Positions 1 to 64,000 of a DNA stretch of 64,000 nt are shown one piece after another. The translations under genes and the position numbers were made by a program. This stretch comes from Rubrivirga marina (GTDB taxonomy: Bacteria > Bacteroidota > Rhodothermia > Rhodothermales > Rubricoccaceae), in contig NZ_MQWD01000001.1 in NCBI RefSeq assembly GCF_002283365.1, positions 2,134,944 through 2,198,943 of the forward strand. The letters are read 5' to 3'. Positions within the stretch are counted from its first letter, which is position 1. Each line of letters starts with the position of its first letter. The notes under the pieces are model-generated. The model saw only the letters and a program-made list of their open reading frames with translations, ran no database searches and was not told the DNA's origin.

Positions 1-452
1 AGCGGACGCTGTTCCGCCGCCGCCACGTCGGGTTTGTGTTCCAGTTCTACAACCTCGTCCCGACGCTGACCGTCGCCGAGAACGTCCGCTTCCTCCTCGA
101 CCTCGACGGCGCTCCCGACGCATCCGGGCGAGCTCGGGCGCTGCTCGACGAGGTGGAACTGGCCGATCGCGCCGACGCCTTTCCGGACCGGCTCTCGGGC
201 GGCGAGCAGCAGCGCGTGGCGATCGCCCGCGCCCTCGCCCACGACCCCGCGCTCGTCCTCGCCGACGAGCCGACGGGGGACCTCGACGCCAAGACGGGCG
301 CCCGCATCCTCGACCTCCTGGAGCGGATGACGCGCGAGCGTGGCCGGTCGCTCCTCATGGTCACGCACGACGAGTCGACGCTCGACCGGGTCGACGTGGT
401 GTTCCGGCTGGCGGAGGGCTCGGTCACGCGCGAGCCCGGCGGCCGGGCCTGA
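1..452 (+). CDS. ABC transporter ATP-binding protein (LolD/MacB type), 3' part
   Basis: The 5' end lies outside the window; the reading frame is open from base 3. The visible 149 residues hold the Q-loop ([17 protein letters not shown]), the ABC signature ([16 protein letters not shown]), Walker B with its glutamate ([12 protein letters not shown]) and the switch histidine (MVTHD). The phrase EPTGDLD plus the short C-terminus is typical of the LolD/MacB/FtsE-like group, which powers lipoprotein release, macrolide or peptide export, or mechanotransmission complexes with an FtsX-like permease. The permease would have to lie outside the window. It is convergent with the GH43 gene, with a palindromic repeat between them. 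Substrate cannot be assigned. Confidence 0.93.
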
Positions 453-505
453 CTCCGTCCGCCTCGGCCCTTCGGCTTCGCTCAGGGGAGCCGCCGAGGT
501 GGAGG
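451..505 (+). repeat. Palindromic GCCTCGG/CCGAGGC element, long form, copy 1
   Basis: CCGCCTCGGC (459-468) pairs with GCCGAGGTGG (493-502). The 24-base loop contains its own CCTTCGGCTTCGCTCAGGG-like hairpin. It lies between the convergent ABC ATPase and GH43 genes. The reverse complement of the element at 2102-2162 matches it over most of its length, including the flank GACTCCGTC. Confidence 0.75.
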
Positions 506-517
506 GGGGGCACGACG

Positions 518-2089
518 TCAGAGCCGGCGGTACTCGAACCAGTCGAAGTCCGCGTGTTCCCGGCGGCCCGTCAGGTCGTGGCACGCCATGCCGACGAAGG
601 CGCCCGTAAACCCGAAGGCCGGGACGGCGTGCTCGTCGGACAGGATCGAGGCGTCCTGCTCCCCGCCCATGGCGCCCCACTGCTCGCCGTCGACGGAGTA
701 GAAAAAGCGGATCCGGTCGCCCTCGATCTCCAGCTTGAGGAGCACGCGGTCGTGCCCGTCGAGCGGGAACTCCTTCTCGACGGGGAAGCTCACCTGGCCG
801 CGCTCGCAGCGCATGAGGGCGAGCGCCTTCTCGGCGTGCGCGGCCCGCGAGAGGTGGAGGTAGTAGAAGCTGTCGGTGCTGTAGAACGCGACGAGCCCGG
901 CCATCTGCTGGAACGACTCGGGCTCGAACTCGACGCACGTCGAGGCCTCGACGTGGAACGCGTCCAGCCGCCGGGCCACGAGCGCCTGCTCGAAGTTGGA
1001 GACGATGCTCTCCCGGCCTCCGAGGCGCAGGTATCCGGGGCGCGCGTCGAGGCGGGCGATCTCGCTCGTCACGATCCGAGGCGAGTTCCACTCGAGGCCG
1101 AGCGCGTCGCCGTCGAAGTCGTCGCGGGCGGGCGGCTCCGGCCACGGGTGCGGCTCCAGATCCGGCCCCTCGACGGCCACCTGCGGCTCGACGCCCCCGG
1201 TCGCCAGTCGCGGCCAGCCGTCCTCCCAGCGGACCGCCTGATACGCCGTCTCGCGGCCCAGGACCGACCGGCCGTTCTCGAGCGGCCGCCGGCAGAGGTG
1301 GACGAAGCCCCAGCTTCCATCCGCGTGCTGGACGAGGCTCCCGTGCCCGGCCGACTGAAGCCGGAGCCCCGGATCGTGCGCGCTCGTGACGAGCGGGTTG
1401 CCCGGCATCACCTCGTACGGTCCCTCGATCTGGCGGGACCGCGCGACGGACTCGGCGTGCGTCGTGAACGTCCCGCCCTCGGCCGTCAGCAAGTAATACC
1501 AGCCGTCGATCGTGTAGAGGTGGGGCCCCTCGACGAGCCCGAGCTCCGTCCCCTCGAAGATGGTCGTGATCGGGCCGACGAGCTTCTTCTGCTCCGGGTC
1601 GTACTCCTGGAGGAGGATGCCGCCGAACGGGTTGTGGTTGGCCCGGTGGTCCCAGAGCATGTTGACGAGCCACTTCCGCCCGTCGTCGTCGTGGAACAGC
1701 GACGGGTCGAAGCCGGAGCTGTTGAGATAGACGGGCTCCGACCACGGGCCCTCGATGCTCGGCGCCGTGATGAGGTAGTTGTGCGCGTCTTTGAACCGGC
1801 CCGACCAGTCGCGGACGTCGGTGTAGATGAGCCAGAACTGCCCATCGGCGTACGTAAGCGCGGGGGCCCAGACGCCGCCCGAGTTCGGCCGGCCGCGGAG
1901 GTCGAGCTGCGACGGCCGCGTGACCGCGTACCCGGCGGTCCGCCAATGCACGAGATCCTTCGAGTGCGAGATCTTGACGCCCGGGTACCACTCGAACGTC
2001 GACGTCGCGACGTAGTAGTCGTCGCCGACGCGGACGATGGACGGGTCCGGGTGGAAGCCCGGCAGGATGGGGTTCTGGACGGTCGGCAT
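518..2089 (-). CDS. Glycoside hydrolase family 43 (beta-xylosidase / alpha-arabinofuranosidase type)
   Basis: The 523-residue protein starts with the GH43 signature NPILPGFHPDPSIVRVGDDYY, whose first Asp is the general base. SGFDPSLFHDDDG (about residue 127) and LVEGPHLY (about 187, the general-acid Glu) supply the other two catalytic carboxylates of the five-bladed propeller. Residues from about 325 onward (DDFDGDALGLEWNSPR and after) form the C-terminal beta-sandwich found in xylan 1,4-beta-xylosidases. Length matches that subfamily. No signal peptide is visible, so it probably acts on imported xylo- or arabino-oligosaccharides in the cytoplasm. It is the last of three minus-strand carbohydrate genes and is flanked on both sides by inverted long copies of the palindromic element. 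Exact sugar specificity is open. Confidence 0.93.
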   Translation of the reverse strand: MPTVQNPILPGFHPDPSIVRVGDDYYVATSTFEWYPGVKISHSKDLVHWRTAGYAVTRPSQLDLRGRPNSGGVWAPALTYADGQFWLIYTDVRDWSGRFKDAHNYLITAPSIEGPWSEPVYLNSSGFDPSLFHDDDGRKWLVNMLWDHRANHNPFGGILLQEYDPEQKKLVGPITTIFEGTELGLVEGPHLYTIDGWYYLLTAEGGTFTTHAESVARSRQIEGPYEVMPGNPLVTSAHDPGLRLQSAGHGSLVQHADGSWGFVHLCRRPLENGRSVLGRETAYQAVRWEDGWPRLATGGVEPQVAVEGPDLEPHPWPEPPARDDFDGDALGLEWNSPRIVTSEIARLDARPGYLRLGGRESIVSNFEQALVARRLDAFHVEASTCVEFEPESFQQMAGLVAFYSTDSFYYLHLSRAAHAEKALALMRCERGQVSFPVEKEFPLDGHDRVLLKLEIEGDRIRFFYSVDGEQWGAMGGEQDASILSDEHAVPAFGFTGAFVGMACHDLTGRREHADFDWFEYRRL

Positions 2090-2101
2090 GGCGGGTCGGG
2101 T

Positions 2102-2162
2102 GTCTCCGCCTCGGTGGCCCCGCTGAGCGGAGCCGAAGGGAAGGGCCGAGGCAGACGGAGTC
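2102..2162 (-). repeat. Palindromic element, long form, copy 2 (inverted relative to copy 1)
   Basis: Read on the minus strand it runs GACTCCGTCTGCCTCGG, then an insert with TTCGGCTCCGCTCAGCGG, then CCACCGAGGCGG. It is the same long form as at 451-505, in the opposite orientation, and lies between the DUF4038 gene stop (2168) and the GH43 start (2089). Confidence 0.75.
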
Positions 2163-2167
2163 GTGGG

Positions 2168-4069
2168 CTAGTCGGCGACGATCTTCGCGGCCCAGTCGGC
2201 GAACGGACGGTCCGTCTCGGGGAACGGCGGCGGCTGGAGCACGCCGTCGGCATCGGCCACGAGCGGGACGGGCGCGTGGGCCTCGCCGGTCGTCGGGTCG
2301 ACCCAGCGGAGGGTGTGCGTCGCGCCGGGCGCGAAGCCGTGGAGCGTGGGGAGGGCGGCGCCATGCTCGAAGTAGAGGAGCGCGAGGCGGCGGTCGGGCG
2401 TCCGCATCATGTAGCTCCAGCCGTCGAGGCCGTTCGGCGGCGCGCCGGGCGCCGCGTTCGGGCGGATGTCGTCGCGGGCCAACACCAGATCCTGGTACGC
2501 CGCTCCCTCCGACAGCACGAAGGCGGCGAGCGGCGCCATGAACTCGGCCGAGCGGTAGCGGAGGGCGTCCCAGACGTGGGGCCGCCCGCCGGCCGGCTCG
2601 CCGGTCGAGGTCAGGTCGTAGGCCGCCGTCCCGTGGACGTGGCCCGAGAGGCCGCCGGCCAGCACCGACCCGTACATCTGGGCGCGGGCGAAGTAGTTGT
2701 CGCGGTCCGAGTTGGCCGGCGGCCGCTCGCCAGCGGGCTTGTTGATCTCGTGGTCCCAGCCCGTGTAGTACGGCTCGAAGTTGATGGCCGGGAGTGGCGG
2801 GTCGAGCCGGAAGATGGCCGCCAGCGAGTCCGCCACCCCGTGGTCGCGCGGCTTGTTGCCGACGCTGTGCATCGTCAGCCACGGGACCGCGTCGCCGTGC
2901 CCGAACGTGCCGAGCGTCGTGTCGTCGATGAGCGCCGTCACCGGCTGGCCGAACGGCGGCGGGCCGTACGTCTCGAGGTGGTACGTCAGGGCCGCGTTCC
3001 ACTCCTCGGCCGTCAGGCTGAAGTCCTCGGGGATCCAGTCGAGGTGGACCCCGCTGAAGACCACGTTGTGCGCGCCGTAGCGCGAGACGAGGTACTGGAC
3101 GTAGCGCGCGAAGCTCTCGTCGAAGTCGAAGTACGCCTTCCACGACGGCCCCACGTCGCGGCGGACGGTCTCGATGAGCGGGACGAACCCCTCTTCGGCG
3201 AGGTGGTCCATCTTCCGGTCGAGGCTCTGGAAGTAGGCCGGGTTGATCCGGTCGAAGTCCGACAGCCCCTCGTGGTCTTCGGACGGCGCGAACGGCACGT
3301 TGCCGACCTCGTCGCGCATGTTCTTGGCCGTCAGCGTGCCCCAGTAGCTGTCGCCGCCCGAGGCGTCGACGCCCGGCCCGTCGGCCACGTCGTAGCCCCA
3401 CTTTTCCCACGCGTTGCGGAGGTAGACGCCGTCCTCGTTGGCGTGGGTGCTAGGGTTGAGGTCGGCCTCCCAGTTGGGGAACGCGGCGATCATGCTGACC
3501 GAGTTGAACCCCTGGCGCTTCCGGTACGCCACGGCGTCCTCGAACCCGATGCCGGGGCCGGGCACGTAGTCGGGGGGCGCGGGCGCGCCGCGGAACGGGA
3601 GCCGCCACGTCGAGCCGGCCAGCCACGTGTCGCCGACCATGAAGAACGGCGTCCCATCGGCGTGCTGGAGCGCCCGGCCGTTCGGCGTCGAGCGGACGAA
3701 CCCGTGCCGCGTCGGGTTGGCGGCTTTCTCCGCCTCGGTCCACGCCTCGGCTGTGAAGGCGCCCGTGCGCCCGCCGAGGCCGGCGTCCTCCGGGTCGGAG
3801 CCGCTCGTCCACGTCCACTCGCCCGGCGCCGGCGCCGTCAGGCGGACGCGCCACGTGTCGCCGCCGTCCCAGAAGGCGTAGACGCGCTCCGAGAAGCCCG
3901 GACCGTCGAGGTCGACCCATGCCGTGACGTCGGCGTACGGGTTGCCGTAGTCGCCCTCGGCCTGAAACGTGACCTCGTGAACCTCCCAGACGTGGATCGC
4001 GGCGTCTTGGGCGAGCGGGGGGAGGGCGAGAAGAGCGGCGAGCGCGGCGCAGGCGAGGGCGCGAATCAT
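2168..4069 (-). CDS. Secreted DUF5060/DUF4038 glycoside hydrolase-like protein
   Basis: 633 residues with a signal peptide (MIRALACAALAALLALPPLAQ). Residues about 25-110 (VHEVTFQAEGDYGNPY, WRVRLTAPAPGEWTWTSGS) are a DUF5060-type beta-sandwich. Residues about 130-470 form a DUF4038-like TIM barrel (GRALQHADGTPFFMVGDTWL, GFNSVSMIAAFPNW, VVFSGVHLDWIPEDF, PAINFEPYYTGWDHE), the fold of the apiosidase family GH140 and relatives. The C-terminal 90 residues (SYMMRTPDRRLALLYFEHG) resemble the putative collagen-binding domain often paired with DUF4038. It probably acts on a branched plant or algal polysaccharide in the periplasm or outside the cell. The specific bond cleaved cannot be told. It lies with GH43 and the lectin-like gene on one strand. 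Confidence 0.85.
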   Translation of the reverse strand: MIRALACAALAALLALPPLAQDAAIHVWEVHEVTFQAEGDYGNPYADVTAWVDLDGPGFSERVYAFWDGGDTWRVRLTAPAPGEWTWTSGSDPEDAGLGGRTGAFTAEAWTEAEKAANPTRHGFVRSTPNGRALQHADGTPFFMVGDTWLAGSTWRLPFRGAPAPPDYVPGPGIGFEDAVAYRKRQGFNSVSMIAAFPNWEADLNPSTHANEDGVYLRNAWEKWGYDVADGPGVDASGGDSYWGTLTAKNMRDEVGNVPFAPSEDHEGLSDFDRINPAYFQSLDRKMDHLAEEGFVPLIETVRRDVGPSWKAYFDFDESFARYVQYLVSRYGAHNVVFSGVHLDWIPEDFSLTAEEWNAALTYHLETYGPPPFGQPVTALIDDTTLGTFGHGDAVPWLTMHSVGNKPRDHGVADSLAAIFRLDPPLPAINFEPYYTGWDHEINKPAGERPPANSDRDNYFARAQMYGSVLAGGLSGHVHGTAAYDLTSTGEPAGGRPHVWDALRYRSAEFMAPLAAFVLSEGAAYQDLVLARDDIRPNAAPGAPPNGLDGWSYMMRTPDRRLALLYFEHGAALPTLHGFAPGATHTLRWVDPTTGEAHAPVPLVADADGVLQPPPFPETDRPFADWAAKIVAD

Positions 4070-4092
4070 GGAATCAGAGGAGGACGGCTAGG

Positions 4093-4114
4093 CCCGCCTC
4101 GGAACCGAGGCGGG
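4093..4114. repeat. Palindromic element, short form (CCCGCCTCGG-AA-CCGAGGCGGG)
   Basis: Perfect inverted repeat downstream of the lectin-like gene (stop at 4126) and upstream of the DUF4038 gene. No T-tract follows on either strand. Confidence 0.75.
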
Positions 4115-4125
4115 AGGGGCCAGGG

Positions 4126-5307
4126 CTACCGGGTCGAAAAATGGAGCGTCGGGCGGGCGGCCTCGTCCTCGTGCTCCGTGGCGTAGAACGCGGCGTGGAT
4201 CGCGCCGAGCGGGCGGAGGAGCAGGCCCGTCGTGGTCCCGTCGAGGATCCGCTGGAGGACAGGCCGCGAGATCGTGACGGTCGTCGTGCCCCCGCCGGGC
4301 GCGACGTCGGTGTCGAAGATCATCTGCCCGTTGATTGCTTCGTCCAGCGGCCGCCCGTCGAGGAGGCGGTCGTAGGTAACGGTCGCGTCGTCCCAGTCGG
4401 GGTCGCCGCCGAGGACCTCGACCACGCGGACCTTCCCGAACTCCATCCCGAGATCCTCTCCGTACTCGGCGACGTAGCCGCCGCCGCGGGCCACCGAGTG
4501 CGTCGTGAGCGTGAGGAGGCCGGGCCCGTCGGCCGTCGCGCCGTCGAGGCCGCCGAGGTCCCATCGGAGCACGGCCCACTGGTCACCGCCGACGGACAGC
4601 ACCGGCACGGCGCGGTCGCCATCGTAGGCCCGCCAGTCGCCGAAGGCCACGTCCGGCTCGTCGGGGCGGATCGGCGCGTCGTGCGCCGCCGCGAGGTGGT
4701 GGGCGAACGACGTCACGGGCGGCGTCGGCGGGTGGTAGGGGAGGGGCTCCCCCAGGTCCGGCGCGGCCGGCGTGTCGACGACCTCGGCCCGGTACGCGTC
4801 GAGGTCGAGGTGGTACGTCCCAAGGCCCCAGTCCGTCATGCCGAGCTGGACGTAGAGCGTGTCGCCTGGGCGGACGTCGAGGTCCGTCGTGGTGTAGCTG
4901 ATCGTGTGCCAGTCGGTGTCCGCTACGTCGTACTCCGCGAGGTGCTCGTGGAAGTCCGTCGTCCGGTTCGTGTTGATCATGACGTTGACCCGACGCGGCG
5001 CGTCCGAGAGCCGGATCCGGGCCTCGACGCGGAGCTCGGTGCCGGGCTCCGCGAGCCGCTCCAGATCCACGAACTCCGAGACAGGCCGCTTGAGGATGGC
5101 CCACCACACGTTGTGCCGGTCGGCCGTGGCGTCGACCGACATCCGGGCGACGCCGTCGCGGGCCTCGAAGTCCATCGTGGCGTCGCCGTCGCCGGTGAAG
5201 AAGTCCCACCCCGCGACGTCGCCGTCGTCGAAGTCGTCGACGAACTGGGCGCGGGCGGCGAGCGGCGCGAGGAGGGCGAGAGCCGCGAGGGCGAGCCGAG
5301 GCGTCAT
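4126..5307 (-). CDS. Secreted protein with lectin-like N-terminal domain and DNRLRE-like C-terminal domain
   Basis: 393 residues with a clear signal peptide (MTPRLALAALALLAPLAARAQ). The N-terminal half (FVDDFDDGDVAGWDFFTGDGDATMDFEARDG..., LRVEARIRLSDAPRRVNVMINTN) looks like a concanavalin A-like jelly roll of the kind used in carbohydrate-binding or polysaccharide-lyase proteins. The C-terminal half (DWRAYDGDRAVPVLSVGG, WDDATVTYDRLL, TISRPVLQRILDG, RPTLHFSTR) resembles DNRLRE-type beta-sandwich domains. No catalytic motif was recognised. It is the first of the three carbohydrate genes on this strand and may bind the substrate that the other two degrade. Function is inference from position and fold impression. 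Confidence 0.72.
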   Translation of the reverse strand: MTPRLALAALALLAPLAARAQFVDDFDDGDVAGWDFFTGDGDATMDFEARDGVARMSVDATADRHNVWWAILKRPVSEFVDLERLAEPGTELRVEARIRLSDAPRRVNVMINTNRTTDFHEHLAEYDVADTDWHTISYTTTDLDVRPGDTLYVQLGMTDWGLGTYHLDLDAYRAEVVDTPAAPDLGEPLPYHPPTPPVTSFAHHLAAAHDAPIRPDEPDVAFGDWRAYDGDRAVPVLSVGGDQWAVLRWDLGGLDGATADGPGLLTLTTHSVARGGGYVAEYGEDLGMEFGKVRVVEVLGGDPDWDDATVTYDRLLDGRPLDEAINGQMIFDTDVAPGGGTTTVTISRPVLQRILDGTTTGLLLRPLGAIHAAFYATEHEDEAARPTLHFSTR

Positions 5308-5332
5308 GGGAGGGCTTCCGGTGGCGGGACCC

Positions 5333-5340
5333 GGAAGCTA
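5333..5340 (-). promoter_or_regulatory. Putative -7 box TAGCTTCC for the lectin-like gene
   Basis: On the minus strand TAGCTTCC lies 25 bases before the start at 5307. It resembles the Bacteroidota -7 consensus TAnnTTTG, and near-identical boxes precede aspS and the PBP gene at similar distances. Confidence 0.4.
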
Positions 5341-5370
5341 GCTCGATTCATCAGATGACTTCACACCCCC

Positions 5371-5406
5371 GGCTGCGCCCACCTCGGCGCCGAGGTGGGC
5401 ACAGCC
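5371..5406. repeat. Palindromic element, 36-base form
   Basis: GGCTGCGCCCACCTCGGC is followed by its near-perfect reverse complement, with one mismatched pair. It is the same 36-base design as the copy at 7417-7452, with compensating changes (A/T in place of G/C) that keep the stem. It lies downstream of aspS. Confidence 0.8.
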
Positions 5407-5458
5407 GGAGTCTCCGGTGGGGGAGGGAGACGTTGATCGTGTGGCGCCGTGGGCGGCC

Positions 5459-7336
5459 CTACGTCGGGTCCTCGGCGACCGGCCGCGTGGTGTGGACCTG
5501 GGGCGTCTCGGCCGTCGTGTCGATGTGGAGCTCCTTGAGCTGCTGCGCGTCGACGTAGTCGGGCGCGCTCGACATGAGCTCGGTGGCCTGCTGCGTCTTG
5601 GGGAACGCGATGACGTCGCGGAGCGACGAGGCGCCGGTGAGCAGCATCACGAGGCGGTCGAGACCGAGGGCGATGCCGCCGTGCGGTGGGGCCCCGTACT
5701 TCAGCGCGTCGAGGAGGAAGCCGAACCGGCGCCGGGCTTCCTCGGCGTCGATGCCGAGCAGCTCGAACATGCGCGACTGGACGTCCGAGCGGTGGATGCG
5801 GATCGAGCCGCCGCCGATCTCGGACCCGTTGAGCACGAGGTCGTAGGCCTGGCTCCGCACGGCGCCGGGGTCGCTCTGGAGCTTCCCGATGTCCTCGCCG
5901 GTCGGCGCCGTGAACGGGTGGTGCATGGCGTGGTAGCGCCCGCTCTCCTCGTCCCACTCGAGGAGCGGGAAGTCGGTCACCCAGAGGAACTCCCACGGCC
6001 CGTCGGCGCCCTCGGGGATGAGCCCGGTCTCCTTCGCCATGTGGAGGCGGAGGCCGCCCATCTGCTCGAAGACCTTGGGCTGCGGGCCCGCCAGCACGAG
6101 CACGAGGTCGCCCGCCTCGGCGCCGACGGCGTCGATGACGGCCTGCATCTTGTCGCGGCCGAAGACCTCGTCCTTGACCGACTGGCTAAAGTCGGAGCCG
6201 TCGCTCGGGAGCTTGGCGTAGAAGAGGCCGCCGGCGCCGATCTGCTTGCGGACGACGTCCTTGTCGAGCTTGTCCATCGGCTTCCGGCCGCGGTCGCCCT
6301 CCCCCTCGACGCGGATCGCCACGACGGCGCCGCCGTCGTCGAGGATCGAGTCGAACACCTTGAACCCGGAGCCCTCGACCTGCTCCGAGACGTCGGCGAT
6401 CTCCATGCCGAAGCGGAGGTCGGGCTTGTCGGAGCCGAAGCGGCGGATGGCCTCGGCGTACGGCATCCGCGGGAACGGCGCCTCGATCTCGATCCCGCGC
6501 GTGTCCTTCCAGACCTGCTGAATGAGCCCCTCGACGAGGCCGTAGATCATCTCCTCCGTCGCGAACGCCATCTCGACGTCGATCTGCGTGAACTCCGGCT
6601 GACGGTCGGCGCGGAGGTCCTCGTCGCGGAAGCACTTCGTGATCTGGACGTAGCGGTCGAAGCCCGCCATCATCAGGATCTGCTTGTACGTCTGCGGGCT
6701 CTGCGGGAGCGCGTAGAACCGGCCGGGGTGGACGCGGCTCGGCACGAGGTAGTCCCGCGCGCCCTCCGGCGTCGACTTCATGAGGACCGGCGTCTCGACC
6801 TCGGCGAACTCGTGGGCGTGGAAGTAGCTCCGGACGCTCTGGTACAGCTTCGACCGGAGCATCAGGTTGTGCTGGAGCCGCGCCTTCCGGAGGGCGAGGT
6901 AGCGGTACTGCAGCGCGAGGTCCTCGCCCGGCCGCGTCGCCTTCGGGTCGTTCTCGCTCACGACGAACGGCGTGGGCTCGCTCACCGCCAGCACCTCGAC
7001 GTCGGTGACGTAGACCTCGACGTCGCCCGTCGCCATCTCCGGGTTCTTCCGCTCCCGCACGCGGACCTCGCCCTTGGCCGAGATCACGTCCTCCATCCGG
7101 AGCTTCTCGGCGAGGTCGGCGAGGTCCTTGTTGAGCTCCGGCGAGAAGACGAGCTGCGTGAGGCCGTAGCGGTCGCGGAGGTCGACAAAGTTGAGCCCGC
7201 CGAAGTTGCGGAGCTGGTCGACCCAGCCCTTGAGCACGACGGTCCGGCCGGCGTCGCCCTCGCGGAGCGCGCCGCACGTGTCGGTGCGGTCGCCGTGGGT
7301 GGGGGCGTCGATGGGGGTCAGGCGGGCGTCGGCCAT
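5459..7336 (-). CDS. aspS: Aspartate--tRNA ligase
   Basis: 625 residues, the usual length of bacterial AspRS. The N-terminal OB-fold anticodon domain ([20 protein letters not shown]) is followed by class II motif 1, motif 2 ([21 protein letters not shown]), the bacteria-specific GAD insertion ([10 protein letters not shown]... to about residue 420) and motif 3 ([14 protein letters not shown]). It charges tRNA-Asp in the cytoplasm. At the place where bacterial AspRSs carry Leu (discriminating) or His (non-discriminating) in the anticodon-binding loop, this one has Phe (RNFGG), so whether it also charges tRNA-Asn is not predictable. Start ATG at 7336 lies just after a -7-like box. Confidence 0.98.
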
Positions 7337-7358
7337 GGGTCTGCGGGGAGAGGGGCGG

Positions 7359-7366
7359 GAAAGCTA
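7359..7366 (-). promoter_or_regulatory. Putative -7 box TAGCTTTC for aspS
   Basis: Minus-strand TAGCTTTC is 22 bases before the aspS start and is one base from TAnnTTTG. Confidence 0.4.
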
Positions 7367-7416
7367 GAGGGGGCGAGGGAAGAGGATGGAGGATCGGGGA
7401 TGGAGAGTTCCCCCGC

Positions 7417-7452
7417 GGCTCCGCCCGCCTCGGCGCCGAGGCGGGCGGAGCC
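7417..7452. repeat. Palindromic element, perfect 36-base palindrome
   Basis: GGCTCCGCCCGCCTCGGC is followed by its exact reverse complement. It is the only copy seen in a divergent 5' region (aspS and the MeaB-like gene both point away from it). Confidence 0.85.
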
Positions 7453-7498
7453 GGCGTGCGCCTGCGAACTTCAGTCTCCCGTCTCCCATCTCCTGTCC

Positions 7499-8437
7499 GT
7501 GTCCGACGCCTCCGATCTCGACTCCGCCGTCCGTGACGGCCAGCGCCGCGCCGTGGCCCGCGCCCTCACGGCCGTCGAGAACGGGCTGCCCGGCGCGGAC
7601 GCGCTCGTCGACGCGCTCTATCCGCACACCGGCCGCGCGTGGCGGATCGGGATCACCGGCCCGCCCGGGGCCGGCAAGTCGACGCTCACCGACCGGCTGG
7701 TGACCGCCTTCCGCGAGCGCGGCGAGACCGTGGCCGTCGTCGCGGTCGACCCGTCGAGCCCGTTCACGGGCGGGGCGCTCCTCGGCGACCGCGTCCGGAT
7801 GGACCGCCATGCCGAGGACGACGGCGTGTTCGTCCGGTCGCTGGCGGCGCGCGGCGCGCTCGGTGGGCTGAGCGAGGCGACCGAGGCGGCCTGCGACGTG
7901 CTCGACGCGGCGGGCTACGACATCGTGCTGGTCGAGACCGTCGGCGTGGGGCAGGGCGAGATCGACGTGGCCGAGGCGACCGACACGACGCTCGTCGTCC
8001 TCGTCCCGGAGTCCGGCGACGCCGTGCAGGCCATGAAGGCCGGGCTCATGGAGGTCGCCGACGTGTTCTGCGTCAACAAGGCCGACAAGCCGGAGGCCTC
8101 GAACCTCGTCCGGGCGCTCCGGGCGACGCTCCACCTCCGCGACGTCGAGGCGCCGGCGGTGGTGAAGGCGTCGGCGCTCGAGGGCGACGGCCTCGGCGCG
8201 CTCGTGGAGGCCCTCGACGGACACCGAGCGCGGCTGGCGGCGCGGTGGGACGAGATCCGGGCCGAGCGGCTGCGGCGGCGCGTCCGGCGGCTCGTCGAGG
8301 GCCACTGGCGGCGCGACTTCTGGACCGGCGGCCGGGCCGACACGCTCGCCGAGGCGGTCCGGGAGCTCGACGCCGAGGGCCGGGCGCCGCACGCGCTCGC
8401 GGCCCGCGTGCTCGCCGGCGGCCTCCGCCGACCGTGA
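7499..8437 (+). CDS. MeaB/ArgK-type G3E GTPase (methylmalonyl-CoA mutase chaperone family)
   Basis: 312 residues from a GTG start (VSDASDLDSAVRDGQ). The P-loop GPPGAGKST, the family-specific DPSSPFTGGALLGDRVRM segment, the switch II-like VETVGVGQGE and the base-specificity motif NKAD are all present and in order. MeaB proteins protect and load adenosylcobalamin-dependent acyl-CoA mutases in the cytoplasm. No mutase gene lies in the window, so the partner is unknown. A GTG was chosen because the family starts close to this point and the upstream in-frame extension runs through the palindromic repeat. The gene stands alone between divergent aspS and the POT transporter. Confidence 0.92.
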   Translation: MSDASDLDSAVRDGQRRAVARALTAVENGLPGADALVDALYPHTGRAWRIGITGPPGAGKSTLTDRLVTAFRERGETVAVVAVDPSSPFTGGALLGDRVRMDRHAEDDGVFVRSLAARGALGGLSEATEAACDVLDAAGYDIVLVETVGVGQGEIDVAEATDTTLVVLVPESGDAVQAMKAGLMEVADVFCVNKADKPEASNLVRALRATLHLRDVEAPAVVKASALEGDGLGALVEALDGHRARLAARWDEIRAERLRRRVRRLVEGHWRRDFWTGGRADTLAEAVRELDAEGRAPHALAARVLAGGLRRP

Positions 8438-8484
8438 CGTCGGGCGCCCCCTGCGCGGCTCTGGGGCTCGGGTAGGCCCTCCGC

Positions 8485-8492
8485 TATCTTCG
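8485..8492 (+). promoter_or_regulatory. Putative -7 box TATCTTCG for the POT transporter
   Basis: TATCTTCG matches TAnnTTTG at seven of eight positions, counting n as matched, and is 33 bases before the ATG at 8526. The intervening leader has no Shine-Dalgarno sequence. Confidence 0.42.
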
Positions 8493-8525
8493 CCCGTCCG
8501 GTTTTCCCCAACAGACCCCACCGAT

Positions 8526-10133
8526 ATGAGCAAAGGACCCGACGCCGAGGGCGCGAGCGACCTCGCCGCCCGCGAGATCGCCGCGATGGGCGGCTCTACC
8601 GCCACCGGCGCCCTCTCCGCGAACGACACGCGGTTCTTCGGCCACCCCCTCGGGCTCTCGAACCTGTTCTTTACCGAGCTCTTCGAGCGGGCGTCTTACT
8701 ACGGGATGCGGGCCCTCCTCATCCTGTTCATGACGGCCGAGACCGTCGACGGTGGGCTGGGCTACGACGTCGGGACCTCGGCGTTGGTCTACGGGCTCTA
8801 CACGTCGCTCGTGTACCTCGCGAACCTGCCGGGAGGGTGGATCGCCGACCGGATTCTGGGGCAGCGCCAGAGCGTGCTCTACGGCGGCATCCTCATCACG
8901 GCCGGCCACTTCACGATGGCCTTCGACTCGATCCCCACGTTCTACGGGGGGCTCGGACTCATCATCCTGGGCACCGGGCTCCTCAAGCCGAACATCTCGG
9001 TCATGGTGGGCCAGCTCTATGGCCCCGAGGACGGCCGCCGCGACGCCGGGTTCACCCTGTTCTACATGGGAATCAACATCGGCGCGTTTGCCGCCCCGCT
9101 GATCTGCGGCGCGCTCGCCGTCAACTACGGGTGGCACTACGGGTTCGCCGCGGCCGGCGTCGGGATGCTGATCGGCGTGATCGTGTACCTCATCTTCGGC
9201 AACCAACTCGGTGAGGTCGGGAAGCTGACGGCGGAGGCCGAGGCGGAGCGCGACGCGTCGCGGAGCCTGTTCTGGAAGGGGCTCGCCGGCACGGTCGTGT
9301 TCTTCGGCGGGCTCGCCGCGCTCATGCTCGCCGGCGTCGTTCCGGCCACGAACGGCGTCATCCAGGGGATCTACACCGTTCTCCTGCTCACGATCACGGT
9401 CGGCCTGTTCGCGTGGCTCCTCACGCGGCCGTACTGGACGGAGGGCGAGAAGAAGCGGCTGTGGATGATCATCCTCCTGTTCCTCGGCTACGCCGTCTTC
9501 CTGGCGGCGTTCGAGCAGGCCGGGTCGAGCCTCAACCTGTTCGCCGAGAACCAGACCGACAGGAGCCTCCCGGGCTGGCTCCAGTGGATCCCCGGCCTCC
9601 AGGACGGCGACACGGTCCCGGCCGCGTGGTTCCAGTCGCTGAACGCGTTCTTCATCTTCACGATCGCCCCGTTCGTCGCCATGATCTGGACGGCGCTCGC
9701 GCGGCGGAACGCCGACCCTTCGACGGCGACGAAGTTCGGGATGGGCCTCGTGCTCCTCGGCCTCGGGTTCGTGACGATGGTCGGTGCCGGGCTCGCGGCG
9801 GCCGACGGGGACGCCTCGCCGTGGTGGCTCGTCCTGACGTACCTGCTCCACACGCTCGGCGAGCTGACGCTCTCGCCGGTCGGCCTCAGCGCGACGACGA
9901 AGCTGGCGCCCGCGCGCGTCTCGTCGCTCATGATGGGCGTGTGGTTCCTCGGCGCGTCGGTCGGCAACTTTATCGCCGGCTCGATCGCCGGGTTCTACGA
10001 CACGCTCGACCTCCCGGCGTTCATGGGCCTAGTGGCGGCCATCGCCATCGCGGCCGGCGTCGCGTTCTTCTTCTTCGCCGGCCCGCTCAAGCGGATGATG
10101 GCGCAGGCCAGCGACACGCCCGCCGCGGCCTGA
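8526..10133 (+). CDS. POT/PTR-family proton-dependent peptide transporter
   Basis: 535 residues with about 12-14 membrane segments. The diagnostic ExxER motif of proton-coupled oligopeptide transporters is present near residue 55 (FFTELFERASYYGMRALLI), followed by the loop GGWIADRILGQR. The later GTGLLKPNISVMVGQLY and LTYLLHTLGELTLSPVGLS segments are also family hallmarks. It imports di- and tripeptides with protons across the inner membrane. The first 40 residues are a cytoplasmic tail rich in Ala and Ser. It is followed by a palindromic repeat and then a strong intrinsic terminator. Confidence 0.95.
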   Translation: MSKGPDAEGASDLAAREIAAMGGSTATGALSANDTRFFGHPLGLSNLFFTELFERASYYGMRALLILFMTAETVDGGLGYDVGTSALVYGLYTSLVYLANLPGGWIADRILGQRQSVLYGGILITAGHFTMAFDSIPTFYGGLGLIILGTGLLKPNISVMVGQLYGPEDGRRDAGFTLFYMGINIGAFAAPLICGALAVNYGWHYGFAAAGVGMLIGVIVYLIFGNQLGEVGKLTAEAEAERDASRSLFWKGLAGTVVFFGGLAALMLAGVVPATNGVIQGIYTVLLLTITVGLFAWLLTRPYWTEGEKKRLWMIILLFLGYAVFLAAFEQAGSSLNLFAENQTDRSLPGWLQWIPGLQDGDTVPAAWFQSLNAFFIFTIAPFVAMIWTALARRNADPSTATKFGMGLVLLGLGFVTMVGAGLAAADGDASPWWLVLTYLLHTLGELTLSPVGLSATTKLAPARVSSLMMGVWFLGASVGNFIAGSIAGFYDTLDLPAFMGLVAAIAIAAGVAFFFFAGPLKRMMAQASDTPAAA

Positions 10134-10139
10134 CCTCGC

Positions 10140-10173
10140 CCGCCTCGGTCCCCTCGTGGGGTCGCCGAGGCGG
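10140..10173. repeat. Palindromic element with loop insert
   Basis: CCGCCTCGG (10140-10148) pairs with CCGAGGCGG (10165-10173). The insert TCCCCTCGTGGGGTCG forms a smaller hairpin of its own. It lies seven bases after the POT stop codon. Confidence 0.75.
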
Positions 10174-10191
10174 TCGCCCGGATTCTTCGCA

Positions 10192-10230
10192 CGCCCCGCC
10201 GGCGCCGGCCGCCGGCGGGGCGTTTTCTTT
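10192..10230 (+). terminator. Rho-independent terminator after the POT gene
   Basis: CGCCCCGCCGGC (10192-10203) pairs perfectly with GCCGGCGGGGCG (10211-10222) around a 7-base loop and is followed by TTTTCTTT. The dut start codon begins only six bases later. Confidence 0.9.
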
Positions 10231-10235
10231 GGGGC

Positions 10236-10697
10236 ATGACCGATCTCACCGACGTCCGCGTCACCGTCCTTCCGCACGGGGAAGGCCTCGCGCTCCCCGC
10301 CCACGCCACGCCCGACGCGGCCGGGCTCGACCTCCGCGCCGCCGTGCCCGAGGCGGAACCGGTCGTGCTCGGCCCCGGAGACCACGCCCTCGTCCCGACC
10401 GGCCTCCAGATCGCGCTGCCGACCGGCACCGAGGGCCAGGTCCGCCCGCGCTCCGGCCTCGCGTTCAAGCACGGCGTGACGGTCCTCAACAGCCCGGGGA
10501 CGATCGACAGCGGGTACCGTGGGGAGGTCGGCGTGCTCCTCGTCAACCATGGGAAGGCGCCGTTCGAGGTCACGCGCGGCGAGCGGATCGCGCAGCTCGT
10601 CGTCGCGCGCTACGTGCCCGTTCGGTTCGTGCCGAGCGAGTCGCTCGACGCGACCGAGCGCGGGGCCGGAGGGTTCGGGTCGACCGGGACGGCGTAG
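10236..10697 (+). CDS. dut: Deoxyuridine 5'-triphosphate nucleotidohydrolase (dUTPase)
   Basis: 153 residues, the length of trimeric dUTPases. All five motifs are visible: [11 protein letters not shown] (motif 1), [13 protein letters not shown] (2), [20 protein letters not shown] (3, with the catalytic Asp), [11 protein letters not shown] (4) and the C-terminal [10 protein letters not shown] (5). It hydrolyses dUTP to dUMP and pyrophosphate, preventing uracil incorporation and feeding dTMP synthesis. The start ATG lies six bases past a terminator T-tract, so its mRNA must begin inside the terminator region or arise by readthrough. Its stop codon overlaps the next gene's GTG by one base. Confidence 0.97.
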
Positions 10698-11674
10698 TGG
10701 CGCTCGTCTTCGTCCACCAGGGCTACAGCCCGTACCTCGAGTTCACGCTCCGCCAGGCGCGCACGGCGGACCCGGAGGCCGACGTCGTCCTGCTCGGCGA
10801 CGCCGACAACGACCGGTTCCCGTTCGTCCGCCACGTCGACGCGACGGCGCCGGCCTACCGCGCGGCGACGGCCGAGGTCGCCGACGTGTACCGCCACTAC
10901 TCGACGAACCGGGCCTCGTTCGAGCTCGGGTGCTACGAGCGGTGGTTCCGCCTCCGCGCGTTCGTCGAGGCGGAGGGGCTCGACGACGTGCTCGTCCTCG
11001 ACTCGGACGTTCTCCTGTACGCGACCGAGGCCGAGATCCGCCGGACGCACCTCGGCGGCGCGTCGCTCGGCGTCGCCCACCCCCGCGAGCAGCCGCCGCT
11101 CGGGTGGACGACCTCGGCCCACGTCTCGTACTGGACGCGCGAGCGGCTCGGCGACTTCTGCGACTACGTCGTCCGGTCGTTCGCCGAGGCGGGAGCTCGC
11201 GCTCGCTACGAGGAGAAGTGGCGGCACCACCTCGACGAGGGGCTTCCGGGCGGCGTCTGCGACATGACCACGCTCTACCTCTACGTGACCGACACGTTCG
11301 GTCCGGAGGGTGCGTGGCCGGACGAGATCGTCAACCTGCTGTCCGTCCGCGACGGGGCCGCGTTCGACCACAACGTCGGCGAGGCCGCGAACGAGTGGCC
11401 GGGCGAGTACGTCGTCCACGGCGGGGCCAAGGCGATCCGGTGGGAGGAGGGAGCGCCCGTGGGCAAGAACCTCCGGACTGGGGAGGACGTCCGCTTCCAC
11501 GCGCTCCACCTCCAGGGCCACAGCAAGGCCCGGATCCCCGCGCTGTACCGGGGCCCGGGCTTCCCGCAACAGGCGGCGATCCGGCGGCAGATGACGTCGC
11601 ACTACCGCCTGCGCGGCCTCGCGAGCCGCCTCCTTCGGCCCGTCCGGTTCCTCGTCGGCCGCCTCAAACGCTGA
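10697..11674 (+). CDS. GT-A-like glycosyltransferase / nucleotide-diphosphosugar transferase-like protein
   Basis: 325 residues from a GTG that overlaps the dut stop by one base (TAGTG), giving probable translational coupling. The N-terminus [20 protein letters not shown] and the later LDDVLVLDSDVLLYATEAE (about residue 102) with a DSD motif look like a Rossmann-type GT-A sugar-nucleotide site with the metal-binding DXD. The rest has no recognised motif. No signal peptide or membrane segment is seen. It is convergent with the exopolysaccharide operon, only three bases from its last gene, so it may add to the same glycan, but the target is unknown. Confidence 0.72.
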   Translation: MALVFVHQGYSPYLEFTLRQARTADPEADVVLLGDADNDRFPFVRHVDATAPAYRAATAEVADVYRHYSTNRASFELGCYERWFRLRAFVEAEGLDDVLVLDSDVLLYATEAEIRRTHLGGASLGVAHPREQPPLGWTTSAHVSYWTRERLGDFCDYVVRSFAEAGARARYEEKWRHHLDEGLPGGVCDMTTLYLYVTDTFGPEGAWPDEIVNLLSVRDGAAFDHNVGEAANEWPGEYVVHGGAKAIRWEEGAPVGKNLRTGEDVRFHALHLQGHSKARIPALYRGPGFPQQAAIRRQMTSHYRLRGLASRLLRPVRFLVGRLKR

Positions 11675-11677
11675 CCG

Positions 11678-12823
11678 CTACAGCCGTGCGAGGACGTCCT
11701 GCCACCGCGCGCCGACGGCCTCGGGGCTGAACGCGGCCTCGAACCGGGCCCGCGCAGCGACCGAGGCGGTCGCCCAGCGGTCGGCAGCGGCGAGGGCCTC
11801 GACCGCCTCGGCGACGGCGTCGGGCGAGTGGGCCGGCACGAACCGCCCTTCGACGCCATCGGTGATCATCTCCGGGAGCCCGCCTTGGCGCGTCACGACG
11901 ACCGGCGTCCCGGCGGCGAGGGCTTCGATCACCGTGAGGGGCTGGGCTTCGATGGGGTAGGCCGTCGGGAGGGCGAACACGTCGGCGTCGAGGAGGAGCG
12001 CCCGGAGACGCTCCCGGTCGGAGACGCCGCCGAGCACGCCGACGCGATCGCCGAGGCCGAGTGCGTCGATCCGCTGGTGAAAGGCGGTCTCCTCCCGGTC
12101 CGACGGCCACCGCCCGACGAACGTCCCGTGTGCCTCGACGCCGCGGTCTCGGAGAGCGGCTAGGGCGTCGAGGACGTCGTCGTAGCCCTTCGACGGGATC
12201 ATGTTGGAGAGGAACAGCACGCGGACGCCTGCCCGGCTCCGCCGCCGGTCTCGGGCTGCTGCGACCTCGTGGGGTGAGGGCGTGGCAATCGCGTCGATCG
12301 TGTTCGGCACGACCCACCGCTTGGCGTCCGGCACGAACGGGGCGCACCGGTCGGCGAGGCTTTCCGACAGGAACACGATGCCGCGGAGCCGGCGGACGAG
12401 CGCGCGGCCCGTCGCCGCGGTCGCGGGCGACCGGAACAGCTGGTCGAAGTCGCCGCGGTGCACGACGCCGACCACCGGGCGCCGTCCGAACGCCGGGACG
12501 ACCGTCAGGAGATCACGCGCGTGCCCGAGCGCAGACGGCGAGATCGAGGGCCACAGGATGGGCGCCTCGGGGTGGGCCCGGAGCTCGCGGCGGAGCGCGC
12601 GCGGACGGCGGAGAAAGTGGAGCACGCGGCCCACCCCGAGCCGCTCCGACAACGCTCCGAAGTGGGTGTCGGGCGGGCCCACGTCGTGCCGGCTCACGTC
12701 GAAGCTCCCCCCCTCGGGCGACGTCAGCAGGGCGGCCAGCCGCTCCGTGGCGATGGCCTGCCCGTCGATGGGGGGCGGGAACCGGCCGACGACGGCGACG
12801 GGGCGGTCGGTCGCGGGGGTCAT
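11678..12823 (-). CDS. Glycosyltransferase, GT4-like (exopolysaccharide operon, last gene)
   Basis: 381 residues starting MTPATDRPVAVVGRFPPPIDG. The GT-B fold shows an N-terminal GRFPPPIDGQAIATERL acceptor lobe and a C-terminal donor lobe (VRVLFLSNMIPSKGYDDVLDAL, HGTFVGRWPSD). An EX7E-type motif occurs in PIEAQPLTVIEALAAGTPVVVT (about residue 291). Retaining sugar transfer from an NDP-sugar at the cytoplasmic face of the membrane is expected. The start overlaps the upstream gene's stop as ATGA. It ends three bases from the convergent gene, leaving no room for a terminator. Sugar specificity is unknown. Confidence 0.9.
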   Translation of the reverse strand: MTPATDRPVAVVGRFPPPIDGQAIATERLAALLTSPEGGSFDVSRHDVGPPDTHFGALSERLGVGRVLHFLRRPRALRRELRAHPEAPILWPSISPSALGHARDLLTVVPAFGRRPVVGVVHRGDFDQLFRSPATAATGRALVRRLRGIVFLSESLADRCAPFVPDAKRWVVPNTIDAIATPSPHEVAAARDRRRSRAGVRVLFLSNMIPSKGYDDVLDALAALRDRGVEAHGTFVGRWPSDREETAFHQRIDALGLGDRVGVLGGVSDRERLRALLLDADVFALPTAYPIEAQPLTVIEALAAGTPVVVTRQGGLPEMITDGVEGRFVPAHSPDAVAEAVEALAAADRWATASVAARARFEAAFSPEAVGARWQDVLARL

Positions 12824-14088
12824 GCCTCGACGGTGTGGAAGGAGGACGCGTCGCGCGCGCCGACTCGGAGGGCCCAGAGCACGGCGCGCGCTGCGAGGCT
12901 CAGGCCGCGGTCGGAGCGTGGCTCCCCGAGGCGGACGGCTTTGTGCAACCCCTCGCCATAGGTCTCGGGCGTGAACCTCGACACGAGCGCACGGGAGTGC
13001 GCGCCGAACGCCGTCCGCTCCTCGTCGGAGAGCATGGCGAGCCGGAGCATCGCCTCCGTGAGCGCGGTCTCGTCGGTGGGGGGGAAGGTGTACCCGTTCC
13101 GGCCGACCTCGACGAGGTCGGCCGCGGCGCCCGTCCCGGTCGAGATGAGGAGCGGGAGGCCGGCCGCCGCCGCCTCGTTCACGACGAGGCCCCATTGGTC
13201 GTTGAGGGCCGGGTGGACGAACGCGCCCGCCAGCCCGTAGTACGCCGGGAGGACGGCCGCCTGCTGGAAGCCCGCGAACACGACGCCGTCTCCGGCCAGC
13301 CGCTCCAGTTCGTCCCGTCTCTCACCGTCGCCGAGGAGGACGAGTGGCCAGGGGAGGGGGCCCCCGGTCTCGGCTCGCGCTCGGTAGGCCGCGTAGGCGC
13401 GGACGAGCGCCGGGAGGTTCTTCCGCCGGATGAACCGGTTGGAGGCGAGGAAGAAGGGCACGCTCGGCTCGTCGAGGCCCGGCAAGTCACGCCACCGCTC
13501 GGGCGCCTGTCTGGCGGCCTCCGCCCCGGCCGCGAACGCCGCGTTGTTGACGACGTTCATGCCGGTGACGACCGCCTCGGGCGGGATTCCGAGGTCGATC
13601 GCGTAGGCGCCGTGTTCGGCGCCCGAGGCGAAGCACGAGTCGAACTGGCGGACGAGGGTGCGCTTGACGGCCTCCCGGAGCGGGCTCCGCGCGGCGTCGA
13701 CGGCCCGGCTGTCGTAGAGCATGACGGCCGTCCGCCGGTGGCGCCGGCACCATGCCACGACCGCCCGGGCGTCCGGCGTCGAGTAGCTCGACACGGCGAC
13801 GGCGTCGGGGTCGATCCGGTTGAGCGCGGCCGTCACGCCGGCTTGGATCTGGGACGGGGAGAGGTCCTCGAACACCCGGCCAGGAAACGCGACCTCGCGC
13901 CGAAAGGGCGTCGGCTCGCGCTCGACCTCCCATTCGTAGAGTCGGTCGTCGGTCGCCACGTCGAGGGCGACGGCCTCTCCGCCGTCGCGGGCGAACCGTT
14001 CGTGCGCGCCGCGGACGCGGGCGAGGTGGTACGGTCCCAGCCGCGGCCAGACCAGGCAGACGCGCCGGGGGGAGGAGGGCTCAAACAC
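12820..14088 (-). CDS. Glycosyltransferase, GT4-like
   Basis: 422 residues from a GTG (VFEPSSPRRVCLVWPRLGPYHLARV) whose first eight bases overlap the previous stop (GTGTTTGA), so translation is probably coupled. The donor lobe is clear: SVPFFLASNRFIRRKNLPALVRAY, LVLLGDGERRDELERL and the nucleotide-sugar segment HPALNDQWGLVVNEAAAAGLP near residue 298, where the first acidic residue of the EX7E motif is Asp instead of Glu. It should add one sugar to the lipid-linked repeat unit. A long upstream in-frame extension exists but belongs to the neighbouring gene's region, and homology-like sequence begins only at the GTG. Confidence 0.9.
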   Translation of the reverse strand: MFEPSSPRRVCLVWPRLGPYHLARVRGAHERFARDGGEAVALDVATDDRLYEWEVEREPTPFRREVAFPGRVFEDLSPSQIQAGVTAALNRIDPDAVAVSSYSTPDARAVVAWCRRHRRTAVMLYDSRAVDAARSPLREAVKRTLVRQFDSCFASGAEHGAYAIDLGIPPEAVVTGMNVVNNAAFAAGAEAARQAPERWRDLPGLDEPSVPFFLASNRFIRRKNLPALVRAYAAYRARAETGGPLPWPLVLLGDGERRDELERLAGDGVVFAGFQQAAVLPAYYGLAGAFVHPALNDQWGLVVNEAAAAGLPLLISTGTGAAADLVEVGRNGYTFPPTDETALTEAMLRLAMLSDEERTAFGAHSRALVSRFTPETYGEGLHKAVRLGEPRSDRGLSLAARAVLWALRVGARDASSFHTVEA

Positions 14089-15289
14089 GGGTCGGTCCGG
14101 CGAGGACGTCGAGGATCGGGGCGGTGAAGGCGTCGACCGTGTGCGGGCGCACGAAGGCATCGGCGTCGGCGAGGTCCGAGTCCGAACGCGGGACCTCGAG
14201 GGCGTGCTCCAGCGCCCGTGCGAACGCGGCCGCGTCGGTGGGGTCGGCCGTGTGCCCCAAGCCGTGCGTGCGGACGGCGTGGCCCATCCACCCGTACGCC
14301 TGCGACACGACGGGCGTGCGAGACGCGGCGGCGCGGACCAGGAACCCGCTGGAGCCCACGTGCCGGTCGTAGGGCAGCGCCAGACCGTCGGCCGCGTCGA
14401 CCAGCGCGGCGAGGGCCTCGGGCGAGAGGTACGCGTCGTGGAGCACGACTTGGACCCCGGCCGCCTCCGCCTCGGTGATCGCCCGGTCGAACTCGCCCCG
14501 GTCGGAGACGGCGACGCGTCCGGCAAGGACGGCCGCCGTGCGCGCGGCGACGTCCGGCCGGAGGGCGGCGAGCGCGCGGAGGCCCCGCGTGATCCCCTTC
14601 CGGTCGTCGAGGGCGCCCGCGAACGCGACGAGTTGGCGCCCCGGCTCGACGCCGTAGCGGGCGCGGACGGCCTCTCGCCCCTCGCTCGGAACCTCGGGCG
14701 GGGCCGGGTCGAGGAGCGGCCGCACACGGGCCCGCGTTCCTCGAGACAGCGCGGGGACCGCCGAGGGGTCGAGGCTCAGGACGTCTGTCAGGAGGGGGTG
14801 GCGGAGGGCGTGCCGCGTCAGCGCCGTCTTGAGCCGCTGGCGGACCTGCTCTCCGAGCGACTCGGGTGGAGAGCCGATCTCCGAGTAGTGGAGCGACGGC
14901 CGGAACAGGATGCCGCCCAGCCGCGCGACGCCGGGCAGGGGCCGCCGGGCCGCGAGCGGGGCGAGGTAGTGGTCGAGAATCTGGACGACGACTCGCTGGG
15001 CGTCGTGCCGTGCGACGGCGTCGGCGAGCGGGGTCCAGCGGTCGAGCGCCGTGAGGGTCGACAGCGACGAGCCGCGCGGTTCGCTCGCGGCCGCGAGGTC
15101 CAACTCGATGCCGGCTCGGTCGGCGGTGGCGCGGAGCTCGGGGCGTCGCGCGGCCAACTCAGCGGGCGCGCCGATCACGAGCCGTCGGCCGGCCGGCCGG
15201 GCGCGCTCCCAGGCCCGGGCGACCCAGAGGAGGTATTCCGCCTGGTGGGCGCCGACGTTCGGCTCGAAGACGAGGGAGGTCGCGGTCAT
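14081..15289 (-). CDS. Glycosyltransferase-like protein
   Basis: 402 residues from ATG (MTATSLVFEPNVGAHQAEYL). The GT-B pattern is looser than in the two downstream genes: N-terminal lobe VFEPNVGAHQAEYLLWV, donor lobe QLVAFAGALDDRKGITRGLRAL, then DGLALPYDRHVGSSGFLVRAAASRTPVVSQAYGW, in which SSG replaces the usual acidic EX7E region. It probably transfers a sugar in assembly of the same repeat unit. ATGA overlap with the flippase stop and 8-base overlap with the next gene place it in the operon core. Confidence 0.83.
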   Translation of the reverse strand: MTATSLVFEPNVGAHQAEYLLWVARAWERARPAGRRLVIGAPAELAARRPELRATADRAGIELDLAAASEPRGSSLSTLTALDRWTPLADAVARHDAQRVVVQILDHYLAPLAARRPLPGVARLGGILFRPSLHYSEIGSPPESLGEQVRQRLKTALTRHALRHPLLTDVLSLDPSAVPALSRGTRARVRPLLDPAPPEVPSEGREAVRARYGVEPGRQLVAFAGALDDRKGITRGLRALAALRPDVAARTAAVLAGRVAVSDRGEFDRAITEAEAAGVQVVLHDAYLSPEALAALVDAADGLALPYDRHVGSSGFLVRAAASRTPVVSQAYGWMGHAVRTHGLGHTADPTDAAAFARALEHALEVPRSDSDLADADAFVRPHTVDAFTAPILDVLAGPTRV

Positions 15290-16698
15290 GGGCCGGGGCG
15301 GAGCGCGTCGCGGAAGGCGCGGAGCCCGCCGCTGAGGGCCGCCGTCAGCGCCCAGGCCGCGAGGACCGCCGGGATCCATGCCCAGAGGGGCCAGACCGCA
15401 CAGAACGCCCACGCCGCGACCCCGGCAGCGATGGCGGGCGGGACGGCCCGGAGCCACGCCGAGGCGTGGAGGGCGCCGGTGTCGCGTCTGTGGAGCGCGG
15501 CCATCCCCACGAGGATCGAGGCCTCGGTGCAGAGGGTCGCGCCGGCCGCCCCCGCGGTCCCGAACGGACCGATGAGCACGGCGTTGAGCACGGCGTTGAG
15601 CACGGCCCCGGCCGTGACGACGACGAAGTAGGCCCGCTCGCGGTCCCATGCGGTCAACGGCACGCCGTACGTCATCGCGAGGTAGACGACGCCGGCGTTG
15701 GCCAGGAGGAGCTGGAGGGCGGGCCCTGCCTCGGCGTACTCGGGGCCGAACAGGGCGTCGAGGAGGGGCGCGGCGGCGAACGGCGCCACAGCGATGACGG
15801 GCAGGCCGATCAGGAGGAGCGCGCTTGCGAACCGGCGGGCGGCCTCGGCCTTCTGCTCGCGCGTGGCCGCCCGGGCGAGGGACGGGAAGAACGCCGGGAA
15901 CAGCGCCGTCGCCGGGGCCACCGCCAGGGCGTACACCTTGTAACCGGCCCCGTAGAGTCCCACCTCGGCCGTCGTCCGAAGCGCCTCGAGCATGATCTTG
16001 TCGAGGTTGTAGTACACCTCGCTCATGAACGCCGAGGCGGCCAGCGGGACGGCCGGGATCAGGAGCGCTCGCCACGACGCCGTGCTCAGCCTCGGACGCC
16101 CGAACTCGCCGGCGTACGCCACCAGCAGCACGGCGTTGGCGACGAGCGGGGCCACGCCAACGGCGACCGCCGCGACCACGACGTCCGTGCCGTCGCGCAC
16201 GAGGGCGAACGCGAGGCCGGCGAGGAGGGCGGCGGCCCCGGCCGTCCGCAGCGCGACCACCCACATCCGCTCGACACCCTGGTACACCCAGTCAAGCTGG
16301 ACGGCCCGGGCGACGAGTTGGAGCGACAGGATCGTGAGGGCGGCGGCGGCGGCGGCCGTCCCCGCTACCCACACCGCGATGCCGACGTAGGTCGCCGTGG
16401 CGACGAGCGCGAGCGCCAGTCGGAGCCCGAGCACGTTCGCGACCAGCCTGTGGAGCGCCGCGGCGCCGTCCGAGGCCCGGGCGATCTCGCGGACGGCGAC
16501 GACATCAAGGCCCAGCGCCACCGCCAGCAGGAAGTAGGAGAGGATCGCGAGGCCGAGCGTGATCAGTCCGAACCCCTCGGGGCCGAGGACGCGCGACAGG
16601 TAGACCCACGCGGCGAAGTTGACCACGAGCGTGACGGCCTGCCCGACGCCGAGCGCCAGCGAGTTCTGACCGATGGTCCTCGCCTTAGGACCCGCCAC
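15286..16698 (-). CDS. Polysaccharide flippase (Wzx/MATE-like)
   Basis: 470 residues, almost entirely hydrophobic, with about 12-14 predicted membrane helices. The N-terminus QNSLALGVGQAVTLVVNFAAWVYLSRVLGPEGFGLITLGLAIL matches the opening helices of the RfbX/Wzx oligosaccharide flippase family. It would turn undecaprenyl-linked repeat units from the cytoplasmic to the periplasmic face. Its start overlaps the polymerase gene by 14 bases and its stop overlaps the next glycosyltransferase start, so the block is translated as a unit. Confidence 0.93.
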   Translation of the reverse strand: MAGPKARTIGQNSLALGVGQAVTLVVNFAAWVYLSRVLGPEGFGLITLGLAILSYFLLAVALGLDVVAVREIARASDGAAALHRLVANVLGLRLALALVATATYVGIAVWVAGTAAAAAALTILSLQLVARAVQLDWVYQGVERMWVVALRTAGAAALLAGLAFALVRDGTDVVVAAVAVGVAPLVANAVLLVAYAGEFGRPRLSTASWRALLIPAVPLAASAFMSEVYYNLDKIMLEALRTTAEVGLYGAGYKVYALAVAPATALFPAFFPSLARAATREQKAEAARRFASALLLIGLPVIAVAPFAAAPLLDALFGPEYAEAGPALQLLLANAGVVYLAMTYGVPLTAWDRERAYFVVVTAGAVLNAVLNAVLIGPFGTAGAAGATLCTEASILVGMAALHRRDTGALHASAWLRAVPPAIAAGVAAWAFCAVWPLWAWIPAVLAAWALTAALSGGLRAFRDALRPGP

Positions 16699-18124
16699 GC
16701 TCGGCCCGGGCCGTCAGGAACGCGGCCCGATCCGCCACCCCGTTGGTGAGACCCATCAACAGCGTGACCACCAGCATCTGATCGAGGATCGAGAACGGGT
16801 TCGAGGTGACCGACGCGAGGGAGAGGGCGACGAGGGTGGCCGTCCCCCCGAGGGCACACGCCCGACTGGCGGCCTCGAGCCGCGGGTTCTGGGTGGCGAC
16901 GACCCCCCGGAGGATCCCGCCGACCCACACCGTGAGCATGGCGAGGAGCCCGAAGATCCCGGTCTTGAACCACAGCGCCACGTACCCGTTGTGGAGGAAG
17001 GCCCAGTGGAGCGTGCTGTATGACACCATGTCGTAGCGCGTGACCTGGACGCCCCATCCGTACCCCAGGATGGGATTGACGCGGATCCGCTCCCACGCCG
17101 CCGAGGTCTCGGCGAACCGGTTGACGAGCGAGATGTCGCGCATCGTCGCCGTCGAGAGGGTTGCAAACCGGCGGATGGTCCCGTCGGCGAGCAGGGCCAG
17201 TTCCTCGGGGAACAGCGCGACGGCGAGCGCTGCAACGAAGGCCAGGCCGAGCGCTACGTACACCGCGATTTGGACGCGCGCGCGGCCCGGAGCGACGAGC
17301 CACAGGAACCCGAGCCCCAGCGCCCCGGAGACCCAGAAGCCCCGAGATCTCGTCAGGATGAGGGCGGCCAGGAAGGCGCCCGTCGCCACGATGCAGATCC
17401 CCCGCGTGGTCCACCGTCGCGACACCGTCAGCGCGGCGAGGCTGAGGAGGAGGCCCGACGTGATCGACGTCTCGCCCATGATGAACCGGGCGTCGGCAAT
17501 CTGCCACGCGGCGTCGGCGCTGTTGACGACGGCACGGAGGGCGAGCCCGTTGGAGATGGCGGAGTAGGCGCCCAGCCAAGCTAGCCCGACCGCCACTGTG
17601 ACGGCCCCTCTCGGAGAGCGCGTCGCGGCATCTTTGACGGGGAAGTACAGCGCGAATGGGAGGGTAGCCAGGAGGTCGGCCCGGAAGTCGTAGGCGTTCA
17701 TCCCAAACACAACCCCGAGCACGGCTCCGAGCGGGGCGATCCCGAACAGCCACACCGCCGCGGCTCGGTCGGGCAGGGACGACACGAACCGCCGCCCGGT
17801 CGCGAGCGCCGTCGCGTACCACGTGGCGAGGTAGCCCACGAGAAGCACGCCTGCTAGGACCTCGCCGACCCCCAGGCCCTCTTCGCCACCGACGAGAAGC
17901 GCTGCTGACCCCAGCACGGTCGCCAGCTGCACCAGCGGCGAGGGCCGGCCGAGCGCGAGAGCCAGCCCGGTGGTCAGCGCGATGGGGACCGCCCACACGA
18001 CCTGCGACCCGCTCGCGACGATGAGGCCGGTTACCAGGAGCACGAGCGCGCCGGCCCCGACCGCCGCGGCGACCGCGAGGCGCATCTGGAGGCGGAAGGA
18101 GGAGGCGAGGGAAGGGGCCTCCAT
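16685..18124 (-). CDS. O-antigen ligase/polymerase-like membrane protein (Wzy type)
   Basis: 479 residues with about 12 membrane helices and a large extracytoplasmic region (about residues 290-365: RFATLSTATMRDISLVNRFAETSAAWERIRVNPILGYGWG), in which the phrase RxNPxxGxGxG is characteristic of the Wzy_C/O-antigen ligase family. With the flippase and exporter it would polymerise the exopolysaccharide repeat in the periplasm. Three bases separate it from the chain-length gene. Whether it is polymerase or ligase cannot be told from sequence; the operon context favours polymerase. Confidence 0.88.
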   Translation of the reverse strand: MEAPSLASSFRLQMRLAVAAAVGAGALVLLVTGLIVASGSQVVWAVPIALTTGLALALGRPSPLVQLATVLGSAALLVGGEEGLGVGEVLAGVLLVGYLATWYATALATGRRFVSSLPDRAAAVWLFGIAPLGAVLGVVFGMNAYDFRADLLATLPFALYFPVKDAATRSPRGAVTVAVGLAWLGAYSAISNGLALRAVVNSADAAWQIADARFIMGETSITSGLLLSLAALTVSRRWTTRGICIVATGAFLAALILTRSRGFWVSGALGLGFLWLVAPGRARVQIAVYVALGLAFVAALAVALFPEELALLADGTIRRFATLSTATMRDISLVNRFAETSAAWERIRVNPILGYGWGVQVTRYDMVSYSTLHWAFLHNGYVALWFKTGIFGLLAMLTVWVGGILRGVVATQNPRLEAASRACALGGTATLVALSLASVTSNPFSILDQMLVVTLLMGLTNGVADRAAFLTARAERGGS

Positions 18125-18127
18125 GTC

Positions 18128-19408
18128 CTAAGCGCCCGCCTCCAGCCGGGCGAGCACCGAGGGCAGACGCTGGCGGATCCACGCGACGACGAGCGCCAGG
18201 ACGACCGCGAGGAGCCCGACCGACAGCGTCGCCCCAATGACGAGGAGCGACCGGCGCGGTTCGGCCTTCCGGGCCGGCGGCGTTGCGGGGTCGAGGACCT
18301 GGACGGCGTCGGCATCGCGCTGTTCCTGGAGCGCGGCCTGCTCGTAGAGCGGTTGGACGGTCTCGATGATGGCCCGTTGGATCTCGAGCTCCTGGAGAAC
18401 CTCGGCGTACTGACGCTGGACGCGCGGGAGGCCGCTGAGGCCGGGGAGGCCCGCCTCGGCCCCGCCCCGGAGTCGGTCGACCTGACCCCGCGCGGCCTGG
18501 AGCCCTGCGCGGGCCGACTGGACGTCGGGGTTGTCGGGTCCGAACTGGGAGAGGAGCGCTTGGAACTGGACCTCGGCCGTCGCCACCTCGGCCTGCGACG
18601 CCGCGAGCGCGGAGAACAGGGCCTCGGCTTGCGCCGTCGGCTCGACGACGCCGGAGCGCTCTTGGAGGGACTGGAGCTCGGCCTGGGCCGAGTCGAGGTC
18701 GGCGTTGGCCTGGTCGAGGCGCCGCTTGAGGAAGACCCGGTTGTCGGCCGCGCTGCTCGACTGGAACTCGATGTTCCGCTCGTTCAGCCGCGCGACGAAA
18801 TAGTTCGCCATCTGGGCGGCCGTCTCGGGGTCCTCGTCGAGGACGGAGATCCCGAGGTAGTCAAAATCGAGGGCGACCTCGAACTGGGCCCGGTCGGTGA
18901 GCTCACGGACGGCCGCGTCGAACGGGTGGTCTTCGTCCTGGAGTTCGTAGCGATCGACGAGGTCGAACCGCTCGACCACGGAGGCCATCGTGGAGGGGCT
19001 CGACAGGATGGCCATGTAGCGCGTGAACCCGGCGCCACCGCCGGACAGCAGCGCGGCGGCCGTCGGGGAGATGCTGCTCAGGGCGCTCGCCATGAGGCCG
19101 CCGCCGCCGTCCTCGGGCATGAGCACGCGGGTCTCGGCGCGGTACCGGTTCGGGATCTGGAGCGAGATCGCGACCGAGGCGATCGCGGCCAGCACCGTCG
19201 CCCCGACGATCCACCACCGGCGGCGGTAGAGGACGGAGCCGGCCCACCACAGCCGGGCCCGCGAGCGGTCGGTCGCCGCCGCACGAGCCTCGTCAAGTCG
19301 GTCGGCGTCGAAGTAGTCGCCCCCATCGGGCGGGATCTCGCTGGCCCCGTCGCCGGCGGCGACGAGCCTCGAGGCGAGCACGGGGTCGGAATCGGACGGA
19401 CGGGCCAT
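18128..19408 (-). CDS. Polysaccharide chain-length determinant (Wzz/GumC-like, no kinase domain)
   Basis: 426 residues with the PCP layout. A cytoplasmic N-terminus is followed by TM1 (WWIVGATVLAAIASVAISLQ, about 66-85), a long periplasmic alpha-helical stalk with coiled-coil stretches (about 185-350, e.g. LDQANADLDSAQAELQSLQER), and TM2 close to the end (LLVIGATLSVGLLAVVLALVV, about 390-412). The C-terminus ends about 14 residues after TM2, so the cytoplasmic tyrosine kinase domain of the Wzc type is absent. A glycine-rich segment (EDGGGGLMASALSS) sits after TM1. It sets polymer length and links the inner-membrane polymerase to the Wza channel. Confidence 0.92.
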   Translation of the reverse strand: MARPSDSDPVLASRLVAAGDGASEIPPDGGDYFDADRLDEARAAATDRSRARLWWAGSVLYRRRWWIVGATVLAAIASVAISLQIPNRYRAETRVLMPEDGGGGLMASALSSISPTAAALLSGGGAGFTRYMAILSSPSTMASVVERFDLVDRYELQDEDHPFDAAVRELTDRAQFEVALDFDYLGISVLDEDPETAAQMANYFVARLNERNIEFQSSSAADNRVFLKRRLDQANADLDSAQAELQSLQERSGVVEPTAQAEALFSALAASQAEVATAEVQFQALLSQFGPDNPDVQSARAGLQAARGQVDRLRGGAEAGLPGLSGLPRVQRQYAEVLQELEIQRAIIETVQPLYEQAALQEQRDADAVQVLDPATPPARKAEPRRSLLVIGATLSVGLLAVVLALVVAWIRQRLPSVLARLEAGA

Positions 19409-19413
19409 GCCGG

Positions 19414-21195
19414 CTACTGCGCAGAGATGAAGTAGAGGATCGGGCTGATGATGGCGGCCAGCGCGGTGATGGTCTGGACCACGAACTGCCGGTTGGCCCG
19501 GGCCGCCTCCTGGTCCGCCCGCTCCGCTTGGAGCCGGAGGTTCTCTTCCTGGAGCGCCAAGCCCTCAATGGAGGGCGAGTCCGAGGTGTTCGGCCGGTCG
19601 ACGAAGACGGCGTCGCCGGCCTCGACCGGCGTCTCGCGGCCGGCGGTGAACAGTCCCGTCCGCGCGTCGACGGTGTAGGTCGTGGTCGCGACCGGGCCCG
19701 GGCCGCCGGCGAGGTCGACGTAGTCGCCAGCGGTGAGGCCGGGCCGGAACGGGACGTAGCCCGGAGCCCCGACCTGCCCGAACACGCGGACGGCGCCGAC
19801 GTCGTGGGGGACCACGAGCCGGTCGCCGTCGCGGAGGACGACGTCCCCGCCGCCCCGAAGGGCGGCGGGGACGTCGATGGAGAGCCGGGGGGTCGAGACG
19901 TATTCCTGGGCGTAGTAGCGGCGGCCGAAGAGGCCGAGCTCGCTGAGCTGCCCCGGCGCCGTGGCGGTCGAGTCGAAGGCGGAGACGGCCGCCGGGCGGT
20001 CGCCCTGAGGGGCCTGCGGGGACCGGAGCTGCTGGGCCCGCGCGGCCTCGGGCTCGGAGCGGACGGTGCGCTCGATGTACGCTCCCCGGACCAGCGCGTC
20101 GGGGGCGAGCCCGCCGGCGGCCTCGACGAGGTCGTCGAGGGTAGTCTCGCCCGATACGATGGGGTAGGCGCCTGGGAACGCGACGGCCCCGATGGCGCTG
20201 GCGTAGCCGGCCTGGGGCGCCGCGGCCACGACCGAGATCTGGTCCCGCGGGGCGAGGTCGAGGCGGGCCGCCTCGGCGAGGGGGACCTCGACGCTCTCCG
20301 TCTGGCTCCCCGCCCTCCGCGTCCGCCGGACGATGGCCCCGCTCCCCTCGAGGCCCAGGCCGCCCGCCACGGCGACGAGGGCCGCAGCGGTGTCGTCGGG
20401 CCGCCAGTCGTAGTACCCCGGACGCTCGACGTCCCCGCTCACGCTGATGCCCTCGCGGACCGGGTCGAACGTCGGGACGAACACGGCGTCGCCGTCGGCG
20501 AGCATCGGGTTGTACTCGAGGTCGCCCGTCGTGTAGTACCGGTAGAGGTCGACGCGGCGCTCGGACCCGTCTCGGCCCGTCACGCGGACGTTCCGAAGCG
20601 CGACGCGGCGTTCGACCTCGAACCGCGGCGGCGTCGCGTAGTCGGCCAATTCGAGCGGGTTGAGGCCGCCGGTGGTCTCGGCGATGGCGTCCTCGACCCG
20701 CCCGAGGGCCGTGACGATCTGGCGGCCGGGGAGGGGCACGGCGCCCGAGACGTAGACGGCGAACCGGCGGGGCACCGAGAGCGCCACGTCCGTCGGGACG
20801 TTGGCGTAGCGGCGGCGGAGGGCGGCGCGGGCCTCCGCGGCGACGGCGGCCAGCGTCCTCCCCGCGGCGTCGAACGTGCCGGCCTCGGGCACGACGAGGA
20901 GCCCGTCGGCCGTCACTACCGTCTCGGTCTGCCGCGGCGGGCTCGACACGGAGCCCCCGCCGACGGACACCGTGAACACGTCACCGGGCCCGACGACATA
21001 CTCTCGCGGGTCCACCGGCCCCCCAAGGACGATCTCGTCCGTCGCGGACCGCGTCGCGCGAGCCGACGCGCTCAGCGCGGAGATCCGGGCCGACGACGTG
21101 GTGGGCGGGACGATCTGAGAGGCGACGTCAGGGCTCGCGAGGAGGCAGACGGCCGCGAGCACGGGCAGAGCGATCCCGCGGACGGGAAGAGGCAT
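19414..21195 (-). CDS. Polysaccharide export outer membrane protein (Wza-like, SLBB domains)
   Basis: 593 residues with signal peptide MPLPVRGIALPVLAAVCLLASPDVASQ and no lipobox. The Poly_export domain begins EYVVGPGDVFTVSVGGG (about 66). Several SLBB repeats follow (ISVSGDVERPGYYDWRPDDT, YASAIGAVAFPGAYPIVSGETTL, VRVFGQVGAPGYVPFRPGLTAGDYV). A single hydrophobic stretch at the very end (VQTITALAAIISPILYFIS) could be the outer-membrane alpha-helical barrel helix. It forms the export channel and, as the first gene of the minus-strand operon, sits next to the divergent promoter region shared with ispE. Confidence 0.94.
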   Translation of the reverse strand: MPLPVRGIALPVLAAVCLLASPDVASQIVPPTTSSARISALSASARATRSATDEIVLGGPVDPREYVVGPGDVFTVSVGGGSVSSPPRQTETVVTADGLLVVPEAGTFDAAGRTLAAVAAEARAALRRRYANVPTDVALSVPRRFAVYVSGAVPLPGRQIVTALGRVEDAIAETTGGLNPLELADYATPPRFEVERRVALRNVRVTGRDGSERRVDLYRYYTTGDLEYNPMLADGDAVFVPTFDPVREGISVSGDVERPGYYDWRPDDTAAALVAVAGGLGLEGSGAIVRRTRRAGSQTESVEVPLAEAARLDLAPRDQISVVAAAPQAGYASAIGAVAFPGAYPIVSGETTLDDLVEAAGGLAPDALVRGAYIERTVRSEPEAARAQQLRSPQAPQGDRPAAVSAFDSTATAPGQLSELGLFGRRYYAQEYVSTPRLSIDVPAALRGGGDVVLRDGDRLVVPHDVGAVRVFGQVGAPGYVPFRPGLTAGDYVDLAGGPGPVATTTYTVDARTGLFTAGRETPVEAGDAVFVDRPNTSDSPSIEGLALQEENLRLQAERADQEAARANRQFVVQTITALAAIISPILYFISAQ

Positions 21196-21233
21196 GGGGG
21201 CGCCGGGAGGAGAGCAGGCGTAGCAACCGTGGC

Positions 21234-21241
21234 CGAAGGTA
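21234..21241 (-). promoter_or_regulatory. Putative -7 box TACCTTCG for the exopolysaccharide operon
   Basis: Minus-strand TACCTTCG fits TAnnTTTG at all but one position and is 38 bases before the Wza-type start. It is the only promoter-like box seen ahead of the seven-gene block. Confidence 0.42.
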
Positions 21242-21323
21242 CGGTCCGATCTGAGAAGGCCGGTGGGATTCGGCCGGACCTCCGGGCCTCGGACGGGGTC
21301 AAAACGAGGCCCTTCCCCCGGCC

Positions 21324-22184
21324 GTGCCCGTGCCCGCTCGTCTCGCCCCCGCCAAGGTCAACCTCGGCCTCTATGTCCTCCGCCGCCGCCCCGACGGCTA
21401 CCACGACCTCTCCACGGTCTTCCTGCCCCTGGGTTGGGCCGACCGGCTCTCGGGCCGGCGGGCCGACGAACTCGTCCTCACGACGACGGACCCGGGGCTC
21501 CCGACCGACGGGTCGAACCTCGTCGTCCGCGCGGCCCTGGCGCTCCGCCAGTGGGCCGGCAATCCGGCGCTCGGCGCCGCGCTCCACTTGGAGAAGCGTG
21601 TGCCCTACGGCGCCGGGCTAGGGGGCGGCTCGTCCGATGCCGCTGCCGCGCTCCGCCTCCTCACCGGCCTCTGGTCCCTCGACGTCCCCGAGGCCGACCT
21701 CCACGCCCTCGCCCTCGGCCTCGGATCTGACGTCCCGTTCTTCCTCGACGGCGTGCCCGCTTACGGGACGGGGCGCGGCGAGCACCTTGATCCGCTCCTC
21801 GACCCCGACGGGCAGCCGTACCGCTGTCCCTTCTGGCTCGTCGTCGCCGTCCCCGACATCCACGTGTCGACGGCCGAGGCGTTCGCGAGCATCACGCCCG
21901 ACGATGGCTCCCGGCCCGACCTCGCCGCGGCGGTGGTCTCGAACGACCTCGTCCGGTGGCGGGCCGAGGTGACCAACGACTTCCAGGGACCGGTCGAGGC
22001 CACGCACCCCGAGATCCGAGCGGCCCGCGAGGCCCTCCTCGACGCGGGGGCCGGGCACGCCGTCCTGTCAGGGACCGGCGCCGCGGTCGTCGGCGTGTTC
22101 GAGGCGGAGGACACAGCGGTCGAGGCGGCCGAGGCCCTGCCGGCGACGTGCCGGGTGTGGACCGAGCTGCCGGAGGGGGAGTAG
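21324..22184 (+). CDS. ispE: 4-(cytidine 5'-diphospho)-2-C-methyl-D-erythritol kinase
   Basis: 286 residues from GTG (VPVPARLAPAKVNLGLYVL). The GHMP-kinase hallmarks are complete: substrate-binding Lys in APAKVNLGL, the DGYHDL motif, the ATP-binding PYGAGLGGGSSDAAAALR loop and a C-terminal HAVLSGTGAAVVGVF motif. It phosphorylates CDP-methylerythritol in the MEP pathway to isoprenoids. ispG, from the same pathway, is 22 kb away in this window. The gene is convergent with sbcD, with a palindromic repeat between them. Confidence 0.96.
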   Translation: MPVPARLAPAKVNLGLYVLRRRPDGYHDLSTVFLPLGWADRLSGRRADELVLTTTDPGLPTDGSNLVVRAALALRQWAGNPALGAALHLEKRVPYGAGLGGGSSDAAAALRLLTGLWSLDVPEADLHALALGLGSDVPFFLDGVPAYGTGRGEHLDPLLDPDGQPYRCPFWLVVAVPDIHVSTAEAFASITPDDGSRPDLAAAVVSNDLVRWRAEVTNDFQGPVEATHPEIRAAREALLDAGAGHAVLSGTGAAVVGVFEAEDTAVEAAEALPATCRVWTELPEGE

Positions 22185-22195
22185 GCCGGCCCTCT

Positions 22196-22215
22196 CCGCC
22201 TCGACGCCGAGGCGG
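22196..22215. repeat. Palindromic element, short form
   Basis: CCGCCTCG-ACG-CCGAGGCGG lies between the convergent ispE and sbcD genes. Confidence 0.7.
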
Positions 22216-22231
22216 GCGCGCCCGGCGGGCA

Positions 22232-23500
22232 CTACCGCGCCGCGTCCACCTCGCGCTCGATCTCGAGCGCCGCGGCCACGAGGTCGTCCTTGATCTTTTC
22301 GAGGTTCTCATGCTGGTCGACGTAGCGCTCGACGGCCTCTTTGAGCGACGTGTCCTTGCGGACGACCGTCCGCCGCTGGCGCTCGACGCCGTCGAGCTCG
22401 CGCTCGACCGCCGCGACCGTGTCGGCCTCGGCGAGCGCGTCGCGGATGGCGGCCTCGTCGACCGGCGGCTGCTCCTCGCCCACGCGGTACCGCACCCGGA
22501 CGACCGCGTCGGCCACGTCGTGCCGCGCGATCTCTGCGAGGACGGCTGCCGTGGGGTCCTCGGCCTCGGTCGCGTCGACGGCGATGGGCACGAAGCGGCG
22601 GGCCGGCGTCGCGACGAACTCGAATGCCGTTCGCCTTCCCGGCTCGCCCTCGGGGTTGATCTCGACGAGGACGAACCCCTTGTCGGCGTCGTGCTCCTTG
22701 AACGAGATCCGCTCGATCGACGACGAGTAGACGACGGGCGGGCCCTCGCCGCGCGCGAACGCCTCTGCGTTCCGGTCCTGGAACCGGTGGATGTGCCCGA
22801 GCGCCACGTAGTCGACGCCCGGCTGCGCCAGCTGGGCAACGGTGAACGTCGGCTCGTGAGCGATGAGGCTGGCCCGCTCGCTCCCGCTGAGCTCCGAGCC
22901 CTGGACCGTGAGGTGCGCCGCGACGAGGAGCGGGACCGCCGGGTCGGCCTCGGCCGCGCAGCGCTGGACGAACGCCGTGTAGTAGTCCTCGACGAGCTGG
23001 CGGATCTCGTGGGGCGTCTTGCCGCGGTACTCGTCGCGCGCCAGGATTTTCGAGCGGATGGGCCAGGGGAGCGCGACCAACTGGAGCGGCCCGCTCTTGG
23101 TCTGGATCGGCCCGCCCGGCTGGCCCTCGGCCCGGAACGTCGGCTGGGCGAACACCTCGACCGTCCCGTCGAGCACGCCGAAGATGTCGACCGACGACGC
23201 CTTCCCGAAGCTGACCGGGTGGTCGTGGTTGCCCACGACCATGGCGACGGGGATGCCCGCCTCGAGCACGGGCCGGAGCGCCTCGGCGAACTGGCGCTGC
23301 TGCGTCGGCGTGGGGTCGGCCGTCCGGTAGGCGTCGCCCGCGAACAGGAACAGGTCGACGTCCTCGTCGAGCGCGCGCTGCACGACGACGTCGAAGCAGC
23401 GGCGGAAGTCGAGGAGCCGCGTGTTGAGGCCCGTCGCCGGGTCGAGCCGCCCGTGCGTCTCGTACCCGAGGTGGACGTCGGCGCAGTGGAGGATCTTCAT
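22232..23500 (-). CDS. sbcD: DNA repair exonuclease subunit D (SbcD/Mre11 family)
   Basis: 422 residues beginning MKILHCADVHLGYETHG. Metallophosphoesterase motifs are intact: DVHLG, GDAYRTADPT, the GNHD box (VVGNHDHPVSFG) and the later VAAHLTVQG and YVALGHIHR. It is the nuclease half of the SbcCD complex that cuts hairpins and protein-blocked DNA ends. The residues after about 300 (VRYRVGEEQPPVDEAAIR, VERELDGVERQRRTVV) form the capping and tail region. No SbcC ATPase gene is adjacent, which is unusual. A -7-like box lies only a few bases upstream of the start, so the transcript may be leaderless. Confidence 0.93.
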   Translation of the reverse strand: MKILHCADVHLGYETHGRLDPATGLNTRLLDFRRCFDVVVQRALDEDVDLFLFAGDAYRTADPTPTQQRQFAEALRPVLEAGIPVAMVVGNHDHPVSFGKASSVDIFGVLDGTVEVFAQPTFRAEGQPGGPIQTKSGPLQLVALPWPIRSKILARDEYRGKTPHEIRQLVEDYYTAFVQRCAAEADPAVPLLVAAHLTVQGSELSGSERASLIAHEPTFTVAQLAQPGVDYVALGHIHRFQDRNAEAFARGEGPPVVYSSSIERISFKEHDADKGFVLVEINPEGEPGRRTAFEFVATPARRFVPIAVDATEAEDPTAAVLAEIARHDVADAVVRVRYRVGEEQPPVDEAAIRDALAEADTVAAVERELDGVERQRRTVVRKDTSLKEAVERYVDQHENLEKIKDDLVAAALEIEREVDAAR

Positions 23501-23637
23501 GCCCCAAGACTACGACGACGGGGGGGCCAGCCTCGCGGGTGCCGCCGGCTTGGCGCGGAGGCTCCCACTCGTCGCGGGGGACCCCTCCGCCTACGGGCCG
23601 AGGACTCCTATCGACTTGGTCGCTGCGGTTCTCGTGC

Positions 23638-23671
23638 GCTCCTGGCGTCGGCCTGTGCGGACGCCAGGAGC
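23638..23671 (-). terminator. Strong stem-loop downstream of the malectin/PKD gene
   Basis: GCTCCTGGCGTC (23638-23649) pairs perfectly with GACGCCAGGAGC (23660-23671) around a 10-base loop. It is 15 bases past the minus-strand stop at 23686. No T-tract follows, so termination is plausible but not proven. The sequence is unrelated to the GCCTCGG element. Confidence 0.5.
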
Positions 23672-23685
23672 AGATCCCTCTCGCG

Positions 23686-26600
23686 CTATCGGACGAGAGC
23701 CATTCGCATCGACCGGGCGAACGGGCCGGCCTCCAAGCGACACACGTACACTCCCGTCGCCAGCCCCGCCGGATCGAACGACGCCTCGTGCCACCCGGCC
23801 GGCTGGGCCTCGTCGACCAGGACGGCCACCCGTCGGCCCAGCGCGTCGAAGACCGTGAGCCGAACGGCGGCGTCCTCGGGGAGCGCGTAGCGCAGGATCG
23901 TCCGCGACCGGAACGGGTTCGGCCGGTTCGGCTCGAGCACGTACTCCTCGGGGAGCGCCGCCGCGGCGAGCGACCCGCTCGGGCCCTGGGCTACGAGCGG
24001 CGACGGTGGGGCCGCGTAGATCGGACCGGCCTTCAGCGCGGCGTACCCGACCACCTCCGCCCCGTGCGACGTCTCGGCATCGGCCGACTGCTCCTCCTCG
24101 ACCCGGACCTCGATCCCGCTCGGGCTCAACGACAGGGCGCGGAGCGCGGAGGGGTCGGCTCCGTTCGTCGTCTGCATCGTGGCCACGACGACTGGAGCCG
24201 TGGCGAACGGGGCCCCGAACGAGATCGCGCCGGCCGTGTTGGTCACGCGGTTGGTCGTCCGGTTCACCTCGAGCTCCCCGGCGGTGCCCCCCGGCGTGAC
24301 GGCCACGTACGCCAGCGTCTCCTGGCCGAAGCCTGGGATGGACTCCTGGGCCTGGAGCCTCGCTTGGAACGAGGTCGTCCCCACGTTCCGGAGCCGGACG
24401 GTCGCCGCCTGCGGGGCCGTGGCCGTCACCACTTGGGTGAGGACGACGGGCGCTGCGGCGAATGGCGCTGAGAGCGAAACCACCTGGAAGCCCCCATGGG
24501 CCACTGCGGTACCGGCTTCGAGCAGTTGCCCGCCGGCCAGCGTGTGGACGCCCCGCTCAACGACGAGGTAGGGGACCGTCTCCGTCCCGTGGACCCCATC
24601 GAGGTAGTCCCACTCGTCGAGTTGGAACTCGAACCCGGTCCCCGTCACGTTCCGGACCCGGATTGTCAGGGGCGCCGGGTCGGAATAGGAGGGGGGGGCC
24701 ATGATGACGATGGGGTCCGAGAACGAGCGCTGAAGGAGCACCGTATTCCACGCGCTGCCGCTCGCCTGCGACACGGTCACGGAGCCCGCCTCGGCGATCG
24801 GGGGGGCGTTGCCAGAGCTGCGAGGGCTCTCCGCAGGTCCCGTCCCCGTCGGCGTGTACGATGCGTCTGTCGTGAGGAGGAGCCGGTCGAGGACGAGTCC
24901 GTCCTCCCGCATCCACACGCTGATGACATGCTCGCCCGCCGAGCCGACCGTGAGGGTCGCCCGCGAGTTCTGGTCCATCGTCCTGTTCGCCCACGAGAAC
25001 CCGTTCCGGACGGTCGAGACCAAGCGGTCGGCCGAGGCCGGGCCCGTCCCGTCGATCCCGGCGTGGAACGAGTCGTCGGCGTCGGAGCCGGCGAGGACGC
25101 GGCCCCACACGTAGTACGTCCCCGGCGTCGAGAACTGGGCGCGGAACCGGAGCTCGGGGGCCGTGTCGACGAACCCGGCGTTGATGTTGGCCCCCGTGTT
25201 CGGGAGCGCCCCGAGGGCCGTCCCGACGGCGCCCGAGGCCGGGGTGGCCGTCCACGACTGGCCCCCGCGGGCGACCGACTCGTTGGCGTTCTCGGCCTCG
25301 GCGACGACGAGCCCTCCCGACTCGAGGAAGGGGCCAGAGCCCGACGGCGTCGGGGCCGTGGCCGTGACGGACTGGGAGGCCGTCCCGGTCGCCCCCTGGT
25401 CGTCGGTCACGGTGAGGGTGGCCGTGTACGTCCCGGCCGCCGCGTACGTGTGGGCGGTCGTCGCCCCGGTCCCCGTCGTCCCGTCCCCGAACGCCCACGC
25501 GTACGAGGCGATCGTCCCAGCGCTGTCGGTCGACCCCGACCCGTCGAACGTGAACGCGAGCGGGTTCGACGGGCTCGCCGTCGCCGTGAACGAGGCGACC
25601 GGCGGCTGGTTGGCCGCCCCGGAGATGACCTCGATGGCGGAGAGCATCGGGTTGTCCTTCGACGCGAGGAACGACACGTTCAGGACGTTCCCCGTGACCG
25701 TCGTCTGGAACGTCTTGACGAGGGCCGCCCGGACCCCGACCTCGGCGAAGATGTCGAGGTCCGTCAGGACCCGCTGGCCCTCCATCGTCACCGAGAACAC
25801 GCGCTTCCCGACCGTCGCCGCCGGGGCCCCGCAGCTCCCCCAGTAGATCTCGGCGAAGTGAAGCCTCACCGTGTACGCCCCGTTCGGGACCGGGACGTTC
25901 AGGGCGAACGCCTTCGGGGCGCTCCCCGTGACCGGCTCGAGCTCCGTCCGGTAGAGGTCGTCGTCGGTCGTCCCGGCGATGTCGCCGAGGTCGCACGTCG
26001 GCGTGTAGCCCTGGCCGTTCGTCGTGAACCGGCTCGACTCGTACGCCACGCCACCCGTCGTCACGGCCGGGCCGCCGGCGTTGAGCCGGGCCGGGACCGT
26101 GGCGGCGACGGGGTCGGCCGGGGTCACGTTCGAGACGAGGTAGACGTTGTCGTTGAAGTCGTAGTTGATCCCGGCGAAGTCCATCCCCATGAGGTACGCG
26201 TTGGGGATGGGGGCGCCGCTCGGGTCCTTGGCCGGCCAGAACCGGACGTGGTGCCCGCACGTCCCGGCCCCGCTGGAGCAGTCGTCGGGCGTCGGGTCGT
26301 TCCGGTACGGGTCGCTCCACTCGGCCCCGCTTACGCGGAACCCGAAGACGGCCCCCGGGCTTGGGTCGAAGCTGCCCGCGGCCAGGTCTGTGGTGCTCAT
26401 GTTGATGCGGGGGAGCACGGTCTGGCCGTCAGCCGGTCTATGGCGGAAGATGAGGTTAGCCGACGACGACCCCCGGACGAACCAGTAGATTGGGTCGCCG
26501 GTCGTGCAGCACCCGTGGTACGCCGCGAGTTGACGGACCGTGATCGGCTGGGCCGAGTCCGCGGCCCGCCAGTACGACGAGAGGACCTCGTCGCCGACCC

Positions 26601-27186
26601 GCTCGACCCGGCCCCGGTTGTTGATCGACTGGCCGGAGAGGAGGACCTTCGTCTTGTACCCGAAGAGCTGCTCGACGAGCTGGACGAGGCTTGGCTCCTT
26701 GTTGTTCTCGGACACGCTCTGCCAGTACCCCCGGAGCGTGACGGCCGCGCTCGGTCGGGCCGGGTCGTTCGATCCGACCGTGAGCGCGCCGGAGTGGGTC
26801 CCCCGCGTCCCGTTGTTCAGCGTCCCCGTCTCGGCGATGAGCCGGACGGCGAGGTCCGCCGTGCCCCCGGCCGGGACCGAGAAAGGGAGGGCCGGGGGGG
26901 CGACGAGCTCGAACGGGCCGGCGAGCGTGAGGGCCGAGACGGTGAGGGCGGCGGTCCCCTCGTTCCGGAGCCGGACGCGGGCGACGTCATGGACGCCGTT
27001 GGCCTCGGGCGGGGCGGCGAGCGTTCCGATCCGGCTCATGACGAGGCGGTCGGGGAAGGGGGCCCCGTCGAGGTTCTCGAACCGGATCACCGGCGACTGC
27101 GCGAGCGCCGTCGAGGCCGTGAGAAGCGCCGCGAAAGTGGCAGCGAAAAGGGCAAGAGCCCTCGGGAGGTGGCCTGAGAGGACCAT
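23686..27186 (-). CDS. Large secreted malectin/PKD/lectin-like multidomain protein with T9SS-type C-terminal domain
   Basis: 1166 residues from ATG with signal peptide MVLSGHLPRALALFAATFAALLTASTALAQ. In order: an immunoglobulin-like choice-of-anchor domain (about 35-150, ARVRLRNEGTAALTVSALTL); an unassigned region to about 365; a malectin-type carbohydrate-binding domain (about 367-520, GAYTVRLHFAEIYWG); a PKD domain (about 528-615, PPVASFTATASPS, YAWAFGDGTTGTG); a CBM35-like domain (about 620-780, VVAEAENANESV, TPGTYYVWGRVLAGSDADDSF); a repeated beta-sandwich region (about 800-1045); and a T9SS sorting-type domain (about 1080-1166, LEPNRPNPFRSRTILRYAL ... GVYVCRL). No catalytic motif was recognised. 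It is probably a cell-surface or released carbohydrate-binding protein. It is a single-gene unit between sbcD and the PBP gene. Confidence 0.87.
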   Translation of the reverse strand: MVLSGHLPRALALFAATFAALLTASTALAQSPVIRFENLDGAPFPDRLVMSRIGTLAAPPEANGVHDVARVRLRNEGTAALTVSALTLAGPFELVAPPALPFSVPAGGTADLAVRLIAETGTLNNGTRGTHSGALTVGSNDPARPSAAVTLRGYWQSVSENNKEPSLVQLVEQLFGYKTKVLLSGQSINNRGRVERVGDEVLSSYWRAADSAQPITVRQLAAYHGCCTTGDPIYWFVRGSSSANLIFRHRPADGQTVLPRINMSTTDLAAGSFDPSPGAVFGFRVSGAEWSDPYRNDPTPDDCSSGAGTCGHHVRFWPAKDPSGAPIPNAYLMGMDFAGINYDFNDNVYLVSNVTPADPVAATVPARLNAGGPAVTTGGVAYESSRFTTNGQGYTPTCDLGDIAGTTDDDLYRTELEPVTGSAPKAFALNVPVPNGAYTVRLHFAEIYWGSCGAPAATVGKRVFSVTMEGQRVLTDLDIFAEVGVRAALVKTFQTTVTGNVLNVSFLASKDNPMLSAIEVISGAANQPPVASFTATASPSNPLAFTFDGSGSTDSAGTIASYAWAFGDGTTGTGATTAHTYAAAGTYTATLTVTDDQGATGTASQSVTATAPTPSGSGPFLESGGLVVAEAENANESVARGGQSWTATPASGAVGTALGALPNTGANINAGFVDTAPELRFRAQFSTPGTYYVWGRVLAGSDADDSFHAGIDGTGPASADRLVSTVRNGFSWANRTMDQNSRATLTVGSAGEHVISVWMREDGLVLDRLLLTTDASYTPTGTGPAESPRSSGNAPPIAEAGSVTVSQASGSAWNTVLLQRSFSDPIVIMAPPSYSDPAPLTIRVRNVTGTGFEFQLDEWDYLDGVHGTETVPYLVVERGVHTLAGGQLLEAGTAVAHGGFQVVSLSAPFAAAPVVLTQVVTATAPQAATVRLRNVGTTSFQARLQAQESIPGFGQETLAYVAVTPGGTAGELEVNRTTNRVTNTAGAISFGAPFATAPVVVATMQTTNGADPSALRALSLSPSGIEVRVEEEQSADAETSHGAEVVGYAALKAGPIYAAPPSPLVAQGPSGSLAAAALPEEYVLEPNRPNPFRSRTILRYALPEDAAVRLTVFDALGRRVAVLVDEAQPAGWHEASFDPAGLATGVYVCRLEAGPFARSMRMALVR

Positions 27187-27505
27187 TGCCGTAGGCCGCA
27201 GATAGGAGCGGCAAAACCGGTGGTGGGAGGGCCGCCGTGCGGGGCCCGACACGGTCGTCGAGGGTCCACGGGCTCCGGGGCGATACCGGTTCTCGTACCA
27301 GCGGGTCGGCGGTGCAGAGGGGCGGGCGCTCGGCCCACACATATTCTGACGGAACCGACTCCCGGAGCCGCCTGGGACCGTCGTTCACCCGCCTCGAGGC
27401 TCTCCGTGACCTCACCTCAAGGGAGCGGAGAAAGGGCCAGCGGCCGGTGTCTCCCCGGTCTTAGGGGGAGGCACCGGCCGCGAGCGGGCGCAAGCGAACG
27501 GGGGG
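27187..27505. other. 319-base intergenic region between the malectin gene start and the PBP stop
   Basis: Both flanking genes are on the minus strand. The right end (27440-27481) holds a long hairpin downstream of the PBP gene. A degenerate half of the GCCTCGG element (CCGCCTCGAGGC) is near 27390. The left end must hold the malectin gene promoter; minus-strand TATCTGCG near 27200 is only a poor -7 match. No supportable open reading frame or RNA gene was seen. Confidence 0.5.
27440..27481 (-). terminator. Hairpin downstream of the PBP gene
   Basis: GCGGCCGGTG (27440-27449) pairs with CACCGGCCGC (27472-27481). The inner CTCCCC/GGGGAG also pairs, giving a long stem. On the minus strand it is followed by a weak CCCTTTCT stretch. 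It starts 25 bases after the PBP stop codon. Confidence 0.5.
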
Positions 27506-30283
27506 TTACCAACCGATCCGGCCGCCGGAGCCGCCACCCTGGGTCTGCGGGCGCGGCTCGGGGGCCGGCGCAGCGCGCTCGCGCTGGCGGAACCGGTCGA
27601 TCATCTCGCGGGCCGGTCGGTCGGCCGTCTCGTTCTGGCGGTTGCCGCCGGCCCCCGCCCCCCCGCGCGAGCGGCGCGAGCGGCTGTCGCCCGGCCAGTA
27701 GCCCGAGTCGCCGATCCGGCTCCGACGCGTCGGGGGCTGGTAGTCCTCCGGCCGCTCCAAGTCGAGGTCGGGGTCGAGGCGGATGTCCTCGGGCCCCTCC
27801 GTCTGGAGCTTGCTGAAGAACGCGCCCACGTTGCGGAGGCCCGTCCGGCCGCCCTGCCCGACCGACGTCGAGGGGTACTTGATGCGCCGGTCGTCGAAGC
27901 CCGTCCACGAGCCGACGACGAGCTCGGGCGTCATGCCGATGAACCAGCCGTCGGCGTTCTCCTGCGTCGTGCCCGTCTTGCCGGCCATGTCGAGGCGCGA
28001 GACGCCCTCGAAGCCGCCGATCCCGCGGCCCGTGCCCGCCTGCACGACGGCGCGCATGGCGTCGAACGTGGTGTAGGCCGTGCTCGGGTTGAGGACCTCG
28101 CGGGCGACCGGCGTGAAGTCCTCGATCACGTTCCCGTAGCGGTCCTCGATCCGGTCGACGGCCAGGACGATCTGCGGCGGGACGTCCGCGTTCTGCGGGC
28201 GGTCCTCCTGGAGCGTCGGCCCGTGGTAGACGCCGTAGTTGGCGATCGTGGCGTAGGCCGTGACCATCTCGAGGAGCGAGACGTCCTGCGTGCCGAGCGC
28301 GATCGAGCGGGGGTAGCAGTCGTTCTTGCGGGCCTCGAAGGGCGGGCACGTCTCGGCGTCGAACTCGGGGAGCTCGAGCGGCGTGCGGATGCCCATCTGG
28401 TAGGCCGTCCGCGCGATCTCGGAGGTCCCGAAGTGCTTCGTGATCCGGGCTGCGACGACGTTGCGGGAGCTCCGGAGGCCCTCGGCGAGCGTCGTGTAGC
28501 CGGCGTAGCCGCCGCCCGAGTTCTGCGGGGCCCAGTCGCCCCAGCGGAACGGGCTGTCGAAGACGCCCGACTGCGGCGAGTACCCGTTGTTGAACGCCGT
28601 CGCGTAGGCGAACAGCTTGAACGTCGAGCCCGGCTGGCGTCGGGCCTGGCCGCCGTGGTCGTACTTGTTGAGCACGAAGTCGCGGCCGCCGACCCACGCC
28701 TTGACCTGGCCGCTCGTCGGGTCCATCGCGATGAGGCCGGCCTCGAGCCGCGTGCGGGCCTGCTTGAGCGAGTCCATGAACGCGCCGTTCTGGCGGAGCT
28801 GGGCGACGGCCTGCTCCGCGGAGGCGCCCTCGGCCGTGAGGCGGCGGAAGCGGTCGGTCTCGCGGACGTATTCGTTGACGACGGCTGTATTCCGGCTCCA
28901 CCAGTACCCGAACGGGTTTGAGGGCGAGCCCCAGCCGTTGTTGACGATCCCCTGGAGCCGGTCCATCTCCTCTTGGACGGCCGCCGCCGCGAGGGCCTGC
29001 ATCCGGCTGTCGATGGTCGTGTGGATGACGAGCCCGTCCTCGTAGGGGTCGTAGCCGTTGGCCTCGGCCCACTCGCGGAACCACAAGCGGAGGACCTCCG
29101 CGAAGTGCGGGGCGATGTTGTCCTCGTGGCTGTAGACGTCGAACGCGAGCCGGATCGGCGCCTCGCGGGCCGCCTGGTAGGCCGCCTCGTCGAGGACGCC
29201 CTGGTTCCGCATGTTCATCAGCACGACGTTGCGCCGGTTGATGGCGGCCTCGTTCTGGCTCTCGACGATGACCGGGCCCGGCTCGCTGTCTGTCGGGTCG
29301 GGGTCGGCGGCCCGGCACTCGGCCGAGATGCCGCCCTCGGCGAGGCACGGGTTGTAGCGGCTGTTGGCCGCGAGCATCCCGATCAGCGTGGCCGACTCGC
29401 CGGCGTCGAGGTCGAGCGCGGGCTTCGAGAAGAACGTCTGCGAGGCGGCCTCGATGCCGTAGGCGTTATAGAGGAACGGGACCGTGTTGAGGTAGGCCTC
29501 GAGGATCTCTGGCTTCGTGTACGTCCGCTCGAGGCGGACGGCGATGAGGATCTCCTTGGCCTTCCGAACGACGGACTTCTCGCCGACGCGGAAGCCGGTC
29601 GCGTCGCGGTAGAGGTTCCGCGCCAGCTGCATCGTGATGGTCGAGGCGCCGCGGGCCTCGCCGGACGTCAGGAAGTCCTTGAGGATGGCGCCGAAGGCGT
29701 AGAGGTCGACGCCCCAGTGGTCGAAGAACCGGCGGTCCTCGGTGGCGATGAGGGCCTGGGGGACGTAGTCGCTCATCTCGTCGAGCCCGACCCACGTCCG
29801 GTTCTCGTCCGCGTAGTAGCGGGCGAGCTCCTGGCCGTCGGCGGTGAGGACCTGCGTGGCGAGGAGGTTCTCCGTGTTCTCGATCTGCTCGAACGAGGGG
29901 AGGTTCTGGCTGAGGTAGGCGACCACGCCGAGGCCGGCGAACACGCCGAGGCCGATCAGCCCGAGCACGATGGCGAGCGCGCGGCCGACGCGGCGGCGGC
30001 GCTCGGCGGCGGGGCCCGTCGGCGGCGGCGGCGCGGCGGGGCCGGGCGGCGGCACGAGGCCGGCGTCGCGGGCGGCCCCGTCGCCGCCCGGCGTCCGGAC
30101 GTCGGGCGAGCCGAAGAACGAGGCGAGCTCGTCGTCCTCGGCCGACCGCGCGCGGCGGGGGGCCGGGCGGGCCGCCGGGGCGCCGGCCGTGCCGCGCCGC
30201 TCGTCGAGGGCGGCGTGGCGGGCGTCGGGCGAGCCGAAGAAGGTCTCGAGCTCGTCGTCGGTGTACTGCGTGTCGTCGTCCAT
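27506..30283 (-). CDS. Class A penicillin-binding protein 1A (glycosyltransferase/transpeptidase)
   Basis: 925 residues from ATG at 30283. A cytoplasmic tail of about 95 residues precedes one membrane helix (ALAIVLGLIGLGVFAGLGVVAYL). The GT51 domain has EDRRFFDHWGVD, GASTITMQLARNLYRD and RTYTKPEILEAYLNTVPF. The transpeptidase domain has the active-site STFK (PGSTFKLFAYA, about 550), SRN (RSSRNVVAAR) and KTG (MAGKTGTTQENADGWFIG). It polymerises and crosslinks peptidoglycan. The tail contains two copies of DDELxxFFGSPD (residues about 9-19 and 50-60), which is not a standard PBP feature. The C-terminus is a basic, Gly/Arg-rich disordered tail. An in-frame upstream extension runs antiparallel through the neighbouring gene and was not used. 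Confidence 0.95.
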   Translation of the reverse strand: MDDDTQYTDDELETFFGSPDARHAALDERRGTAGAPAARPAPRRARSAEDDELASFFGSPDVRTPGGDGAARDAGLVPPPGPAAPPPPTGPAAERRRRVGRALAIVLGLIGLGVFAGLGVVAYLSQNLPSFEQIENTENLLATQVLTADGQELARYYADENRTWVGLDEMSDYVPQALIATEDRRFFDHWGVDLYAFGAILKDFLTSGEARGASTITMQLARNLYRDATGFRVGEKSVVRKAKEILIAVRLERTYTKPEILEAYLNTVPFLYNAYGIEAASQTFFSKPALDLDAGESATLIGMLAANSRYNPCLAEGGISAECRAADPDPTDSEPGPVIVESQNEAAINRRNVVLMNMRNQGVLDEAAYQAAREAPIRLAFDVYSHEDNIAPHFAEVLRLWFREWAEANGYDPYEDGLVIHTTIDSRMQALAAAAVQEEMDRLQGIVNNGWGSPSNPFGYWWSRNTAVVNEYVRETDRFRRLTAEGASAEQAVAQLRQNGAFMDSLKQARTRLEAGLIAMDPTSGQVKAWVGGRDFVLNKYDHGGQARRQPGSTFKLFAYATAFNNGYSPQSGVFDSPFRWGDWAPQNSGGGYAGYTTLAEGLRSSRNVVAARITKHFGTSEIARTAYQMGIRTPLELPEFDAETCPPFEARKNDCYPRSIALGTQDVSLLEMVTAYATIANYGVYHGPTLQEDRPQNADVPPQIVLAVDRIEDRYGNVIEDFTPVAREVLNPSTAYTTFDAMRAVVQAGTGRGIGGFEGVSRLDMAGKTGTTQENADGWFIGMTPELVVGSWTGFDDRRIKYPSTSVGQGGRTGLRNVGAFFSKLQTEGPEDIRLDPDLDLERPEDYQPPTRRSRIGDSGYWPGDSRSRRSRGGAGAGGNRQNETADRPAREMIDRFRQRERAAPAPEPRPQTQGGGSGGRIGW

Positions 30284-30310
30284 GGGGCCGGGCGCGAGCG
30301 CCGGAGGTCC

Positions 30311-30318
30311 GGAATCTA
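30311..30318 (-). promoter_or_regulatory. Putative -7 box TAGATTCC for the PBP gene
   Basis: Minus-strand TAGATTCC is 27 bases before the PBP start. Its first bases overlap the stop codon of the upstream LpxH-like gene, so if real the PBP has its own promoter. Confidence 0.35.
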
Positions 30319-31257
30319 GAGGGTGGGGGCCGCCTCGGGGCGGGGAGACGCGGGTCGGTCCGCCTCGGGCGTGTCGCCGAGGCGGGAAGCGAGGGGCTCG
30401 GCGGCCCCGTCGCGCCAGCGGAAGAGGGCCGGGCCGTAGGCGTCGAGCCGCGCGAAGGTCCGACGGCCGAACCAGTAGCCGGGGTTGAGGTACGTCCCGT
30501 GGGGCATCTCCGTGAGGGCCTCTTGGTGCGAGTGACCGAACGCCACGAGGTCGGCAGAGGTCCGCTCCAGCGTCCGGCGGGCGGCGTCGGCGAGGCGCAT
30601 GTCCGTTGCGGGCGCGGGCGCGCCGTCGGTCCCGAAGGTCCGGGCGACGCGGCGGGCGAGGGCGTAGCCGGCGTCGCCGGGGAGGCCCATGCGGTAGAGG
30701 CGGGCCATGAGCGGGGCTCGGAGGAGCGGCTTCAGACGGGGGGAGAGCCGGTCGGAGGCATCGTGGACGTCGCCGTGCGCAATATACAGGGCCCGCCCGT
30801 CGCGGCGCGGCTCCCAGGCGTCCCGCACCAGCGTCACGCCGACGTCGCGCTCGAAGAAGTCGAGGTGCCACGGGTCCCGGTTGCCGACGACGTAGACCAC
30901 CTCGGCGTCGCGGTCGCACCACTCGGCCAGCAGCCCGACGAGGCGGGGCGCGGCCTTGGGGATGAGGTGGCGGTACTCGATGTACTGATCGTAGACGTCG
31001 CCGAGGAGGACCAGGGTGCCCCCCTCGTCCACGATCTCGCGCTCGTGCCGCCGCAGCAGGGCGACGGCGTCGCGCTCGGCGGCGCGCGTGGCATCGCGCG
31101 TGCCGCGGCCGAGGTGGAGGTCGGAGAGGAAGAGGAGCAGGGGGCGGAGGGCCAGGGGCCAGGGCGTGCGGGGCAAGAAACGGCGCCCCCCGCTCGGTCG
31201 CGTGCGCTGCGAGGATTCTTCGACCCGGGTGCGGACGAAGCCTCTGCGAGGGCTCAT
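30316..31257 (-). CDS. LpxH-like metallophosphoesterase (UDP-2,3-diacylglucosamine diphosphatase family)
   Basis: 313 residues from the ATG at 31257. All five metallophosphoesterase motifs fit the LpxH branch: FLSDLHLG, LLGDVYDQY, VVGNRDPWHLD, IAHGDVHD and VAFGHSHQEA. LpxH hydrolyses UDP-2,3-diacylglucosamine to lipid X in lipid A synthesis. Bacteroidota-type genomes also use related enzymes of unknown substrate, so the name stays at family level. The start is uncertain: the first 35 residues are basic and unlike the family, and a TTG about 33 codons downstream, just before the conserved LLLFLSDLHLG, is an alternative. The C-terminal coding sequence contains a GCCTCGG palindromic element. Confidence 0.83.
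   Translation of the reverse strand: MSPRRGFVRTRVEESSQRTRPSGGRRFLPRTPWPLALRPLLLFLSDLHLGRGTRDATRAAERDAVALLRRHEREIVDEGGTLVLLGDVYDQYIEYRHLIPKAAPRLVGLLAEWCDRDAEVVYVVGNRDPWHLDFFERDVGVTLVRDAWEPRRDGRALYIAHGDVHDASDRLSPRLKPLLRAPLMARLYRMGLPGDAGYALARRVARTFGTDGAPAPATDMRLADAARRTLERTSADLVAFGHSHQEALTEMPHGTYLNPGYWFGRRTFARLDAYGPALFRWRDGAAEPLASRLGDTPEADRPASPRPEAAPTL
30360..30385. repeat. Palindromic element inside the 3' end of the LpxH-like gene
   Basis: CCGCCTCGG (30360-30368) pairs with CCGAGGCGG (30377-30385). It encodes part of the tail SRLGDTPEADR, which lies outside the conserved phosphoesterase domain. Confidence 0.6.
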
Positions 31258-31336
31258 GGGCGCACCGAGGCGTGCGCAACTTCCCCCGCAGCGCCCCGTT
31301 CGCGGCGTCCACCCTGGCGTCCCCCCTCCGCCCCTC

Positions 31337-32053
31337 GTGCAGAACGCGTACCACCCGCCCTCGTCGTTCGGCCTGTTTCCACCGGTCGTCAAGAACCTCC
31401 TGATCCTGAACGGGCTGGCGTTCCTGGCGCAGGTCATCTTCGAGGCGCGGACGACGGAGCCGTTCGACGCGATCACGCGCCTCTTCGCGCTGTGGCCCAT
31501 CGGGGGCCCTGAGGCCATCCAGTTCCGCGACGGACTCGTCGAGTTCGGGACGTTCCAGCCGTGGCAGCTCGTGACGAGCGCGTTCCTCCACGGCGGGTTC
31601 GGCCACATCCTCTTCAACCTGTTCGGGCTGTGGATGTTTGGCGGGGCCATCGAGCGCGTGATGGGGTCGAAGCGGTTCCTCGGGTTCTACCTCGCGTGCG
31701 TGCTGGGCGCGAGCCTGCTCCAGGTGGCCGTCACGTCGTGGCCGTTCCTGATGGGCGACGGCACGGGCATCCCGATCCCGACGCTGGGCGCCTCGGGCGG
31801 CGTCCTGGGCGTGATGGCGGCGTTCGGGCTGTTGTACCCCGAGTCCCCGATCTACCTCCTATTTTTCCCCGTCCCGATCCCGGCCAAGTGGTTCGTGCTC
31901 GGGTACGCCGCGTTCAGCCTGTTCGCCGGGGTCACCGACGTCCAGGCCGGCGTGGCCCACTTCGCCCACCTCGGCGGGATGCTGACCGGGGCTGTCGTCG
32001 TGCTGTACTGGCTGGGGCGGCTGCCCCTCCGCCCCCGGACCCGCCCCCTCTAA
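31337..32053 (+). CDS. Rhomboid-family intramembrane serine protease
   Basis: 238 residues from a GTG (VQNAYHPPSSFGLFPPVVKN). Six membrane helices are predicted. The catalytic pair is intact: Ser in LGASGGVLGVMA (about 154) and His in AHFAHLGGMLTG (about 209). The preceding HGGFGHILFNLFGLWMFG carries the conserved His/Asn and helix-2 pattern. It cleaves transmembrane substrates within the inner membrane; the substrate is unknown. An upstream in-frame extension has low-complexity Pro/Arg sequence and overlaps the divergent LpxH-like gene, so the GTG was chosen. A degenerate rhomboid follows 19 bases later. Confidence 0.93.
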   Translation: MQNAYHPPSSFGLFPPVVKNLLILNGLAFLAQVIFEARTTEPFDAITRLFALWPIGGPEAIQFRDGLVEFGTFQPWQLVTSAFLHGGFGHILFNLFGLWMFGGAIERVMGSKRFLGFYLACVLGASLLQVAVTSWPFLMGDGTGIPIPTLGASGGVLGVMAAFGLLYPESPIYLLFFPVPIPAKWFVLGYAAFSLFAGVTDVQAGVAHFAHLGGMLTGAVVVLYWLGRLPLRPRTRPL

Positions 32054-32072
32054 CCCGGACCTCGCCCCAGGC

Positions 32073-32951
32073 ATGGCCGCCGCCGACTCCCCGCTCTTCC
32101 GGTTCCAGCTGTGGCGGGCCGCGCTCCCGCCGGCCCTCCGGCTGCTGCTGACGGTCAACCTCGTGACGTACCTCGCGTACGTCGTGCTGGCGCTGCTCGC
32201 CGCGTTCGGCGTGCCGGCGATCGCCGTCGTCGACTACCTGATGCTACCGGCGAGCCCCGAGGGGGCCCTCCGCCTCCCGTGGACGCCGTTGACCTACGGG
32301 TTCGTCAACGCCTTCGGCGGGTTCTTCGGGCTGATCTCGTTCGTGTTCGGGTTCTACTGGCTCCAGTGGATGGGTCGGGACTACGAGGAGAGCTATGGGG
32401 CACACCGGCTGTTCGGGCTCTACGTCCTCGGTGCGCTCGGGGGCGCCGTGGTGGGCCTGGCGCTCGGCGCGCTCCTCCCGATGCCGCGCCCGTTCTACTT
32501 CGGGCTGTGGACGCCCGTGACGGCCGTCCTCTGCGCGGTCGCGACGCTCCATCCCGACCGACAGATCGGCCTGTTTCTGCTCGGCGTGGTCCCGATGAAG
32601 TGGATCGCCGTCGGGTTCGTCGTGCTCAGCCTCGCCTTCTCGGCCGACCTCACGGTGCTGGGCGCGGCGCTCGCGGGCGTCCTGTTCGGACGCGCGCAGC
32701 GGGCGGGGCGTGACCCGGCCTTTTGGGCCGCCCCGCTCTTCGGCGCCCGCCGTCGCCGGCCGGCCGCGAAAGCCGCGCCGGTCCGCAACAGCCCGTTCGG
32801 CCGGTCCAAAGCGGCCGGTGGCGGCCGCCCGGGGGCGGCGCCGAGCGCGCGCCTCGACGTGGACGCGATCCTCGACAAGATCCTCGAGAAGGGCTACGAC
32901 AGCCTGACGGCGGAGGAGAAGGAGGCGCTCGACCGGGCCAGCCGTGACTGA
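32073..32951 (+). CDS. Inactive rhomboid-like membrane protein with C-terminal DUF6576-like tail
   Basis: 292 residues. The membrane part follows the rhomboid helix plan (FYWLQWMGRDYEESYGAHRLFGLYVLGALGGAVVGL), but the catalytic sites are lost. GxSG is replaced by GLWTPVTAVLCAVA, and the His-bearing helix reads LTVLGAALAGVLFG. The cytoplasmic tail is basic and Pro/Ala-rich and ends LDVDAILDKILEKGYDSLTAEEKEALDRASRD, a motif seen at the end of Bacteroidota rhomboids (DUF6576). It may bind clients or regulate the active neighbour. The stop overlaps the next gene's GTG by eight bases, suggesting a three-gene unit. Confidence 0.85.
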   Translation: MAAADSPLFRFQLWRAALPPALRLLLTVNLVTYLAYVVLALLAAFGVPAIAVVDYLMLPASPEGALRLPWTPLTYGFVNAFGGFFGLISFVFGFYWLQWMGRDYEESYGAHRLFGLYVLGALGGAVVGLALGALLPMPRPFYFGLWTPVTAVLCAVATLHPDRQIGLFLLGVVPMKWIAVGFVVLSLAFSADLTVLGAALAGVLFGRAQRAGRDPAFWAAPLFGARRRRPAAKAAPVRNSPFGRSKAAGGGRPGAAPSARLDVDAILDKILEKGYDSLTAEEKEALDRASRD

Positions 32952-34119
32952 GACGACGCCGACCCCGCACCGTCGCCGCGGGGCGATCGGGCGGGCGCTG
33001 CTGGCCCTCGTCGAGGCTCCCGTCGCGGTCGCCGTCCTCGTGGGTCTCGCGGCCCCGTGGCTCCCGCCGCGGCCCTACTGGTGGGCGCAGCTCGTCGCCA
33101 TCGGGCTGCCGTACGCGTCGTGGGCGCTGGCGGCGTTCGGCGTGGTGTGGCTGCTCGGGCGGCGGTGGCGGGCCGTGGCGTTCCACGCCGTGCTGCTCCT
33201 GATCGTCGGCGTCCGGGCCGGCGGCCTCGGGCGGCTCGCCGAGGCGGGCACGGCCGGGCCGGACGACCTCGTCCTGACGACGTTCAACGTGCCCCAGTCC
33301 GGCCCCAGCCGCGAGGCCCTGGCCGATTCCGTCGTGGCCTTCGTGGGTGCCGCCGCGCCCGACGTCCTCTTGATGCAGGACGCCCACGTGGCGACGCGCG
33401 TCCGCGGCCCGTCGCTCGAGGGGGTCCAGGTGGAGGCCGTGCGGACGCGGCTGCCGTACCGGCTCGTGCTCCCGGCCCGGCTGGCCAACCACCCCGGCTG
33501 GCAGAGCAACTCGACCGACGTCCCGGTCTTCCTGCGCGAGGGGGCGGGCGTGGAGGTGGTCGAGCAGGAGGTGCTCATCATCGGCGTCGAGCGCGACCCC
33601 GACGTGTCGCTCGCGCTCCGGTCGCACCTCCGCTGGGGTGGGCGCGAGCTCGTCGTGTACAACGTCCACCTCCGGTCGTTCGGCTCGCCGAAGCCGTGGG
33701 AGGACGACGCCGTCCGCCTCACGAGCCCCTCGACGTGGGCCCCGTACCTCCGCCAGTACCGCGGGGTCTACGCCCGGCGCGGCGACGAGGCCGACCAGAT
33801 CGCCGACGCCATCGCGGCCGAGACGCTCCCGGTCGTCGTCGCGGGCGACTTCAACTCGACGGCCGACAACTGGAGCTACCACCGCCTCCGCACGGCCGGC
33901 GGCGTGTCCCGGACCGACGCCAAGCAGGCCGCCGGCGGGCTCGACTGGGGCCGGACGTACCACGCCGAGCGCCCGTTCGTCCGCATCGACTTCGTCCTCG
34001 TCGACCCGGCGCTCGAGGTGACCTCGGCGACGACGACGCCCGTCGCGTTCTCCGATCACCGCCCGGTCCGCGTCGGCCTCCGCTGGCGCGACGGGGTGGA
34101 GGGCGCCGAGACGGAGTAG
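32944..34119 (+). CDS. Membrane-anchored endonuclease/exonuclease/phosphatase (EEP) family protein
   Basis: 391 residues from a GTG overlapping the previous stop (GTGACTGA). The first 100 residues hold three membrane helices. The rest is an EEP domain: LTTFNVPQSGPSREALADSV (N-terminal Asn), ELVVYNVHLRSFGSPKPW, the catalytic VVVAGDFNSTADNWSYHRL and the C-terminal SDHRPVRVGLRW, whose Asp-His pair is the active-site motif. The likely place of action is outside the inner membrane. Such proteins can be nucleases, phospholipases or sphingomyelinases, and this one cannot be assigned. A weak GC stem follows the stop. Confidence 0.87.
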   Translation: MTETTPTPHRRRGAIGRALLALVEAPVAVAVLVGLAAPWLPPRPYWWAQLVAIGLPYASWALAAFGVVWLLGRRWRAVAFHAVLLLIVGVRAGGLGRLAEAGTAGPDDLVLTTFNVPQSGPSREALADSVVAFVGAAAPDVLLMQDAHVATRVRGPSLEGVQVEAVRTRLPYRLVLPARLANHPGWQSNSTDVPVFLREGAGVEVVEQEVLIIGVERDPDVSLALRSHLRWGGRELVVYNVHLRSFGSPKPWEDDAVRLTSPSTWAPYLRQYRGVYARRGDEADQIADAIAAETLPVVVAGDFNSTADNWSYHRLRTAGGVSRTDAKQAAGGLDWGRTYHAERPFVRIDFVLVDPALEVTSATTTPVAFSDHRPVRVGLRWRDGVEGAETE

Positions 34120-34152
34120 GCGCGCCGGCCGGGAACGCCGGGCAGGGCGCGC
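34120..34152 (+). terminator. Possible weak stem-loop after the EEP gene
   Basis: GCGCGCC (34120-34126) pairs with GGCGCGC (34146-34152). No T-tract follows, so terminator function is doubtful. Confidence 0.3.
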
Positions 34153-34196
34153 ATGTCTGGGGACATCCCCCAGTTGCTTCTCCCCGGACGCCCTCG

Positions 34197-35156
34197 ATGA
34201 CCCTGACCCAGAGCCTCTTCGCAATGGGGGGGGGCGTGCTCCTGCTGTTGGCCGGTGCCGAGGGGCTCGTGCGCGGGGCGTCCGCGTTGGCGCTGCGGAT
34301 CGGGATCTCGCCGCTCGTCGTCGGCCTGACGGTCGTGGCCATCGGGACGTCAAGCCCGGAGCTGGTCGTGAGCGTCCAAGCTGCGCTGGCGGGCGAGGGC
34401 GGCGTGGCGATCGGCAACGTCGTCGGGTCGAACGTCGCCAACCTCGGGCTCATCGTGGGCGTGGCCGCCGTGCTCTCGCCGATGGCCGTCGACCCGAAGC
34501 TGGTCCGCCACGACGTGCCGGTGATGCTGGCGTCGATGGTCGTGCTCGTGCTGTTCCTGCTCGACGGCAAGCTGGTGCGGTGGGAGGGCGCGCTGCTCCT
34601 GTGCGCGGCGGTGATCTACACGTTCGACGGGATTCGGACATCGCGGCGCGACGAGCGGGCGCGGCGGGCGGCGCTGCCGCCGGAGGTCCGCGACGCGATG
34701 CACGAGGCGGCCGTCGGGTTCAAGCGGCACCTCCTGCTCGTGGTGGGCGGCGTCGCCCTCCTCGTCTACGGGGCCGACCTCCTGCTGGCCGGCGCCGTCG
34801 AGGCCGCCAGCCGGCTGGGCGTGAGCGAGGCCGTCGTCGGGCTCACGCTCGTCGCCCTCGGGACGAGCCTCCCGGAGCTGGCGACGACGGTCGTGGCGGC
34901 GCGACGGGGCGAGGCCGAGATCGCGCTCGGCAACGCCGTCGGGTCCAACATCTTCAACGTGTTCAGCGTGCTCGGCCCGGCCGCGCTCGCGGCGCCGATC
35001 GCCGCGCTCGGCGTCGGGTCCGACGTGCTCGCCATCATGGTGGGCTTCGGCGTGCTGACGCTGTTCTTCCTCATCACCGGCGGGCGGACGCGCCGGTGGG
35101 AGGGCGTCGTGTTGCTGCTCGGCTACGCCGGCTACATCTGGTGGATCGTGTCGTGA
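34197..35156 (+). CDS. Calcium/sodium antiporter, CaCA family (YrbG-like), copy 1
   Basis: 319 residues from ATG with about 10 membrane helices. Both inverted alpha repeats of the CaCA superfamily are present: repeat 1 GTSSPELVVSVQAALAGEGGVAIGNVVGSN, repeat 2 GTSLPELATTVVAARRGEAEIALGNAVGSN, where the Glu residues and GN(A/V)VGSN loops bind the cations. It exchanges Ca2+ or K+ for Na+ or H+ at the inner membrane; ion selectivity cannot be read off. A second paralogue lies at 41193. A palindromic repeat follows its stop. Confidence 0.94.
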   Translation: MTLTQSLFAMGGGVLLLLAGAEGLVRGASALALRIGISPLVVGLTVVAIGTSSPELVVSVQAALAGEGGVAIGNVVGSNVANLGLIVGVAAVLSPMAVDPKLVRHDVPVMLASMVVLVLFLLDGKLVRWEGALLLCAAVIYTFDGIRTSRRDERARRAALPPEVRDAMHEAAVGFKRHLLLVVGGVALLVYGADLLLAGAVEAASRLGVSEAVVGLTLVALGTSLPELATTVVAARRGEAEIALGNAVGSNIFNVFSVLGPAALAAPIAALGVGSDVLAIMVGFGVLTLFFLITGGRTRRWEGVVLLLGYAGYIWWIVS

Positions 35157-35170
35157 GCCGGTCCGGCGGT

Positions 35171-35194
35171 GCCCGCCTCGGCGCCGAGGCGGGC
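35171..35194. repeat. Palindromic element, perfect 24-base palindrome
   Basis: GCCCGCCTCGGC is followed by its exact reverse complement, 15 bases after the CaCA stop. A half copy (CCCGAGGCGGGCGG) follows near 35221. Confidence 0.78.
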
Positions 35195-35314
35195 GGAGCT
35201 GAGGGTTTGCTGAGAACCGGCCCGAGGCGGGCGGATTCGCGCCAGATCCCCCGGGCCGTGCTGAACGAAGTCGGCCCCGAGCGCGTTCTTGCGCCGCGCC
35301 CCCCTTCCCACCTC

Positions 35315-36286
35315 ATGCGCTTTCTCCTCCTCGCCGTCGCCCTCGCTGGGCTCGCCATCGCGCCGCGTGCGCAGAGCGACCGGTCGCTGTACAACCAGGA
35401 CCGTCTCGCCGAGCTCCTCTACGCCAACCGCGCCGAGAGCCTCGCCGAGGTCCCGTCGGTCACCTACCGTTACCACACGCTCGACCACGAGAGCGGCAAC
35501 TCGATCCTCGCCCGGCACATGCTGTACGAGGAGGTCGGGGAGGGCGACGCCCGCACGGGGCGCGACCTGCTCAACGGGATGGTCGCCTTCCTGAATGGCG
35601 TGTTCATCCAAGAGCTTCGGAACGGCGACACGATCGTGCTCCCGAGCGTGGTCGGGGCCGACCCGCGCGCCTACAGCCCGTTCCCGCTCGTCTACGACGG
35701 CGGCGAGCCCTTCGACAAGCTATTCGTCATCCACAAGTCGGTCCAGGCGTGGGCCGGTTACGAGAACGGCCGCCTCGCGCGGTGGGGCCTCGTCTCGACC
35801 GGGGCCGACGGCTCGGAGACGCCGAACGGCCGGTTCAACTTCAACTGGAAGGAGCTCCACCGCGTGAGCACGCTCTCGCCCCCGGGCCAGAGCTGGGACA
35901 TGCGGTGGGTGTTCAACTTCCACGACCGGCGCGGCATCCACGTCCACCAGTACTACGCGCTCCCGACGACGGGCGCCGCGAGCCACGGCTGCGTCCGCCT
36001 CATGACGGCCGACGCGCAGTGGATCTACGACTGGGCCGACGGTTGGAAGACGACGAACGGCGGTGCCGAGCGCGGCCTCGCCAGCCGCGGGCGCATCCTG
36101 GAGCAGGGCACGATGGTCCTCGTGCTCGGCGACGCGCCCGACGGCGCGCCCCAGCGGTTCCGCGACGTGAACGGCTCGCCGGAGCTGATCCGCGTCGAGC
36201 TCCCCGACGACCCGTACAGCGTCGAGCCCGGGACCGACCAGCAGGTCCGGTTCGACCGGATCCGCCGCGCGCATACGGCGTCGTAA
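35315..36286 (+). CDS. Secreted L,D-transpeptidase (YkuD domain)
   Basis: 323 residues from ATG with signal peptide MRFLLLAVALAGLAIAPRAQ. The YkuD catalytic motif is complete: HVHQYYALPTTGAASHGCVRL, with Cys in SHGCVRL as nucleophile and the upstream His. The preceding DKLFVIHKSVQAWAGYENGRLARWGLVSTGADGSETPNGRF is the usual start of the fold. It forms 3-3 crosslinks in peptidoglycan or attaches proteins to it, in the periplasm. N-terminal residues about 25-130 have no recognised domain. Two hairpins of the palindromic family follow the stop. Confidence 0.92.
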   Translation: MRFLLLAVALAGLAIAPRAQSDRSLYNQDRLAELLYANRAESLAEVPSVTYRYHTLDHESGNSILARHMLYEEVGEGDARTGRDLLNGMVAFLNGVFIQELRNGDTIVLPSVVGADPRAYSPFPLVYDGGEPFDKLFVIHKSVQAWAGYENGRLARWGLVSTGADGSETPNGRFNFNWKELHRVSTLSPPGQSWDMRWVFNFHDRRGIHVHQYYALPTTGAASHGCVRLMTADAQWIYDWADGWKTTNGGAERGLASRGRILEQGTMVLVLGDAPDGAPQRFRDVNGSPELIRVELPDDPYSVEPGTDQQVRFDRIRRAHTAS

Positions 36287-36306
36287 CGTCTCGTCTCCCG
36301 TCCGCC

Positions 36307-36352
36307 TCGCCCCGCCTCGGCGCGTCTGCCGAGGCGGGGCGACTCGTTTCTT
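36307..36352 (+). terminator. Terminator-like copy of the palindromic element after the L,D-transpeptidase
   Basis: CGCCCCGCCTCGGC (36308-36321) pairs perfectly with GCCGAGGCGGGGCG (36328-36341) around GCGTCT, with one more T-A pair outside. CTCGTTTCTT follows. This is the one copy of the family with a fair U-rich tail on the sense strand. Confidence 0.65.
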
Positions 36353-36369
36353 CGACGGTCAACGGCCGA

Positions 36370-36401
36370 CCTCCCCCACCTCGATGCCGAGGCGGAGGGG
36401 G
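36370..36401. repeat. Palindromic element, imperfect copy
   Basis: CCTCCCCCACCTCG-ATG-CCGAGGCGGAGGGGG lies between the terminator-like copy and the Kef gene start. Confidence 0.6.
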
Positions 36402-36426
36402 CGCCGCTCGATCTCCGTGCGTGCTC

Positions 36427-38430
36427 ATGTCCATTGACTTCCCCCTCGCCGTCGGTGCGCTGCCGTTCGTGGGCGAGCTGGCCGCGCTGTTCGCGGCCGG
36501 TCTCCTCGTGGCGTATCTGTGCTACCGGGTCCGCCTCGTGCCGATCGCGGGGTTCCTGTTGGCCGGCGTCGCGATCGGGCCGAACGCGCTCGGGCTGGTG
36601 ACGGACGTCGAACTGGTCAGCGAGCTGGCCGAAGTCGGCGTCATCCTGCTCCTGTTCTCGATCGGCGTCGAGTTCTCGCTGGGCCAGATGGCCCGCCTCG
36701 CCCGGCCGATCTTTCTCGGGGGAGGGGCCCAGGTGGCGCTGACCGTCGCGGCGGTGGCGGGCGGGCTGATCGTGCTCGGGGTGGGCGTCGGCGCGGCCGT
36801 GTTCACGGGGTTTCTCGTCGCGCTGAGCTCGACGGCGATCGTGCTGAAGGTGCTCGCGGAGCGGGCCGAGACGGACACGCCGCTGGGGCGCGTGGCCCTC
36901 GCCATGCTCCTCTTCCAAGACCTCGCGATCGTCCTGATGGCGCTCCTGATCCCCGTGCTGGCGGGGGAGGGCGGGTCGCCGCTCGAGGTCGCGTGGGCGC
37001 TCGGGAAGGCCGCGCTCGTGGTCGCCGCCGTGCTCGTGGGCGCGCGGCGGGTGGTGCCGGCCGTGCTGGAGCGCGTGGCGCAGACGCGCCGGACCGAGCT
37101 CTTCTTGCTCGCTGTCGCGGCGGTGTGCCTCGGGACGGCGTGGGCCGCCAGCCTTGCCGGGGTGAGCCTCGCCCTCGGCGCGTTCCTCGCAGGCCTGCTG
37201 GTCTCCGAAAGCGACTACGCCGAGCACGCGCTGTCGGAGATCCTCCCGCTCCAGACCCTGTTTACGGCTGCGTTCTTCCTGTCGGTCGGGATGCTCCTCG
37301 ACCCGGCGTTCCTACTCGACAACGTGCTGTGGGTGGCGGGCGCGGCGCTCGGCGTGCTCGTGCTCAAGGGCGGGCTGGCGGCCCTCGGCGCGCGGGCGCT
37401 GGGCTACCCGCTCGGCGTCGCGCTGGCGTCCGGGCTCGCGCTCGGGCAGATCGGCGAGTTCTCGTTCGTCCTCGCCCTGAGTGGCGCCGAGGTGGGCCTG
37501 ACGCCGGGCGGGCTGGGCGAGGCTGGCAGCCAGGGCCTCATCGCCGTGACGGTCGTGCTGATGCTGGCGACGCCGGGCCTCATCGCGCTCGCGCCCCGCC
37601 TCGCGGCGCTCGGACGGCGGGTGGAGGACGACACCGCGGGCGGAGGCGGGCACGGCCACGGGGTCGACCTGGAAGACCACACGATCGTCGTGGGCTACGG
37701 GCCGGCGGGGCGGCGGCTGGCGCGCGTGCTCGGCGACAGCGGCATCCCGTACGCCGTGAGCGACCTGAACCCGGCCTCGCTCCGCGACGCCGACGCCGAG
37801 GGCGCCGAGACGGTCTACGGCGACGCCGCGCGAGAGCCGATCCTCCAGAGCCTCGGGGCCGAGCGGGCCAAGCTCCTCGTCGTCGCCATCAACGACCGGG
37901 ACGCGACGCGGCGGATCGTGGCCGTCGCGCGCCACCTCAACCCGACGCTCCAGATCCTCGCCCGCACGCGGTTCATGGCGGATGTCGAGACGCTCACGAA
38001 GGCCGGCGCCGACGTCGTGGTGCCGGAGGAGCTCGAGACGACGGTCCGCCTCTTCGCCCACGTCCTCGGCGCCTACCTCATCCCGAAGGACGAGATCGAG
38101 CGGCAGGCCAGTCTCGTCCGCCAGGACGACTACGGGGTCCTCCGGGGGTCGATCCAGGAGGCCCACCTTATGGTGCTCCAGGGGCTCGACGAGGAGGGGC
38201 TCCACACGCGCGCCGTGGCCGTCCGGCCCGGTGCGCCCGCCGCCGGGCAGACGCTCGCTGACCTCGCGCTCCGCCAGCGACACGGGATCACCGTCATGGC
38301 CGTCCGCCGCGGGACGCAGACGGTCGGGAGCCCGGCCGGCGACTTCCGCGTCGAGGCCGGCGACCGGCTCGTGATGGTCGCCGAGGCCGACCAGTTCGCG
38401 GCCTCCGCCGACCTGTTCCGGACGCCCTGA
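36427..38430 (+). CDS. Kef-type monovalent cation:proton antiporter (CPA2) with TrkA-N/TrkA-C domains
   Basis: 667 residues from ATG. Residues about 1-395 form the Na+/H+ exchanger domain with about 12 helices (FLLAGVAIGPNALGLV, LLLFSIGVEFSLGQM, ALSSTAIVLKVLAER, MLLFQDLAIVLMALL). A TrkA-N NAD-binding domain follows (DHTIVVGYGPAGRRLARVLGD, then NDRDATRRIVAVARHLNP), then a TrkA-C domain (RAVAVRPGAPAAGQTLADLAL). Such proteins exchange K+ for H+ under nucleotide or glutathione control. It stands between two CaCA antiporters, making an ion-transport cluster. It is convergent with a small lipoprotein gene. Confidence 0.94.
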   Translation: MSIDFPLAVGALPFVGELAALFAAGLLVAYLCYRVRLVPIAGFLLAGVAIGPNALGLVTDVELVSELAEVGVILLLFSIGVEFSLGQMARLARPIFLGGGAQVALTVAAVAGGLIVLGVGVGAAVFTGFLVALSSTAIVLKVLAERAETDTPLGRVALAMLLFQDLAIVLMALLIPVLAGEGGSPLEVAWALGKAALVVAAVLVGARRVVPAVLERVAQTRRTELFLLAVAAVCLGTAWAASLAGVSLALGAFLAGLLVSESDYAEHALSEILPLQTLFTAAFFLSVGMLLDPAFLLDNVLWVAGAALGVLVLKGGLAALGARALGYPLGVALASGLALGQIGEFSFVLALSGAEVGLTPGGLGEAGSQGLIAVTVVLMLATPGLIALAPRLAALGRRVEDDTAGGGGHGHGVDLEDHTIVVGYGPAGRRLARVLGDSGIPYAVSDLNPASLRDADAEGAETVYGDAAREPILQSLGAERAKLLVVAINDRDATRRIVAVARHLNPTLQILARTRFMADVETLTKAGADVVVPEELETTVRLFAHVLGAYLIPKDEIERQASLVRQDDYGVLRGSIQEAHLMVLQGLDEEGLHTRAVAVRPGAPAAGQTLADLALRQRHGITVMAVRRGTQTVGSPAGDFRVEAGDRLVMVAEADQFAASADLFRTP

Positions 38431-38447
38431 CCGGCGGCGGCTCCCTC

Positions 38448-38465
38448 CGCCTCGGCGTCGAGGCG
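38448..38465. repeat. Palindromic element, short form
   Basis: CGCCTCGGC-GTCGAGGCG lies between the convergent Kef and lipoprotein genes. Confidence 0.7.
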
Positions 38466-38469
38466 AGCA

Positions 38470-38922
38470 CTATGGCGTGATGGCGTGGGGCGCGCGGAAC
38501 GTGCCCTCGATCGTGACCTCGGCGCCGCCGGGCGACACGGCGACGGCCTCGAAGGCGCCCTCGATCACGTCCTCGATCCGGTCCAGTCGGAGCGTGCCGG
38601 ACGTCGAGGCGAACGGGATCTGGCCGCCGCTCCCCGTCAGGGCGTAGGTCAGCGACGCGACGTCGCCGCCGAGGGGGAGCGTCGTCACGGTCAGCCGCGC
38701 GGGGTCGACCAGGATGCGGACGTTGGACCCCGTGTTCTGGCCCTCGGCGATGAGGACGATCGTCGTGCCCTCCTCCTGCACGTCGGAGATGGCGGGGCCG
38801 GCGAGGGTGGTGGAGACGTCGCCGGAGACGGTCGCCGTGAACTCGCCGGGGTCGGACCCGACGAAGTCGCACGCCGAGAGCGTGGTGAGAAGCAGGACGG
38901 AGGCGGTGACGAGGCGCAGCAT
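38470..38922 (-). CDS. Small predicted lipoprotein of unknown function
   Basis: 150 residues from ATG at 38922 with a signal peptide ending in a lipobox (LLTTLSAC, Cys18). The mature part looks all-beta (EFTATVSGDVSTTLAGPAI, SGTLRLDRIEDVIEGAFEAVAV, VTIEGTFRAPHA) and resembles small Bacteroidota lipoproteins that open with a short beta-strand tract, but no family was recognised. An upstream ATG nine codons earlier was rejected because it would put unlike residues before the signal peptide and lies in the promoter-like region. Confidence 0.78.
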   Translation of the reverse strand: MLRLVTASVLLLTTLSACDFVGSDPGEFTATVSGDVSTTLAGPAISDVQEEGTTIVLIAEGQNTGSNVRILVDPARLTVTTLPLGGDVASLTYALTGSGGQIPFASTSGTLRLDRIEDVIEGAFEAVAVSPGGAEVTIEGTFRAPHAITP

Positions 38923-38946
38923 CACGAAAACCGGGGTGGAGAGGCC

Positions 38947-38955
38947 CAAAGACTA
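38947..38955 (-). promoter_or_regulatory. Putative promoter box GTAGTCTTTGGGCC for the lipoprotein gene
   Basis: The minus-strand sequence TAGTCTTTG with flanking G and GGCC is 24 bases before the start. Similar GTAGTCTTGGGGC and GTAGTTTGGCC sequences precede sbcD and the SGNH gene. Confidence 0.38.
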
Positions 38956-39069
38956 CGGCCGGACCCCTTCGGTCCGCAGTCCATCCCTCGGGACCCCATG
39001 GCCTCCTCTCGGGCCCCGCAGCGCCTCGGCGCGTTCGCTGGCCGATGCCGGCGAGGCAGGCCGTGGGGG

Positions 39070-39077
39070 TAGTTTGG
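39070..39077 (+). promoter_or_regulatory. Putative -7 box TAGTTTGG for the SGNH/TPR gene
   Basis: TAGTTTGG with following CCG is 19 bases before the ATG at 39097 and belongs to the GTAGTyTTGGCC-like set. Confidence 0.38.
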
Positions 39078-39096
39078 CCGTCCCCCTGCCTTCCCA

Positions 39097-41112
39097 ATGG
39101 CCGACACCCCCGACCCGACGCCCGAGGCCGCCGAGCCCGGGCTCTCTGCCGGTACCCGGCGCTGGTTCCTCGTCGTCACGGCGCTCCTGCCGGTCCTGTT
39201 CTTTGGGCTCCTCGAGGGGGGGCTGCGGGTGTTCGGCTACGGAGACGACTACCCGCTGTTCGTCCCGGTCGAGGCCGCGCCCGGACGCCTCACGGTCAAC
39301 CGCCAGGTCGCCAAGCGCTACTTCGCCCAGGCCGCCTCGGTGCCGACGCCGAACCCCGACGTCTTCCTTGAGGACAAACCGGAGGGGACGTTCCGGATCG
39401 TCGCGCAGGGCGGCTCGTCGGCGGCGGGTTACCCGTTCTACCGGGGCGCGTCGTTCCCGCAGGTCCTCGGCACGCGGCTCCGGCTGGCCTACCCGGACCG
39501 CGAGATCGAGGTCGTCAACACGGCGATGGCGGCCGTCAACTCGTTCACGCTCCTCGACCTCGTCGACGAGGTGATCGAGGCCGAGCCGGACGTCGTCGTG
39601 GTGTACGCCGGGCACAACGAGTGGTACGGCGCGCTCGGGGCCGCCTCGACGGAGTCGTTCGCGAGCTCGCCCGGGTTGACGCGGGCCTATCTCCGGCTCC
39701 GGCGGTTCCGGACGGTCCAACTCGTGCGGGACGCCGTTGGGCGGCTGGCGGCGTTGCGGGGCGAGGAGCCGGCGGACGGCCGGCCGCCCTCGAACACGCT
39801 CATGGCCCGGATGATCGGCGAGCAGAACGTGCCGTACGGGGGCGAGACCTACCGCGCGGGCGTCCGGCAGTTCGAGGAGAACCTCGGCCGGATCCTCGCG
39901 GCCTACGAGGCGGCCGGCATCCCGGTCTACGTGTCGACGCTGGCCTCGAACGAACACGACCAGCGGCCCTTCATCACGGCCCACGGGGCCGACGCCGACA
40001 CGGCGGCGTGGTTCGACGCCGCCCAGGCCGGCGCCGACGCGCTCTACGAGCAACGCATCCCCGACGCCATCGACCTGCTGGCGCGGGCCGCGGCGATCGA
40101 CACCCTCGCGGCCGACGCCTACTTCGCGCTCGGCCACGCCTACGAGGCGGCCGGGCGGGGCGCCGAGGCGCGCGAGGCGTTCGAGCGGGCCCGCGACCTC
40201 GACGCCCTCCGCTTCCGCGCGCCGCGCGCCATGAACGACGTGATCCGCCGGGCCGCCGCCGCGCACGGCGCCCGCGTGGTCGAGGGCGACTCGGCGTTCC
40301 GCGCCGTCTCGCCGGGCGGCGTCGTGGGGCACCGGCTGATGCTGGAGCACCTCCACCCGAACCTCGACGGCTACGGCGTCCTGGCCGACGCGTTCTTCGA
40401 CGCCTTCGTCGCCGACGGCCTCCTCGGCGGGGCGCCCCGGTCGACCCCGTCGGGCGTCCTCGTCCGCCTCGTGACGCCGATGGACTCGGTCGCGGGGCGG
40501 ATCCGCGTGGCCCAGCTCACCGCCGGCTGGCCGTTCCGCCCCGAGGAGTCGCAGCCGTTCCGCCTCGACTCGGCCCGGACGCCGGCCTACGTCCTCGACT
40601 ACGCCCGGGGGATCATGGAGGGCGACCCGTGGCTCCAGTCGGCGGCCGCGCTCGCCGATCGGTACGAGGCCGACGGGCGGATCCGCGACGCGCTCGTCAC
40701 GCGCCGGGCCGTCGTCCAGGCCTACCCGTTCCTGCCCGAGGCGTGGAGCAGCCTGGCCTCGTTAGAGCTCCGCCGGATCCAGGCCGCGGGGCAGCCCGAC
40801 CGGCTCCCGTACGCGGCCGGCCTGTTCCAGCGGGCCCTCGACCAAGACAGCGCGCACGTCCCGGCCCTCGCCATGCTCGGCGCCCTCGCGCTCCAGGCCG
40901 GCGACCGCGACGCCGCCATCGGCTTCCTCGAACGGGCCCGCGCCGAGGCGCCCGAGACCGAGCAGGTTCTCTACAACCTCAGCGGGGCCTACCTCATGCA
41001 GCGCCGCTTTGCCGAGGCGGCCGACCTCGCCGACAAGCTGGTCGCGATGGAGCCCGAGAATCCGCGCTACCGGTCCCTCCGTGAGGGCATCCGCCGCGAC
41101 GGGGGGTCGTAA
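39097..41112 (+). CDS. Membrane-anchored SGNH/GDSL hydrolase with C-terminal TPR region
   Basis: 671 residues. One membrane helix near the N-terminus (RRWFLVVTALLPVLFFGLLEGGLRVFG) tethers it. The SGNH-like domain has GGSSAAGYPFYRGASFPQVLG (block I Gly-Ser), the GHNEWYG block (VVVVYAGHNEWYGALG, catalytic Asn) and a late HLHPNLDGYG block whose DxxH-type pair appears as H-P-N-L-D-G. Residues about 330-375 and 550-660 are Ala-rich helical TPR-like repeats (ALGHAYEAAGRGAEAREAFERA, VLYNLSGAYLMQRRFAEAADLADKL). It probably modifies acyl groups on an envelope glycan; substrate is unknown. Confidence 0.82.
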   Translation: MADTPDPTPEAAEPGLSAGTRRWFLVVTALLPVLFFGLLEGGLRVFGYGDDYPLFVPVEAAPGRLTVNRQVAKRYFAQAASVPTPNPDVFLEDKPEGTFRIVAQGGSSAAGYPFYRGASFPQVLGTRLRLAYPDREIEVVNTAMAAVNSFTLLDLVDEVIEAEPDVVVVYAGHNEWYGALGAASTESFASSPGLTRAYLRLRRFRTVQLVRDAVGRLAALRGEEPADGRPPSNTLMARMIGEQNVPYGGETYRAGVRQFEENLGRILAAYEAAGIPVYVSTLASNEHDQRPFITAHGADADTAAWFDAAQAGADALYEQRIPDAIDLLARAAAIDTLAADAYFALGHAYEAAGRGAEAREAFERARDLDALRFRAPRAMNDVIRRAAAAHGARVVEGDSAFRAVSPGGVVGHRLMLEHLHPNLDGYGVLADAFFDAFVADGLLGGAPRSTPSGVLVRLVTPMDSVAGRIRVAQLTAGWPFRPEESQPFRLDSARTPAYVLDYARGIMEGDPWLQSAAALADRYEADGRIRDALVTRRAVVQAYPFLPEAWSSLASLELRRIQAAGQPDRLPYAAGLFQRALDQDSAHVPALAMLGALALQAGDRDAAIGFLERARAEAPETEQVLYNLSGAYLMQRRFAEAADLADKLVAMEPENPRYRSLREGIRRDGGS

Positions 41113-41192
41113 GTCACAGGTCTCGTGAAGGTTCGCGCGGGCGGACCGTCCGTGCGCGGCGCGGGTACGACTCGCCCTGACCCCAGCCGGCC

Positions 41193-42128
41193 ATGATCCC
41201 CGACGTGCTCGCCCTTATCGGTGGGCTGGCGCTCCTCGTGGGCGCCGCCCACTACCTCGTGCGAGGCGCGGCCGCCCTCGCGCTCCGGCTCGGCTTGTCA
41301 CCTCTCGTCGTCGGCCTCACGGTCGTCGCGTTCGGGACGAGCGCGCCGGAGTTGGTGGTCAGCGTCCAGGCCGCCCTCGACGGCGCCGGCGGGATCGCCG
41401 TGGGCAACGTGGTCGGGTCGAACATCGCCAACATCGGGCTGATCCTCGGCGCCGCCGCGCTCGTCCGGCCGTTCCTGACCGACGCGTCGGTCCTCCGGCG
41501 CGACCTGCCCGTGCTCGTGGCCGCGACGGGGCTGGGCGTCGGCGTGCTCTACGACCGCGCGCTGGGCCGCGCCGAAGGGGCGGCCCTCATCGTCGCGCTC
41601 GGGGCCTACCTCGCGTGGAGCGTCTACGAGGCGCGCCGCCAGCAGGCCACGGCAGAGCTCCCGGTCGCGCCGACCGGCTCCGCGTGGCGCGACGCGCTCT
41701 TGATCGGCCTCGGGCTGGTCGGGCTCGTGGTCGGCGCCGACATCTTCCTGAACGGCGCCGTCGGGCTGGCCGAGGCCGCGGGCATCCCGAACGCCGTGAT
41801 CGGGCTGAGCGTGGTGGCGCTCGGGACGAGCCTGCCGGAGCTGGCGACGTCGATCGTGGCGGCCGTCCGGGGCGAGAGCGAGATCGCCGTGGGGAATGTG
41901 GTCGGGTCGAACCTGTTCAACGTGCTCGGCATCCTCGGCGTGGCCGCGCTCGTGCGGCCCATCGTCGCGCCGGGTCTCCAGACGATCGACCTCGCGGTGA
42001 TGGCGGCGTTCGTGCTCGTCCTGTTCCCGATGATGTGGAGCGGGCGGCGGCTGGTCCGCCTCGAGGCCGCGTTCCTCGCGGCCGGGTACGTCGGCTACAT
42101 CGGGTTCCTCGCCCTCGCGCACACCTGA
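41193..42128 (+). CDS. Calcium/sodium antiporter, CaCA family, copy 2
   Basis: 311 residues from ATG with about 10 helices and both alpha repeats (GTSAPELVVSVQAALDGAGGIAVGNVVGSN and GTSLPELATSIVAAVRGESEIAVGNVVGSN). The signature repeats differ only slightly from the copy at 34197, but the linker between halves is shorter. It is separated from copy 1 by the L,D-transpeptidase, Kef, lipoprotein and SGNH genes. It is convergent with the cardiolipin synthase gene. Confidence 0.94.
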   Translation: MIPDVLALIGGLALLVGAAHYLVRGAAALALRLGLSPLVVGLTVVAFGTSAPELVVSVQAALDGAGGIAVGNVVGSNIANIGLILGAAALVRPFLTDASVLRRDLPVLVAATGLGVGVLYDRALGRAEGAALIVALGAYLAWSVYEARRQQATAELPVAPTGSAWRDALLIGLGLVGLVVGADIFLNGAVGLAEAAGIPNAVIGLSVVALGTSLPELATSIVAAVRGESEIAVGNVVGSNLFNVLGILGVAALVRPIVAPGLQTIDLAVMAAFVLVLFPMMWSGRRLVRLEAAFLAAGYVGYIGFLALAHT

Positions 42129-42133
42129 GGCCG

Positions 42134-42153
42134 CCCGCCTCGGCGCCGAGGCG
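42134..42153. repeat. Palindromic element, perfect 20-base palindrome
   Basis: CCGCCTCGGC is followed by its exact reverse complement, between the convergent CaCA copy 2 and cardiolipin synthase genes. Confidence 0.78.
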
Positions 42154-42168
42154 GAAGGCGCCGATCCG

Positions 42169-43461
42169 TCAGAGCTGCGACTTGAGCGGGCGGATCACGG
42201 TCTCGGCGAGCCGCTCGGTCCACGGGCGGTCCGCCCACATCGCGTGGGTGTAGAGGTCCCCGTCGGCCCAGTCGGCCTCGAACGTCTCGGTCATCCGCCC
42301 GGCGAAGGCCGTGTCGTAGAGGTTGAGGCTGGCCTCGTCGTTGAGCTCGAAGGACCGGACGTCGAAGTTGGTCGAGCCGACGGACACCATCCGGCTGTCC
42401 ACGATCAGCATCTTGGTGTGGATCATCGTCGGCTGGTAGACCGAGATCTCGACGCCGGCCGCCAGGAGGTCGCCCCAGAGTTGCTTCGACGAGACGCGCA
42501 CGAGCTCGGAGTCGATGTGCGGGCCGGGCACGAGCACGCGGACGCGGACGCCGCGCCCGGCCGCCGCCACGAGCGCGCGGACCATGATCTCGTCGGGCAC
42601 GAAGTAGGCCGAGGCGAGGTCGATCGACTCCCGGGCCGAGGTGATCGACATGAGGTACATCAGCCGCATGCTGTCGCTGCCGCCCTCGGCCGACGACGTG
42701 AACGTGTGGGCGGCCACCGTCCCGGCCGCCTCGAGCGGGGGGAAGTAGTCGGGGCCGTTGAGGACGGCGCCGGTCGTCTGGATCCAGTTGTCGAGGAACG
42801 CCGCCTGCATCTGGGCCACGACCGGGCCCTCGACGCGGAAGTGCATGTCGCGCCAGTGGTCGGGGCTCTGGGCGTCGCCGCTCCACACGTCGGCGATGCC
42901 GACGCCGCCCGTGAACCCGACGCGGCCGTCGACGACGAGCAGCTTCCGGTGCGTCCGGCTGTTCATCCGGTCGAGGCGGTACCACGCGAGCGGGCGATAC
43001 TGCTCGACCTCGACGCCGGCCTCGGCCATGTCGTCGAGCGTGGCATCGTCCATCTTGAGCGCGCCGGCCCAGTCGACGAGGACGTGGACGCGGACGCCCT
43101 CGCGGGCCTTCCTCGCCAGCGCCTCGGCGAACCGGTCGCCGATCTCGCCGGACCAGTAGACGTAGGTCTCGAACGTGATCGTCCGCTCGGCGCTGTCGAC
43201 GGCGGCGAGCATGGCCGGGAAGATCTCGTCGCCGTTGTCGAGGGCCGTGACGGCGTTGCCGTCGAGTATCGGCGGGCCGAGGAGGGCGCCCATCTCGCGG
43301 GCGAACTGCTCGGAGCCGAGCGCGAACGGCGTCTCGACCTGCTCGTCGATCCGCTGCTCGCCCGTCGTCACGTTGAGCGCGACGAGGCCGAGGAGGACGG
43401 TGAGGAGGGCGGAGAGCGCGCCCACCCAGGCGACGTCCTTCTTGGACATGGAGTCGAGCAT
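42169..43461 (-). CDS. Cardiolipin synthase / phospholipase D-family protein
   Basis: 430 residues from ATG at 43461 (MLDSMSKKDVAWVGALSALL); an alternative ATG is four codons downstream. One N-terminal membrane helix is followed by two PLD domains with complete HKD motifs: THRKLLVVDGRVGFTGG (about 180) and IHTKMLIVDSRMVSVGSTN (about 350). The flanking YVYWSGEIGDRFAEAL and LNLYDTAFAGRM segments match the cardiolipin synthase branch. It condenses phosphatidylglycerol (or PG with PE) into cardiolipin at the membrane. It is divergent from ispG, sharing a 146-base 5' region. Confidence 0.92.
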   Translation of the reverse strand: MLDSMSKKDVAWVGALSALLTVLLGLVALNVTTGEQRIDEQVETPFALGSEQFAREMGALLGPPILDGNAVTALDNGDEIFPAMLAAVDSAERTITFETYVYWSGEIGDRFAEALARKAREGVRVHVLVDWAGALKMDDATLDDMAEAGVEVEQYRPLAWYRLDRMNSRTHRKLLVVDGRVGFTGGVGIADVWSGDAQSPDHWRDMHFRVEGPVVAQMQAAFLDNWIQTTGAVLNGPDYFPPLEAAGTVAAHTFTSSAEGGSDSMRLMYLMSITSARESIDLASAYFVPDEIMVRALVAAAGRGVRVRVLVPGPHIDSELVRVSSKQLWGDLLAAGVEISVYQPTMIHTKMLIVDSRMVSVGSTNFDVRSFELNDEASLNLYDTAFAGRMTETFEADWADGDLYTHAMWADRPWTERLAETVIRPLKSQL

Positions 43462-43578
43462 CGGTCGCGAACGTGCGCGCGGACCGCTCCGGTTCCTCGC
43501 GGGGCCGCTCACGTGTCCAGACGATCGGATTCGCCGGAAACGGAACGGGTCGGGCAGAACGTTGCCCCGCCGTCGCCG

Positions 43579-43586
43579 TAGTCTCC
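43579..43586 (+). promoter_or_regulatory. Putative promoter box TAGTCTCC for ispG
   Basis: GTAGTCTCC is 21 bases before the ispG start and resembles the boxes upstream of sbcD and the lipoprotein gene. Confidence 0.3.
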
Positions 43587-43607
43587 CCCCGATTTCCCCC
43601 CGCACCG

Positions 43608-44753
43608 ATGGAGCTCTCGACAGACGAGTCGACCCAGGCCGCGCAGGCCCCCCAGCGGCCGCGCCGCCACTCCCGCCAGGTCACCCTCCGCCACACCGTC
43701 GACGGCGTAGAGCACGAGACGAAGATCGGCGGCGGCGCCCCGATCACGGTCCAGTCGATGACGACGGGCAAGACGCACGACGTCGAGGGCTGCCTCGCGG
43801 AGGTCCGCGAGCTCGCCGAGGCGGGCGCCGACGTCGTCCGCGTGGCCGTCCCGCGGCCCGAAGACGCCGACGCGCTCTCCGCGATCGTGGCCGGCAGCCC
43901 GGTGCCGATCGTGGCCGACATCCACTTCAACCACACGTACGCGCTGAAGGCGCTCGAGGCGGGCGTGGCGAAGGTCCGGATCAACCCGGGCAACATCGGG
44001 AAGCCGGAGTGGGAGCGGGAGGTCCTCCGCGCGGCCAAAGACAAGGGGGTGCCGATCCGGATCGGCGTCAACGGCGGGTCGCTCGAGAAGGACATCCTCG
44101 ACAAGTACGGCTACCCGCGGCCCGAGGCGCTCGTCGAGAGCGCGCTCCGCCACGCCGAGGTCTGCGACCGCGAGGACTTCCAGGACGTCGTGATCTCGGT
44201 CAAGCACTCCGACGTCTACTTCATGATCCAGAGCTACCGGCTGCTCGCCGAGCAGACGGACTACCCGCTGCACCTCGGCGTCACGGAGTCCGGGAGCATG
44301 AAGACGGGCCCGATCAAGAGCTCCATCGGCATCGGCTCGCTCTTGGCCGACGGGATCGGCGACACGATCCGCGTGAGCCTCGCGGCCGACTCGGTCAACG
44401 AGGTGAAGGTGGGCCACCAGATCCTCAAGTCGCTCCGCCTCGGGCGGCCCGGCGTCAACGTCATCGCGTGCCCGACGTGCGGGCGCCTCGCCGGCGACCT
44501 GTTCTCGGTCGTCGACGAGGTCGAGGAGGCCGTCGCGAAGCGCGGGTTCGAGCGCGACCTCAACGTGGCGCTCATGGGCTGCGCCGTCAACGGGCCCGGC
44601 GAGGCGGCCGGCGCCGACCTCGGCGTGTCGCTCGGCCGCGGCCGGGCCCACGTGTTCAAGAAGGGCGAGATCGTCGGGACGGTCGACCAGGACGAGATCG
44701 CCGACGCCGTGATCGACCTCATCGAGCGCTGGGACGAGCCGGCGGCGAGCTAG
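43608..44753 (+). CDS. ispG: 4-hydroxy-3-methylbut-2-en-1-yl diphosphate synthase
   Basis: 381 residues from ATG, the usual length of the two-domain bacterial enzyme. The TIM barrel shows APITVQSMTTGKTHD, VPIVADIHFNHTYALKA, KVRINPGNIGK and VISVKHSDV. The C-terminal [4Fe-4S] domain has the CPTCGR cysteines and the third cysteine in ALMGCAVNGPGE with the catalytic Glu. It reduces ME-cPP to HMBPP in the MEP pathway. The 35-residue N-terminal extension is polar and probably disordered. The stop is followed directly by a palindromic repeat. Confidence 0.96.
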   Translation: MELSTDESTQAAQAPQRPRRHSRQVTLRHTVDGVEHETKIGGGAPITVQSMTTGKTHDVEGCLAEVRELAEAGADVVRVAVPRPEDADALSAIVAGSPVPIVADIHFNHTYALKALEAGVAKVRINPGNIGKPEWEREVLRAAKDKGVPIRIGVNGGSLEKDILDKYGYPRPEALVESALRHAEVCDREDFQDVVISVKHSDVYFMIQSYRLLAEQTDYPLHLGVTESGSMKTGPIKSSIGIGSLLADGIGDTIRVSLAADSVNEVKVGHQILKSLRLGRPGVNVIACPTCGRLAGDLFSVVDEVEEAVAKRGFERDLNVALMGCAVNGPGEAAGADLGVSLGRGRAHVFKKGEIVGTVDQDEIADAVIDLIERWDEPAAS

Positions 44754-44776
44754 CCCGTCTCGGTACCGAGGCGGGC
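44753..44776. repeat. Palindromic element with one G-T pair
   Basis: GCCCGTCTCGG-TA-CCGAGGCGGGC lies between the convergent ispG and subtilase genes and begins on the last base of the ispG stop codon. Confidence 0.72.
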
Positions 44777-44783
44777 CGAGTCG

Positions 44784-46349
44784 CTAGCGGACGACCGCCA
44801 GCCGGAGCGCGGCGTGCCCGCCATCGGTCGGGCGCACCAGGTAGATCCCGGCCGGGAGCGCCGGCACCGCCACCGGCCGCCGGCCGACGCCCTCCGGCCA
44901 CCGCGCCACGCGCCGCCCGAGCCCGTCGAACACGTCGAGCGCCGTCGGGGTGGCCGTCTCGACCAGGACGCGCCCGCCGGGGCGGACGGTCGACGGGTAC
45001 AGCCGCCAGTCGCTCTGGGCCGGACCGGGCTCAGTCGCGACGGCGAGTTCGACGGCCGCGAGCGCGTCGACGACGCCCCAGCCGACCTGGTTGTCGGGCG
45101 CCGTCGCCTGGCTGGCCGTCGAACGGAGGAGGTCTCGGACCTCGATCGGGTCGAGGTCGGGGCGGGCCTGGAGGATCTGGGCCACGACGCCCGTCACCAT
45201 CGGGGCCGCGAACGACGTCCCGTTGCTGAAGGCGTAGCCGCCGCCCGGCGTTGCGATCCGCACGAGGGCGCCGAGTGCCGAGACGTCGGGCTTGATCCGC
45301 CCGTCGGCCGTCGGGCCGACCGACGAGAAGCCCGCCCGGAGCCCGTTCTGCCCGACGGCGCCGACGGCGATGGCCGAGTCGGCGTCGGCCGGGGCCGTGA
45401 TGATCTGCCAGGGGCCGCCGCCCTCGTTGCCGGCCGCGACGACGACGACGAGCCCGCGCGCGGCGGCCCGGTCGACGGCCCGCGTCACGATCGCCGTCTC
45501 GCCGTCCATGTCCGACGGCGCGTAGTCGCCCTCGCCGGGGTCGAACGTGCTGTAGCCCAACGAGATGTTGACGACGTCGGCGCCGTTGGCTTCCATCCAC
45601 TCGAGCCCGGCCACGAGCGCGTCCTCCTCGGCGTGGGTCTCCGTCGGGGCGAACTCCGTCGTCGCCGCGAGGACCTCCGCGTCGAAGGCCGGCCCGATCA
45701 CCTCGCCCTCGGCGTGGCCGAGCGTGACCGACGAGACCGAGAGGCCGTGGTAGTTCGCCTGCGTGAGAGGAGAGAACGCCGTGACGGCCACGAGCCGCCC
45801 GTCGGCGGCGACGTCGGCGAGGGCCGGGTGGTCGAAGTCGAAGAGGGTGTCGAGGAAGCCCACGCGGACCCCGACCCCCGTGTAGCCCGCCTCGATCGCC
45901 GCGTCGGCCCGGACGAGGGCGAGTTGGGCGGCCGACGCCCCGTAGTCGAGGCGGACGAGCGACGGGGTCGGCGCGGCCTCCAGAGGGCTCGGCGGCATTC
46001 GTGCCTCGACGAGCCGCCCGACCGGCCGGACCTCGCGGACAAACGGGAGGTCCCGGACGGCCTCCAACTGCGCCGCCGTGAGGTCGGCGCTGAGGGCGCC
46101 GAGCCACCGGCTCTCGACGGCCGGCACCACGCCGAGGCGGGCGAGCTCGGCCCGTGCCGACGGTGCCACTGCGCGGTCCCGGCCGGAGCCCGCCGTGCCC
46201 CGAAGCGCGCGCCGGGCGGCGGCGCGGGCGGCCGGGGGCGGCGCGTCGACCGTCTCGGAGACCACGATCCAATACCGTCCGGGCTCTGCGGGTTGGGCGG
46301 CGAGCGGAAAGGCCGCGAAGACGAGGACCAAGAAAAGGACGCGGCGCAT
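44784..46349 (-). CDS. Secreted S8 (subtilisin-like) serine protease with T9SS-type C-terminal domain
   Basis: 521 residues with signal peptide MRRVLFLVLVFAAFPLAAQ. An inhibitor-like prodomain is followed by the catalytic triad: Asp in VGFLDTLFDFDHP (about 162), His in YHGLSVSSVTLGH (about 200) and Ser in NGTSFAAPMVTGV (about 375), with the oxyanion Asn in VVAAGNEGGG. Residues about 440-521 (WRLYPSTVRPGGRVLVET ... ALPAGIYLVRPTDGG) look like a T9SS sorting domain, so outer-membrane secretion is likely. It is divergent from the LacI gene. Substrate is unknown; maturation of neighbouring secreted proteins is possible but unproven. Confidence 0.93.
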   Translation of the reverse strand: MRRVLFLVLVFAAFPLAAQPAEPGRYWIVVSETVDAPPPAARAAARRALRGTAGSGRDRAVAPSARAELARLGVVPAVESRWLGALSADLTAAQLEAVRDLPFVREVRPVGRLVEARMPPSPLEAAPTPSLVRLDYGASAAQLALVRADAAIEAGYTGVGVRVGFLDTLFDFDHPALADVAADGRLVAVTAFSPLTQANYHGLSVSSVTLGHAEGEVIGPAFDAEVLAATTEFAPTETHAEEDALVAGLEWMEANGADVVNISLGYSTFDPGEGDYAPSDMDGETAIVTRAVDRAAARGLVVVVAAGNEGGGPWQIITAPADADSAIAVGAVGQNGLRAGFSSVGPTADGRIKPDVSALGALVRIATPGGGYAFSNGTSFAAPMVTGVVAQILQARPDLDPIEVRDLLRSTASQATAPDNQVGWGVVDALAAVELAVATEPGPAQSDWRLYPSTVRPGGRVLVETATPTALDVFDGLGRRVARWPEGVGRRPVAVPALPAGIYLVRPTDGGHAALRLAVVR

Positions 46350-46428
46350 AAGGGGGCGGGGCCAAGAACTGCGGAAGGTCCGGCTCCGTGCGTTCTGGCG
46401 CCAGTCGGGATCCGTTCGACCGTTGCCT

Positions 46429-46442
46429 GGTAGCGCTTCCGG
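46429..46442. promoter_or_regulatory. Possible auxiliary LacI-type operator
   Basis: TGGTAGCGCTTCCG agrees with the perfect operator at 46508 at 10 of 14 positions, including the central AGCGCTT. The centres are about 80 bases apart. Confidence 0.35.
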
Positions 46443-46469
46443 GATGCCCCTAGATGGGGGCGGTCGGCC

Positions 46470-46498
46470 TTGACGTTGCCGACATCGGGCGGTATCGT
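46470..46498 (+). promoter_or_regulatory. Promoter of the LacI-headed operon
   Basis: TTGACG (46470-46475), a 17-base spacer and TATCGT (46493-46498) match the sigma-70 layout well. The predicted start of transcription falls at the left edge of the operator at 46508. Confidence 0.55.
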
Positions 46499-46507
46499 AC
46501 GCGCACT

Positions 46508-46521
46508 TGTAAGCGCTTACA
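46508..46521. promoter_or_regulatory. LacI-family operator, perfect palindrome TGTAAGCGCTTACA
   Basis: The 14-base perfect palindrome has the central CG typical of LacI/GalR-family sites. It lies 9 bases before the regulator's GTG and just downstream of the promoter, a position that would block transcription when occupied. A related site is at 57179. Confidence 0.82.
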
Positions 46522-46530
46522 CCCCGCCCG

Positions 46531-47568
46531 GTGCCCGTCACCATCTACGACATCGCCGAGGGCGCGGACGTCTCCATAGCGACCGTCTCGCGCGCCTTCA
46601 ACGGGCACCCCCGGGTGTCCGAGACGACCCGCGAGCGCGTGTTCGCGGTGGCGCGGGCGCTCGGCTACGAGCCGCACGCGAGCGCCCAGAGCCTGGCCCG
46701 CCAGAACACCCAGCTCATCTCGGCGGTCGTCCCCATCATGACGTCGGCCTTCTTCATGGAGGTCCTCCGCGGGATCCAGGACCGGCTCGACGAGAGCCAC
46801 TACGACCTCGTCGTCTACGCCAGCCGGACGCTCGACTCGATCGGCGGGCAGCTCTCGCGGGCCGTCCAGCGCGGCCGGGCCGACGGGATGCTCCTCATCT
46901 CGACCCCCATCACCGACGCCCGCGTCCGTCAGATCCTCGCTGCCCGCCAGCCCGTCGTCCTCGTCGACGCCTACCACGACGACATCGACTCCGTCACCGT
47001 CGACAACCGGCGGGGTGGGGCCGTCGCCACGCGGCACCTCCTGGCGCGCGGCCACGAGCGGATCGGGCTGCTCCTGCCGGTCGAGGGCTCCGGGCCGTCC
47101 GACCAGCGCCGGGCGGGCTACGAGGACGCGCTCCGCGAGGCGGGCATCGAGGTCGACGAGGACCTCATCCTCCACGCCATGTGGGACCACGTCCACCACG
47201 GGTACACGCGCTACGCCGGCTACCAGGGGATGCGCGAGTTGATGGGCCGGTTCGAGGGGCGTGACGACGGGCCGACCGCCGTGTTTGCCGCGGCCGACGT
47301 CCTAGCCTACGGCGCGCTCCGCGCCGGCCGGGAGGCCGGCTACCGGGCCCCCCGCGACATCGACGTCATCGGGTTCGACGACATCGAGCCGAGCGCCTAC
47401 GCCGGCCTCTCGACGGTCCGCCAGCCGATGTACGAGATGGGCAAGATGGCGACCGAGCTCCTCATGCGCCGCCTCGGCAACCCGGCGTCGCCCGCTCAGC
47501 ACACCGTGTTCGCGCCGGACCTCGTGGTTCGGGAGTCGAGCGGCGGCAGCGCCGAGAAGCTCGTATGA
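46531..47568 (+). CDS. LacI-family transcriptional regulator of the starch/maltodextrin locus
   Basis: 345 residues from GTG. The N-terminal helix-turn-helix and hinge are intact (VTIYDIAEGADVSIATVSRAFNGHPRVSETTRERV, hinge HASAQSLARQNT with the minor-groove contact Leu-Ala). The periplasmic-binding-protein-like sensor domain follows (LISAVVPIMTSAFFMEVLRGI, VDAYHDDIDSVTVDNRRGG, DVIGFDDIEPSAYAGLSTVRQP). A perfect operator overlaps its own promoter, so autoregulation is expected. Its stop overlaps the next gene as ATGA. Because the downstream genes are amylases and a receptor, the effector is probably a maltodextrin or a derived sugar; that is inference. Confidence 0.95.
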   Translation: MPVTIYDIAEGADVSIATVSRAFNGHPRVSETTRERVFAVARALGYEPHASAQSLARQNTQLISAVVPIMTSAFFMEVLRGIQDRLDESHYDLVVYASRTLDSIGGQLSRAVQRGRADGMLLISTPITDARVRQILAARQPVVLVDAYHDDIDSVTVDNRRGGAVATRHLLARGHERIGLLLPVEGSGPSDQRRAGYEDALREAGIEVDEDLILHAMWDHVHHGYTRYAGYQGMRELMGRFEGRDDGPTAVFAAADVLAYGALRAGREAGYRAPRDIDVIGFDDIEPSAYAGLSTVRQPMYEMGKMATELLMRRLGNPASPAQHTVFAPDLVVRESSGGSAEKLV

Positions 47569-49253
47569 CGCGACGCTTGGGACCGGTTTTGCTGCTGGCA
47601 GCCCTGCTCGGCGCCGGCGGGATCGCCGTCGGGTGCGGCGCGGAGGCCGCGTCGCCGGGCGGCAGTGCCGTCGTGGCGCGCGTGGGGGAGGGGGCCGTCA
47701 CGCTCAACGAGGTGTCCGAGGCCTTCGCCGACCTCGTCGTCCGCGGTGGGCTCGACGCCTCGCCCGAGGCGCTCGACGCCGTCGTCCAGTCGCTCGTCCA
47801 CCGCCGGCTCCTCATCGAGGGCGCCTACGCCGACGGGATCGAGCAGACCGACGACTACCGCGCCGCCCTCGCCCTTGCCGAGACGAAGGCGCTCCTCGAC
47901 CGCTACACTGCACACGCGCTCCGCGACGAGCTCCAGGTCACCGAGGCCGACGAGCGCGAGGCGTTCGTCATGATGAACACGACGTACGACGCGCGGCACC
48001 TGTACGCCCGCGATCGCGAGACGGCCGAGCGACTCCGTCAGCGCCTGCTCGCCGGCGAGACGTTCGAGGCCCTCGCGGCAGAGACGTTCGCCGACTCGGC
48101 CCTGGCCGCCTCGGGCGGTCGGCTGGGGGCGTTCGGACACGACGAGATGGACCCGGCCTTCGAGGCCGCCGCCTTCCGGCTCCCCATCGGCGAGGTGTCC
48201 GAGCCCGTCCGCACCGCGACCGGCTACTCGGTGATCCGGGTCGACGCGCGCGCGTCGAACCCGCTCCTGACCGAGGACGACTTCGCGCGGAAGCGGCACC
48301 AGATCCGCCGCTACGTCGCCAAGCGGAAGCGGACGGAGGGCCGGTTCCGGCTCAGCCGCGAGGTCCGCGACGACCTCGCCCCTCGCTTCACCGACGCCTT
48401 CGACCGGCTCGTGGCCTTCGCGACGGGCGTCGCCCCGAACCTCGACGCCGAGGCCCTCGCCGAGTGGCGCCGCCAGCCGCTCGTCCGCTTCGACTCGGAC
48501 GCGCTCGGCGGCGTCTGGACCGTCGCCGATGTGGAGGACCGCGCGGCGTCGATGACGGAGCGCCAGCGGGCGGCCGTCCAGGACGCGGCGACGCTTCGCG
48601 ACTTTATCGAGGGCCTGCTCGTCCGCGAGGAGCTCGCCGCGCGTGCCGAGGCGGAGGGGCTGGGCGGCCCGGCCATCCGCGAGAGCGTCCAGCGCCAGAT
48701 GGACGAGTGGGTCTTTTCGGAGGCGAAGCGCCGCCTGCGCCTCGACGTGGCGATCCCGGACGACTCGCTCCGCGCCCATTTCTCGGCCCATCCGGACGCG
48801 TACGTCGTGCCCGAGCGCGTCCGCGCCCGCGAGATTCTCGTCGCGACGCGCGCCGAGGCCGACGCCCTCCGCCGCCAGCTCGCCGACGGCGCCGACTTCG
48901 AGGCGCTCGCCCATGGGCATTCGCTTCGCCCTGGCGCCGCCACGGCTGGGGGCGACCTTGGCGCCGTCACGCGCGCCCAACTCGGCCGCCTCGGCGGCGC
49001 CGTGTTCGACGCCACGCCGGGCTCGCTCGTCGGTCCTGTCGAGGTGGCCGGTCGCTACGTCCTCGTCGAGCGCGGCGAGACGCTGCCGCCGCGGCCCATG
49101 ACCTTCGCCGAGGCCCGTCCGCTCGTCCGCGAGGCGCTCGACGCCCCGTTCGCCCAGCGCCGCCTCGCCGCCGCCGTCGTCGGCCTCCGCGACCGCTTCC
49201 CCGTTCGCGTCGACCGCGACGCGCTCGCGCCGCTCCTCTCGGCCCGCCTCTGA
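47565..49253 (+). CDS. Peptidyl-prolyl isomerase lipoprotein with two parvulin (PpiC) domains
   Basis: 562 residues. The N-terminus MTRRLGPVLLLAALLGAGGIAVGC ends in a lipobox-like VGC (Cys24). A SurA-like helical region is followed by a first rotamase domain (about 135-230, ARHLYARDRETAERLRQRL, GGRLGAFGHDEMDPAFEAAAFRLPIGEVSEPV) and, after an insertion, a second one (about 415-515, VRAREILVATRAEADALRRQL, GGDLGAVTRAQLGRLGGAVF). It should chaperone outer-membrane proteins in the periplasm. It overlaps the lacI stop by four bases and is three bases from the TonB receptor, so it may be a dedicated folding factor for that receptor or for the giant protein after it. Confidence 0.9.
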   Translation: MTRRLGPVLLLAALLGAGGIAVGCGAEAASPGGSAVVARVGEGAVTLNEVSEAFADLVVRGGLDASPEALDAVVQSLVHRRLLIEGAYADGIEQTDDYRAALALAETKALLDRYTAHALRDELQVTEADEREAFVMMNTTYDARHLYARDRETAERLRQRLLAGETFEALAAETFADSALAASGGRLGAFGHDEMDPAFEAAAFRLPIGEVSEPVRTATGYSVIRVDARASNPLLTEDDFARKRHQIRRYVAKRKRTEGRFRLSREVRDDLAPRFTDAFDRLVAFATGVAPNLDAEALAEWRRQPLVRFDSDALGGVWTVADVEDRAASMTERQRAAVQDAATLRDFIEGLLVREELAARAEAEGLGGPAIRESVQRQMDEWVFSEAKRRLRLDVAIPDDSLRAHFSAHPDAYVVPERVRAREILVATRAEADALRRQLADGADFEALAHGHSLRPGAATAGGDLGAVTRAQLGRLGGAVFDATPGSLVGPVEVAGRYVLVERGETLPPRPMTFAEARPLVREALDAPFAQRRLAAAVVGLRDRFPVRVDRDALAPLLSARL

Positions 49254-49256
49254 CCT

Positions 49257-52100
49257 ATGCGCCTTCGCTCCTGTCTCGCCCTCGCGGCGATCGTCGGCTC
49301 CCTCTCGCTCGCCCCCGCGGCCCTCGCCCAGACGACCGGCCAGCTCTCCGGCACCGTCCGCGACGCCCAGAGCGGCGAGGCCATCATCGGGGCGAGCGTG
49401 CTCGTGGAGGGCACGACCCAGGGCGCCTCGACGAACATCGACGGCGAGTTCCGGATCATCGGCGTCCGCCCCGGCGCCTACACGCTCGTCGCCTCGTACA
49501 TCGGCTACGCCACGACGCGGCTGGAGGGTGTCCGGGTCAACGTCGATCTCACCACGACGGTCGAGCTCGAGCTGACCTCGGAGACGGTCCAGACCGAAGA
49601 GGTCGTGGTCACGGCCAGCGCCGACCTGGTGCGGCGCGACCTCACGTCGTCCGAGTTCCGCGTGACGAGCGACGCCATCGAGTCGCTGCCGGTCCAGGAG
49701 GTCGGCGACATCCTCTCGACGCAGGCCGGCGTCACGACGTCCGGCGCCGGCATCCACATCCGCGGCGGGCGGTCGAAGGAGGTCGCCTACTTCGTCGACG
49801 GCGTCCGCGTGACCGACGCCTACGACGGGTCGGTCTCGGTCCAGATCGAGAACGAGGGGATCGAGGAGCTCCAGATCATCGCCGGGACCTACAACGCCGA
49901 GTACGGCCAGGCCAACTCGGGCATCATCAACGTGGTGACGAAGGACCCGGGGACTGAGTTCGAGGGGAACGTGGAGCTGTTCTCCGGGACCTACGCCGTG
50001 AGCGGCGACGGCGGCGCCGACGCGCTCCGCGGCTCGAACACCGGCGACTACCCGCTCCTCGCCAACCTCCCGTACATCGACGTCGACCCGTACTCGTACC
50101 TCGGCGTCAACCCGACGCAGTACGTCAACGGGCAGGCCTCGCTGTCCGGGCCGATCCTCGCCGACCGGCTCGGGTTCTTCGCCCTCGGGCGCTACTTCCG
50201 CAACGACGGCTGGCTCTACGGCTCGCGCGTCTTCAACACGGACGGGACGCCCGGCGACTCGGCGCTCGTGCCGATGAACGCGTTTGAGAAGTACAGCGGC
50301 CAGGCCACGCTCAAGCTCCGCGCCTCGAACCGGATCAACCTCTCGCTGACGACGCTCGCCTCGCTGACGACGGGCGACGGCGGGAGCAGCGCCTTCGACT
50401 TCCGCCTCAACCCCGACGGCATCCGGAGCTACCGCGACGAGGGGCTCACGGCCAACCTCCAACTCACGCACACGCTCTCGAACACGGCCTTCTACACGCT
50501 CAACGCGAGCACCTTCTACAAGCGCAACCGGACGGCGGCCTTCGACACCATCGAGGAGTACGAGGACAACGCGTTCCTCCTCCAGACGCCCGAGTTCGTC
50601 TACACAGGCTACGACGGGAACGGCCTGCCGACCGACTCCATCGCCGTGCTCCAGGGGCCGGGCCGGTTCCTCCGCGGCGGCGTCGACCTCGGGCGGTTCC
50701 AGCGGGAGACGCGGAACCTGTCCTTCAAGGGCGACCTCACGTGGCAGGCCCTCGAGCAGCACCTCGTCAAGACCGGGCTCGAGGTCCGCCTCGACGACAT
50801 CTACCTCGAGAACTACGGGCTCACGCTCGCCGACGACGGGACGCTCCAGATCCCCGGGCCGGGGACCAACGAGTACCAGCTCATCGAGGACGTCCGGCCG
50901 CTGACCGTCAGCGCGTACCTCCAGGACAAGGCCGAGTACGAGTCGTTCGTGATCAACGCCGGCCTCCGGTTCGACTACTTCGACTCGAACGGCCAGATCC
51001 CGGCCGACCCCGAGGACCCCAACGCCTTCAACCCGCAGAAGCGGATCAACCGGTTCAACGACCTCGACGGGGACGGCCAGATCTCCGAGGCGGAGGAGGT
51101 CGACGAGAACCGGACGACGCTGGAGCAGCGCCTCGGGTACTTCTACGAGGACGCCACGCCCAAATTCCAGGTCTCGCCCCGCCTCGGCGTGGCCTACCCG
51201 ATCACGGCGCAGGGCGTGATCCACTTCTCGTACGGGTACTTTTTCCAGATCCCGACCTACGAGTTCCTCTTCGCCAACCCCGGCTACCGCGTCGGGACGT
51301 CGTCCGGGACGTACGGGCCGTACGGCAACCCCGACCTCGACCCGCAGCGGACGGTGATGTACGAGATCGGGCTCCAGCAGGGCTTCGGGGACGACTTCCT
51401 GCTCGACGTGACGGGCTTCTACCGCGACATCGAGGACTGGGTCTCGGTCGGCTTCCCCATCGACGGGACGCTCCCGGGCGTGGACTACCTGATCTACGAG
51501 AACCTCGACTTCTCGAACGTCCGCGGCATCACGGCGGCCCTGAGCAAGCGGTTCAACGGCCGGTTCTCGTTCGACGTCGACTACACGTTCCAGGTGGCCG
51601 AGGGGTCGAACTCGGACCCGAACGACGCCATCGCGGCCCGCTCCGGCGCCGACGCGCCGACGCTCCGGATCATCCCGCTCAACTGGGACCAGCGCCACAC
51701 CTTCAACGCGAGCCTGTTCGTGGGCGGCGGCGGGTGGGGCGCCTCGGCGATCGGGCGGTTCGGGACGGGCTATCCGTACACGCCGGCCGCCGACCCCGGC
51801 GGCGACCGGATCGGGACGCTCCCGGCGATCCCCACGAACGCGCTCCGCCGGCCCGCCACGGCGTCCGTCGACCTCTACGCCTTCCGCCAGTTCGACCTCG
51901 GCGGCGTCGCGCCGCGCGTGTTCCTCCAGGTCTACAACCTCCTCGACGCCCGCAACGCGACCGGCGTCTACGGCGACACGGGCCTCCCCGACGTCACCTT
52001 CCTCAACGTGGGCGCGCAGGACGACCCCGGCTACTACGTCCGCCCCGACTTCTACCAGGAGCCCCGCCGGATCCAGCTCGGCCTCTCCGTCGGCTTCTAA
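49257..52100 (+). CDS. TonB-dependent receptor with carboxypeptidase-regulatory-like N-terminal domain
   Basis: 947 residues with signal peptide MRLRSCLALAAIVGSLSLAPAALAQ. Residues about 28-115 are a CarboxypepD_reg-like beta-sandwich (GQLSGTVRDAQSGEAIIGASVLVEGTTQG). A TonB-box-like EEVVVTAS (about 118) and the plug domain follow (VGDILSTQAGVTTSGAGIHIRGGRSKEVAYFVDG), then a 22-strand-type barrel ending in aromatic IQLGLSVGF. It imports a ligand, probably an oligosaccharide given the context, through the outer membrane with TonB energy. No SusD lipoprotein follows; a 1326-residue secreted protein starts four bases after the stop. Confidence 0.95.
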   Translation: MRLRSCLALAAIVGSLSLAPAALAQTTGQLSGTVRDAQSGEAIIGASVLVEGTTQGASTNIDGEFRIIGVRPGAYTLVASYIGYATTRLEGVRVNVDLTTTVELELTSETVQTEEVVVTASADLVRRDLTSSEFRVTSDAIESLPVQEVGDILSTQAGVTTSGAGIHIRGGRSKEVAYFVDGVRVTDAYDGSVSVQIENEGIEELQIIAGTYNAEYGQANSGIINVVTKDPGTEFEGNVELFSGTYAVSGDGGADALRGSNTGDYPLLANLPYIDVDPYSYLGVNPTQYVNGQASLSGPILADRLGFFALGRYFRNDGWLYGSRVFNTDGTPGDSALVPMNAFEKYSGQATLKLRASNRINLSLTTLASLTTGDGGSSAFDFRLNPDGIRSYRDEGLTANLQLTHTLSNTAFYTLNASTFYKRNRTAAFDTIEEYEDNAFLLQTPEFVYTGYDGNGLPTDSIAVLQGPGRFLRGGVDLGRFQRETRNLSFKGDLTWQALEQHLVKTGLEVRLDDIYLENYGLTLADDGTLQIPGPGTNEYQLIEDVRPLTVSAYLQDKAEYESFVINAGLRFDYFDSNGQIPADPEDPNAFNPQKRINRFNDLDGDGQISEAEEVDENRTTLEQRLGYFYEDATPKFQVSPRLGVAYPITAQGVIHFSYGYFFQIPTYEFLFANPGYRVGTSSGTYGPYGNPDLDPQRTVMYEIGLQQGFGDDFLLDVTGFYRDIEDWVSVGFPIDGTLPGVDYLIYENLDFSNVRGITAALSKRFNGRFSFDVDYTFQVAEGSNSDPNDAIAARSGADAPTLRIIPLNWDQRHTFNASLFVGGGGWGASAIGRFGTGYPYTPAADPGGDRIGTLPAIPTNALRRPATASVDLYAFRQFDLGGVAPRVFLQVYNLLDARNATGVYGDTGLPDVTFLNVGAQDDPGYYVRPDFYQEPRRIQLGLSVGF

Positions 52101-52103
52101 TCG

Positions 52104-55100
52104 ATGACTGCCTTGACCTTCTCCTCCCGGCTCCTCCTCGCCGCCCTCGTCGTGGCCGCCTCGGCGCCCGCGTGGGCGCAGGGCGTGATCGACCGCGACC
52201 ACGTGCCGTCGGACGAGCGCGTCGACCTGTTCGAGCGGCGCCAGACCGACCTCGACGCCAACGTCGTCCGCACGACGGTCTTCAACTTCGGCCAGACCGG
52301 GCGGACGAGCGCCGCGCCCGACGAGATCCCCTACGAGTGGCCGCGCAACACGCGCCGGCACTACCTCGCGCTGACCGGCCTGTTCGCCGGCGCCGAGGTC
52401 GTCGGCGAGAGCGGCGAGCGCGAGTGGATCGTCGACGTGCCGAACTACCGGACGAACCTCAACAACCCGTCGGAGGCGTGGACCTGGGCGCCCGTCCAGG
52501 GCTACGTCAACACGGCGGACGAGGACCTCGGGATCGCGCGGAGCGACCGGCCCGAGACGTGGCCCGCGTTCTGGCCCGACAAGACCGAGGACCCGACGGA
52601 CCCCGGCTGGGCCGGCTCCTGGAGCGGCCTCTTCGGCAAGGACGTGTTCAACGCCGACCTCGAGGTCTACTACAAGATGGGCGACGACGAGTACGCCAAG
52701 CCCAACAACACGTACTACCCCGACGAGACGGACCGCTCGCGGCGCGGCCTCGGCCTCCTCGCCGACACCCGCGTGCTGGCCTGGAGCCAGGTCCTCATCG
52801 ACGACGTCGTGTTCATCCTCCACAAGGTCAAGAACGACGGGACGAAGGACCTCTCGACGGTCGGCGTGACGCTGTGGCTGGCCGACCTCGTCGGCGGCGA
52901 CCCCGACGCGAGCGACGACCAGCCGTTCTTCGACCTCCTCCTCGACACGGCCTTCCTCGCCGACGCCGACGGCCGCTCGACCGACACGGCCTTCGAGGGC
53001 GCCGAGGTGGAGGGGGCCATCGCGTTCTTCCTCGAGACGCCGGGCAACGCGACCGACCGGATCGACAACGACGGCGACGGGACGACGGCGCCCGAGGCCG
53101 CCGAGTTCAACTTCCGCGGCGTCTCGAAGGGCGAGCCCGGCGGCCCGATCGTCACGCTCGGGCTCCTTGCGGGCGAGGGCGATCAGGCGGGCGCCGCCGG
53201 CCGCCGCCTCCGCTACGACGGCATCGACAACAACGGGAACGGGCTGATCGACGAGGACTCGACGCAGGCCGCCTTCGGCACCCAGGTCGGCGTCGGGTTC
53301 GCCGACTACATCGACAACGACGGCGACGGCGAGCCGGGGAGCCCGGTCGTCACGCAGGCCATGATCGACGCGGCCGCCGCCGACGTCTACGGCCGCTGGC
53401 CCGTGAACCCGAACACCGAGGCGGGCGAGCCCGTCCACCTCATCGGCGTCGGCGTCGCCTACGGCGTCGGCGACACCGACGACCTCGGCAAGGCGTTCCG
53501 CGACAACATCGACAACGACGGCGACGCCTTCTCCGACGGCCCGCCGCCGGACTTCCTCTGGGAGCCCGGGAGCCCGGTCGTCACGCAGGAGATGGTGAAC
53601 GCCGCCGCGTCGGACGCGCCGTACTACCGGTACGCCGTGCCCGGCACCGACATCGTCCTCTACGACGTGAAGGCCGAGGACGTCGGGAGCCCCTACGCCG
53701 ACGGTGTCGACAATGACGGCGACGGGGCCATCGACGAGGGGATCGACGAGGACATCGACGAGATGATCGACGAGCGCCGCGACGACGGGATCGACAACGA
53801 CGGCGACTGGCGGGCCGCGCTCGACGACGTCGGCCTCGACGGCTCCGGCAACACGGTCGACACGGGCGAGGGCGACGGCGTGCCCACCTCGGGCGCCGGG
53901 ACCGACCTGCCGGGCGAGCCGAACCTCGACGTCACCGACGTCTCGGAGTCCGACCAGATCGGCATCACGAACGTCCAGTACAAGCCGGCCGGCGGCGTCA
54001 ACTACCAGTCGATCGCCGATCGCCAGCTGTTCTTCGACTTCATGGTGCCGGGCCAGTTCTCGCTCCTCCAGCCGGGCCAGTCGCCGGCCTCGCGCGACAC
54101 CGACCTGTTCGTGTCGTCGGGCACGTTCCCGCTGCGGGCCGGCCAGACCGAGTCGGTCTCGTTCGCCGTCATCCTCGGGGACGTCGACTACGGCCGGCAG
54201 GCGACCGACGTGGAGGGCCGCTACCGCGACCTCCTGACGAAGCGCCAGGACGCGCTCGAGGCCTACGAGGCCGACTACCGCTTCGCGCAGGCGCCGATCT
54301 GCCCGACCGTCCGCGCCGTGCCCGGCGACGGGGCCGTCACGCTCTACTGGGACGACGCGGCCGAGTCCTCGTTCGACACGTTCATCGCCGACCTCGCGCA
54401 GCCGGGCCTCGACCCCCGCGACTTCGAGGGCTACCGCGTCTACCGCGCCACGGACCCCGGCTTCCTCGACGCCCGTCAGATCACGGACGGCTTCGGCAAC
54501 GTAAGCTTCCTCCGGCCGATCGCGCAGTTCGACCTCATCGACGCCTACGAGGGGTTCCACCCGGTCGCGACGAACGGGACGCAGTTCTACCTCGGCTCGA
54601 ACGTCCGCGACCCGGGCGAGGCGGCGAACGGGCTCGTCAACACGTTCACGGACTCGACGGCCGTCAACGGCGTCCAGTACTACTACGCCGTCACGAGCTA
54701 CGACTTCGGCGCGGCGACCGTCAACATCCAGCCGTCCGAGTGCCCGATCTCGATCACGATCGGGCCCGACGGCACGGTCACGCGGACCGGCCCCAACGTC
54801 AGCGTCGTCACGCCGTCGCAGGCGGCGGCGGGCTACACCGAGGGTACCGCCGAGCTGACCCAGACGCAGGGCTTCGCGAGCGGGTCCGTCGCGTACCGGA
54901 CGGTCGACCCGACGTCGCTGCGCGACGGCCACCGCTACCGCGTGACGTTCCGCGACACGCTCATCCTCGGCCAGATCAACACGAGCGGCCGGCAGATCAC
55001 GCAGGACACGATCCGCACGCGCGACGTCACGCTGGTGGACGTGACCGACGGCCGGACGCTCTTCGCCAACTCGACGGCCTGGCGGCCCGAGCGCGACGCG

Positions 55101-56084
55101 CCGATCACCGACGGCTTCCAGCTCTCGTTCGACCCGGTCTTCTTCACCAGCCGGATCGCCGACTCGACGCGCTGGCAGGGCGCCGGCATCAAGCCGATCA
55201 CGGCCGACGTGTTCAGCTTCGCCGGTAACCCGCCCGGCACGCGCGTCCCGGCCGACTACCGCATCGAGGTGGGCCCGCCCGGCTCCGGCATGTCGACCGC
55301 GTTCGCGCTCACGGTCGGCATCCCGCGGACGCTCCCGGCCAAGCCGACCAACGTCCGCGTGTTCAAGACGGTCGTGGACGGGGCGGGCAACGCGACCGAG
55401 GTGCCCGTCGCCTACGCCTTCTACGACGTGGCCGGCGACGGCGCGTCGCCGTTCGAGGTCGGCAGCGCGGCGACGAACCTGTTCTCGACCCAGTACAACA
55501 TCGGCGGGGCCGGCATCGACGACTCGGACCGGATCTACCTCTTGGAGGACATCCCCGGCGATCGCCGCGACGGCCTCACGCCGACGTGGGAGATCCGGAT
55601 GAGTCTCGCCGACCCGGCCCTCCGGGACCCCCAGCCGGGCGACACGGGCGTCCTCGTCACGAGCAAGCCGTTCCTCGCGTCCGACGTCTACGAGTTCACG
55701 GTGACCGGGCCGAGCTTCGACGCCGACGCCGCGGCCGGCCTGCTCGACCAGGTCCGCGTCGTGCCGAACCCGTACCGCGGGACGAGCCAGTTCGAGGTCG
55801 CGAACCCGTTCCCGACGGGGCGCGGCGAGCGCCGGATCCGGTTCGTCGGGCTCCCGCCCCAGGCCACGGTCCGCATCTTCACGCCCTCGGGCCGCCTCGT
55901 CCGGACGCTCGAGATGAACGAGGGCTCGAACGGCAGCATCACGACCGGGATGCTCCTCAACGGGTCGCTGTCGTGGGACCTCCTCAACGAGGACCGCCTC
56001 GAGGTCTCGTACGGCGTCTACCTCTACCACGTCGAAGCGCCCGGGGTGGGCGAGACGACGGGCACCCTCGCCCTCATCAAGTAG
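52104..56084 (+). CDS. Giant secreted protein with IDNDGDG repeats and T9SS-type C-terminal domain
   Basis: 1326 residues with signal peptide MTALTFSSRLLLAALVVAASAPAWAQ. The N-terminal 300 residues (VVRTTVFNFGQTGRTSAAPDEIPYEWPRNTRRHYLALTGLFAG, GSWSGLFGKDVFNADLEVYYKMGDDEYA) resemble an uncharacterised conserved domain. Six Asp-rich IDNDGDG-type motifs follow (residues about 319, 372, 402, 468, 534, 563), the most compact being VDNDGDGAIDEGIDEDIDEMIDE, and look like calcium-binding loops. Fibronectin-like segments (about 735-880) come next, then VVPNPYRGTSQFEVANPF ... YGVYLYHVEAP at the end, a T9SS-type sorting domain. It sits between the receptor and the PorV-like gene in one operon. Function is unknown; surface capture of substrate in place of SusD is one hypothesis. 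Confidence 0.85.
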   Translation: MTALTFSSRLLLAALVVAASAPAWAQGVIDRDHVPSDERVDLFERRQTDLDANVVRTTVFNFGQTGRTSAAPDEIPYEWPRNTRRHYLALTGLFAGAEVVGESGEREWIVDVPNYRTNLNNPSEAWTWAPVQGYVNTADEDLGIARSDRPETWPAFWPDKTEDPTDPGWAGSWSGLFGKDVFNADLEVYYKMGDDEYAKPNNTYYPDETDRSRRGLGLLADTRVLAWSQVLIDDVVFILHKVKNDGTKDLSTVGVTLWLADLVGGDPDASDDQPFFDLLLDTAFLADADGRSTDTAFEGAEVEGAIAFFLETPGNATDRIDNDGDGTTAPEAAEFNFRGVSKGEPGGPIVTLGLLAGEGDQAGAAGRRLRYDGIDNNGNGLIDEDSTQAAFGTQVGVGFADYIDNDGDGEPGSPVVTQAMIDAAAADVYGRWPVNPNTEAGEPVHLIGVGVAYGVGDTDDLGKAFRDNIDNDGDAFSDGPPPDFLWEPGSPVVTQEMVNAAASDAPYYRYAVPGTDIVLYDVKAEDVGSPYADGVDNDGDGAIDEGIDEDIDEMIDERRDDGIDNDGDWRAALDDVGLDGSGNTVDTGEGDGVPTSGAGTDLPGEPNLDVTDVSESDQIGITNVQYKPAGGVNYQSIADRQLFFDFMVPGQFSLLQPGQSPASRDTDLFVSSGTFPLRAGQTESVSFAVILGDVDYGRQATDVEGRYRDLLTKRQDALEAYEADYRFAQAPICPTVRAVPGDGAVTLYWDDAAESSFDTFIADLAQPGLDPRDFEGYRVYRATDPGFLDARQITDGFGNVSFLRPIAQFDLIDAYEGFHPVATNGTQFYLGSNVRDPGEAANGLVNTFTDSTAVNGVQYYYAVTSYDFGAATVNIQPSECPISITIGPDGTVTRTGPNVSVVTPSQAAAGYTEGTAELTQTQGFASGSVAYRTVDPTSLRDGHRYRVTFRDTLILGQINTSGRQITQDTIRTRDVTLVDVTDGRTLFANSTAWRPERDAPITDGFQLSFDPVFFTSRIADSTRWQGAGIKPITADVFSFAGNPPGTRVPADYRIEVGPPGSGMSTAFALTVGIPRTLPAKPTNVRVFKTVVDGAGNATEVPVAYAFYDVAGDGASPFEVGSAATNLFSTQYNIGGAGIDDSDRIYLLEDIPGDRRDGLTPTWEIRMSLADPALRDPQPGDTGVLVTSKPFLASDVYEFTVTGPSFDADAAAGLLDQVRVVPNPYRGTSQFEVANPFPTGRGERRIRFVGLPPQATVRIFTPSGRLVRTLEMNEGSNGSITTGMLLNGSLSWDLLNEDRLEVSYGVYLYHVEAPGVGETTGTLALIK

Positions 56085-56086
56085 CC

Positions 56087-57127
56087 ATGCCGATGCCCAC
56101 CTCCCTCGCCCGGCCGACCGGCGGCGTCCTGCGGCTGGCCCTCCTCGCCGCCGTCCTCGTGGCCCTGCCCGCCTCGGCGCAGTCGGGGACGGCCGCGGCC
56201 GAGTTCCTCAACGTCCCGATCGGGGCCCGCGCGACGGCCATGGGCGGGGCCTTCGGGGCCACGGCCGCCGACGCCTCCGCGCTCTACTGGAACCCGGCCG
56301 GCCTCGCCGGGATGCGCGACGCGCAGGCCCAGTTCGAGTACGCCCAGTGGTACGTCGGCTCCGACGTCAACTTCGCGTCCGCCGCCAGCCCGACGCCGTT
56401 CGGCGTGGTCGCCGTCGGCGTGACGGCGCTGACCTACGAGGACATGGACGTGATCGAGGAGAGCGGCAACAGCCAGCTCCCGTCGGGCGAGACGTTCGCG
56501 GCGGGTTCCTACGCCGTCTCGCTCGGCTACGGGCGCCAGCTGACCGACCGGTTCTCGCTGGGCGGGACCGTCAAGGTCGTCCGCGAGCAGATCGCCAACT
56601 CGTCGGCGACGGGCGTGGCGTTCGACGTGGGGACCCTCTTCGTGACGCCGTTCCGGGGCATCCGCCTCGGCGCCTCGATCGCCAACTTCGGCCCGAAGAT
56701 GCGGATGGACGGGTCGGACCTGAACATCCCGTTCGACCCGCTCCCGGGCCAGAGCGGCAACAACAACGCGATCCCCGGCCGGATCGCGACGGACGCCTAC
56801 GACCTCCCGCTCACGATGCGCGTCGGGCTGGCGACCGAGGTCTACGAGCAGGCCGGCACGCGCGTGACGGTCGCCGTCGACGCGCTCTCGCCGTCGGCCA
56901 CGGGCCAGCACGTCAACGCGGGCGCCGAGGTGGGCCTGCTCGGCGGGCTCGTCCAGCTCCGCGGCGGCGTCCAGGAGCTGTTCCTGGAGGAGAGCCCGCG
57001 GTCGTTCACGCTCGGCGGTGGCCTCCGCTACGGGTTCGGCGGGCTCGACCTCTCGGCCGACTACGCCTACGAGGCCGCCGACTACTTCGACGGCGTCCAC
57101 CGCCTCGCCGTCGGCCTCCGGTTCTAG
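56087..57127 (+). CDS. PorV/PorQ-family outer membrane beta-barrel protein
   Basis: 346 residues from ATG three bases after the previous stop. Signal peptide (RLALLAAVLVALPASAQ). The start of the mature protein AAEFLNVPIGARATAMGGAFGATAADASALYWNPAGLAG is the hallmark of the PorV/PorQ (UPF0164-like) barrels, and the end LSADYAYEAADYFDGVHRLAVGLRF is a typical last strand. PorV shuttles T9SS cargo from the translocon to the surface attachment complex. Here it ends an operon with a T9SS-type protein, which suggests a dedicated shuttle, though some family members have no link to T9SS. No Shine-Dalgarno sequence is visible. Confidence 0.9.
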   Translation: MPMPTSLARPTGGVLRLALLAAVLVALPASAQSGTAAAEFLNVPIGARATAMGGAFGATAADASALYWNPAGLAGMRDAQAQFEYAQWYVGSDVNFASAASPTPFGVVAVGVTALTYEDMDVIEESGNSQLPSGETFAAGSYAVSLGYGRQLTDRFSLGGTVKVVREQIANSSATGVAFDVGTLFVTPFRGIRLGASIANFGPKMRMDGSDLNIPFDPLPGQSGNNNAIPGRIATDAYDLPLTMRVGLATEVYEQAGTRVTVAVDALSPSATGQHVNAGAEVGLLGGLVQLRGGVQELFLEESPRSFTLGGGLRYGFGGLDLSADYAYEAADYFDGVHRLAVGLRF

Positions 57128-57178
57128 GCCCTCCGGGGCCCCGTCGATTCCCCCTCATCCGGTTCTGTACACCGGGCA

Positions 57179-57192
57179 CGAAAGCGCTTACA
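57179..57192. promoter_or_regulatory. LacI-family operator, degraded copy (CGAAAGCGCTTACA)
   Basis: The central AAGCGCTT and right arm ACA match the operator at 46508; 11 of 14 positions agree. It lies 62 bases before the starch-binding-like gene, the start of the second block. Confidence 0.72.
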
Positions 57193-57254
57193 CTGCGCCG
57201 AAGGCCCCTCTCGCCGGCTCCGCCGGCCCTTTCCCCCAACACGGGACACAACCC

Positions 57255-59390
57255 ATGCGACCCACTGCTACTCACCTCGGGCGATGGCTCGGCCTGGCGG
57301 CCCTCGCGGCCGTCCTCGCGACGCCAGCCCTCGCCCAGCGGACCATCACGCTCCGCATGAACTCGGCCACCCAGCCGGACACGATCGCGGCCGACGCGGC
57401 GCTCGCCGGCGCCCAGGTCCGCGGCCAGGTCGCCAGCGGCACAGCCCTGCCCGACGGCAACACCATCGACTGGAACGACAACACGACGCTGATCCCCGAG
57501 AACGTCGGCGGCGACTACTGGCAGATCGAGTTCCAGATCCCGGACAACGAGGAGCTCAAGTTCAAGTTTTTCTTTGGACAGTCCGAGCCTGAGGGCGACC
57601 TGCCTGGCGGCTGGGAGGCCGGCGGCGACCAGGTGATCCCGGCCGGGACCGGCGACGTGGCGCTCGACCTCCACTACTTCGAGAAGGTCGCCGGCGACCA
57701 GAACTACGACTGGCGGCCGTTCGAGGCCGGCGGCGACTCGGTCGCCGTCTGGTTCCGGACCTACATCGACACGGAGGACGCGCTCTCGAAGGGGCTCGAC
57801 CTCGACGACGGCTCGCTCGTCGTCGGCGTCCGTGGCGACAACGCCACCGGCGGCAGCCAGGACGGCGGCGCGACGACCATCGACTGGGGCTCGACCAACA
57901 TCGTCCTCAACCGCGAGAGCGACAACCCCTCCTCGCCCGGTTTCAAGCTGTTCTCGGGCGCCGTGTCGTACCCGGCCTCGGCGATCGGCTCGACGCAGGC
58001 CTACAAGTTCTTCTTCTCGGACAGCGACACGGACGCCGGTTGGGAGAACGACATCGACGGCGGAAACCGGACGTTCACGATCCCGGCCCAGGACTCTACC
58101 CTCATGTGGAAGTTCTACAGCAACAGCCCCGCCAACGAGGGGACGGCTGTGACGGCCCTCGTCGGGTTCCAGGTCGACGTCTCGCCGATCTCCTCGATCG
58201 GCCTCTACCAGGTCGCCGACGACCTTGTTCAGGTCCGCGGTGGGTTCAACGGGTGGGACTGCCCCGACGACAACCAGGACGACTGCCTGCTCCAGCAGAT
58301 CCCGGGCACGCCGGACTTCGCCCGTCAGGTGCCGATCACGGCCGCGCCGGGCGGCGACCCGCTCCCGTACAAGTTTTACGTCGACTTCCGCAATGCGGAC
58401 GGGACCGCCCAGTTCCAAGACGCCGCGGGGAACGACCTCGACGTCGGCTGGGAGGAGCCGCTCGACTTCGGCGGCGGCAACCGGTTCTTCGACTTCTCCG
58501 GCACGGAGCAGACGCTCGACGAGCAGTTCTTCAACGGCGTCCGCCCCGGCAACGTCATCGCCGATGGCCAGTCGGTCGACCTCACGTTCATGGTCGACAT
58601 GAGCGAGGCCACGATGTTTGAGGACGCACAGGGCCGCGCGTTCGACCCGGCCGCCGACACGGTCTCGGTCCAGTTCGAGGACGTGGTCTGGCTCCTGACG
58701 CAGGGGTACATCCCCGGTGGGGAGGACCTCGTCGACACGGGCTCTGGGGGCAACCTCGTCAACGGGTTCTCGCTCTCTGACCCCGACGGCGACCTCGTCT
58801 ACACCGGTACGCTTACGATCAACGGCCCGACCTACAACGGGATCGGCTACCGGTACGTCTTCGCCAATGACGACGACGGCCTCCAGGCCGAGGGCTCGGG
58901 CGGGTTCGACGCTGGCCGGCGCCGCTATCGGTACATCACCGACGTCACCGCCGACGCGTTCTCGTTCGCGAAGGACACGTTCCGGCCGGCCGGCCCGGGC
59001 GTTCAGGCGATGCCGTGGGAGATCAACCCGACCGGTCCGTTCGAGCCGGGCGACGTGCAGTTCTCGGTGCCCGTCGGCTTCGTCGACGAGGGCCTTGCCG
59101 TGTCTATCGGGGACGACCCGTCCCGCGACGGCGACCTCGCGCTCGGGGCCGTCTACCCGAACCCGACGACGGGCCTCGCCCGCGTCGTCGTGACCGCCCC
59201 GGCCGAGGCGCCGGTGACGGTCCGCGTGTTCGACGTGACGGGCCGCGTGGTGGCCCGTGTGGTCGAGGGCGCGTTCGTCTCGGGCCGCCCGCTCGACATC
59301 GACACGCGCGGCCTCGCCGCCGGCCTCTACCTCGTCCGCGCCGAGAGCGAGGCGGGCGTGGCCATCCGGAGCCTGACGGTCGTCCGCTAG
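57255..59390 (+). CDS. Secreted starch-binding-like protein with T9SS-type C-terminal domain
   Basis: 711 residues with signal peptide MRPTATHLGRWLGLAALAAVLATPALAQ. It contains repeated beta-sandwich modules that look like starch-binding or CBM20/48-type domains (YWQIEFQIPDNEELKFKFFFG, AYKFFFSDSDTDAGWENDIDGG, VQVRGGFNGWDCPDDNQDDC near 327, IGYRYVFANDDDGLQAEG), each built around a GGxFNGW or FKFFF aromatic cluster. The last 80 residues (LALGAVYPNPTTGLARVVVT ... GLAAGLYLVRAESEAGV) form a T9SS sorting domain. No catalytic residues were found. It probably holds starch at the surface, in the role SusE/SusF play in Bacteroides. An operator lies upstream and two terminators lie downstream. Confidence 0.86.
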   Translation: MRPTATHLGRWLGLAALAAVLATPALAQRTITLRMNSATQPDTIAADAALAGAQVRGQVASGTALPDGNTIDWNDNTTLIPENVGGDYWQIEFQIPDNEELKFKFFFGQSEPEGDLPGGWEAGGDQVIPAGTGDVALDLHYFEKVAGDQNYDWRPFEAGGDSVAVWFRTYIDTEDALSKGLDLDDGSLVVGVRGDNATGGSQDGGATTIDWGSTNIVLNRESDNPSSPGFKLFSGAVSYPASAIGSTQAYKFFFSDSDTDAGWENDIDGGNRTFTIPAQDSTLMWKFYSNSPANEGTAVTALVGFQVDVSPISSIGLYQVADDLVQVRGGFNGWDCPDDNQDDCLLQQIPGTPDFARQVPITAAPGGDPLPYKFYVDFRNADGTAQFQDAAGNDLDVGWEEPLDFGGGNRFFDFSGTEQTLDEQFFNGVRPGNVIADGQSVDLTFMVDMSEATMFEDAQGRAFDPAADTVSVQFEDVVWLLTQGYIPGGEDLVDTGSGGNLVNGFSLSDPDGDLVYTGTLTINGPTYNGIGYRYVFANDDDGLQAEGSGGFDAGRRRYRYITDVTADAFSFAKDTFRPAGPGVQAMPWEINPTGPFEPGDVQFSVPVGFVDEGLAVSIGDDPSRDGDLALGAVYPNPTTGLARVVVTAPAEAPVTVRVFDVTGRVVARVVEGAFVSGRPLDIDTRGLAAGLYLVRAESEAGVAIRSLTVVR

Positions 59391-59397
59391 CGACGCC

Positions 59398-59432
59398 GGC
59401 CCGGGCCGCCCCGAGAGGGGAGGGCCCGGGCC
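59398..59432 (+). terminator. First hairpin after the starch-binding-like gene
   Basis: GGCCCGGGCC (59398-59407) pairs with GGCCCGGGCC (59423-59432), and inside it CCCC-GAGA-GGGG forms a tetraloop stem. Only a weak CTGCTTTC follows. It is paired with the canonical terminator 11 bases on. Confidence 0.6.
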
Positions 59433-59442
59433 GCTGCTTTCG

Positions 59443-59476
59443 CGCCGGCCGCCGTAGCAGGCGGCCGGCGTTTTTT
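59443..59476 (+). terminator. Canonical intrinsic terminator directly before the amylase start
   Basis: CGCCGGCCGCC (59443-59453) pairs perfectly with GGCGGCCGGCG (59460-59470) around GTAGCA and is followed by six T (59471-59476). The amylase ATG begins two bases later at 59479. Confidence 0.93.
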
Positions 59477-59478
59477 CG

Positions 59479-62394
59479 ATGCCCACCACGCCCATGCGCC
59501 CGTTCCTTCTCCTGGCCCTGCTCGCCTCGGCCCTCGTCCCGGTCGGGTCGGCGCCCGCCAGCGCCCAGTCGGTCGACGTCACGTTCCGGTTCCTGCCGGA
59601 CCTCACGACGCCGCCGATCTCGCCCGTGTCCCGCGCCTTCGTGCCGGGCTCGTTCAACGACTGGGGCCCGAACAGCAGCGGGGTGATCGCCGCCGGCGCG
59701 CCGAGCCAGGCGGCCTACGAGCCGGCCCTCGCCGAGTACCGGTACACGACGACGCTCCAGGCCGGGCAGAGCTACGCCTACAAGGTCCACGTCCACCGCA
59801 ACGCGGCCGGCACCGACTACGTCTGGCTGACGGACCCGCTCGGGACCGAGACGACCGGGCCCAACAACGACTCGGTCGTCCGCGTCGAGGACCCGTTCGT
59901 GTTCCAGATCGCGCGCGAGCAGAGCGGGACGGCCGAGGTCCGGGCCGTCTCGGCCGGCGTGTTCGGCACGGCCGCGGTCGCGGCCGTCACGTTCACCGTC
60001 AACGAGACGACGTACACCGACGGCATCGAGGACACGGGCGACGGCGTCTACCGCCTGGTGCTGCCCGAGGCGGTCGCCCCCGGCGCCTTCGTCCGCGTCG
60101 AGGCGACCGACGCGGAGGGCCGGACCGCCCGCGCCGAGGTCGGCGCGATCCCGCCCGAGGTGACGGACGCGCCCGTGCCCGAGGGGCTGGAGGACGGCAT
60201 CACCTACGACCCGGCCGACCCGACGCGGGCCTGGCTCGTCCTCCGCGCGCCCGACAAGCAGTTCGTCTACGCCCTCGGCGACTTCAACGGCTGGACCGCC
60301 GACGAGGACGCCCTGATGTTCCGCGACACCACCGACCCGCTCGGCACGCGCTGGTGGATCGAGGTCACCGGCTTGACGCCCGGCGTCGAGTCCACCTTCC
60401 AGTACTGGGTCGACGGCACGACGTACGTCGCCGACCCGTACACGACGAAGGTCTACTTCCCCGGCGAGCCCGGATACCCCGACGAGGCCGTCGACTTCGA
60501 CGTCGGCGTCCTGACCCCGGGCGCCTCGGCGTTCCCGTGGACCGACCAGGACTTCGTGGCGCCGGCGCAGGAGGACCTCGTGATCTACGAGCTGCTCGTC
60601 CGCGACTTCCTGCGCGACCACAGCTTCACGGCGCTCGCCGACACGCTCGACTACCTCGAGCGGCTCGGCGTCAACGCCATCGAGCTGATGCCCGTCTCGG
60701 AGTTCGACGGCGACGAGAGCTGGGGCTACAACCCGGCCTTCCACCTCGCCCTCGACAAGTATTACGGGACGCCCGACGAGTTCAAAGCCTTCGTCGACGC
60801 GGCCCACGCGCGCGGGATGGCCGTGATCCTCGACGTGGTCTACAACCACGCCACGAACCGGAGCCCGCTCGTCCGCCTCTACAACGGCGGCGGCTACGGC
60901 GACCCGAGCCCCGGCAACCCGTACTTCAACGCGACGATCCCCGACCCCTTCGTCTTCTTCCCGGCCGACTTCGACCACACGAACCCGCTCACGCAGCTCT
61001 GGCTCGACAAGGCCAACCGGTTCTGGCTCGACGAGTACCACGTCGACGGGTACCGCTTCGACTACACGGGCGGGTTCATGCCGTCGGGCGAGTTCTTCAG
61101 CTACAACGTCCCGCGGATCGAGCTGCTGGAGCGGATGATGGGCGAGCTCTGGGCGACAAACCCCGACGCGCTCATCATCCTGGAGCACCTCGTCGAGAAC
61201 GGCCAGGAGTACCGCCGGCTGGCGGACTACCGCGCGCCCGGGAGCACGCGTCCGGGCCCGCTCCTCTGGCACAACATGAACCGGGCCTACAACCAGGGCT
61301 CGATGGGCTACCCGACGGCGACCGACTTCCCGAGCGCGCTCACGGAGACCTACACGCCGAGCTGGTTCGGCGGCGTGCCCGTCGCGAACGTCGTGACCTA
61401 CATGGAGAGCCACGACGAGCAGTGGATGATGTACCGGAACGAGGCCTACGGCAACAGCGCCGGCGCCTACGACGTGACCGACCTGTTCACGGCGCTCGAC
61501 CGCCAGCGGCTGGCCGGCGTGTTCCTGTTCACCGTCCCGGGCCCGCGGATGATCTGGCAGTTCGGTGAGCTCGGCTACGGGGCCGGCCCGGGCGAGTGCC
61601 TCGTCAACGGCGACTACCCCGGCGAGTGCCCCAACGGCGTGCCCGGCCGCGTCGCCAACAAGCCGATCCGGTGGGACTACTGGAGCGACAGCGCCCAGCC
61701 CTTCCGCAACGGCTACTCGGGTACGCTGACGGCCGCCGACGAGACGGAGCGCCGCGAGCGCCGCGAGCTCTACGCCACGTGGGCCGCGCTCCTCGACCTC
61801 CGAAGCAACTATGACATCTTCCGGAGCCCCGACACCGAGGTCACGACGCGCCTCGGCCGCGTGCCCGACCGCTGGATCCGCCTCTCGCTCCCCGACGCCC
61901 CCGCCGGCCAGCCCACCGAGGCCGTCATCTTCGGCAACTTCGGGGTGACCGAGCAGTCGGTCACGCTCACGTTCGACGAGGCCGGGACGTGGTACGACTA
62001 CTTCGACGACTCGGAGGCCGGGCTCCAGGCGGGCGTCCACACGGTCACACTCCGGCCGGGCGAGTACCACGTCTGGACGGACGTCGACGTGCCGTCGCCG
62101 GAGGGCGACCTCGGCGCCGTCGCGGAGGAAGGCGGGCCGGGCGACTTGGCGCCGGCGCGAATCGTCGCGCATCCGAACCCGACGGCCGGGCGGCTCGCGC
62201 TCCGCATCACGACGCACGACCCGGTCGAGGCGCCGATGGAGGTGTTTGACATGCTCGGCCGCCGCGTGCGGTCCGTGCCCATGCCGCTGGCGACGGGGTC
62301 TACGTCGGTCGAGGTCGACACGGACGGGCTCCCGGCCGGCGTGTACGTCGTCCGCTGGGGGCGCCACACGACGACCGTCTCGATTGTGCGATAG
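59479..62394 (+). CDS. Secreted GH13 alpha-amylase with CBM48-like domains and T9SS-type C-terminal domain
   Basis: 971 residues with signal peptide (MRPFLLLALLASALVPVGSAPASAQ after five leader residues; ATG at 59494 is an equally good start). Two E-set/CBM48-like modules come first (SRAFVPGSFNDWGPNSSG; FVYALGDFNGWTADEDALM at about 265). The GH13 barrel has region I DVVYNHA (about 451), region II GYRFDYTGG (about 524, nucleophile Asp), region III IILEHLVEN (about 567, acid Glu) and region IV YMESHDEQ (about 642). Residues about 870-971 (PARIVAHPNPTAGRLALRITTHD ... LPAGVYVVRWG) are a T9SS sorting domain. It cleaves alpha-1,4-glucans at the cell surface. The annotated start is two bases from a terminator. 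Confidence 0.94.
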   Translation: MPTTPMRPFLLLALLASALVPVGSAPASAQSVDVTFRFLPDLTTPPISPVSRAFVPGSFNDWGPNSSGVIAAGAPSQAAYEPALAEYRYTTTLQAGQSYAYKVHVHRNAAGTDYVWLTDPLGTETTGPNNDSVVRVEDPFVFQIAREQSGTAEVRAVSAGVFGTAAVAAVTFTVNETTYTDGIEDTGDGVYRLVLPEAVAPGAFVRVEATDAEGRTARAEVGAIPPEVTDAPVPEGLEDGITYDPADPTRAWLVLRAPDKQFVYALGDFNGWTADEDALMFRDTTDPLGTRWWIEVTGLTPGVESTFQYWVDGTTYVADPYTTKVYFPGEPGYPDEAVDFDVGVLTPGASAFPWTDQDFVAPAQEDLVIYELLVRDFLRDHSFTALADTLDYLERLGVNAIELMPVSEFDGDESWGYNPAFHLALDKYYGTPDEFKAFVDAAHARGMAVILDVVYNHATNRSPLVRLYNGGGYGDPSPGNPYFNATIPDPFVFFPADFDHTNPLTQLWLDKANRFWLDEYHVDGYRFDYTGGFMPSGEFFSYNVPRIELLERMMGELWATNPDALIILEHLVENGQEYRRLADYRAPGSTRPGPLLWHNMNRAYNQGSMGYPTATDFPSALTETYTPSWFGGVPVANVVTYMESHDEQWMMYRNEAYGNSAGAYDVTDLFTALDRQRLAGVFLFTVPGPRMIWQFGELGYGAGPGECLVNGDYPGECPNGVPGRVANKPIRWDYWSDSAQPFRNGYSGTLTAADETERRERRELYATWAALLDLRSNYDIFRSPDTEVTTRLGRVPDRWIRLSLPDAPAGQPTEAVIFGNFGVTEQSVTLTFDEAGTWYDYFDDSEAGLQAGVHTVTLRPGEYHVWTDVDVPSPEGDLGAVAEEGGPGDLAPARIVAHPNPTAGRLALRITTHDPVEAPMEVFDMLGRRVRSVPMPLATGSTSVEVDTDGLPAGVYVVRWGRHTTTVSIVR

Positions 62395-62419
62395 CACGCG
62401 GACCGCGCGTTCCCGGCCC

Positions 62420-64000
62420 ATGACCGACTCCGCCCCGACCCCGTCCGCCTCGACGACGACGTGCCCGAGGCGGGCGCTCGCGCTCGCCGGCGCGCTCCTC
62501 CTCGCCGCCGCGCCGCTCGCCCAGCCCTCGCCGCCCGAGTGGGCGCAGGACGCCGTCTGGTACCAGATCTTCCCGGAGCGCTTCGCCAACGGCGACCCGT
62601 CGAACGACCCGACACGTGCCAGCCTGGAATGGCCGGAGAACGTGGGGGAGGACTGGGCCGTGACGCCGTGGACGGCCGACTGGTACCGCCGTGCGCCGTG
62701 GGAAGAAGCACGGGGCGAGGATTTCTACGACGACGGGGTCTTCGACCGTCGTCTCGGCGGCGACCTCCAGGGCGTCCTCGACCGGGTCGGCTACCTCGAC
62801 TCGCTGGGCGTGACGGCCGTCTACTTCAACCCGGTCTTCTGGGCCGCGTCGCTCCACAAGTACGACGCGACGAGCTACCACCACATCGACCCGTTTTTTG
62901 GCCCCGATCCGGAGGGCGACATCGCGCTCGTGGAAGGGGAGACTGCCGACCCCGAAACGTGGGTGTGGACGAGCGCCGACCGGCTCTTCCTCGACCTCGT
63001 CGACGCGTTTCACGACCGCGGCATCCGGGTCGTGGTCGACGGCGTGTTCAACCACACCGGCACGCGGTTCTGGGCGTTCGACGACGTCCGCCGCAACCAG
63101 CGGGCGAGCCCCGTCGCCGATTGGTACGAGGTCACGGCGTGGGACGACCCGAGCACCCAGGCCGACGAGTTCGACTGGACCGGGTGGTGGGGCTTCAAGC
63201 CGCTGGCCGTCCTGGCGAACAACGAAGCGGGGACCGACCTCCACCCAGACGTCAAGGCCCACGTGTTCGACGCCACGCGCCGCTGGATGGACCCGGACGG
63301 CGACGGCGACCCGAGCGACGGCATTGACGGCTGGCGGCTTGACGTGGCGAACGAGGTGCCCGACGGGTTCTGGCGCGACTGGACGGCGCTCGTGGCCGAG
63401 ATCAACCCCGATGCCGTGACGGTCGCCGAGGAGTGGGGCGACGCAGCGCCGTACCTCGAGCGGACCGGTTTCCACTCGACCATGAACTACCACGCGCTGG
63501 TCATCCCGCTCGACGCGTTCGCCTTCGACGGGCGGATCGACGGGGCGACGTTTGCCGACGAGGTCACGAGCCGGTTCGCGTCGTTCCCCGAGGCGACGCG
63601 GCCGGCGCTGATGAACGTCCTCGCGAGCCACGACACGGACCGCCTTGCGTCGATGATCGTCAACGGCGGGCTGGGGGCGAACTACGACCGCCTCGCGGGG
63701 CCGCGCGACACGCTGGCCTACCTCGTCCGCGCGCCGAGGCGAGCGGAGCGGGACCTCCAGCGGGCCGTCGTCGCGCTCCAGATGGCGATGCCCGGCGCGC
63801 CACACGTCTACTACGGCGACGAGGCCGGCATGTGGGGCGCCGACGACCCCGACGACCGGAAGCCGATGGTGTGGCCGGATCTCGACTACGAGTCCGAGTC
63901 GCGCGCCCCGCGCGGCCTGACGCGGGAGCCCGACCCGGTCGCCTTCGACTCGACGCTCTTCCGGTTCTACCAGCGCGCGATCGCCCTCCGCCAGTCCGAC
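62420..64000 (+). CDS. GH13 alpha-amylase / cyclomaltodextrinase-like, 5' part
   Basis: 527 codons are visible and the gene runs off the window. The N-terminus has a signal peptide (RRALALAGALLLAAAPLAQ) preceded by a 16-residue leader whose DNA contains a palindromic element. The GH13 regions are complete: VVVDGVFNHTG (about 207), GWRLDVANEV (about 304, nucleophile Asp), VTVAEEWGDA (about 334, acid Glu) and LASHDTDR (about 402). The pattern YQIFPERFANGDPSNDP near the start is typical of neopullulanase/cyclomaltodextrinase-type enzymes. It probably degrades maltodextrins in the periplasm or outside. It lies 25 bases after the first amylase and belongs to the LacI locus. Confidence 0.93.
   Translation, partial: MTDSAPTPSASTTTCPRRALALAGALLLAAAPLAQPSPPEWAQDAVWYQIFPERFANGDPSNDPTRASLEWPENVGEDWAVTPWTADWYRRAPWEEARGEDFYDDGVFDRRLGGDLQGVLDRVGYLDSLGVTAVYFNPVFWAASLHKYDATSYHHIDPFFGPDPEGDIALVEGETADPETWVWTSADRLFLDLVDAFHDRGIRVVVDGVFNHTGTRFWAFDDVRRNQRASPVADWYEVTAWDDPSTQADEFDWTGWWGFKPLAVLANNEAGTDLHPDVKAHVFDATRRWMDPDGDGDPSDGIDGWRLDVANEVPDGFWRDWTALVAEINPDAVTVAEEWGDAAPYLERTGFHSTMNYHALVIPLDAFAFDGRIDGATFADEVTSRFASFPEATRPALMNVLASHDTDRLASMIVNGGLGANYDRLAGPRDTLAYLVRAPRRAERDLQRAVVALQMAMPGAPHVYYGDEAGMWGADDPDDRKPMVWPDLDYESESRAPRGLTREPDPVAFDSTLFRFYQRAIALRQSD
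62445..62473. repeat. Palindromic element with insert, inside the amylase leader
   Basis: CCGCCTCG (62445-62452) pairs with CGAGGCGG (62466-62473); insert ACGACGACGTGCC. It lies within the signal-peptide N-region of the last amylase gene. Confidence 0.6.
63731..63749 (+). repeat. Half copy of the palindromic element inside the amylase gene
   Basis: GCGCCGAGGCGAGCGGAGC matches the right arm of the 36-base palindrome at 7417 with one mismatch in 19. It encodes RAPRRAER in a surface segment of the GH13 protein. Confidence 0.45.

Follow-up and report, generated by a model that had tools for sequence, protein, structure and literature searches.

A tandem peptide in the N-terminal tail of PBP1A

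The window analysed here is a stretch of 64,000 nucleotides from Rubrivirga marina, and the gene of interest within it encodes a class A penicillin-binding protein (aPBP). The gene begins with an ATG at position 30283 of the minus strand, and its features, in window coordinates, are as follows.

27506..30283, minus strand: class A penicillin-binding protein gene (PBP1A type), 925 aa; from translation and the Pfam Transgly and Transpeptidase domains
30215..30259, minus strand: motif copy 1, DDELETFFGSPDARH, residues 9-23; conserved and ancestral, from translation, relatives and model helices
30092..30136, minus strand: motif copy 2, DDELASFFGSPDVRT, residues 50-64; gained within the window's family, from translation, with a weaker predicted helix at 48-57
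29909..30013, minus strand: putative membrane helix region, residues 91-125; model pLDDT block means 92-98
29342..29836, minus strand: glycosyltransferase domain, residues 150-314; PF00912, E 2.8e-50
27926..28735, minus strand: transpeptidase domain, residues 517-786; PF00905, E 1.5e-32

Both catalytic domains lie behind one N-terminal membrane helix, as in PBP1A-type class A PBPs, and the PF00912 and PF00905 matches are far above cut-off; against TIGR02074 the protein scored 432 bits, which is under that model's own cut-off of 508.75. The tail preceding the membrane helix comprises about 90 residues. By analogy with the topology of class A PBPs, residues 91-125 would span the membrane, and both motif copies, being N-terminal to this helix, would reside in the cytosol. 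The reading frame upstream of the gene (30316-31650, minus strand) presumably encodes a protein resembling an LpxH-type metallophosphoesterase. Reading frames in several relatives suggest the same upstream neighbour.

The initial annotation had reported two near-identical peptides 41 residues apart in this tail. Both are indeed present at the start of the gene, at residues 9-23 and 50-64 of the minus-strand product, and the spacing agrees. The range that had been assigned to them, 30100-30283, covers the PBP1A start and copy 1, but it clips the end of copy 2 because that copy extends from 30136 to 30092. In a 15-residue frame the two copies are identical at 11 positions. Shuffling of the 98-residue tail 2000 times gave a best self-match of at most 9 of 15, and no shuffle reached 11. 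At the 11 identical residues the same codon is used 10 times, as compared with 8.8 expected from the codon usage of the gene (GC3 0.98), and the DNA thus bears no sign of recent copying; a recent DNA duplication is, therefore, unsupported as the source of the repeat. The search of the organism's own genome that had been recommended was carried out with a motif profile in six frames, and the two tail copies were the only matches with E <= 5. No Pfam family covering the motif was found in scans of PBP1A tails.

The tail had also been described as disordered. An AlphaFold2 model based on 26 aligned tails instead predicts, with good confidence, that copy 1 is helical, with helices at residues 9-17 and 19-32 (pLDDT block means of 91 and 85, respectively) and R22 near the start of the latter. 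At copy 2 the predicted helix (48-57) is weaker and less certain, with a pLDDT of about 67, and the description is correct only in part.

Copy 1 is conserved and the tandem arrangement is a later addition

If the repeat were a short linear binding motif, as had been proposed, its absence from close orthologues would speak against the proposal. We found the motif in every orthologue of the genus and family whose tail was complete and readable, and far beyond these groups. The widely conserved part, however, is copy 1 with its trailing arginine and not the tandem arrangement. This copy follows the pattern [YS]x[DE]ELxxYFxDPxxR[RHK] at the very N-terminus of PBP1A; no other block of the PBP1A tail is conserved within the class, and the same pattern turns up in several further families of the phylum. 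The consensus of 27 hand-picked segments is xYxxxELxxYFxDPxxRxxxxx, with the arginine invariant in all 27. Among 60 relatives, the own genome included, 48 matched the motif profile with E < 1e-4 at a total of 49 places, 48 of which adjoin an aPBP match; the one remaining place, in G028, is on a small contig that was left out of this comparison. Residues L12, F16 and R22 are invariant in the 26 aligned motif-bearing tails, which were chosen by a pattern demanding L/V and F/M, not R, and in these tails no position from the end of the motif to the membrane helix is conserved. The motif lies about 75 residues from the membrane helix in the window's protein, and the length of the linker varies widely among tails.

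A survey of the class detected the motif (E <= 0.05) in 166 of 198 genomes, and reading of the tails disclosed divergent forms in genomes that lack a profile match (for example, G037, G144, G146, G152, G163 and G196). Judged by this conservation, copy 1 is an ancient and real linear motif of PBP1A. Two neighbouring aPBP genes of one genome (G038, contig C144, 6213-6269 and 8782-8841) each carry the motif; the gene duplicate has, therefore, kept it. Weak matches to reading frames other than aPBPs outside the class, such as those in G228 (L299, 419 aa, E 0.0012) and G271 (448 aa, E 0.018), were taken as chance.

Only two genera, both in the window's family, show the tandem arrangement. Two copies are present in the window's genome (G000), G001 and G003, three in G004 and G007, and one in G005, G006 and G008; G002, the tail of which is cut off, was left out of these counts. 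What the added copies retain is the core L-x-x-[YF]-F-x-[SDG]-[PT], whereas the arginine is often missing and the linkers change. Comparison of these tails indicates that tandem copies were acquired late, within the window's family, whose genera carry one, two or three copies.

Occurrence of DivIVA and of the motif

GpsB, a relative of DivIVA, binds the cytosolic mini-domains of PBPs by way of an arginine that sits in a turn or where a helix begins (PMC6335420). We, therefore, surveyed the occurrence of DivIVA. The window's genome encodes one such DivIVA/GpsB family protein, P0002 (335 aa), at about 4.04 Mb of contig 1 and hence outside the window. It scores 97.1 bits against PF05103 and 52.5 bits against TIGR03544, and it matches the B. 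subtilis DivIVA structure 2wuj with E 1.2e-5. DivIVA was detected in 54 of the 60 relatives; of the six lacking it, five belong to family f15 and the other is 72% complete. It is near-universal in the class (177 of 198 genomes with completeness of at least 85%). None of the 16 genomes of family f15 has either DivIVA or the motif, and the 11 tails of this family that were read are all devoid of the motif. Two genomes of family f13 (G052 and G182) show three DivIVA-domain matches each; nearly all other genomes show one.

In the phylum DivIVA is patchy, being present in 99 of 198 evenly drawn genomes and in 51 of the 149 outside the class. Of the genomes outside the class, 43 of the 51 DivIVA-positives and 37 of the 98 DivIVA-negatives were examined for the motif, which 20 of the 42 DivIVA-positives with a readable aPBP carried in the tail of that protein, as compared with 0 of the 33 readable DivIVA-negatives. 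No aPBP match was obtained in G341, G212, G234, G271 and G274 in this survey, and in G018 and G013 a paralogue outscores the motif-bearing aPBP, which is located in L178 and L116, respectively.

Three separate clades lack the motif and DivIVA together, namely f15, f28, and the group of f32, f33 and f37. The latter two adjoin, in the PBP1A tree, clades that possess both DivIVA and the motif; from their sequences we take them to resemble Chlorobia and Kapabacteria. DivIVA does not need the motif, because 22 of the 130 genomes in the tree have DivIVA only (f27, f39, f40, f46, f47, f49, part of f45, and G107). Conversely, four metagenome-assembled genomes (MAGs; G133, G134, G135 and G144, 87-90% complete) have the motif and no DivIVA above threshold, nor was a DivIVA found in these four with a profile built from the same class. 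Incompleteness may not explain its absence, because G134 and G135 agree.

Tests of co-loss on the PBP1A tree

The tree was built from 130 glycosyltransferase domains, 62 from genomes with both the motif and DivIVA, 42 with neither, 22 with DivIVA only and four with the motif only. A model in which gain and loss of the motif depend on DivIVA was favoured over independence (LRT 12.45, 2 df, p 0.0020), as was full mutual dependence (LRT 18.34, 4 df, p 0.0011), and none of 249 simulations under independence reached 12.48. With the DivIVA state of the four motif-only MAGs treated as unknown, the test for dependence of the motif on DivIVA gave p 6e-5. Removal of the motif-less Bacteroidia-like families and G107 gave an LRT of 14.1; further removal of one co-loss clade from this reduced set gave p 0.03 for f15, p 0.009 for f28 and p 0.005 for f32/33/37. 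An independent-pairs test on supported branches yielded three pairs that differ in the expected direction, none in the opposite direction and three without difference (p 0.25, from only three informative pairs). The co-losses of motif and DivIVA number only about three independent events, and tests of dependence on trees can be misled by a few large events.

The class genomes in the tree are a non-random sample, 23 having been picked for lacking the motif, lacking DivIVA or belonging to f15. The threshold for the motif (score >= -2) was set such that G134 and G135 count as motif-bearing, which is against the DivIVA reading, as is the scoring of G107 as motif-negative, the aPBP fetched from that genome being probably not its PBP1A. 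The tree omits G002, G059 and G192, whose tails are cut by contig ends, and four genomes missed by the selection pattern: G206 (motif with DivIVA), G209 (DivIVA without motif), and G208 and G237 (neither).

MreB was the one other partner compared, and it is invariant across the genomes examined, being present in 30 of 30, including 16 of 16 of the motif-less f15. The motif in f15 did not, therefore, disappear along with the MreB system, and MreB was ruled out as the explanation for the missing motif. In 14 of the 16 f15 genomes there is a second MreB-like protein, which is divergent (about 341-397 aa, E about 1e-18 to 1e-23); it is encoded in these genomes (for example, G022:C11:68666-69625 and G173:C1:1794235-1795197) and in only one, G012, of the 14 non-f15 genomes of the same search. 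Matches of FtsA length also turned up in that search.

Discussion

The tandem repeat, the conservation of its first copy, the multiplication in one family and the loss together with DivIVA would be accommodated by a docking mechanism. One motif copy is ancestral, with the window's genus and a sister genus having added a second or third, shortened copy. DivIVA would assemble at curved membrane, at the septum or the poles, and its N-terminal domain or coiled coil would hold the motif helix together with the arginine that follows the S/D-P turn. PBP1A would thereby be concentrated at the growth zone, and extra copies would raise valency on the multimeric DivIVA scaffold. We regard it as nearly an even call that the repeat is such a helical docking peptide, tethering PBP1A to DivIVA as the candidate partner and multiplied for valency. 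The joint loss suggests that DivIVA may steer PBP1A through the motif, and the strongest of the indirect evidence favours DivIVA over MreB as the candidate; among the partners considered DivIVA has the best support, with roughly even chances of being the right one.

An explanation that we consider possible, with a probability appreciably short of even, is that the motif tethers PBP1A to a different protein of the cytosol, such as one linked to FtsZ, FtsA, RodZ or MreC or one not recognised here, and that DivIVA, itself not in contact with PBP1A, disappeared from the same lineages as part of the same machinery or after a change in cell shape. The four MAGs that keep the motif without detectable DivIVA are in keeping with such a partner, as are the genomes with DivIVA only, the DivIVA sequences without a conserved GpsB-type pocket (see below), and the extra MreB-like protein that also sets f15 apart. 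The dependence of motif loss on DivIVA in the tree argues against it, however, and so does the retention in every f15 genome of MreB, the one alternative compared.

The joint loss with DivIVA likewise weighs against the idea that the motif acts within PBP1A itself or at the membrane, where its helices could fold back onto the protein, self-associate or rest against the inner face of the membrane and so tune activity with no separate partner. Copy 1 is predicted to form two confident helices in a model containing no partner, and its leucine and aromatic residues would give one hydrophobic face; yet the motif is far from the membrane helix along a linker of highly variable length, and we think that this role is improbable. 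It is more improbable still, to the point of being barely credible, that the repeat is a chance or low-complexity likeness without function. A, P, R and D abound in the tail, and the gene is of high GC, but the shuffled tails fell short of the observed identity, the motif is conserved across the class and beyond, and the extra copies keep the core while their linkers change. For copy 1, chance is ruled out by its conservation.

We return to DivIVA as the candidate partner. A broader proposal, which we put forward tentatively and hold to be somewhat less probable than not, is that DivIVA-PBP1A docking by a non-GpsB code guides peptidoglycan synthesis in a large, MreB-bearing Gram-negative phylum, with the peptide decaying upon loss of DivIVA and its copies tuning valency. 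In the open-access full text searched, nothing was found on the role of DivIVA in this phylum or on the PBP1A motif. A motif of some 15 residues that could be removed, together with genomes that naturally carry from zero to three copies, would make it directly testable how a DivIVA protein and a wall synthase are linked in outer-membrane bacteria.

Comparison with known GpsB and DivIVA systems

The closest parallel is the GpsB recognition motif of B. subtilis PBP1, L. monocytogenes PBPA1 and S. pneumoniae PBP2a, which is likewise short, borne by a class A PBP in its cytosolic tail and furnished with an arginine near a helix start (PMC6335420); here, too, the foremost candidate partner comes from the DivIVA/GpsB family. 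Both window copies (residues 9-23 and 50-64) lie in a terminal tail that would be cytosolic from its topology, and R22, present in 26 of 26 tails, falls near the start of predicted helix 19-32, although the extra copies often lack the arginine. By this analogy the motif may work like a GpsB-type docking motif. The codes differ, however: that of GpsB is (S/T/N)RxxR(R/K) (PMC6335420), whereas the PBP1A motif is acidic and aromatic, [DE]LxxYFxDPxxR, and neither its consensus nor either window copy contains (S/T/N)-R-x-x-R-(R/K). The Tyr25/Asp31/Asp35 pocket expected in the partner is complete in only 7 of 70 DivIVA sequences. Because both the sequence and the pocket differ, the PBP1A motif is, by its residues, not a member of the GpsB motif family. 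Position 31 of DivIVA is acidic in 19 of 36 sequences from motif-bearing genomes versus 1 of 19 from motif-less genomes, which is a hint only, since phylogeny may explain the difference. Unlike the GpsB systems, the PBP1A motif belongs to a Gram-negative phylum of the Bacteroidota type and is known here through sequence.

The tandem copies of the putative docking motif have a counterpart in S. aureus, where FtsZ, with a repeated GpsB motif at its C-terminus, and the PBP4 tail meet a DivIVA-family scaffold (PMC11062636). The S. aureus case concerns the other end of the protein and another motif, and it was established by experiment, whereas ours is drawn from genomes. A further likeness is to the polar DivIVA (Wag31) of Corynebacterium and mycobacteria, which organises a growth zone containing aPBPs (PMC8262863), as is proposed here; in C. 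glutamicum the aPBPs spread wider at the pole than DivIVA does. In those organisms DivIVA replaces MreB (PMC8262863), whereas in the bacteria described here DivIVA and MreB coexist.

Follow-up and report, generated by a model that had tools for sequence, protein, structure and literature searches.

PorU and PorZ of the type IX secretion system (T9SS) are held on the cell surface by the barrels PorV and PorQ, and PorZ, like PorU, keeps its C-terminal domain (PMC5562754). Type B cargo of this system relies on a PorP/SprF barrel of its own, whose gene usually comes directly after that of the cargo (PMC12618676, PMC9143113). PorV and the PorP-like proteins are 14-strand barrels of the FadL family (PMC9143113, PMC12618676).

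The locus described here, termed the triad, encodes in order a TonB-dependent receptor, a giant surface protein and a PorV/PorQ-family outer-membrane barrel, and shares traits with these systems and with the SusC-SusD (RagA-RagB) importers. As in SusC-SusD, a receptor gene precedes that of a surface partner, genomes carry several copies, and the genes lie beside glycanases, regulators and inner-membrane sugar transporters. The triad partner, however, is not a lipoprotein, is about twice as long, ends in a T9SS-type C-terminal domain and has a PorV-family barrel of its own. As with type B cargo and PorP/SprF (e.g., SprB-SprF), the gene for a shuttle or anchor barrel lies directly 3' of a T9SS cargo gene, but in the triad the cargo tail is type A-like (resembling PorU/PorZ), the barrel belongs to the PorV/PorQ family and a TonB receptor comes first. 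The PorU-PorV and PorZ-PorQ pairs offer the nearest solved C-terminal domains and the precedent of a protein with such a domain held at the surface by a PorV-family barrel (PMC5562754). They are housekeeping parts of the secretion apparatus, whereas the giant is multicopy, nutrient-linked and has unrelated N-terminal domains.

No open paper was found that treats the triad as a system, with most subscription papers and preprints lying outside the search. A figure legend for the alginate locus of Rhodothermus marinus does list genes running from tonB through hypA (T9SS type A) to hypB (PorV/PorQ) (PMC9530828). With its receptor, its type A-tailed T9SS protein and its PorV/PorQ member beside alginate lyases, this set resembles one short triad of the genome analysed here (L018), but the legend labels the genes only as transport or hypothetical, and no system or mechanism was proposed (PMC9530828). 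In the xylan locus of the same species, hypothetical proteins follow a TonB receptor, and a SusC-SusD pair is also present (PMC6987092); a Melioribacter paper discusses SusCDE (PMC3534657).

The window, that is the whole 64,000-nucleotide stretch of DNA analysed, is part of contig 1 in a genome of 4.98 Mb and has a G+C content of 72%. Its co-directional cluster, entirely on the + strand, opens with a LacI-family regulator (46531-47568; Pfam LacI 59.7 bits, Peripla_BP_3 117 bits), whose gene overlaps by 4 bases that of a PpiC-type peptidyl-prolyl isomerase (47565-49253; Rotamase_2 98.9 bits), a probable lipoprotein with two rotamase stretches. There follow the 947-residue receptor (49257-52100; Pfam CarboxypepD_reg, Plug and TonB barrel), the 1326-residue giant (52104-56084), characterised from its open reading frame, family alignments, AlphaFold and Foldseek in the absence of any Pfam match, and the 346-residue barrel (56087-57127; NF033709 176.4 bits), whose nearest solved sequence is PorV (6h3i_F, E=2.4e-7). 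The five genes from regulator to barrel run head to tail. The initial annotation had described a receptor, a 1326-residue protein and a PorV-like barrel without SusD, and its coordinates, length and order are confirmed, with gaps of 3 bases between receptor and giant and 2 between giant and barrel.

A further 127 bases separate the barrel gene from that of a secreted starch-binding-like protein (57255-59390, +), which shows weak CBM20/CBM53 similarity (CBM_20 E=7e-4, below the cut-off) and a type A T9SS tail (Por_Secre_tail 34.2 bits, above the cut-off). Beyond it lies a GH13 alpha-amylase-type enzyme (59479-62394, +; Alpha-amylase 81.5 bits), also with a type A T9SS tail (TIGR04183 30.4 bits, cut-off 23). 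These two proteins are the substrate context of the window triad, for which starch or maltodextrin is the probable substrate. The window gave no matches in Rfam and tRNA scans.

The giant has six paralogues in its own genome, each with a TonB receptor gene before it and a PorV-family barrel gene after it, as in the window, giving seven triads. A whole-genome search found 13 PorV-family barrels (a 14th match, partial and weak, was excluded), seven of them within triads and one, encoded next to the PorU sortase, the canonical PorV. The others comprise a variant triad with a different, 723-residue cargo (L172), a barrel following a receptor, with a cargo of the same C-terminal type a few genes upstream (L173), a barrel adjoining a 540-residue cargo of that C-terminal type with no receptor (L176), and two barrels without either triad partner (L174, L175).

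Across phyla, 126 loci were read with a codon-model gene caller, of which 7 ended too soon; the other 119 extend far enough on either side, and 114 of them show exactly the receptor-giant-PorV order. These complete triads come from Rhodothermia, Ignavibacteria, Kryptonia, Marinimicrobia, KSB1 and Calditrichota, and the five exceptions are split or swapped versions with the parts still nearby. A further set with short flanks keeps the order in 28 of 30 loci. Intergenic distances across loci have medians of only 27 and 20 bp. Among species genomes, a scan yielded 505 relatives; the best 80 of these 505, which were kept, fall in Rhodothermia, Balneolaceae, Ignavibacteria, Melioribacteraceae, Kryptonium, Neomarinimicrobiota, KSB1, Calditrichota and others. 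In a phylum sample, 136 of 247 genomes had a giant match, some of them weak and possibly confined to the tail, and each of five genomes searched in full carries several copies.

The receptor, giant and PorV-family genes form a conserved three-gene unit. Chance adjacency was considered and is ruled out by the six further triads in the genome and the shared order at 114 of 119 loci. Pairwise distances among the three proteins co-vary (r 0.93, 0.88 and 0.90; permutation maximum 0.13), which we do not take as proof because linked inheritance gives the same signal. The initial annotation had placed proteins with the same N-terminal region beside receptors and PorV-like barrels in Ignavibacteria, and homologous loci there bear this out. 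Homologues mostly lacking a receptor or PorV-like neighbour would have refuted its proposal, and the gene neighbourhoods, with 114 of 119 loci complete, show the opposite.

The C-terminal domain of the giant (last 125 residues plus stop, 55707-56084, +) has PorU and PorZ as its best solved relatives (6za2, 5m11). NCBIfam models applied to an alignment of these domains matched most often for PorZ (68 of 69), followed by PorU (67 of 69) and type A (55 of 69). The window domain itself fails the type A model TIGR04183 (17.5 bits, cut-off 23), and the PorZ and PorU models give lower E-values than TIGR04183. In 128 of 133 cases the gene directly downstream of a carrier of this tail belongs to the PorV family (119 of 122 for the main giants, 9 of 11 for other carriers), versus none of 192 ordinary type A cargo genes at the same loci. 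The tail is a C-terminal subtype of its own, linked to barrels of the PorV family.

The third gene passes the PorV/PorQ family model NF033709 (176.4 bits, cut-off 90) and fails the canonical PorV equivalog NF033710 (53.5 bits, cut-off 250); the best PorV-family match of the genome, at 315 bits, is encoded beside porU. From homology and linkage alone, the most economical inference is that this barrel is the giant's own anchor or shuttle.

The distribution of the giant follows that of the T9SS. Among 62 genomes of the class, scored for the giant at E below 1e-80 and for the PorU sortase, 47 have both, 3 have PorU only, none has the giant only and 12 have neither (Fisher 2e-10); within a single family the corresponding counts are 17, 3, 0 and 9. 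The P values of such genome counts are only descriptive, because the genomes are related. None of the 12 class genomes that lack the PorU sortase has the giant, a co-loss of giant and sortase; the giant is also missing from three genomes that are T9SS-positive. Export of the giant by the T9SS is inferred, indirectly, from this co-occurrence.

The relationship to SusC-SusD was assessed for both partners. The window receptor scores 82.7 bits against the SusC/RagA model TIGR04056 (cut-off 368.25) and, by this score, is not a SusC; no triad receptor in the genome reaches the cut-off. No SusD gene lies at the window triad. An absence of lipobox-like motifs from the first 45 residues holds for all 127 giants, and no SusD structure was among the best 50 Foldseek matches listed for either giant model. 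The possibility that the giant is a SusD in disguise was rejected, as neither its sequence nor its fold was found to resemble SusD. In the genome, exactly four receptors exceed the SusC cut-off, and they neighbour its SusD genes, likewise exactly four. The initial annotation had placed the triad 'in place of SusC-SusD', a wording to be qualified, as the genome has these four pairs elsewhere.

Class genomes without the giant have a median of 10 SusD matches, against 3 in those with it; within a single family the medians are 10.5 and 2. SusD matches are missing altogether from eight of the giant-bearing genomes. The four pairs apart from the triads, taken with these inverse numbers, indicate that triad and SusC-SusD are separate systems that appear to replace one another, and the inverse numbers suggest an equivalent role. 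More broadly, we lean towards a triad that is multicopy, found across several phyla of the FCB group and swapped in evolution against SusC-SusD, such that lineages losing the T9SS lose the triad and carry more SusC-SusD.

The triad is associated with glycan genes. Directly downstream, the families include GH16 (16 of 88), PpiC (15 of 88) and SBP_bac_1 of the sugar type (13 of 88), with GH3 and CBM20 also present; further downstream lie ABC permeases (23 of 88), solute-binding proteins (13 of 88) and GH3 (8 of 88). Directly upstream are T9SS-tailed CBM9-like proteins (28 of 70) and PpiC (10 of 70). Opposite-strand control genes at the same loci are mixed housekeeping genes, with no triad-neighbour families among the 25 listed, and against this control the triad meets the SusC-SusD trait of linkage to glycan degradation and uptake genes. 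The PpiC-type cluster recurs at 44 triad loci, and the isomerase is a recurrent fourth member of the module. Whereas the window copy accompanies starch-type genes, our reading of the neighbouring genes would place L016 with glycanase-like, L018 with alginate-lyase-like and L014 with sugar ABC genes.

The giant comprises a signal peptide without lipobox, an N-terminal beta-supersandwich-like region, an Asp-rich segment, FN3-like and further beta domains, and the T9SS-type C-terminal domain. A sequence search of the giant against the PDB found no match, and Pfam assigned no family to the giant or to the N-terminal regions of 74 members. The AlphaFold model of a 1065-residue orthologue was confident (mean pLDDT 87.5, pTM 0.81). 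Foldseek found no whole-fold match for it, returning mostly generic FN3/Ig domains at TM near 0.1; PorZ and PorU were among the best matches and were the only informative ones. Given these mostly generic matches, the N-terminal region of the window giant was modelled alone and gave a confident core.

Matches to this core were weak (best E=1.4e-3, TM 0.19), with dextran dextrinase first, and included cyclic glucan synthase, cellobiose phosphorylase, GH94, PL26, GH149 and heparinase-type lyases. The enzymes from dextran dextrinase to GH149 in this list share a carbohydrate-active beta-supersandwich. Judged from the model, the matches are weak yet consistent, pointing mostly to carbohydrate-active supersandwich enzymes. 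Neither a catalytic helical barrel nor a SusD-like fold was seen in the giant models. The periplasmic domain of YidC, of the same fold class, was also among the matches.

We propose that the triad is a T9SS-dependent outer-membrane glycan-uptake module in which the surface-anchored giant does the job of SusD, a reading to which we assign a probability of roughly 0.6. The giant would keep its C-terminal domain, although retention cannot be read from sequence, and this domain would dock on the dedicated PorV-family barrel, as PorU does on PorV and PorZ on PorQ. The supersandwich-like region of the anchored giant may then capture oligosaccharides at the surface and pass them to the partner TonB receptor for import into the periplasm. 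For the window copy, these would be starch or maltodextrin fragments released by the T9SS-tailed GH13 enzyme, under LacI control and with PpiC as a folding helper. Export, docking, glycan binding and contact with, or hand-over to, the receptor are all inferred. The trio, recurring beside sugar-degrading genes across several phyla, looks like an undescribed alternative to the SusC-SusD glycan importer. The initial annotation had ventured a conserved but undescribed glycan-capture or surface-display module, and the 114 of 119 complete loci and the glycan context support it. The link to function, including any physical complex with the receptor, stays inference, though it is better founded.

Alternatively, giant and barrel may be only a dedicated T9SS cargo-anchor pair, with the giant an adhesin or glycan-binding surface protein co-expressed with a receptor that it does not touch and that imports alone. 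Such pairing without a receptor exists at L176 in this genome, and no TonB receptor is needed by type B cargo-SprF pairs (PMC12618676, PMC9143113). This reading, unlikely in our judgement but to be kept in mind, leaves unexplained why the receptor lies directly upstream in almost every locus, even between paralogues only ~40% identical, and the higher SusD numbers where the triad is missing point to a transport role.

That the giant is instead an extracellular supersandwich-type glycosidase or lyase, feeding its products to the receptor rather than binding glycans, draws on the matches to dextran dextrinase, GH94 phosphorylases, PL26 and heparinase-type lyases. We consider it improbable: in the secondary structure of the model, the supersandwich-like region is not followed by a catalytic helical (alpha/alpha)6 domain, none of the 74 members has a Pfam enzyme family, and separate glycanases accompany the triad. 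Harder still to credit is a third gene encoding a FadL-type porin, with the triad importing hydrophobic compounds or another non-sugar nutrient. Its support is a weak Toluene_X match (24.7 bits, cut-off 29.7), set against a PorV family score far above the cut-off, the strict link of barrel to C-terminal subtype and the sugar genes around the triad.

If the uptake module proposed above is real, it ties the type IX secretion system to nutrient import, and the rule of one cargo, one dedicated barrel reaches from type B to a type A-like signal. A PorU/PorZ-like tail followed by a PorV paralogue would then be a sequence handle for predicting T9SS proteins that stay surface-docked. As polysaccharide loci are commonly recognised by susC-susD, triad loci in Ignavibacteria, Marinimicrobia, Calditrichota and Rhodothermia would be overlooked.

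Two sequence features of the giant had been singled out by the initial annotation. The N-terminal motif NFGxTGRT...YEWP is present, as NFGQTGRT...YEWP. The label of an IDNDGDG protein fits the window copy, in which a motif scan places six (I/V)DN(D/N)G(D/N) loops in the Asp-rich insert (residues 320-569; 53061-53810, +), but exaggerates the trait for the family, as a similar motif count gives 0-2 in most relatives and the insert is enlarged in the window copy. In the AlphaFold model, residues ~327-573 form a low-confidence insert, with pLDDT <50 across most of it, that carries most of the loops; by inference, the insert is likely calcium-binding.

The Rubrivirga marina genome holds an eighth triad of TonB receptor, giant T9SS-type surface protein and PorV-family barrel in a variant form at locus L172:2777-9326 (G000:C1, about 4376776-4383325), where a receptor is followed by a 723-aa cargo, a PorV-family barrel and a lipoprotein. 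The cargo has the same C-terminal subtype as the giants, but its body is different. Among the full-length triads in the genome, the one at L017:3783-11928 diverges most, with a longer receptor (1152 aa) and a giant of 1162 aa. No obvious sugar genes were found around it, and its substrate may differ from that of the other copies.

Gene order also varies. At loci L031 and L165 the order is receptor, PorV, giant, and thus the trio is kept together despite the change. At L173 (5919-9946 and 3-1853), a PorV-family barrel comes immediately after a receptor, and a subtype-tailed cargo (that is, bearing the giants' PorU/PorZ-like C-terminal domain) lies a few genes upstream; this is either a rearranged module or a different one. 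At L176:8144-10896, a 540-aa subtype-tailed protein precedes a divergent PorV-like barrel with no receptor at the site, forming a cargo-anchor pair on its own. Two orphan PorV-family barrels (L174:7865-8845 and L175:7508-8587), neither with a cargo neighbour, are candidates for PorQ or other shuttles.

Across the class sample, twelve genomes (G015, G023, G033, G038, G048, G054, G062, G068, G070, G026, G036 and G037) lack both the PorU sortase and the giant while retaining 3-18 SusD matches, an apparent loss of T9SS inside groups that otherwise bear it.

In the window, a PpiC isomerase is encoded at 47565-49253, and such isomerases adjoin the triad repeatedly (44 loci), possibly as folding helpers for the giant or the receptor. 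Between the starch-binding-like and GH13 genes, a GC-rich hairpin followed by TTTTTT (59430-59480) is likely a terminator.
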